Source: a virus. Taken from it: a DNA stretch of 22,126 nt. Below the pieces are notes generated by a model. The model ran no database searches. It saw nothing but the letters and a program-made list of their open reading frames with translations, and had not been told where the DNA came from. Shown piece by piece: positions 1 through 22,126 of this stretch. Both the position numbers and the translations under genes were made by a program. Where the stretch lies: IMG/VR virus record IMGVR_UViG_3300024520_000533, positions 1-22,126 of that record, one strand, 5' to 3'. Every line of letters begins with the position of its first letter. The first letter of the stretch is position 1.

Positions 1-136
1 CTTCCATATCCATCTGCCCAGAGACAAATGATCCTATCACTACGAGTGTTCGTCCAAGGCCAAGGATTACTAATCCATAACCTGCAGCGTAGGTTAGCTT
101 TCCATTTAGCTTTAGCATTCTTAAAATCTTAAACAT
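1..136 (-). CDS. Holin-like small membrane protein, partial (5' end only)
   Basis: The first 45 codons of a minus-strand gene that runs off the left edge. Translation begins MFKILRMLKLNGKLTY and continues into a hydrophobic stretch with the small-residue pattern GYGLVILGLGRTLVVIGSFV (about residues 19-38), which looks like one membrane segment. The ATG lies 15 bases after the stop of the endolysin gene, and that short gap holds a CCCC box 8 bases before the ATG, which supports the start. Position directly after an endolysin and a second membrane protein suggests a lysis role such as holin, but only the N-terminus is visible and no family was recognised with certainty. Confidence 0.6.
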   Translation of the reverse strand, partial: MFKILRMLKLNGKLTYAAGYGLVILGLGRTLVVIGSFVSGQMDME

Positions 137-144
137 AAATTATT

Positions 145-148
145 GGGG
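145..148 (-). promoter_or_regulatory. C-box before holin-like gene
   Basis: CCCC, in the context TTTCCCCAATAAT, placed 8 bases upstream of the ATG at 136 and inside the 15-base gap after the endolysin stop. No Shine-Dalgarno sequence is present. It is one of six similar boxes in this window; a function in translation initiation is inferred. Confidence 0.4.
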
Positions 149-151
149 AAA

Positions 152-682
152 TTATACAAAAGGAATTATACCCTTAGAAGTTATCCTCTCCACTACCCTG
201 TCAACTACTGTTGGTCTGTCCCATGGTATAAACTTAGGCTTAGGGGGTGTTTTGCCGGCTTTTAGACCCTTTATCGACACACCACCACTGTACTGCACAT
301 GAGGTAAATCACCTGCTATTGGCTGTTGTAGGCCAAGTTCCCTCGCAAGATAACCAATTTCTGTATAAAGATGAGGCGCCCAGAGCGCTTTAAATGTAAT
401 AGGCCCGATTCTCCATAGCACCGCAACATCAACTGCGAGTCCCCAGGTGTGATATGAATTGTGATCGTCTGCATTTGTAACAATCCTTCCATTCCTAGAT
501 CTTCCTTTAGAATATAAATAATCCTGTTCCTCCACCGTTCTAGTCCCGCTAGTCAGCCTCACATAGATTCCACGCATCGCTAGTCTTAGCATAAATTCAA
601 AGAAGATCTCTCTTACCAGGGGGTCGAGATGCTTTATCAGCTCTGCGTTCTGATACGTGTACTTTGAAAATTTCGGTCCCAT
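152..682 (-). CDS. Endolysin, M15-type L-alanyl-D-glutamate peptidase
   Basis: Predicted zinc peptidase that cuts the peptide stem of peptidoglycan at lysis. The 176-residue protein has the M15 (VanY/CwlK-like) pattern: SGTRTVEEQ at 45-53, SYHTWGLAVDV at 76-86 with zinc ligands H78 and D85, and DLPHVQ at 125-130 with the third ligand H128 and D125 where M15C enzymes carry the catalytic acid. No signal peptide is visible, so export would need a holin. A 45-residue basic, proline-containing tail (132-176) follows the catalytic domain; no repeated wall-binding motif was recognised in it. The start overlaps the stop of the upstream membrane-protein gene by one base (TAATG), which implies translational coupling. 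Confidence 0.9.
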   Translation of the reverse strand: MGPKFSKYTYQNAELIKHLDPLVREIFFEFMLRLAMRGIYVRLTSGTRTVEEQDYLYSKGRSRNGRIVTNADDHNSYHTWGLAVDVAVLWRIGPITFKALWAPHLYTEIGYLARELGLQQPIAGDLPHVQYSGGVSIKGLKAGKTPPKPKFIPWDRPTVVDRVVERITSKGIIPFV

Positions 683-969
683 TATTTAAAGATTACCCAT
701 GTGGCTGTCTCTACCACCGCAACCGTTAAAGTAACTGAGATACAAATTATAGCAGCAACAAAACTCTTAGTAACTCTATATCCTTCCTGGAATGTGTTTA
801 AACGACCTTTCTGCTTCTCATCTTCTATCTCTAAATCCCTTACGCGCTTCTCATGTTCTGCCACCTTGCCATTGATCCTGTCTAATTTCTTTTCGATGCG
901 TTCATCCTGCGCCTTTCTAGCTTCTTCCATCGAATCTAACTTTGCTGCTATTACTTGAAGATTGGACAT
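682..969 (-). CDS. XhlA-like coiled-coil membrane protein
   Basis: A 95-residue protein with a charged, heptad-like N-terminal two thirds (about 5-65, rich in E, K, R and Q) and one C-terminal hydrophobic segment, about 68-94, containing VAAIICISVTLTVAVV. This is the layout of XhlA-type phage lysis proteins, which help release the endolysin through the membrane; the assignment rests on architecture and position rather than a sequence signature. It lies directly before the endolysin gene with TAATG coupling. The ATG is preceded by a pyrimidine-rich CTTCTCCTAT and no Shine-Dalgarno sequence. Confidence 0.65.
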   Translation of the reverse strand: MSNLQVIAAKLDSMEEARKAQDERIEKKLDRINGKVAEHEKRVRDLEIEDEKQKGRLNTFQEGYRVTKSFVAAIICISVTLTVAVVETATWVIFK

Positions 970-1017
970 ATAGGAGAAGTGTACATAAGAATCAAGGATG
1001 ATCTAGGAAGTGTATTA

Positions 1018-2130
1018 CTAGCCTCTTACAACCAACCATTTACCGGTAGCTCCTGCACCACCATCAGAAGCCTCAGCAACACCGCCTCCAGCTGTAATAA
1101 CTGATCGTGTTCCTGCATCCCCTCCAACTAGTGTAGTACTCCCATCATCAGTTATAGCTCCTCTTACAATTGCCACACCTACACCACCACCACCACCGCC
1201 TCCACCTCCTGCTGCAGCTTCAGTCTTCCCTCCACCTTGTGTTGTACTTCCATTCCCGGCGTCAGCACCACTCAGATCTAAAGATGCACCACTAGCGAAG
1301 TTAAAGATTCCTCCACAAGTAATGTAGATAGTTCCTCCTCCTTTTCCTCCAGCACCGGAAGTAATGGTTGAACTTGTATCTGCGAATCCAGAGACACCTC
1401 CTGCCCCCCCTCCTCCACCTGGACCAATAGCAATACCGATGGCTGCTCCAGCTAACACATCAGCTGCATCTGTGATCTTTATCCCAGCCGGTCCTCCAGC
1501 TGAGTTAGTTGCACCTGAATCCACAGGGATGTTAGAAGCGTTACCTATTGTTCCATCTGTCACGGTAGAAGCTCCACCTCCTCCTCCAGAAGCAGAAGAT
1601 CCTCCTGTCCTACTTGTTCTACCTCCCTGCCCTGATCTTAGTTCCCCAAAGGCGTTAAAGGGTGGATCTCCAGGGTTTCCTTGTTCTTGATCTGACACCC
1701 CAGCCCCTAGAACTAGCTGATTAGCGGCTCCACCATCTGATCCAAGTTGTGATAAATCTATTGTTCCTTCCCATGTGAAGTTTCTCTTCACACGGAAGAT
1801 TAAGAGAGCACCATCGGAAGGAACACCGGTAGCATCTAAAGTTATTCCAGATTTAATATGAAGATCATCGTACTCTTTGATCAGCACGTTCTGACTATTA
1901 AAATCTAAAGTGATATTTGCACTCGCAACCAAACTTCCATCCTTACCTGTACCGAAGATAGAGGTTACGGTTCCTTCTGATACAGCAACCCAGACATCAC
2001 CGGACCAGACTTCCCTTCTTCCAGTGTAAGGATCAACAAATTCATCCCCCAGCCTGGGAGCCTGTGGACGTAGGCCGGAAGAAATGTTCCCCGTCACTCC
2101 ACCACCCCCTACTGACGGGATCACAACCAT
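1018..2130 (-). CDS. Glycine-rich tail protein, possible receptor-binding adhesin
   Basis: A 370-residue protein. The N-terminal 60 residues include RLGDEFVDPYTGRREVW, a short motif typical of phage tail proteins that carry a carbohydrate-contacting or trimerisation head. From about residue 130 it becomes extremely rich in glycine, with long G runs separated by alternating beta-prone segments. Polyglycine-rich domains of this type occur in phage tail-tip adhesins such as T-even gp38, where glycine loops contact the receptor; homology to gp38 is not claimed. Its gene follows the nozzle-like gene with a one-base TAATG overlap, so it should be made with the tail. Start supported by the coupling. 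The antisense strand is Pro/Ala rich only because of the codons used. Confidence 0.65.
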   Translation of the reverse strand: MVVIPSVGGGGVTGNISSGLRPQAPRLGDEFVDPYTGRREVWSGDVWVAVSEGTVTSIFGTGKDGSLVASANITLDFNSQNVLIKEYDDLHIKSGITLDATGVPSDGALLIFRVKRNFTWEGTIDLSQLGSDGGAANQLVLGAGVSDQEQGNPGDPPFNAFGELRSGQGGRTSRTGGSSASGGGGGASTVTDGTIGNASNIPVDSGATNSAGGPAGIKITDAADVLAGAAIGIAIGPGGGGGAGGVSGFADTSSTITSGAGGKGGGTIYITCGGIFNFASGASLDLSGADAGNGSTTQGGGKTEAAAGGGGGGGGGVGVAIVRGAITDDGSTTLVGGDAGTRSVITAGGGVAEASDGGAGATGKWLVVRG

Positions 2131-3806
2131 TAAGTTTCGATACCGGGTAAATAAAGCATTGAGATTTCTTCTATAGCACTAACAGCTACAGACCCACTCT
2201 CTGTGGCCTTTACACTCATCTTCTTTCCTATGTTCTTAACATCTGAAGCATTAGCGGTGAAAGGAATATCATGCTCAGAAGTTCCTGCATTCTTAAGATC
2301 TATAGATTTGATTGCTGATCCATAAGTAGAACCTTCCGGGTCAGCAAAGTAATTCATAGTTGCAGTGTTGGTTGTAGTAGCCTGTGAAACTTTAATTCTT
2401 GCATAGTGCTTATTGTCTCTACGTCCAGTAGGATTCCAGTCCTGCTTCTCTAATGAGGTAGCAATAGCAGTACTGTCATCATCTGTAGCAGCTCCATTCT
2501 CTATATGATAAACCTGACCATCATCCTGCGCTCCTGCTACGAATCTAGTGCCGTAGTGTCCAAGAACATTTGCATCCTGTGCAGCTGGCCTATCATCTTT
2601 ATTCCAGACCCAGTGCCTAAATCCTGTCTTATCACTCGCAGCTATATTAAGTTTGTACCAGTCATCATCTATACATAGATGGTATTGCCCCTTATGGACG
2701 TCCGCACATGAGGCTTTAATATTCGCTGAAGACTGACCAAGAATATCGCTATTGAAGTAATCATCAGAAACAGAGATAGGCTCACCTCTCCCCGCACTCT
2801 TAAGCTCACTCTTACTAAGAACAATCACACCGTACTCCTCACTAAGGAAGAACTGGTACAGGCCGTGGTAATTAGCAACTGTCTTGGGAGATGTTGTACC
2901 AATGTCTAAAACCTCTTCTATTCTAAAATTAGAGGGGTTATCACCTCTCAATACAGATACCTTCTCCTGTTCATATACCACCAATACATCACCAAAAGTT
3001 TTTACAACCTGAATATCAGATGCGAAGTCCTCGAAAGAATCTCTGGAGAAATGTTCTCCAACTCCAAGATCTGAATAATGAAGTCTCGTACCCTTCCATC
3101 CGAATAAGCGCCCCACATGAGTTGTTATACCCGTAAACGCCTGTGCAAAATTTGAGTTGTCTAGCCTTGTGAATGTAGTGCCATCACATTTATAGAAATC
3201 TGTACCGTTAGCGATGAAGAATTCTACAGCTCTAGGATTAACTGTGTAAGCGTCTGCAGATGGAGTCGTATCGAATCTCTCTTTAACAAAGATATTTGTA
3301 GCATCATTTGACGAAATAAATTTGATCTCACTATTTACTGTAAGCACTTTTTCAAGAAATGTGTTCACCGTAAACGTCTTATCCTGATCCTCTAAGCTGT
3401 TAGCCGTTCCCGCTTCTGAGGTTCCTGAATCTGTATTAGCAGCTCCAGTGTCCTTAGTGTTAAGAGAAGCTAAGAACGTATCAGCATTAGTAAATGTTGG
3501 AGCCGAAGCTGTGATCTGTGACCATGCCCCACCTGTAGATTTATAAACCTTCCCATCCGCTAGAACCTTAATATAGGTTTCTGTACCACCCACCGTATAC
3601 GTGAACATTCCTATCACCTTCGCTGCACTACCTGTATGAGTCTGACTAAACACTTTAGTAGACCCAGGGCGTTTCTTAAGACCCTTTAGATTATTGTTCT
3701 CATAGTTCGTCTGAGCTGTGAATTCATTCTTAAGAAGCTCTACGCCTGAACGGTCTGTAGAGGCTCCTAAGAATGTATCTATACGGGCTTCTTTGTACTG
3801 TGGCAT
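2130..3806 (-). CDS. Podophage-type tail nozzle protein (tail tubular protein B-like)
   Basis: A 558-residue structural protein predicted to form the end of the short tail through which DNA leaves. The N-terminus has the pattern typical of this family: FLGASTDRSGVELLKNEF, then an Asn-rich turn and KGLKKRPGSTKVF (about 12-52). The middle has beta-propeller-like elements: TTHVGRLFGWKGTRLHYSD, then VVKTFGDVLVVYEQEKVSVL followed by RGDNPSNF, then FFLSEEYGVIVLSKS. These patterns are shared with podophage nozzle (gp12/TTPB) proteins. An insertion at about 110-190 (TNADTFLASLNTKD onward) breaks up the propeller. It lies between a small protein and the Gly-rich protein, two genes downstream of the adaptor-like gene. 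Family call is by pattern; no search was run. Confidence 0.75.
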   Translation of the reverse strand: MPQYKEARIDTFLGASTDRSGVELLKNEFTAQTNYENNNLKGLKKRPGSTKVFSQTHTGSAAKVIGMFTYTVGGTETYIKVLADGKVYKSTGGAWSQITASAPTFTNADTFLASLNTKDTGAANTDSGTSEAGTANSLEDQDKTFTVNTFLEKVLTVNSEIKFISSNDATNIFVKERFDTTPSADAYTVNPRAVEFFIANGTDFYKCDGTTFTRLDNSNFAQAFTGITTHVGRLFGWKGTRLHYSDLGVGEHFSRDSFEDFASDIQVVKTFGDVLVVYEQEKVSVLRGDNPSNFRIEEVLDIGTTSPKTVANYHGLYQFFLSEEYGVIVLSKSELKSAGRGEPISVSDDYFNSDILGQSSANIKASCADVHKGQYHLCIDDDWYKLNIAASDKTGFRHWVWNKDDRPAAQDANVLGHYGTRFVAGAQDDGQVYHIENGAATDDDSTAIATSLEKQDWNPTGRRDNKHYARIKVSQATTTNTATMNYFADPEGSTYGSAIKSIDLKNAGTSEHDIPFTANASDVKNIGKKMSVKATESGSVAVSAIEEISMLYLPGIET

Positions 3807-3848
3807 GGAAGTAAGCTATGCCACTTTCAGTACCCAAGGGAAGGAAGG

Positions 3849-4178
3849 CTACTCCGCGAGGAGCACAGCCGCCAAGGCTGCCTGATCTGCGGTAAGTGTC
3901 TCCTGCGTATCCGCCTTTCTGAGTATGTCCTTAATCATATCTACAGCTGCACCAGGAACTTCGTATTCCCTTTCCTCTTCCGACGCTCCAAGTTTCCATG
4001 TGAACCCTTTTCCGTCATTCACAGACTCCACACCGAATTCCTTATTCTCCTCTTCAGTTAGCCCCAATACTGTCTTCGCCTGATTTATAATATTCCAATT
4101 CGTTAGAGAGTTCTGGTTTATTTCGTTGATCATCGCGAACATAACAATGCGGTTCTTGAGGTTTAACTTGAGGTTCAT
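3849..4178 (-). CDS. Small acidic protein, paralogue of the protein at 12480-12818
   Basis: A 109-residue protein of unknown function, begins MNLKLNLKNRIVMFAMINE, no membrane segment. It aligns along its whole length with the 112-residue protein encoded at 12480-12818: both share a KLxxxxRxxxF start, a block with KTVLGLTEEENKEF against KMLLGLSEADRELY, an E/K-rich stretch ending in EYEVPG against EYDLPE, and a similar helical tail. The start chosen gives the best match to the paralogue. It sits between the adaptor-like and nozzle-like genes, so a virion or assembly role is possible, but the second copy in the enzyme cassette argues for something more general. Confidence 0.7.
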   Translation of the reverse strand: MNLKLNLKNRIVMFAMINEINQNSLTNWNIINQAKTVLGLTEEENKEFGVESVNDGKGFTWKLGASEEEREYEVPGAAVDMIKDILRKADTQETLTADQAALAAVLLAE

Positions 4179-4186
4179 GGGTGTTT

Positions 4187-4190
4187 GGGG
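4187..4190 (-). promoter_or_regulatory. C-box before small acidic protein gene
   Basis: CCCC in the context CTTCCCCAAACACCC, 8 bases upstream of the ATG at 4178, inside the 32-base gap after the adaptor-like gene. No Shine-Dalgarno sequence is present. Confidence 0.4.
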
Positions 4191-4210
4191 AAGAACTAGA
4201 TGCCGTCATC

Positions 4211-4882
4211 CTATGACACAACATGCGCCACCGCAAATCCTCCTCCGGCATCAGGGTCCATTATGGGAACTCTCCCCACATCTTTTGTGGGGTTCTTGTA
4301 CCAAGCCTTAGCATCTGCAATTCTCCTGTTATACCTCGCCTCCCAGCGTTCTGAAGTCTCTTGCATAGGCGGACCTTGATCTTCGTGCCATAGCTGAGAT
4401 GCCTTTGCCGCTATGACATCAGCGTATTCATCAGGGATTCTAACCTCTGCAGTGGAGGTAGAGGTGGTTAGCGCGAATCGCTTGATCTGATAGTAAGAAT
4501 ATGTTGTAGACCCCTGTAGCGTTCCATTCTTCAGGAATACAACCTCACGCTTATTGTTGGTCGTATCGTATCCGGCAAAGTAATAACCGGTCTTATCGTT
4601 CACATCATCTATATTGTCAATTAGCTCATATTTGATCTTAGTGCTGTCCTCTACACGCTCTAAGCGTGCCGTATCTCCATCTATCTCAGCTACCCCAGAA
4701 GAATCTGTAGTAGAAGATTGTTTAGCAGGATCACGGAATAGCCCCGGATCAAACTTAAACCAGTCTCCCTGCACCTTCTCCCAGGCAAGAGCTAGATACG
4801 TGTCCTGATCACTACTACTTGTAAGCTGATTAGCCGTTTTTCTTTGCAAAGAGGATCTTAGAACTGCAAGGGTCTTAGCCAT
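4211..4882 (-). CDS. Head-to-tail adaptor-like protein
   Basis: A 223-residue protein. The N-terminal helices (MAKTLAVLRSSLQRKT, then DQDTYLALAWEKVQGDWFKF) are followed by a beta-rich insertion at about 55-140 and a C-terminal helical stretch, RIPDEYADVIAAKASQLWHE, ending in a helix with RWEARYNRRIADAKAWY. The C-terminal pattern (YADVIAA..A...ED then W...Y.R....A..WY) is the one seen in phage head-tail adaptor (gp11/TTPA-like) proteins that dock on the portal. It lies close upstream of the nozzle-like gene, as expected for a podophage tail. Gaps on both sides are 47 and 32 bases; no Shine-Dalgarno sequence precedes the ATG. The alternative is a generic structural protein. Confidence 0.6.
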   Translation of the reverse strand: MAKTLAVLRSSLQRKTANQLTSSSDQDTYLALAWEKVQGDWFKFDPGLFRDPAKQSSTTDSSGVAEIDGDTARLERVEDSTKIKYELIDNIDDVNDKTGYYFAGYDTTNNKREVVFLKNGTLQGSTTYSYYQIKRFALTTSTSTAEVRIPDEYADVIAAKASQLWHEDQGPPMQETSERWEARYNRRIADAKAWYKNPTKDVGRVPIMDPDAGGGFAVAHVVS

Positions 4883-4929
4883 GAGATGCTTATATCACGG
4901 TGGATAGAGAGGAGAAAGGAAGGCGGGTA

Positions 4930-5241
4930 CTAAGCTGTCACATCCTCATCTAGCCCCTCTTGTACAGCCTCTTTCACTATGTCCTGGAGGGCTCCACCGA
5001 TGCTCGCAAGAGCTGCGTGTTGCTGCTTAAGAGTGAGTGGTGCATCGTTTAGGTTGCCAAGGGTGGCAAGCCTTTTAACCCTCTTCGTTATCTCACCATC
5101 TGTGATATCAAAATGTATCTCAGCTCTTGCAGGACGATACTTTGTAACCGTTGTTTCATCTTCGGTTACTTGCTCAGGCTGATTTGGATAAATCATAATC
5201 CTTGTGATCTTGCCGGTGTCGAAGGTTGTAGAGGTTGGCAT
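4930..5241 (-). CDS. Hypothetical small protein of the tail module
   Basis: A 103-residue acidic protein that I do not recognise. The first half is beta-prone (TTFDTGKITRIMIYPNQ, RPARAEIHFDITDGEI) and the last third is helical (LKQQHAALASIGGALQDIVK and following). No signal peptide or membrane segment. It lies between the fibre and the adaptor-like gene and is preceded by a strong C-box in a 13-base gap, which supports the ATG at 5241. Small proteins in this position often help tail or fibre assembly, but nothing in the sequence proves it. Confidence 0.6.
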   Translation of the reverse strand: MPTSTTFDTGKITRIMIYPNQPEQVTEDETTVTKYRPARAEIHFDITDGEITKRVKRLATLGNLNDAPLTLKQQHAALASIGGALQDIVKEAVQEGLDEDVTA

Positions 5242-5247
5242 GGGATA

Positions 5248-5252
5248 GGGGG
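5248..5252 (-). promoter_or_regulatory. C-box before the 103-residue tail-module gene
   Basis: CCCCC in the context TTAATTCCCCCTATCCC, 6 bases upstream of the ATG at 5241. It fills most of the 13-base gap between the fibre stop and this start. Confidence 0.4.
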
Positions 5253-5254
5253 AA

Positions 5255-7672
5255 TTAAGTAAGAGTAAGTGGTACTGATTCTGTAAACCAGACCTTCATT
5301 GTAACGTCTTCTACATAAGCAGGGGAGTTAGAATAATGGGCATCAACCCAAAAGCCATCTGTAGTGCCATCAAGGGGGTCCGCTATATTGCCTTCTCTTA
5401 GTCGGAAGTACTTGTTCGCTAATGCCGCCTGTGTAGCGTACGTTCCAGTCCCTATGTTCAGCTTTGCTTCATTATGTACATCGCATTCATCACCAGTAAC
5501 GTGAATGGTGAATAGGTAGGCATCAAACTCTGCGGCTGCGTTAGCTGTGAAGATGTTTGCATCAAAAGTATTTAAGGTGATATTGGCCGAATCGTTTAAT
5601 TGCTCGAATGAAACATGGTATACGTCCATGTCTGTAATGGCTACATCAGCCGTCGTTATCTGAACCACACCAGTAAACCATTTGTCTGTTATATATGCCT
5701 TAGTAAATAGATGAACTGTATTCCCATTCCCATCATCTGCTACCGAATTGTCAGTAGTAGCACCTGTGAGAGTTATTACGGAAGTCGCGCCTCCCCCTTG
5801 TGATTGATCGTTCCTGTCAACACTTGTACCTGTGAGAGTAATGTCACCCACTAAGTCACCACCAGCATTTACTACAATTAGGATTTTACCCGAACCTTTG
5901 GTTGAAATGTTGAAGGGAGCACCGCTATTAACTGCGGCGGCATCGTCTAGCTTAAGTAATCCACCGTTCCAGTGCGTTTCACTTGCTCTCGCTGGTTCTG
6001 CATCATACATAGATATGGCTATTGGAACATCTACTGTGGCGACAGTGGATACTAGGGTTTTACTTGCATCTGTTTTAACTAATTGTGATGCTGAGAGCGT
6101 GTCTAAATTAACATCATCACTAAACTTAAAGTAATCCTCATCTTCCATCCAAGTAAAGAGTCCTGAGTTCGTTGTACCGATGAAGTTCATTATAAGATCT
6201 GTATCAGCCGCAGTCATAAAGTCGAAGCCCGCGACAGAAAACATATCTAATCTGGCCGAATCGAAGGATAGATAGCTATCTGCACTTCCTGCGGCTCCTA
6301 TTTGAAGCTCCTGATTATCATTCAAAAGCTGGAAATCTCCGCTAGTCACCCTAACATTTGTAAATCCACCATCAACATTGATTTCTATTAAACCTGTTGT
6401 TGCTTGAAAAATACCATTAAAATCACTTTCCCATCTGTGAGGAAATGAACCTGATACTCTTATAGTTCCCACAACATCTAAAAGTGCACCTGGATTTGTA
6501 GTTCCTATGCCTACGTTGCCATTCTCTAAAATACTCATTCCCTCTGCCGCATCAAACCCTGTATCTGCGGACATCCTTATAGCCCCACCAGAGCGTAAAC
6601 TTAAAGCCATATCTCCAGATGCTGTGCCTGTGAGAATATTACCTGCTGCCCCTGCCTGACCCCAGAGCATAGTGTTTGGAAAATCTGTTACGCTAAATAA
6701 TAGTAAGGCACTTTTGCTAGTTGGAGCTGTGAGTTTGACTGTAGTGTCTTGTCCTGCGACTCTTGTGAACTCGAAGACTCCGCTAGAATAAAATATTGCA
6801 TCAGTATTATTAAAGGTCTGATAATAATCTGTAGCTCCTGCTGCTCCCATTTGGAACTTTAAATTGTCAGCCTGTAATGCTAAATCTCCACCTTTAAACA
6901 CACTTGTCCCATTACTATAAAGAAGAATATCTCTATTCCCTGATGCGTCATATATTCCTGTAAAAGCATGACCTGCACCATCTGTTTCAAATAGAACCTT
7001 GTTTACTGAGTCTGAAGTTTGAGTTCTAAACATTGTCTGGTTATTTGTAGCAGACGTCTTGAGGTGCAGTCTCGCAGCAGGATTAGTTTCTCCCATTCCA
7101 GTAAATCCTGTTGTGTTTGTGAATATAAAATCTCCACTAGTGAAGAACTGGGCATCTGTACCATCAAAGGTTTGGTAGTAGTCAGTAGCTCCTGCTGCAC
7201 CCATAGAAAGAAGAAGGTTATCAGCCTTAAGGGCTATCTCTGTGGCTGTAGTAGATGTTAAACCTATCTTTGCGGCATCACTTCCAAAATTAAACAACAA
7301 GTCATTTGTTTCAGCTCCAATACCTTTTAGGGTTAGCACTCCAAAAAGAGCCTGAGACGTTATTGATTGTATAAAAGAATTATTGACGCTTAAGCTACCA
7401 GGTGTAATAGTTGTATTACCTGCTACCTGAAGAGTCTGGTCTAGTATTAAAGCTCCCGTCATTGTGTCTCCTGCTATTTCTACATATCGCGCATCAAATC
7501 CTGCTTCTGTTGGAGTCTGATTGATCCACTCACTCGTTCCTGAGTCATAAGCCAGAATCTCATTATCTGCAGGAGAAGTGATTGTGACATCGTTTAAATC
7601 TGTAATAGAGTGGCTGGCTACAGCATCAATTAAGTCGAGCTCCCCTGTGAAGGCATTTAACTTATAGGTCAA
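5255..7672 (-). CDS. Tail fibre protein with repeated shaft modules
   Basis: An 805-residue fibre. The N-terminus (to about residue 75) has ITDLNDVTITSPADNEILAY and FDARYVEIAGDTMTGALIL, typical of phage fibre shafts. Two shaft-type motifs of the family, GMGETNPAARLHLK (192-205) and NVGIGTTNPGALLDV (386-400), follow. A module of about 36 residues appears three times (149-184, 268-303, 451-486), with MGAAGATDYYQTF twice and IGAAGSADSYLSF once. The last 200 residues differ and may be the receptor-binding tip; no S74 intramolecular chaperone was seen. The only start fitting the upstream stop is TTG, overlapping it as TTGA; the next in-frame ATG is 70 codons in. Product recognition should be host-cell adsorption. 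Confidence 0.85.
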   Translation of the reverse strand: MTYKLNAFTGELDLIDAVASHSITDLNDVTITSPADNEILAYDSGTSEWINQTPTEAGFDARYVEIAGDTMTGALILDQTLQVAGNTTITPGSLSVNNSFIQSITSQALFGVLTLKGIGAETNDLLFNFGSDAAKIGLTSTTATEIALKADNLLLSMGAAGATDYYQTFDGTDAQFFTSGDFIFTNTTGFTGMGETNPAARLHLKTSATNNQTMFRTQTSDSVNKVLFETDGAGHAFTGIYDASGNRDILLYSNGTSVFKGGDLALQADNLKFQMGAAGATDYYQTFNNTDAIFYSSGVFEFTRVAGQDTTVKLTAPTSKSALLLFSVTDFPNTMLWGQAGAAGNILTGTASGDMALSLRSGGAIRMSADTGFDAAEGMSILENGNVGIGTTNPGALLDVVGTIRVSGSFPHRWESDFNGIFQATTGLIEINVDGGFTNVRVTSGDFQLLNDNQELQIGAAGSADSYLSFDSARLDMFSVAGFDFMTAADTDLIMNFIGTTNSGLFTWMEDEDYFKFSDDVNLDTLSASQLVKTDASKTLVSTVATVDVPIAISMYDAEPARASETHWNGGLLKLDDAAAVNSGAPFNISTKGSGKILIVVNAGGDLVGDITLTGTSVDRNDQSQGGGATSVITLTGATTDNSVADDGNGNTVHLFTKAYITDKWFTGVVQITTADVAITDMDVYHVSFEQLNDSANITLNTFDANIFTANAAAEFDAYLFTIHVTGDECDVHNEAKLNIGTGTYATQAALANKYFRLREGNIADPLDGTTDGFWVDAHYSNSPAYVEDVTMKVWFTESVPLTLT

Positions 7673-7950
7673 GTCTTAGTAACGGTAGAAATATCAGTAC
7701 GATTAGAATCTGTGTAAACGATAACCACAGTTGCCTCAGTTGTTCCTCCTGATCCACCCGTCTTAAAAGTATAAGTCTCAGTAGCAGAGTTGATAGCCAA
7801 AGCCATATAGTCCCAATGTTCCGGGACCAGCTTATTCGTCATACTCACCTTCTTAGACGGCTGGCCTCCGCTATCCGCTATAAAAGCCTGACGTTCCAAG
7901 GCGGGTAAATCCCCCTTCGGTCCTGTGTTAGTAGTTACGGTGCTAGACAT
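7669..7950 (-). CDS. Hypothetical small protein upstream of the fibre
   Basis: A 93-residue protein I do not recognise. It has a polar N-terminus (TVTTNTGPKGDLPALERQAF), then a Tyr- and Thr-rich beta-prone second half ending in TTEATVVIVYTDSNRTD. No signal peptide or membrane segment. Its stop overlaps the TTG start of the fibre gene by three bases, so the fibre is probably translated only after this protein, and the two may act together, for example in fibre attachment; that is inference from position. Confidence 0.6.
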   Translation of the reverse strand: MSSTVTTNTGPKGDLPALERQAFIADSGGQPSKKVSMTNKLVPEHWDYMALAINSATETYTFKTGGSGGTTEATVVIVYTDSNRTDISTVTKT

Positions 7951-7959
7951 GCCTCAACC

Positions 7960-8769
7960 CTATTCCTCTGGAGGCAGTTGGAGAAGATCACTCAACTTCG
8001 CCTCTACCCCTTCCGGGTTCTTAGAGTTAGCAGAGATATATTCCTTCATCTCACGCATAAGTGGCACATAGCGGCGGTATTCTTTCGTTCTCTCTTCTAG
8101 CCTTGCGCCTTCATTCTTAAGCGCAACAACCTTCTGATCCGCTTCCTGGTATCTCTTCTCCGATTCCTTCATGGCTTCTCTGGCAGTTCTCTCCAAATCT
8201 TTCATCGTCTCCTCCCCTTTCTCTAGCGCAGACTCGCGAGATGTGAGACTTGATTCCTTAATTGTAAGATCTCTTTCCATCCTCTCTAAATCCTTCTTCT
8301 GATCATTCCACTCCTTCATAGTAGCTTTAAACTTTTCCCTATCATTATTCAGAACCTTCCTTCCCGCAGTTGTCTTAAGGTCTTTACGGCCTGTAGCAAA
8401 CTCTGCCTTCTTCGCCTGTGTGATGCGATCATCAGCTGCAGCACTCTGTAAGAGTAAATGCTTACTCTGCTCTTTTAGCACTGTCTCCTGCTTCTCAACC
8501 TCCTCTTGCCTCTTATCTAGAGCCAAAGTCCTCGCATCTTCCACACCGGCAAGATCCTCTTTAGCCTTAGTATTCTGAGCTCTTAGCTTCTGGAACTCCT
8601 CAGTTAGCTTCTCCACCCCTTCAGTCAAACTCTTAGTATCTCCTTCTAAACCCTCCTTTTCCTCCTTAGCTTCTGCTAATGCTTTCTCTGCGGTTTTAGC
8701 CTCAGTACGCAACTCCTCAATCTTTAAAGCATAAGCTGCATATACCTGACTATCTTGTGTATCTGCCAT
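7960..8769 (-). CDS. Long coiled-coil protein
   Basis: A 269-residue protein that is almost entirely charged helix: repeated K/E/Q heptads run from about residue 15 to 235 (for example EELRTEAKTAEKALAEAK and KSLTEGVEKLTEEFQKLR), with only short breaks. No membrane segment or enzymatic motif is seen. Length and position, between the cassette and the fibre genes, would fit a tail-associated or fibre-linking protein. It is too short and lacks the hydrophobic patches to be a convincing tape measure. The neighbouring upstream product is also a coiled coil, so the pair may interact. Function unknown. Confidence 0.65.
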   Translation of the reverse strand: MADTQDSQVYAAYALKIEELRTEAKTAEKALAEAKEEKEGLEGDTKSLTEGVEKLTEEFQKLRAQNTKAKEDLAGVEDARTLALDKRQEEVEKQETVLKEQSKHLLLQSAAADDRITQAKKAEFATGRKDLKTTAGRKVLNNDREKFKATMKEWNDQKKDLERMERDLTIKESSLTSRESALEKGEETMKDLERTAREAMKESEKRYQEADQKVVALKNEGARLEERTKEYRRYVPLMREMKEYISANSKNPEGVEAKLSDLLQLPPEE

Positions 8770-8779
8770 AATGACATTT

Positions 8780-8783
8780 GGGG
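8780..8783 (-). promoter_or_regulatory. C-box before the long coiled-coil gene
   Basis: CCCC in the context GTATTCCCCAAATGTC, 10 bases upstream of the ATG at 8769 and inside the 29-base intergenic gap. No Shine-Dalgarno sequence is present. Confidence 0.4.
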
Positions 8784-8798
8784 AATACGAATGTAAAA

Positions 8799-9215
8799 CT
8801 AGACCTTAATCTTGAGTTTTTTGAACTTCTCCGCCATGGCAATATTCTTAGTGAATAGCTCTTTCTGCTCTGCGAGCTTCGCACTGACCTCTGCGGCTTT
8901 CTCTCCTACAGCCTTCTCCTTAATTTTAAGTTTCTCTACCTTATTCTCTAGCTCCAGCTCACACTCTGCGAGCTGTTTCATATTCGCCAACTGCTCTTTT
9001 CTGTTAGCAGAAATCGCCTTTACATACGCAGCAACTTGTTCCTTACTTGTAAATCCGGCTGCAGCTAATTCCTCTAAGCCATCTCCCTCTTTGATCTCAA
9101 CAACTTCAGGTTCTATAGGAGTTGGCTCCGGCGGTGTTGGCTCCTCTGGTGGAGTCTCGACTTTAGGAGTCTTGTCCTCTTCCTTGGTTTCATCTGTCTG
9201 TGCAGTCTTTGGCAT
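8799..9215 (-). CDS. Acidic, proline-rich protein with C-terminal coiled coil
   Basis: A 138-residue protein when started at the ATG at 9215; a TTG two codons earlier (9221) is also open. Residues 1-40 are disordered-looking and rich in P, E and T, including TPPEEPTPPEPTPIEPEVVE. A short folded-looking part (about 44-70, GDGLEELAAAGFTSKEQVAA) leads into a long basic/acidic coiled coil (70-138). The ATG is favoured because it places the C-box at 8 bases, as for other genes. It is the first gene after a sigma70-type promoter and leads the tail module. I do not recognise a family. Confidence 0.65.
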   Translation of the reverse strand: MPKTAQTDETKEEDKTPKVETPPEEPTPPEPTPIEPEVVEIKEGDGLEELAAAGFTSKEQVAAYVKAISANRKEQLANMKQLAECELELENKVEKLKIKEKAVGEKAAEVSAKLAEQKELFTKNIAMAEKFKKLKIKV

Positions 9216-9223
9216 AAGCAATT

Positions 9224-9227
9224 GGGG
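9224..9227 (-). promoter_or_regulatory. C-box before the acidic coiled-coil gene
   Basis: CCCC in the context TTACCCCAATTGCTT, 8 bases upstream of the ATG at 9215, between the predicted transcription start near 9235 and the start codon. Confidence 0.4.
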
Positions 9228-9241
9228 TAAGAAACGCTCCG

Positions 9242-9270
9242 ATCATATTCTGTGATTTACGAATTGTCGA
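9242..9270 (-). promoter_or_regulatory. Sigma70-type promoter for the tail module
   Basis: On the minus strand, TCGACA (9270-9265) matches the TTGACA -35 box at five of six positions. It is followed by exactly 17 bases and TATGAT (9247-9242), five of six matches to TATAAT. Transcription would begin near 9235, about 20 bases before the ATG at 9215. It lies in the 65-base gap between the cassette and the coiled-coil genes, the natural place for a new transcription unit. Confidence 0.55.
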
Positions 9271-9280
9271 TAGCAGTGGA

Positions 9281-9865
9281 CTACGCGCGGGGAACAAGCC
9301 AAGATGCGCGAGAGTAACCGCAATAAGGAACATCATCTAGCTCATGTCTCCAATCCCAAGGGATCGAATATGAGTCGATACTTCGCAAGCTGTAACGATC
9401 CAGTATCTTCAACACATTTCTACTAGGTTCTCTATCTGACATCACTATAAGGTCATCCCCCACCTTCCGATACCATGGTAATCTCACAACTGAAGTATGG
9501 TAAGCATCTCTCATCGCATCGTGCAGGAAGATAAGCCCCCCACTAGAAATGAGTTTAAGTGCGTTATCAATGCAGTCATTGCGATAGTTCCCGTCTACGA
9601 GCACGACGTCGAATGCACCTGCCCCCCTATCGGTATAGATATGATATTTGTCACAGAAAATGACGTTGCCACCAAGGCTCTTAATTCCGTCATACCATAA
9701 TTTGTTATCCTCTATAGCAACCCAACTACGCGTTTTATCTTTAAAATAAATTGTTGATCCACCGGAGCCCCATTCCAAAACCTTCATGGGATATAAGGCG
9801 AAGATGTCTTCTAGAAGGGTTATATCGAGAATCGACATCCATGGCTCAAGCGTCTGCATAACCAT
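9281..9865 (-). CDS. Class I SAM-dependent methyltransferase-like protein
   Basis: A 194-residue protein with Rossmann-fold methyltransferase landmarks: VLEWGSGGSTIYF (29-41; motif I, with EWGSGGST), WVAIEDN (48-54; acidic end of strand 2), FDVVLVDG (85-92) and LISSGGLIFLHDA (105-117). The WGSGGST and LVDG pattern resembles plant and bacterial O-methyltransferases that act on sugars or surface polymers, but the substrate cannot be read from the sequence. It is the last of nine overlapping genes: its start overlaps the sulfotransferase-like gene by 20 bases. ATG at 9865 and ATG two codons later are both possible. Context suggests it modifies a glycan. Confidence 0.7.
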   Translation of the reverse strand: MVMQTLEPWMSILDITLLEDIFALYPMKVLEWGSGGSTIYFKDKTRSWVAIEDNKLWYDGIKSLGGNVIFCDKYHIYTDRGAGAFDVVLVDGNYRNDCIDNALKLISSGGLIFLHDAMRDAYHTSVVRLPWYRKVGDDLIVMSDREPSRNVLKILDRYSLRSIDSYSIPWDWRHELDDVPYCGYSRASWLVPRA

Positions 9866-10385
9866 ACTTTAGCGCCAGAAGACGAATTCCCTCAGCCAGT
9901 TCTTTATCAATCTTCTCTAAATCCTTCCAGGTCTTACGTTTGGTTCGCATATTTATCCTAGAATTAAGATCTGACTTTGTCTTAGGGAATAATGGAGTAA
10001 TAGCTTCAACACGATAAGTAGCGATAGAGAAATGCTCAGCCATAAGATTCCATTCAAACCAATACTTCATACACTTAAGATCCATAGGATCAGACTCCTT
10101 AACAGTCGTATTCTTAGAAATAAACTCCCAGCTCTGATCACTTAATGTATGCAAAGTCATTATCGCGTCTAAAGGATGTCTCACTTGGTGCAACACTAAA
10201 TCATATCCTTTAGGATTTAACGCCTTGTACCAATCTGCAGTGCCATTCTTTCCTTCTATCTCATGCCCCACATCTAACCCCCACTCCTTAAGCGCTTCAG
10301 AAACATATCTAGTTCCAGATCTTCCACAGCCAGTGATTAGAATTTTAGGCGTTGCCTCCTGCGGGAGCTTGTCTTTGATCGACAT
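9846..10385 (-). CDS. Sulfotransferase-like P-loop protein
   Basis: A 179-residue protein with the sulfotransferase 5'-phosphosulfate-binding loop, ILITGCGRSGTRYVSEAL (15-32), and a 3'-phosphate-binding-like stretch, HQVRHPLDAIMTLHT (66-80, R69 in the key position; the usual later serine is not clear). A W/Y-rich segment at 107-112 (MKYWFEW) resembles the rest of the fold. Such enzymes transfer sulfate from PAPS to sugars or other acceptors. The gene overlaps the APS-kinase-like gene by 41 bases and the methyltransferase-like gene by 20, so the three are expected to be made together. It is shorter than many sulfotransferases (about 250 residues), so a related kinase-like P-loop activity cannot be excluded. 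Confidence 0.7.
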   Translation of the reverse strand: MSIKDKLPQEATPKILITGCGRSGTRYVSEALKEWGLDVGHEIEGKNGTADWYKALNPKGYDLVLHQVRHPLDAIMTLHTLSDQSWEFISKNTTVKESDPMDLKCMKYWFEWNLMAEHFSIATYRVEAITPLFPKTKSDLNSRINMRTKRKTWKDLEKIDKELAEGIRLLALKYGYADA

Positions 10386-10815
10386 AAGGCGTTTTTTGTA
10401 AGAATAAAATAAATCGCTCTATTGCTTTATTTGGTTCTCCCTCACGATTATGGATAACTAGATCCGGCTTCTTAGGGATCTCATAGGGGTAATCCTCTCT
10501 CTTCTTCTGCTCTCTATTTAAATAAATCCAGAACGGACCACAGATTGCATCCACCTGATCTCTCACCTCCTGATACGGAGCAATCACACTCACTACCACC
10601 TGATGTCCCTGCGAAGCTAATAGATTAGCAAGCCTTGCGATTCTTAAGTTGTTCTCCTTTCTTCCTTCCGGGCTTAAGCCCAAACCGATACAAATGGTTC
10701 TTCGCATCTCATCTCCATCAAGATTTATAATGTTCGGATATTTCTTCTGCGCCGCTTTTGCCAAAGTGGTTTTCCCCGCAGAACTCTGACCAGTCAACCA
10801 AAATATATTAGACAT
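10345..10815 (-). CDS. Short APS-kinase (CysC)-like P-loop kinase
   Basis: A 156-residue protein with clear adenylylsulfate-kinase landmarks: FWLTGQSSAGKTTLA (5-19, Walker A), NLDGDEMRR (31-39), GLSPEGRKENNLRIARLA (46-63) and VVSVIAPYQEVRD (74-86). The C-terminal landmark YEIPKKPDLVIHN (111-123) is also present. In CysC an RD-KGLY lid of roughly 25 residues that contacts APS lies between the last two; here only NREQKKREDYP links them, so the lid is missing. The protein is also short compared with CysC (about 200). It may phosphorylate APS to PAPS, or another small substrate. Start overlaps the HNH gene by 8 bases; the 3' end overlaps the sulfotransferase-like gene by 41. Confidence 0.8.
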   Translation of the reverse strand: MSNIFWLTGQSSAGKTTLAKAAQKKYPNIINLDGDEMRRTICIGLGLSPEGRKENNLRIARLANLLASQGHQVVVSVIAPYQEVRDQVDAICGPFWIYLNREQKKREDYPYEIPKKPDLVIHNREGEPNKAIERFILFLQKTPYVDQRQAPAGGNA

Positions 10816-11455
10816 GGCTTATAATGGAAGATTTATAGAAGTTTCTTATTTTCTTAATTTGATTCACTCTACTATTTTTCCAACCATAAGTCGGAGTTTT
10901 CTTGTGGCAGGGGACGCATAATGTCCTGCCATTACTTATATCGTATCTCAAATCCTGATGATAAATAAATGACTTAATATGATCTGAGTGCAACTTCCCA
11001 CCACGATCCCCACAGAACTGACATGTGTAATTATCTCTCTCGAATACAGATTTTCGCCATTGGATATACTCCTTACACCTATACGTATTTTTGTAGTATT
11101 TAGTTGCACCCCCCTGCCAGTTGTAATGGTTCTCGCCGATAGACCAATATGGAATATTACCCTTTTTAAATTCTCCCTTTGGATTTTTCCTAATCCCCTT
11201 ACTAGCTATGCTTAAATTTTTACAGTGTTCTTCTGACATCTTCATCCCATTATTCCAAGGAATATGCCCCTTCTTAAAGAGAAGATGTTTTATTTTCTCT
11301 TTTAATTCTTGCGGCATTTTCTTTCCTTTATTGGTAGGCACAGAACCTTTCGCATAACCAGAATATCTGCCTGAGCACTTCTTAGAACAAAACATACGAC
11401 TAGATCTAATTGGCCTAAATTCTTTGCCACATTGTTTACAACTTATATCAAGCAT
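10808..11455 (-). CDS. HNH endonuclease with zinc finger and NUMOD-like repeats
   Basis: A 215-residue DNA endonuclease of the free-standing homing type. Domains in order: zinc finger with CKQCGKEF and FCSKKC (Cys at about 6, 9, 23, 27), NUMOD3-like DNA-binding repeats at about 36-105 (KGSVPTNKGKKM, KKGHIPWNNGMKM, KKGNIPYWSIGENHYNW), and an HNH domain at 143-186 with CQFC, LHSDHIKS, N175 and CVPCHKKT. The start at 11455 is chosen because its ATG overlaps the previous stop (ATGCTTGA); an upstream ATG at 11494 would only extend inside the neighbouring gene. It cuts DNA, possibly spreading itself among relatives. It looks inserted in the enzyme cassette, directly after a nucleotidylyltransferase gene that ends early. 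Confidence 0.85.
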   Translation of the reverse strand: MLDISCKQCGKEFRPIRSSRMFCSKKCSGRYSGYAKGSVPTNKGKKMPQELKEKIKHLLFKKGHIPWNNGMKMSEEHCKNLSIASKGIRKNPKGEFKKGNIPYWSIGENHYNWQGGATKYYKNTYRCKEYIQWRKSVFERDNYTCQFCGDRGGKLHSDHIKSFIYHQDLRYDISNGRTLCVPCHKKTPTYGWKNSRVNQIKKIRNFYKSSIISHV

Positions 11456-11798
11456 TGCGAATAGCAGTACCAGATATAGCTTCTGTCTCTTCATCCAACT
11501 TGATCTCTTCTACCTCCCACCCAACTTTTCTTCCATGGCAAACCTTCATAATATTCGGCATATTTATAAAAACCATCCTTCCATCCTCTATCTCCTCTAC
11601 AAAAACCTTATGGAACATCGCACACCTCTCATTAAAGCCATAAGGATTACTCTTCGATCTATCGCAGCTCCGCATAGCGATACAAACATTCTCTCCTTTG
11701 TCTAAGGCAGTTCTAATTAGCTTTATATGCCCATCATGCAACGGCTGATAACGTCCCAAAAACATACTGTGCGGCTTATTAAAGTTCTTGCGGTTCAT
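11448..11798 (-). CDS. Nucleotidylyltransferase-like protein, short
   Basis: A 116-residue protein of the HxGH nucleotidylyltransferase fold. FLGRYQPLHDGHIKL (13-27) carries the HxGH nucleotide-binding motif, and ISGTAIR (108-114) is the second signature, ISxTxIR. Members transfer an NMP or CMP group to phosphate-containing substrates (NMNAT, FAD synthetase, glycerol-phosphate cytidylyltransferases). The GRxQPxHxGH version is closest to NMNAT/NadM-like enzymes. It ends two residues after ISGTAIR, whereas relatives normally carry a further helix of 20 or more residues, so it may be truncated. Its ATG overlaps the preceding glycosyltransferase stop by 4 bases. A sulfurylase-like role next to APS kinase is a possible but unsupported idea. 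Confidence 0.7.
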   Translation of the reverse strand: MNRKNFNKPHSMFLGRYQPLHDGHIKLIRTALDKGENVCIAMRSCDRSKSNPYGFNERCAMFHKVFVEEIEDGRMVFINMPNIMKVCHGRKVGWEVEEIKLDEETEAISGTAIRNA

Positions 11799-12487
11799 AC
11801 GTTAGGTTTTTTAAAATCCCTGTTGAGTTTATAATCGTCAACAGTAGACGAATAAAGACGGAGATGGCCTAATTTAACTTGGGGGTTGATGATGATTGGG
11901 ATCTTAGCGTCACGGCAACGTTTGGAAAAGGCTAAGTCATGTCTCAGCTCTCTATCCCACTGCTTTTCTTTCTTATCGTAGAAGTCGTAGATGTGATTAA
12001 ATGGATCTGTAGGTAGTTTCTTAATCACATCTTTGGGAATTAACATCCCGAAAGAACCAACAGCATCCACTTTTAACAACTTCTCCTCATCCCATACCTG
12101 GATATGGTCATGTTGTCCCTCCTCCTTATTCCACGTAAACATAGCAGGAAGGAATGGTGGAGCCCCTATGCACCCAATCCCAGAGACAACACAGCCAGGG
12201 TTATTCTCTGCGGTCTTTATTAAGTGGAAGAGTAAATCCGCCTCAAATGTCATATCCGTATCTATCATTAGCGCATAATCGCACTGATGTTTCAATGCCT
12301 TTTCTAAGACCTCATTCCTATTCCTGGAAGTACTTGCGGAAGCGGCCTCATAAAAAACAAACTTGCCCACCACCTTATCCTCATAAGAACAAGTCACCAT
12401 GTTTAGCATGTTACTGATATGTGCCTTCGGATAATAAAAATGTGATGGTGTCACCATGCCCACCAAAATAGAGGGGAGCTTACTCAT
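11795..12487 (-). CDS. GT-A glycosyltransferase, second paralogue
   Basis: A 230-residue glycosyltransferase of the GT-A type. GMVTPSHFYYPKAHI (10-24), RNRNEVLEKALKHQCDYALM (55-74) and the metal-binding DTD (D76 T77 D78 in MIDTDMTFEADLL) follow each other as in GT2-like enzymes. RELRHDLAFSKR (179-190) and QVKLGHLR (203-210) are shared with the protein encoded at 13357-14067, which makes them paralogues. No membrane segment is seen, so it acts in the cytoplasm using a nucleotide sugar; the sugar and acceptor are unknown. Overlaps the small acidic gene by 8 bases and the nucleotidylyltransferase gene by 4. Confidence 0.8.
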   Translation of the reverse strand: MSKLPSILVGMVTPSHFYYPKAHISNMLNMVTCSYEDKVVGKFVFYEAASASTSRNRNEVLEKALKHQCDYALMIDTDMTFEADLLFHLIKTAENNPGCVVSGIGCIGAPPFLPAMFTWNKEEGQHDHIQVWDEEKLLKVDAVGSFGMLIPKDVIKKLPTDPFNHIYDFYDKKEKQWDRELRHDLAFSKRCRDAKIPIIINPQVKLGHLRLYSSTVDDYKLNRDFKKPNV

Positions 12488-12818
12488 TGGATTCTGTTAG
12501 GAATTTCATCGCGCATGAAGCGTGACCTGCGCTGGGGATACTTCCTTCCTTATCCATCCTCTTAAACTCTTTCTTAAGTAAGACGCAAGCCTTCTCCGGA
12601 AGATCATATTCCTTCTCTTTGTCTCCCTCTTCTGTGTTCCCCCATGAAATCGCATCCTCACATTTCTTAACATCGTATAATTCACGATCAGCCTCCGAGA
12701 GTCCGAGTAGCATCTTCCCCTGATCAATACCTTTCCAGTCAGACATAGTTCCATCACAACCTTCAGATAGAACCATAAAAGCAATCATACGTTCGCCGAA
12801 GGTTAATTTAACTTTCAT
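12480..12818 (-). CDS. Small acidic protein, paralogue of the one at 3849-4178
   Basis: A 112-residue protein when started at ATG 12818, which overlaps the end of the methyltransferase-like gene by 11 bases. A longer start at 12848 is open but would read through that gene and does not match the paralogue. Rich in D, E and K. It aligns from end to end with the 109-residue tail-module protein: KLTFGERMIAFMVL against KLNLKNRIVMFAMI, KMLLGLSEADRELY against KTVLGLTEEENKEF, and EYDLPEKAC against EYEVPGAAV. Function unknown. Its place between two glycosyltransferase-family genes suggests a helper or regulator for the cassette, but the copy elsewhere argues for a wider role. Confidence 0.7.
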   Translation of the reverse strand: MKVKLTFGERMIAFMVLSEGCDGTMSDWKGIDQGKMLLGLSEADRELYDVKKCEDAISWGNTEEGDKEKEYDLPEKACVLLKKEFKRMDKEGSIPSAGHASCAMKFLTESNE

Positions 12819-13356
12819 GTCGCTTGCGGTAGAAAACCATAAAATCACGTACGTTCATGGTTTCCTTTGTCCTCCCATCATTCAACACCTCCTTTATCCT
12901 CTCCTCGCTACATGTCTCCCATCCACTACCATCCTTTCTCCCGAAGGCATGAATATCATCAACAATAATAATATCTGCATACGGCCTCTTCTTTAATACC
13001 TCTAACTCTTCCCATAGAGGAAAGGGATTCTCTGTAGCCGCGTCATCACGGAATCCCTTACACCAATGAGCATCAAGATAAAACACACATGGATACGCCA
13101 ACTCATCTTGCATATCCGCTAAGACCTTTGGAGAATCCCCAAGATGGAAAGTGATACCGAGCCCCTCAAGTCTCTTAGAGATACGCTCAAATAAACTCTT
13201 TGACAATTCGATTGTATGAACATTCTTAAAAAGCGGAGCAACATCCTTTACCGTGACTCCCTCCCCCAAGCCTGTTTCCACAAACGTATCAATATCTTTG
13301 TATTCATCATAGCGATTCATAATCTTCCACATCTGATTCTCGCTTACATAGACCAT
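12808..13356 (-). CDS. Class I methyltransferase-like protein
   Basis: A 182-residue Rossmann-fold protein. Landmarks: DTFVETGLGEGVTVKD (23-38, SAM-binding motif I), HTIELSKSL (47-55, acidic end of strand 2), FHLGDSPKVL (70-79), PCVFYLDAHW (89-98) and DIIIVDDIHAF (128-138). The series matches bacterial and phage sugar or small-molecule methyltransferases (FkbM/TylF-like in layout); the substrate is unknown. Starts immediately after the glycosyltransferase stop (TAAATG); the stretch just before it, ACCCCCTAC, encodes the last residues of that enzyme and also resembles the C-box. Overlaps the small acidic gene by 11 bases. Context suggests that it methylates a sugar. Confidence 0.7.
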   Translation of the reverse strand: MVYVSENQMWKIMNRYDEYKDIDTFVETGLGEGVTVKDVAPLFKNVHTIELSKSLFERISKRLEGLGITFHLGDSPKVLADMQDELAYPCVFYLDAHWCKGFRDDAATENPFPLWEELEVLKKRPYADIIIVDDIHAFGRKDGSGWETCSEERIKEVLNDGRTKETMNVRDFMVFYRKRHES

Positions 13357-14067
13357 TTAAGTAGGGGGTAATGGCGGCTTAAAATCTCTGTTGCGTATCC
13401 AATCCTCCATAGTGATAGAGGATGGTCTTAGGTGTCCTAACTGTACTCTTGGATCGCAAATGATTTTAAACCCCGCCTCCTTCACACGTTTCGAGAATGC
13501 AAGATCGTGTCTAAGTTCCTTATCTTCTATGCACTCTCCCCACGGATAATAGTCTGGGATGTGATCAAATGGATGCTTATCTAAAGCCTCAATAATCTTC
13601 TTTGGGATTAAGAGACACACCGTACCAAAGGCATCTATCTCAAATGGTTCATCAGGCCAATGCTCAATATGAGTTGGCTTCTTATCCTCTCTATCCGGCC
13701 ACATATAAATATTAGGGCGGAATGGAGGCTTTCCGAGTGTCGCAAGACCAGTGATCACCGCATCAGGATTCGCCTTTGCTGTTTCTAACATCAGTTCAAT
13801 TGCATTAGGCTTCCACTCCATATCACTATCAATCATCAGAACGTAGTCCTCCACTGTAATAGCATCCAGAGCTTTATTGCGGTTTGTTGCAGTGCGCGGG
13901 GATGAGAGATAGAAAATGTTAAAAGCTGTTACAGCTTTTTGGAATTGGCTATAGCTGATTAAACGCATCGAAGATTCGACAAACTGCCTTGGGAAGTAGA
14001 AGTGGCTTGGCGTGATTACTCCCCAGAGGATGATAGGTGGTTTATCTGGCATGGGGGGAGAATACAT
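13357..14067 (-). CDS. GT-A glycosyltransferase, first paralogue
   Basis: A 236-residue GT-A type glycosyltransferase. ILWGVITPSHFYFPRQF (13-29), RTATNRNKALD (58-68) and the metal-binding DSD (D80 S81 D82 in LMIDSDMEWKPNAI) are followed by RHDLAFSKR (186-194) and QLGHLR (209-214). It is a paralogue of the protein at 11795-12487, with a similar length and the same end-of-domain motifs. No membrane segment; cytoplasmic enzyme with unknown sugar and acceptor. First gene of the nine-gene cassette. An inner ATG at 14052 is an alternative start; the outer one (14067) sits at the foot of the terminator-like hairpin, so expression may depend on read-through or on opening that hairpin. Confidence 0.8.
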   Translation of the reverse strand: MYSPPMPDKPPIILWGVITPSHFYFPRQFVESSMRLISYSQFQKAVTAFNIFYLSSPRTATNRNKALDAITVEDYVLMIDSDMEWKPNAIELMLETAKANPDAVITGLATLGKPPFRPNIYMWPDREDKKPTHIEHWPDEPFEIDAFGTVCLLIPKKIIEALDKHPFDHIPDYYPWGECIEDKELRHDLAFSKRVKEAGFKIICDPRVQLGHLRPSSITMEDWIRNRDFKPPLPPT

Positions 14068-14068
14068 G

Positions 14069-14094
14069 AAAAGAGGAGCCGAAGCCCCCCTCTT
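14069..14094 (-). terminator. UUCG hairpin terminator after the head module
   Basis: Minus-strand RNA folds 14094-14084 onto 14079-14069: 11 pairs including several G-U wobbles, closed by a cUUCGg tetraloop, then a short CUUUU run that lies inside the 3' arm. The tetraloop reads UUCG only on the minus strand, which gives the direction. It lies between the stop of the repetitive head protein and the start of the cassette. Confidence 0.6.
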
Positions 14095-14121
14095 CTAAAT
14101 TGCCGATAATGAGTTCTAAGT

Positions 14122-15219
14122 TTAAGTCTGATTATATAGACCAGCGACCATGAGAGTACCACCCACATTCACGGTAAGCCAAGAATCAGCGTTTGCCACA
14201 TCTGTATTTGTGATCGCAGCTGTTCCAGCCGTACATTTTATAACGGCATCGGTTGAGCCCAAAGCAGTTGTGTCAATACCAACAGTTGTTGCGCCAGTGA
14301 TAGCAATAGCACCAAGTGCTGCATCCTGGTGAACTGTTAGACATGTCGCACCAGTTGCCGCAGTGTTGTCATTAACAATATTCACAAGGATACGAGTGCC
14401 AGTATCAGCTGAGTCAGACTCAACCTGAATAGCTGTGCCAGTTGTAAGAGCGTCTAGAGTTCCAATATCAAGCGCTGTTCCAGTTGTCATAGCGTCTGCG
14501 CTGATATCCACCACCACACCGGCGGCCAAAACCCCGGTTGCAGTAGCGCGAAGAACTGTTGTCTCGTCTGTAGCGTCTGAAGCGAATTCTGAAAGTACAC
14601 CGGACGTGCTTGTTGCACCTGAGTGATCAACAAACAACAATCGTCCAGCACTTGTCATCGCCGTTGCAGCGGACTCAATATTAAGACCCATACCAGAGGT
14701 AAGGGCATCAAGAGAGTCAATTGCAACTACCGTACCTGCATCAACTAGCGCTGAGTTAATATCTAGAACAGTTCCAGATGTTAAAGCTGAAGCGTCAAGT
14801 TCAAGCAGTACAGTCTCATCCGCAGCGGATGTTTTAATCTCTGCGACAACACCGGATGTGCTTGTGGCTCCCGTGTGGAAGACCTCAAATAAACGTCCAC
14901 TTGTAGTTATAGCTGTTGCAGAGGAGTTCACGCTAAGGCCCGAACCAGTGGTTAGAGCGTTAGCTGTGATAAGAGCAGAATTACCTGTGGTCGTAGCCGC
15001 AGTGATCTGCCAAGAGTTAGCAGTATCCGCGGATGCGAGCACCTGGAACACAGTTGTTCCAGCGTTGTTCTCCACCTCAATGGATGGAGCCGTCTGACCG
15101 GTTACATATTCTTGGATACGAATACCTTGAGCACCTGCATCCTCTAAATCAATGAAGATACAAGCATTACTGGAATCGTCCCAATTTAGCTTACGGCCAG
15201 GATAGAAATCTACGGGCAT
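14122..15219 (-). CDS. Repetitive structural protein, possible head fibre or decoration
   Basis: A 365-residue protein. After a short N-terminal part (PVDFYPGRKLNWDDSSNAC) it is built from Ala/Thr/Ser/Gly-rich repeats of the form ALTTGxxLxVxS and SGRLFEVFHTGATSTSGVV. Two copies of about 84 residues are evident, near 88-171 and 172-255. Other shorter ones run to about 330, which suggests a beta-solenoid-like fibre. The C-terminus (ADSWLTVNVGGTLMVAGLYN) is different and may be a cap. It follows the capsid and a small protein, so a virion-surface role such as decoration or head fibre is likely but unproven. The start is preceded by a T-rich stretch without Shine-Dalgarno sequence. Confidence 0.6.
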   Translation of the reverse strand: MPVDFYPGRKLNWDDSSNACIFIDLEDAGAQGIRIQEYVTGQTAPSIEVENNAGTTVFQVLASADTANSWQITAATTTGNSALITANALTTGSGLSVNSSATAITTSGRLFEVFHTGATSTSGVVAEIKTSAADETVLLELDASALTSGTVLDINSALVDAGTVVAIDSLDALTSGMGLNIESAATAMTSAGRLLFVDHSGATSTSGVLSEFASDATDETTVLRATATGVLAAGVVVDISADAMTTGTALDIGTLDALTTGTAIQVESDSADTGTRILVNIVNDNTAATGATCLTVHQDAALGAIAITGATTVGIDTTALGSTDAVIKCTAGTAAITNTDVANADSWLTVNVGGTLMVAGLYNQT

Positions 15220-15241
15220 AATAAGTAAAAAAAAGGAAAAA

Positions 15242-15523
15242 TTAAGAAAGCCCCTTGGACCAATGATCTATTTCTGAATGAGCCTGACCGAGTTCGACCT
15301 TGGTCATCTTCCCGAATACACCACGCTCAAGTTTCTCTAACAGCGTCTCTTCCATTTTCGTAGATTGGTTCAAGTGGTCTTGCTCAGCTTTACACTTCGC
15401 TTTTTCCACTTTTGCATCAAACCTTCTTTCTCTTGCGATGAAATCATCGAGTTCAGAAGGAGTCATGGTAGCGACAATCTGTTCTAGGGTGAGATGCCGA
15501 CGAGGATCAGTAATAGATAACAT
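15242..15523 (-). CDS. Small charged protein after the capsid gene
   Basis: A 93-residue protein starting at the ATG at 15523, one base after the capsid stop (TAGTATG), so probably coupled to capsid translation. A longer form starting at 15610 would lie inside the capsid gene and has an implausible hydrophobic N-terminus. The chosen form begins MLSITDPRRHLTLEQIV, contains a TMTPSELDDFIARERRFD helix and a charged C-terminal half with a coiled-coil tendency. I do not recognise it. Its position would fit a head-assembly or head-completion protein. Confidence 0.6.
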   Translation of the reverse strand: MLSITDPRRHLTLEQIVATMTPSELDDFIARERRFDAKVEKAKCKAEQDHLNQSTKMEETLLEKLERGVFGKMTKVELGQAHSEIDHWSKGLS

Positions 15524-15524
15524 A

Positions 15525-16844
15525 CTAAACAGCAGGGGCAGTAATACCAGTAAGTACGGCACTCGCCTTCGCGTTCGTCTGAGCAAGCTCACCGAACATG
15601 AAGAAGGCAAATTCGTAATTCAGCGTTCCAGACTTACGCTGACCAGGAACACCATCCATAGAGAGAGCATCTTCTGCAAAGTCAAACGGATGCATTTCTC
15701 CCCAATAGAAGGAATCTAAATCTAGTATATAAATCTTGCCGTCTTCCACCATATCGTCGATGAAGCAGGGGTGCTGTCCATCTGGCCCATAGTGAATGAG
15801 GCCGGTCTGACCTCCGACAAGATTACCCTTCCAGTTCTCCACATCGTAGTTACGAGTAACAGAGTAGAGAGAAGCTAGTCGTCTCCACTGCGTGTTGTTC
15901 ATAAGCAACATAATGGACTCTGGATTCTGGGAATATCTTCGGACTTTCATTAGAGCCGAATCAATATCGTTGATAGTAAGAGTGGCAACAGAACTAGTAA
16001 CATGACTTTGGAACCATCCGTTAGCAGCCTTGTCAATGTTCTGAACAGTACCAGTGTTGTTTACGAGAGACTTAAGACCTGTGACCTCTGTATAAGCGGT
16101 TCCACTTACATCGTAAGCGTCTGCGCGTACAACTCGGTCATTGTCTACAAGAGTCTCGTTTGCTGTGGCGACAAAAGTTGTGTCACCAACAACAGAACTA
16201 ACTGTTACTTGCTCAGCTGTGCCAGCCTCAATCTCACCTGAAGTACCTATCTCAAGAACGTCTCCTTCAAATATATGCTGGGTTGCAGGAGTCTCGTTTG
16301 TTGCACTCGTTGTTGTCTGAACCACAACAGTTGTTGCAGCAGAAACAGCACCGTTTACAAATCCGAGTTGCCCCTCATTATTACCAACAATCATACGGTT
16401 CAAGTTCCAGTGCATTGAGTGGACAGCGCCAATTGCGTTCTGCGTGATCTCTTTGGCAAGAGCAAATTTCTTGTCGCGAGTTGCAGCAACAACTTGGCGT
16501 GTCACCTCGAATGAACCCTGTATGAACTTGGCTGTAGCGATAGAGCGATCCGACTGGAACTTTCCAGTACGGAGACTCGTATCCTCTGCAGCAGAATGGA
16601 CACCTCCACCGAAAGCGGTGTGTAGGTGCTCAACTTCAAAGTTACGTCCGATAGATGTCTTAGGCATCTTAATTCTTGGACGAAGCGAGGTTCCAGTTTT
16701 CTTAGAAGGATTCTCATCCTTCTCCATACCTATTGCACGAAGCATAGGGTTTTTGCTGAGTCTCCAGAAGTTAGCCTGGAGTTCAGGCAAAAGGAATTCG
16801 TGGATCGTTTTCCCCGCCCTGTCACTGATTGTGACTGTGGACAT
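15525..16844 (-). CDS. Major capsid protein (HK97-like fold)
   Basis: A 439-residue protein expected to form the capsid shell. It has the usual order: N-terminal arm (STVTISDRAGKTIHEFLLPE), an SFEVTRQVVAATRDKKFALA helix (about 110-130), a Thr/Val-rich insertion at about 165-235, then SIMLLMNNTQWRRLASLYSV and YGPDGQHPCFIDDMV, and KIYILDLDSFYWGEMHPFDF near the end. Position after portal and scaffold, length and motif order support the call. The stretch before the ATG is A/T rich (TTTTAAAAAATG) without Shine-Dalgarno sequence or C-box. Confidence is lower for the precise fold, since no structure comparison was possible. Confidence 0.85.
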   Translation of the reverse strand: MSTVTISDRAGKTIHEFLLPELQANFWRLSKNPMLRAIGMEKDENPSKKTGTSLRPRIKMPKTSIGRNFEVEHLHTAFGGGVHSAAEDTSLRTGKFQSDRSIATAKFIQGSFEVTRQVVAATRDKKFALAKEITQNAIGAVHSMHWNLNRMIVGNNEGQLGFVNGAVSAATTVVVQTTTSATNETPATQHIFEGDVLEIGTSGEIEAGTAEQVTVSSVVGDTTFVATANETLVDNDRVVRADAYDVSGTAYTEVTGLKSLVNNTGTVQNIDKAANGWFQSHVTSSVATLTINDIDSALMKVRRYSQNPESIMLLMNNTQWRRLASLYSVTRNYDVENWKGNLVGGQTGLIHYGPDGQHPCFIDDMVEDGKIYILDLDSFYWGEMHPFDFAEDALSMDGVPGQRKSGTLNYEFAFFMFGELAQTNAKASAVLTGITAPAV

Positions 16845-16873
16845 TTTTTAAAAGTGAGTAAAAAACAAAAGTA

Positions 16874-17671
16874 TCAATCTTCATCTGCCATTTGCTCCAA
16901 GACACGATTAAGGAGAACGTCTCCCGCTTGGGAGAGGTTTGCAGTGGGTAACGGCGTGCTCTTTTTAGTAGGAACACGATCCGCACCACCACCCTTGATG
17001 CTTGGACCCCCCTTCTTTTTAGATTTGATTGTTTCGTCTGCAGCCTGTTCTGCAATCTCTTCACGCTTGAAGTGATTAACGATGTTCTCCCATGGCGTGC
17101 TTGCGATAGCCCTAACGCGCGGGTTCGGATCATTAGACAAAGTTTCAATCATCTCATCTAACTCTTCTTCGTCTGCGACAACGCCTTCGTATTTCTTGAG
17201 AACTGATTTCTTCTCCTTATTATCTTCAGATAGCGCCTTATTTTCGCGATCTTTCTTCAGCTCTTGCTTCAGACCTGTGATCTCATTCTGAAGCGCAGGA
17301 ATACCTCCGGCCTTGTTTACGACTTTCTTAAGTTGTGCGACTTGCTTATCTGAGAAGCCCATGTCTTCGAGGTCTTCATCTGATACCTCATCCTCATCCT
17401 TACTTTCAACTTTATCAGCTGCAAGTTTGGTAAGGGTTTTGACCTGTTCTTCTAGATCAGCAGTGCGCTCCTCAGCTTTACGCTTAGAAGCTGCAAGTTT
17501 TTTGATTCGGTCCATCTTCCGGTCTTTCTTGGAACCAGAATCATTATCGCCCGATTCATCATCGCCCTCTACGTCGCCGAGGGTGGCGTCTTTATCGGAA
17601 TCAGTATCGGTTTCGACAGTAGCGGTGCTGCCATCGCCGTCTCCGGCGTCGCTTGTATCTTCATCAAACAT
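16874..17671 (-). CDS. Capsid scaffold protein
   Basis: A 265-residue protein starting at the ATG at 17671. The N-terminal 55 residues are strongly acidic (MFDEDTSDAGDGDGSTATV and onward). A coiled coil follows (RKAEERTADLEEQVKTLTKL and beyond, about 60-170), and the C-terminus is basic then acidic. Acidic start, central coiled coil and place between portal and capsid fit a scaffold that shapes the procapsid and is later removed. A longer reading open to 17797 adds 42 residues, but the C-box 7 bases before 17671 and the acidic start favour the shorter form. No protease domain was seen. Confidence 0.75.
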   Translation of the reverse strand: MFDEDTSDAGDGDGSTATVETDTDSDKDATLGDVEGDDESGDNDSGSKKDRKMDRIKKLAASKRKAEERTADLEEQVKTLTKLAADKVESKDEDEVSDEDLEDMGFSDKQVAQLKKVVNKAGGIPALQNEITGLKQELKKDRENKALSEDNKEKKSVLKKYEGVVADEEELDEMIETLSNDPNPRVRAIASTPWENIVNHFKREEIAEQAADETIKSKKKGGPSIKGGGADRVPTKKSTPLPTANLSQAGDVLLNRVLEQMADED

Positions 17672-17678
17672 GAAAATT

Positions 17679-17682
17679 GGGG
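17679..17682 (-). promoter_or_regulatory. C-box before the scaffold gene
   Basis: CCCC in the context TTATACCCCAATTTTC, 7 bases upstream of the ATG at 17671. It decides the choice of start for the scaffold protein; no Shine-Dalgarno sequence is present. Confidence 0.4.
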
Positions 17683-17699
17683 TATAAAAATAAGAAGAG

Positions 17700-17740
17700 T
17701 GTCCTACGTTTATTACAGAGTCTCGATCTCTGGTGGGACA
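17700..17740 (-). other. Possible structured leader before the scaffold gene
   Basis: In the 148-base gap after the portal, TGTCC (17700-17704) can pair with GGACA (17736-17740). Inside it, CAGAG (17716-17720) pairs with CTCTG (17728-17732) around a 7-base loop. The two stems could form a bulged hairpin in the leader of the scaffold mRNA. Nothing else in the gap is obvious. Confidence 0.3.
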
Positions 17741-17819
17741 AAAGGGGACACGACAGTATGAAAGAACTGATAAAGCATATTTAAGAGTCTCTTGCAAGAT
17801 CTACAAAGGAAGTCTGGTA

Positions 17820-19688
17820 CTAGCGTGCTTCTGGTAGCTCCGGTGAGCCGACTCCACCAACCCCCTCTTGGATGAAGGCGGCATGTGTTTGAGCCTGTGC
17901 GTTAAGTTTCTGCGCTGCATCCTGATTTCCTTGCTCTAGATGTTCCTGTGCGCGACGCGCGTAGAAGTCCTGTAAGAATTGATGAGGATCATTAGCGTTC
18001 ACTATCACAACTTCACCATTCGCGATCTTTGAGGCTTTGCCAAACGCGATCATCTCTTCCGGATTCTCTAGTTTCTTAAGCTCATCAACAATCTCTGTCC
18101 CAACACCAATATCCTGAGACTCAATCACAATCTTATCCACAACAGGATTCTGACCCGGAACCCACCATGAGAGTAGGTTTCGTAGTTCCTCTCTCTTCTG
18201 TGCTTGCTGGAAGAATTGCCCTATAACAATATCCACATCCACATTCTTAAATGCACGGATCTTTACTGTACCTTTAGCAATAGCCTTAGTACGTGCTAAG
18301 TCTCCTACAACATTCATTGGGATATCCTCACCGGAGAATGTGTCAAAGCGATACATGGTTCTAGTTGTGTCCCAATTCATAGATGCCTGTAGTAGAACCT
18401 TCGCGGATACGCGTGAAAGGAATCTCTTAAAGTTGTGGACGGCATCTGAACTGTTCTGCTCATCTAGAGCTTGTAACTGAGCGATAGCAACTCCCGACTC
18501 TGCACTACCTGAGATGCGCCCAAGGCTTTCACCATGCACACCACTCATACGCTCGAAAGCTGTCTGCGCGCGGTCCTGATGCTGGAAGTGAGTTGTAGGT
18601 AGTGGCTTCATCTCTAGTTGCTGGATGTCTCCCGGATCTGCGTAGATCCTCTGCCCCTTCATTCCTGCGACAGGCATATTCACGCTCTCATCTGCGATAA
18701 GCCATTTCCCTTGTAGGAAGTTAACGATGTAAGACTCGATATCACTGTAGGTTTTGTTCACAGATTTCTGTGGATCAATCCAATCCATAACAGGAGGACG
18801 CTCATAAAAGCGCCCACGTTTCATTGGATGATAGATATCAAATATGTGTGACAACCTCATCGCCCTAATCCCCTTTGGTGGCTCCATCACCTGCTTCTCT
18901 AGAACCCCTGGCTCGTCATCCACCCCCTTTACATCCTGATTCACAAACTTTCTAAACACCACATTGTCACCTTCCACTTCAAATGAGTTGTGGACTTGAA
19001 CAGTATCGAAGTTAGTAGTTGTGCGACCTGTCACATGCTGGATGTGTCTAGCTTGGATATTACTTTCGGCCAATATGTTATCCGCTAGTACACCTTTAAG
19101 AACCTCATTATCCTCCCCAAACTGTGCCTTTAGCCCGGATAGACTTTCCGACAAAACAATATCCAACCAATTCTTATCTACCAATCTCTGATTCGCTGGA
19201 TCTGAGTATGTATCCCAAAGAGAGAAGTTTTGCACGACAGGCAATCTCTTATCCTCGTCATATCGAATATAAACTAGACCACCACCCTGCAAATAAGCAT
19301 TACGAATAACTAACTTCATTTCATCCTCCATCGCGTATTCACCGAACTCTTCCCCTTCCCAAACATCTTGGAGTACCGCATTCGCAGCAAGGATCTCATC
19401 TCTTGAAACGTTCTGTAGGTCTGACTTGCGAGGATTCCATCTGGGGTTATTAGCTGTGAGGCGCGTTGTAATAATAGATAGCGCTCCCGGTATGAGGTTG
19501 ATCGTTCTAAATATTTCATTGTCTTGTAGGTCAAAATGAATCTCCTCTCCACTTTCATTCCACCATTTGCGATGATTACCCTGATCGAAAGACATGCAAG
19601 TAGCAACTTGCGCCTCCCAACGTGTCTTCTCATCCTTTGAGATTTCCACCCTGCTTAGCCAATCGTCTTGCGAAGTTATATCTGCCAT
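17820..19688 (-). CDS. Portal protein
   Basis: A 622-residue protein that should form the dodecameric ring at the packaging vertex. Early part: acidic/aromatic WLSRVEISKDEKTRWEA (10-26), then the alpha/beta clip region including IRNAYLQGGGLVYIRYDEDK (about 130-150). The middle carries YSDIESYIVNFLQGKW, and the typical SGVHGESLGRISGSAESGVA (about 386-405) is followed by a long helix (AQLQALDEQNSSDAVHNFKR). The motif order matches podophage and P22-type portals. Start TAATG overlaps the stop of the membrane-protein gene by one base. The C-terminal 60 residues are Q/A-rich helix, as in portal barrels. Confidence 0.85.
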   Translation of the reverse strand: MADITSQDDWLSRVEISKDEKTRWEAQVATCMSFDQGNHRKWWNESGEEIHFDLQDNEIFRTINLIPGALSIITTRLTANNPRWNPRKSDLQNVSRDEILAANAVLQDVWEGEEFGEYAMEDEMKLVIRNAYLQGGGLVYIRYDEDKRLPVVQNFSLWDTYSDPANQRLVDKNWLDIVLSESLSGLKAQFGEDNEVLKGVLADNILAESNIQARHIQHVTGRTTTNFDTVQVHNSFEVEGDNVVFRKFVNQDVKGVDDEPGVLEKQVMEPPKGIRAMRLSHIFDIYHPMKRGRFYERPPVMDWIDPQKSVNKTYSDIESYIVNFLQGKWLIADESVNMPVAGMKGQRIYADPGDIQQLEMKPLPTTHFQHQDRAQTAFERMSGVHGESLGRISGSAESGVAIAQLQALDEQNSSDAVHNFKRFLSRVSAKVLLQASMNWDTTRTMYRFDTFSGEDIPMNVVGDLARTKAIAKGTVKIRAFKNVDVDIVIGQFFQQAQKREELRNLLSWWVPGQNPVVDKIVIESQDIGVGTEIVDELKKLENPEEMIAFGKASKIANGEVVIVNANDPHQFLQDFYARRAQEHLEQGNQDAAQKLNAQAQTHAAFIQEGVGGVGSPELPEAR

Positions 19689-19984
19689 TATTTCTTAGGG
19701 GGGGACTGTTGCTTTCGGATTGCGTCTAGCGCTTCTTTGCGTAGTTCATCAGCACTTATGGCTTGAGGCCTTATCTCTTTAGGTTTCTTCTTCGCCTCCT
19801 CTTTCTTCTCCATAGTTCTCTTAAGAGCTGCAGCACTATATACATCTGGCGCAGCTTTAAGTGTAGTAATCGTCTTCATCACCTCACACATCTGCTCATT
19901 ACAATTCTTAATTGCCCATGCAAGAACGGCACTTGCACCAAAGATGCAAAGGCCGAAAGTGAGAGAGGCGACAAATAGTTCCAT
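19688..19984 (-). CDS. Small membrane protein before the portal
   Basis: A 98-residue protein with one N-terminal hydrophobic segment (about 3-26, VASLTFGLCIFGASAVLAWA) and a charged, Lys/Glu-rich C-terminal half (for example RTMEKKEEAKKKPKEIRPQA), which may be a coiled coil. No known family recognised. Coupled to the portal by TAATG overlap, although the C-rich stretch just before the portal start encodes this protein's end. It could be a membrane-linked packaging or injection helper, but this is only inference. Upstream of its ATG lies pyrimidine-rich sequence (CATCCCTCCA) and no Shine-Dalgarno sequence. Confidence 0.6.
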   Translation of the reverse strand: MELFVASLTFGLCIFGASAVLAWAIKNCNEQMCEVMKTITTLKAAPDVYSAAALKRTMEKKEEAKKKPKEIRPQAISADELRKEALDAIRKQQSPPKK

Positions 19985-20017
19985 TGGAGGGATGGTAGGA
20001 GAAAAGGAAAAAGTCTC

Positions 20018-20044
20018 ATAGGTAGTCTAGTAATCGACTCTTAT
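20018..20044 (+). promoter_or_regulatory. Candidate operator for the XRE regulator
   Basis: An imperfect inverted repeat, ATAGGTAGTC then 8 bases then GACTCTTAT (arms match as ATARG and AGTC, with one extra base on the left). It lies between the divergent starts at 19984 (minus) and 20059 (plus), just before the regulator's possible -10 box. A role as autoregulatory site is inferred. Confidence 0.35.
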
Positions 20045-20047
20045 GAT
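20042..20047 (+). promoter_or_regulatory. Possible -10 box for the XRE gene
   Basis: TATGAT, five of six matches to TATAAT. Transcription would begin near 20053-20054, only about five bases before the ATG, so the mRNA would be nearly leaderless. No good -35 box was seen. Confidence 0.35.
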
Positions 20048-20058
20048 ATGCTTGGACA

Positions 20059-20427
20059 ATGCACCTTCTGCGTGTATATCGAATCCAGCAAGGCTTACAG
20101 AAGAAAGAGCTCGCTGAAAAAGCAGGGCTAACTGTGCGGATAATTACGGAAATGGAGAAGAATCAGGACTACAACGCGTCCCGTCTCACCATGTTAAAGA
20201 TATCAGGAGCTCTTGGGCTCCCCTCTTCCATGATCTTCTTTCCGGAAGATGAATTACCCATGCGCGCAATGTACGCTAAGTTTCTTGTACATTTCCTGAA
20301 GACGGCGAAAGCGCAAGGGCTGATAGATGTTAGTAAACAACAGACCTTTTCCGGTTTCTTTTTTGTGCCAAGAAGTAGCGTGGAGTTCCGGGCCGTGGAG
20401 CCTCCTCATCCGCAATCAAAGGCTTAG
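20059..20427 (+). CDS. XRE-family transcriptional regulator
   Basis: A 122-residue protein and the only clear plus-strand gene. Residues 3-57 form a lambda-repressor-type helix-turn-helix: LRVYRIQQGLQKKELAEKAG (helices 1 and 2), LTVRIITEMEKN (recognition helix) and LTMLKISGALGL (last helices). The C-terminal 50 residues have no recognised fold and end in an unstructured-looking tail (FRAVEPPHPQSKA). The start is fixed because an in-frame stop lies 15 bases upstream. Its last 98 bases overlap the 3' end of terL in antisense, and its body lies antisense to the terL-to-portal transcript. Likely function: repressor of itself or of late genes; targets unknown. Confidence 0.8.
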   Translation: MHLLRVYRIQQGLQKKELAEKAGLTVRIITEMEKNQDYNASRLTMLKISGALGLPSSMIFFPEDELPMRAMYAKFLVHFLKTAKAQGLIDVSKQQTFSGFFFVPRSSVEFRAVEPPHPQSKA

Positions 20428-21928
20428 CATGAGAAAGAACATAATATCGAAGTGCATCCATAGCGTGATCATTCTCTTTGCGTGGAGTCTCATATTTCCC
20501 AGCATTTAATCCACCTTGGGGATCTTTAGGCCAACGATACAAACCAAACTCCTTAATCAAATTATGACAATCTTCTGTAATAAATAGACGCGGAGCCCCT
20601 TTCTTAAACCTATTCTTCTCATCACGCTTGTAGGGATGAATGTGCTCAGGATCAAAACGTAAGTACTGTCGCACCCTAGCGATCCCAGCCATCACATCAT
20701 TTTGAGTTCCGTAAGCAATCTTCACACCATGTTCACGGAAAATGTCTGACACGGACTTACGATGGTCCTCACCATGCCGGTGCATGATTGGGGGGGCTTG
20801 AGTCTTAAAGTGCATAGACGGATCTGCGAAATGAACCTTCTTAATCCCCTGTTTCCTTAACCATTTACAAGCCTCATCAATCGGACACTCACGCTGATAG
20901 AATTCCTTAAACACAATATGATTTCCATCGTGGTCCTGATGGATCAATAGAAAACACATTGGGTTTGTTTGGCCGAAGTCCGCGCTCACTTTAAAATCCT
21001 TAAACTCCATGGGCGGCACGACATTAAGATGCTCAGAGAATTCCTTATAAACCCGGCCTGTACTAAAAATAAACGCCTCCTCCGGAGTAGATGGATATAG
21101 CTCAGGCATACGCTCCCCCAACTGAAATTTCTTCCGATCCCACCACAATAGTTGCTCCTTAGTTAGCTCCTTCCCATCCTTATTTTTAAACTTTGCACGT
21201 AGCTCTTTACACTTATCCGGATAGTAATATTCAGTTCCTTTCTTCCACGGAACTTCGTTCATCGGATCATCAAACCAAGCGTAAAACATAGGCCACCATT
21301 CAGGCTCTTTCCCCTCCTGTAGGACCTTCCAGTTGTTCATAAATGTAGTCTCAAACCAATTCCCTACTCCATTCGCTGTACTCTCCGCGATACCTAAAGC
21401 CGTGAGAGGTAGAGACTCTAAGGTATCCTCCAACTTCTGTTCATCATCCACGTATGCGATCTCTGAGAAATGCAAAATAGTTGGCGTCATTCCTCTAGCC
21501 TCAACATCAATAGAATACTTAGATCCTGTTTTCTCAAACTGTAATTCTGCGCGGGTTGTGTATTTTTCTTTAGGACGCAACACGGGATTTATACGATCAA
21601 AAGCAAAGCGAGGTATGTCGTTAAACAATTCCTGCACCGTCTGTTTTCTATGCGCGATGGTGCGACACATTTGGTTAGGGGTGTACATCGCCTTATCCAA
21701 AAGATAGAGAGCAATTCCTGTTGTCGTCCCTAGCTTTCTAGGTTTTAAAATAATTATCCTTTTCTTCCCATCCTCTATCTTCTGATAGATCTCCCTTTGC
21801 ACTTCATTAGGCTGGAAGATGACAGTCTTGCCCTCATAGCCCGGCATCTTAGTTCTGATCTGATATAGGTTGTGCATTCTCCAATATGGGTCCATTAGCT
21901 TCTCCATGGAGCTTTTTTCTTTGGGCAT
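20330..21928 (-). CDS. terL: Terminase large subunit
   Basis: A 532-residue packaging ATPase and nuclease, numbered from the ATG at 21928. ATPase domain: LKPRKLGTTTG (61-71, Walker A), PTILHFSEIAY (149-159, Walker B with the catalytic Glu), GIAESTANG (179-187, coupling motif). Nuclease domain: VSADFGQTNPMCF (314-326, first metal-binding Asp), HFADPSMH (366-373), NDHAMDALRYYV (486-497, last acidic pair). A GTG at 21943 would add five residues (MYYNI); the ATG is preferred because a perfect plus-strand promoter covers the GTG region and MPKEK is a more usual beginning. It packages DNA through the portal. No small-terminase gene is complete in the window. Length is typical. Confidence 0.92.
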   Translation of the reverse strand: MPKEKSSMEKLMDPYWRMHNLYQIRTKMPGYEGKTVIFQPNEVQREIYQKIEDGKKRIIILKPRKLGTTTGIALYLLDKAMYTPNQMCRTIAHRKQTVQELFNDIPRFAFDRINPVLRPKEKYTTRAELQFEKTGSKYSIDVEARGMTPTILHFSEIAYVDDEQKLEDTLESLPLTALGIAESTANGVGNWFETTFMNNWKVLQEGKEPEWWPMFYAWFDDPMNEVPWKKGTEYYYPDKCKELRAKFKNKDGKELTKEQLLWWDRKKFQLGERMPELYPSTPEEAFIFSTGRVYKEFSEHLNVVPPMEFKDFKVSADFGQTNPMCFLLIHQDHDGNHIVFKEFYQRECPIDEACKWLRKQGIKKVHFADPSMHFKTQAPPIMHRHGEDHRKSVSDIFREHGVKIAYGTQNDVMAGIARVRQYLRFDPEHIHPYKRDEKNRFKKGAPRLFITEDCHNLIKEFGLYRWPKDPQGGLNAGKYETPRKENDHAMDALRYYVLSHAKPLIADEEAPRPGTPRYFLAQKRNRKRSVVY

Positions 21929-21930
21929 GA

Positions 21931-21939
21931 TGTTATAAT
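21931..21939 (+). promoter_or_regulatory. Extended -10 promoter for candidate small RNA
   Basis: TGTTATAAT on the plus strand is a perfect TGnTATAAT extended -10 element. No strong -35 box is seen, as is normal for this class. Transcription would start near 21945-21946, at the foot of the first hairpin of the candidate RNA. Confidence 0.45.
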
Positions 21940-21945
21940 ACACAG

Positions 21946-22070
21946 GCAGGGTGAAAGTCCTGCTCTAGCCTCCAAACTGGTTGGGCGTCCACCACAGAGA
22001 AAATCCCCCTTCTAAACTTCCCGCAAAGGAAGCTCCCTAATAATCAATAAGGAGAGTGGGGGGTTTTCTT
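21946..22070 (+). ncRNA. Candidate structured small RNA upstream of terL
   Basis: Plus-strand RNA of about 125 bases between an extended -10 promoter and a G-run followed by UUUUCUUCU. A 5' hairpin (GCAGG 21946-21950 with CCTGC 21959-21963, loop GTGAAAGT) is followed by weaker structure. A three-way junction comes next. Its closing stem is 12 pairs (21998-22009 with 22058-22069). The two inner hairpins are CTTCC 22017-22021 with GGAAG 22028-22032, and CTCC 22033-22036 with GGAG 22051-22054. One pair in the closing stem is G-U on this strand but A-C on the other, favouring plus-strand RNA. It may be an antisense regulator of terL, a packaging-type RNA or just a complex terminator; no family recognised. 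Confidence 0.4.
21998..22069 (+). terminator. Long stem, possible bidirectional terminator
   Basis: AGAAAATCCCCC pairs with GGGGGGTTTTCT across 48 bases, giving a C/G-rich stem flanked by an A tract and a U tract. The loop holds two short hairpins. It would end the candidate small RNA on the plus strand and could also act on minus-strand transcripts. It is the 3' half of the small-RNA feature. Confidence 0.4.
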
Positions 22071-22124
22071 CTGGTATAATTCTCTCAGACTAGACCCAAG
22101 TCCCCCCATACGATATTGCCGCTG
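22044..22124 (-). CDS. Possible C-terminus of an upstream gene, partial
   Basis: An open frame of 26 codons comes in from the right edge and ends in TGA, reading LGSSLRELYQKKTPHSPY at its end. This would be the place for a small-terminase gene, but so short an open frame can occur by chance, and it overlaps the structured region. No family is recognised. Confidence 0.22.
   Translation of the reverse strand, partial: QRQYRMGGLGSSLRELYQKKTPHSPY
22072..22080 (+). promoter_or_regulatory. Second extended -10 promoter, reading out of the window
   Basis: TGGTATAAT is a second perfect extended -10 element on the plus strand, three bases after the long stem ends. It would start transcription near 22087, towards the right edge. 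No start codon follows within the window. Confidence 0.35.
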
Positions 22125-22126
22125 TG

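Follow-up and report, generated by a model that had tools for sequence, protein, structure and literature searches.

The 22,126-nucleotide stretch analysed here (the window; IMG/VR record IMGVR_UViG_3300024520_000533), from a virus of bacteria, carries a compact accessory cassette of overlapping genes that probably activates sulfate and transfers it to an acceptor, most likely a glycan, although this acceptor is inferred. The core of the cassette is a recurrent two-gene module, consisting of N5 (hereafter N for the family), a 116-aa protein with a HxGH adenylyltransferase fold, and K7 (K), of the APS-kinase family, followed by a sulfotransferase-like protein, S8. We propose that N-K is a miniature PAPS synthetase feeding a sulfotransferase, with N standing in for ATP sulfurylase; this small proposed substitute is widespread in environmental phages and occurs in some tiny-genome microbes.

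The first-pass annotation, which described a nine-gene overlapping cassette within a phage structural operon, was correct in its observation. All nine ORFs are present on the minus strand (14067-9281), with terL, portal, capsid and p365 genes upstream and coiled-coil, fibre-like and endolysin genes downstream, and their junctions match those listed in the annotation. T1 and M2 abut as TAAATG (13359-13354); M2/A3 overlap by 11 bases if A3 starts at ATG 12818 (41 with GTG 12848), A3/T4 by 8, T4/N5 by 4, N5/H6 by 8 if H6 starts at ATG 11455 (47 with the first ATG, 11494), H6/K7 by 8, K7/S8 by 41 and S8/M9 by 20. The block is lower in G+C (about 0.39-0.43) than its flanks (about 0.44-0.485). A terminator-like hairpin, with a 12-pair stem, a 4-base loop and a T-rich tail, lies upstream of T1 (14095-14068, minus strand), as claimed. 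The promoter claimed after the block is a 10/12 match at 9270-9242, but promoter-like sites in the region are fewer than in shuffled sequences (6 against 14.3), and this match is therefore no evidence. Rfam and tRNA scans returned nothing.

Family assignments were firm for T1, N5, H6 and K7, and weaker for the remaining genes. T1 (13357..14067) is a GT2-type (GT-A) glycosyltransferase with a DxD-like MIDSDMEW motif, matching Pfam Glycos_transf_2 (5e-8; 33.5 bits against a cut-off of 23.3) and phrog_1574 (1e-12). T4 (11795..12487; MIDTDMTF) is below the Pfam cut-off (13.9 bits), but matches the glycosyltransferase phrog_34859 (5.5e-8) and is 41% identical to T1, indicating that it is a second, paralogous GT-A glycosyltransferase. 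M2 (12808..13356) and M9 (9281..9865) are only probable methyltransferases, since their best scores (18 and 14.8 bits) are below the family cut-offs: M2, a probable SAM-dependent enzyme, matches Methyltransf_25 weakly (0.005), and M9 matches Methyltransf_24 at only 0.057 and contains a LEWGSGGST motif identified by eye. A3 (12480..12818) is a small acidic protein with no family in Pfam or PHROGs; it is 27% identical (E 5e-15) to the product of a gene in the tail region of the window (3849-4178), and is thus a paralogue of that gene and not a recognisable enzyme. H6 (10808..11455; Pfam HNH, 8e-7) is a free-standing HNH endonuclease inserted between N5 and K7. N and K are neighbours without it in other contigs (N-K order in contigs L004, L017 and L020), indicating that H6 is a mobile insertion and not part of the pathway; its HNH domain and variable presence at the site fit an HNH homing endonuclease.

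K7 (10345..10815) belongs to the APS-kinase family by both sequence and predicted fold. It scored 83 bits against a cut-off of 21 (2.4e-23) with Pfam APS_kinase; in the PDB, the family profile hit 24 APS-kinase or PAPS-synthetase sequences first, and the model gave Z 18-21 to APS kinases and 17 to the next family. K7 has G9, GKT, D35, R38, R52 and N55, corresponding to the P-loop and the DGDxxR...R...N substrate residues, although the Phe of LGFS is Leu. D35, R38 and R52 are kept in nearly all members of the family, but N55, the APS-kinase Asn, is not. Additionally, K7 and most viral K lack the mobile lid of classical APS kinases (KGLYKKARxGxIKGFTG), with K7 having 27 residues from R85 to the YE motif against 50 in the full-lid kinases of phage contigs L014 and L015.

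N5 (11448..11798) matches CTP_transf_like (2e-10), and its AF2 model (pLDDT 89) has a PPAT/NadM fold (VIA Z 9-10, about 26% identity to NadM); the alignment for folding used contig rows only. N5 is closest to NMN and phosphopantetheine adenylyltransferases and not to ATP sulfurylase: against ATP sulfurylase PF01747 it scored 13.5 bits, below the cut-off of 24.3, and its N relatives are also below this cut-off. No ATP sulfurylase was among the 50 best matches of the fold comparison, which proves nothing. The N5 profile hits NadM-type NMN adenylyltransferases at about 1e-12, and N5 shares with them the GRxQPxHxGH and ISxTxIR motifs. However, N is about 25 residues shorter between the two aligned stretches (profile positions 76-85 span chain residues 76-110 in 1f9a), a region that binds nicotinamide in MtNMNAT, and it carries GRxVG(Y/W) and an invariant Arg43.

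S8 (9846..10385) is a small sulfotransferase-like protein that alone is only a weak match (E 0.07), but is upheld through its relatives: relatives in contigs L008, L007 and L014 match Sulfotransfer_3, and of 9 aligned relatives 3 match it, the best at 5e-5. The 5'-PSB-like (GCGRSGT) and 3'-PB-like (RHPLDAIMT) motifs are present, with R22, S23, T25 and R69-H70-P71 invariant across the family and S/T eight residues after R69 in most members. The S8 profile did not significantly match any PDB sequence, the best row being the CurM sulfotransferase (E 0.2), and a protein search with S8 among cultured phages returned no match.

To examine whether N and K form a module, we compared viral contigs containing N. 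Of 61 non-redundant viral N loci, 50 have K within 500 bases or fused (22 K-N, 19 fused and 9 N-K), six, including the window, have K farther off, and five, mostly at contig ends, have none. A sulfotransferase over the Pfam cut-off was found in 22 of 50 N-K records against 0 of 25 random viral contigs (Fisher P 2.4e-5), although random contigs are a lenient control; in the N-K records, it lay within 3 kb in 18 of 25 cases, against 8.7 expected, and on the same strand in 24 of 25. Several sulfotransferase families are involved. Conversely, none of the 50 records contained a PAPS reductase, whose family was detected in all 14 control genomes, or a canonical ATP sulfurylase over cut-off. Among 24 cellular genomes with N, Sat was over cut-off in one, and CysD was over cut-off only in Rhizobium.

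Gene fusions further support this association. A protein from Rhizobium sp. BK376 fuses sulfotransferase, K and N, and two archaeal proteins (L175 and L178) fuse a full-lid APS kinase to N, kinase first, in the domain order of human PAPSS1. N also occurs with full-lid APS kinases in phage contigs L014, L015 and L025, and L015 reads ST-N-K-[231 aa]-ST. However, about half of the N-K records show no sulfotransferase, although many are fragments, and 7 of 9 S8-type loci show no N-K in the DNA examined. Fused N and K domains are also found in phrog_10255, from phages Suzuki, Clavibacter phage 33 and DLP_6, where they are annotated only as kinase or hypothetical protein; the complete genomes of the first two, both cultured phages, contain no Sulfotransfer_2 or _3 match. 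In SAR11 genomes K-N also neighbours a pyruvate-kinase-like barrel protein, so a wider role is possible.

The exact nine-gene set was not found elsewhere, and a DNA-level search of cultured phages with the whole cassette returned no match. Searches with the capsid gave only three relatives. A close relative (L179), with a capsid about 71% identical, lacks the block, indicating that the cassette is accessory. A sugar setting is supported by the two paralogous glycosyltransferases and by one other phage contig (L098), in which a tightly packed operon joins a sulfotransferase, a UDP-sugar dehydrogenase, an epimerase, an M2-like protein (a 33% homologue of M2, directly before the fusion) and fused N-K.

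We therefore favour, with reasonable though not full confidence, a sulfation cassette in which N5 would adenylylate sulfate with ATP to give APS, K7 would phosphorylate APS on the 3' hydroxyl to give PAPS, and S8 would move the sulfate from PAPS to an acceptor. In this view, T1, T4, M2 and M9 build and further modify the acceptor, most likely a short glycan made late in infection on a virion protein or on the host surface, and H6 is a mobile nuclease that split the N-K pair. Our analyses establish the gene content, the families, the pairing and fusion of N and K, the linkage to sulfotransferases, and the absence of the reductase and the canonical sulfurylase from the records examined, whereas the reaction of N5, the catalytic activities of K7 and S8, and the acceptor, its location and its benefit are inferred. 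The interpretation in the first-pass annotation, a block making a sulfated and methylated glycan on the virion or host surface, is thus supported only in part: comparative evidence strongly supports sulfate activation plus sulfotransfer, but a glycan at either location remains a hypothesis, and H6, A3 and the accessory nature of the block required correction.

Other explanations appear less likely. The same chemistry might act on a non-glycan target, such as a virion protein, a lipid, or nucleotides or DNA, because phage DLP_6 has its sulfotransferase near replication genes, 2OG-Fe(II) oxygenases recur near N-K, and sulfotransferase-based nucleotide modification is stated to have been reported in phages (PMC10829341); this is possible but doubtful, since here the genes sit in the late structural operon with two glycosyltransferases and L098 carries UDP-sugar enzymes. 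It is also unlikely, although not excluded, that K7 phosphorylates an alcohol or sugar that N5 then nucleotidylates, as in NadR- or HldE-type kinase/nucleotidyltransferase pairs, giving an activated donor for T1 and T4, with the sulfotransferase being incidental. The proximity of N5 to NadM/PPAT, the SIS-domain and epimerase-like neighbours at some N-K loci and the possibility that a lid-less K accepts another substrate agree with this reading, but the conserved D35, R38 and R52, the association of N with full-lid APS kinases, the repeated linkage to sulfotransferases and the triple fusion do not.

We consider two further readings very unlikely. Viral cysC and cysH are reported as sulfate-reduction genes (PMC10914622, PMC9529941, PMC8190135), the reading in published auxiliary-gene surveys being that phage cysC-type genes boost host assimilatory sulfate reduction; for N-K loci this is disfavoured, because the PAPS reductase family is absent from all 50 records and sulfotransferases are there instead, which argues for sulfation. 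Likewise, an NAD+ salvage or counter-defence pair (ribosylnicotinamide kinase plus NMN adenylyltransferase) would agree with the NadM hits of N5, but N lacks the NadM middle region and K is related to APS kinases.

The closest known system is PAPS synthetase (human PAPSS1; Aquifex SAT/APS kinase), which also has an adenylyltransferase and an APS kinase, fused or adjacent; in N-K, however, the proposed sulfurylase role falls to a domain of about 110 aa of NadM/PPAT type instead of the much larger ATP sulfurylase, and K often has a short lid. In the literature searched, we found no paper pairing N with K. It is somewhat more likely than not that N is a previously unrecognised family of miniature ATP sulfurylase that evolved from a NadM/PPAT-like adenylyltransferase, forming with K the smallest PAPS synthetase known, and used for sulfation by many environmental phages, Patescibacteria, SAR11 and marine archaea, often in genomes where neither Sat nor CysD was detected. 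Phage sulfotransferases and viral cysC genes are both listed in surveys, and the function of the former is stated to be unclear (PMC10580990). Linking the two through a compact activating module gives one testable function, sulfation, for both, and a candidate new enzyme family for a textbook reaction; it would also mean that some phages make their own activated sulfate to decorate virions or host surfaces.

Minus-strand genes in the 22,126-base viral window run from terL (20330-21943) through portal, a scaffold-like gene, the major capsid protein and p365 to the nine-gene block (14067-9281), followed by coiled-coil, fibre-like, tail-region and endolysin genes. A small helix-turn-helix-like gene lies against the operon direction between terL and portal, both in the window (20059-20427, plus strand) and in relatives (for instance, 2532-2861, minus strand, in the capsid-sharing contig L179). 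The first-pass annotation was right in describing the nine genes as a chain of overlaps, given internal ATG starts for the small acidic protein A3 and the HNH endonuclease H6. A terminator-like hairpin was found just before the glycosyltransferase gene T1, as it had also proposed, but its claim of a promoter was not supported. A3 (12480-12818) is a paralogue of a gene in the tail region (3849-4178), with 27% identity and an E value of 5e-15, and neither product matches any Pfam or PHROG family.

Three contigs share the capsid (71-73% identity) and neighbouring genes with the window. In L179, the order terL-portal-scaffold-capsid-p365-coil140 is kept, but the place of the nine genes holds only one HNH-type ORF (L179 9328-9843, MKTIPLSDGFEALVDDDDY), which appears HNH/AP2-like by eye and resembles a homing nuclease; a different HNH-like ORF lies between portal and scaffold (5252-5938). 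The cassette is therefore gained or lost, as for a moron. Additionally, contigs L002 (4282-4818), L179 (167-712) and L180 (1277-1822) each carry a single relative of the glycosyltransferases T1/T4 upstream of terL, on the opposite strand.

The adenylyltransferase-fold protein N5 contains the motifs GRYQPLHDGH and ISGTAIR and, across its relatives (hereafter N), Arg43 and GRxVG(Y/W) are also kept. The predicted N5 structure (pLDDT 89) matches phosphopantetheine and NMN adenylyltransferases at Z 9-10. By sequence, the N profile hits NadM enzymes over the first 76 positions, with about 25 NadM residues missing before the last motif. K7 is plainly related to APS kinases, although its lid is short. 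Relatives of N are common, with at least 585 confirmed stretches in IMG/VR, of which 80 were kept for analysis. After reduction to 61 clusters at 90% identity, a K7-type kinase (K) lies within 500 bases, or in the same protein, in 50; in six more, the window among them, K is farther away, and the five without K include contig ends. Both gene orders and fusions occur, which is what a functional pair would show.

Clustering of the genes neighbouring N-K exposed one sulfotransferase family in 12 loci and another in four. We searched 50 N-K records systematically, finding Sulfotransfer_3 over the Pfam cut-off in 15 and Sulfotransfer_2 in eight, with a union of 22, as compared with none in 25 viral contigs drawn by an arbitrary 15-mer (Fisher P 2.4e-5). 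Where N-K and a sulfotransferase both occur, the distance between them is short, with a median of 1.5 kb against 4.8 kb expected, and the strand is shared in 24 of 25 cases. These loci are partly related, so that the P values overstate their independence, and random contigs are a lenient control. PAPS reductase, which would be favoured if these genes served sulfate reduction, is in none of the 50 records, and canonical ATP sulfurylase over the cut-off is likewise in none. Besides sulfotransferases, 2OG-Fe(II) oxygenases of at least two Pfam types recur beside N-K in viral contigs (for instance, L027, 1070-2262, and L055, 12227-12733, as well as among the neighbour clusters), perhaps making hydroxyl acceptors. 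Similar small hydrophobic protein segments lie beside or fused to K in two contigs, L015 (N-terminal part of 10335-11078) and L093 (9753-10001), with no Pfam match for that of L093.

Fusions and close neighbours in cellular genomes serve as Rosetta stones. Rhizobium sp. BK376 contains a single 555-aa ORF with Sulfotransfer_2 (residues 21-231), APS_kinase (292-373) and the HxGH domain from residue 436. A Thalassarchaeum MAG (L178) and Euryarchaeota UBA552 (L175) have a complete-lid APS kinase fused to N, and sulfotransferases abut, or nearly abut, the fused pair in a Patescibacteria MAG (L161) and a Diapherotrites MAG (L156). In a Pelagibacteraceae genome (L173) the order is K, N, a pyruvate-kinase-like barrel protein and a sulfotransferase; this short barrel protein lies next to K-N in L173 (7360-8394) and in the Pelagibacteraceae records L170 (7346-8344) and L174 (5530-6492). 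Of 24 cellular genomes with N, many of them incomplete, Sat over the cut-off was found in one, and CysD over the cut-off only in Rhizobium, with a strong but below-cut-off match in Diapherotrites and a weak one in a third genome. Among cultured phages, DLP_6 (KU682439.2, 38223-38837 and 129043-129774) has both an annotated sulfotransferase and a fused K-N gene, making it useful for experiments, and a second N-like place is reported in its record.

Of the remaining cassette genes, T1 and T4 encode GT-A paralogues with 41% identity. The probable methyltransferase M2 has a homologue, showing 33% identity, immediately before a fused N-K in L098, an 83-kb viral contig whose tightly packed operon runs Sulfotransfer_1 protein, two ORFs without Pfam match, UDP-sugar dehydrogenase, epimerase, M2-like protein and N-K. 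This is the nearest thing to the set of genes in the window, and supports a sugar product. H6 is a zinc-ribbon HNH nuclease lying between N5 and K7; the N-K order without it is seen in viral contig L004 and others, and other HNH-like ORFs lie near N-K in L093 and, by eye, in L015, although the L015 ORF has no Pfam match.

The first-pass interpretation, that the block makes a sulfated and methylated glycan, is supported in part. The pairing and fusion of N with K, their linkage to sulfotransferases and the family assignments come directly from our comparisons, whereas that N makes APS, that the sulfotransferase-like protein S8 is active, that the acceptor is a glycan and where this product ends up are inferences. 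N5 does not qualify as a member of the known ATP-sulfurylase family; hence, if the activity is confirmed, it would be a new kind of sulfurylase rather than a member of the old one. The papers that we consulted describe viral cysC as part of assimilatory reduction, and state that the function of phage sulfotransferases is unclear; the present evidence joins the two.
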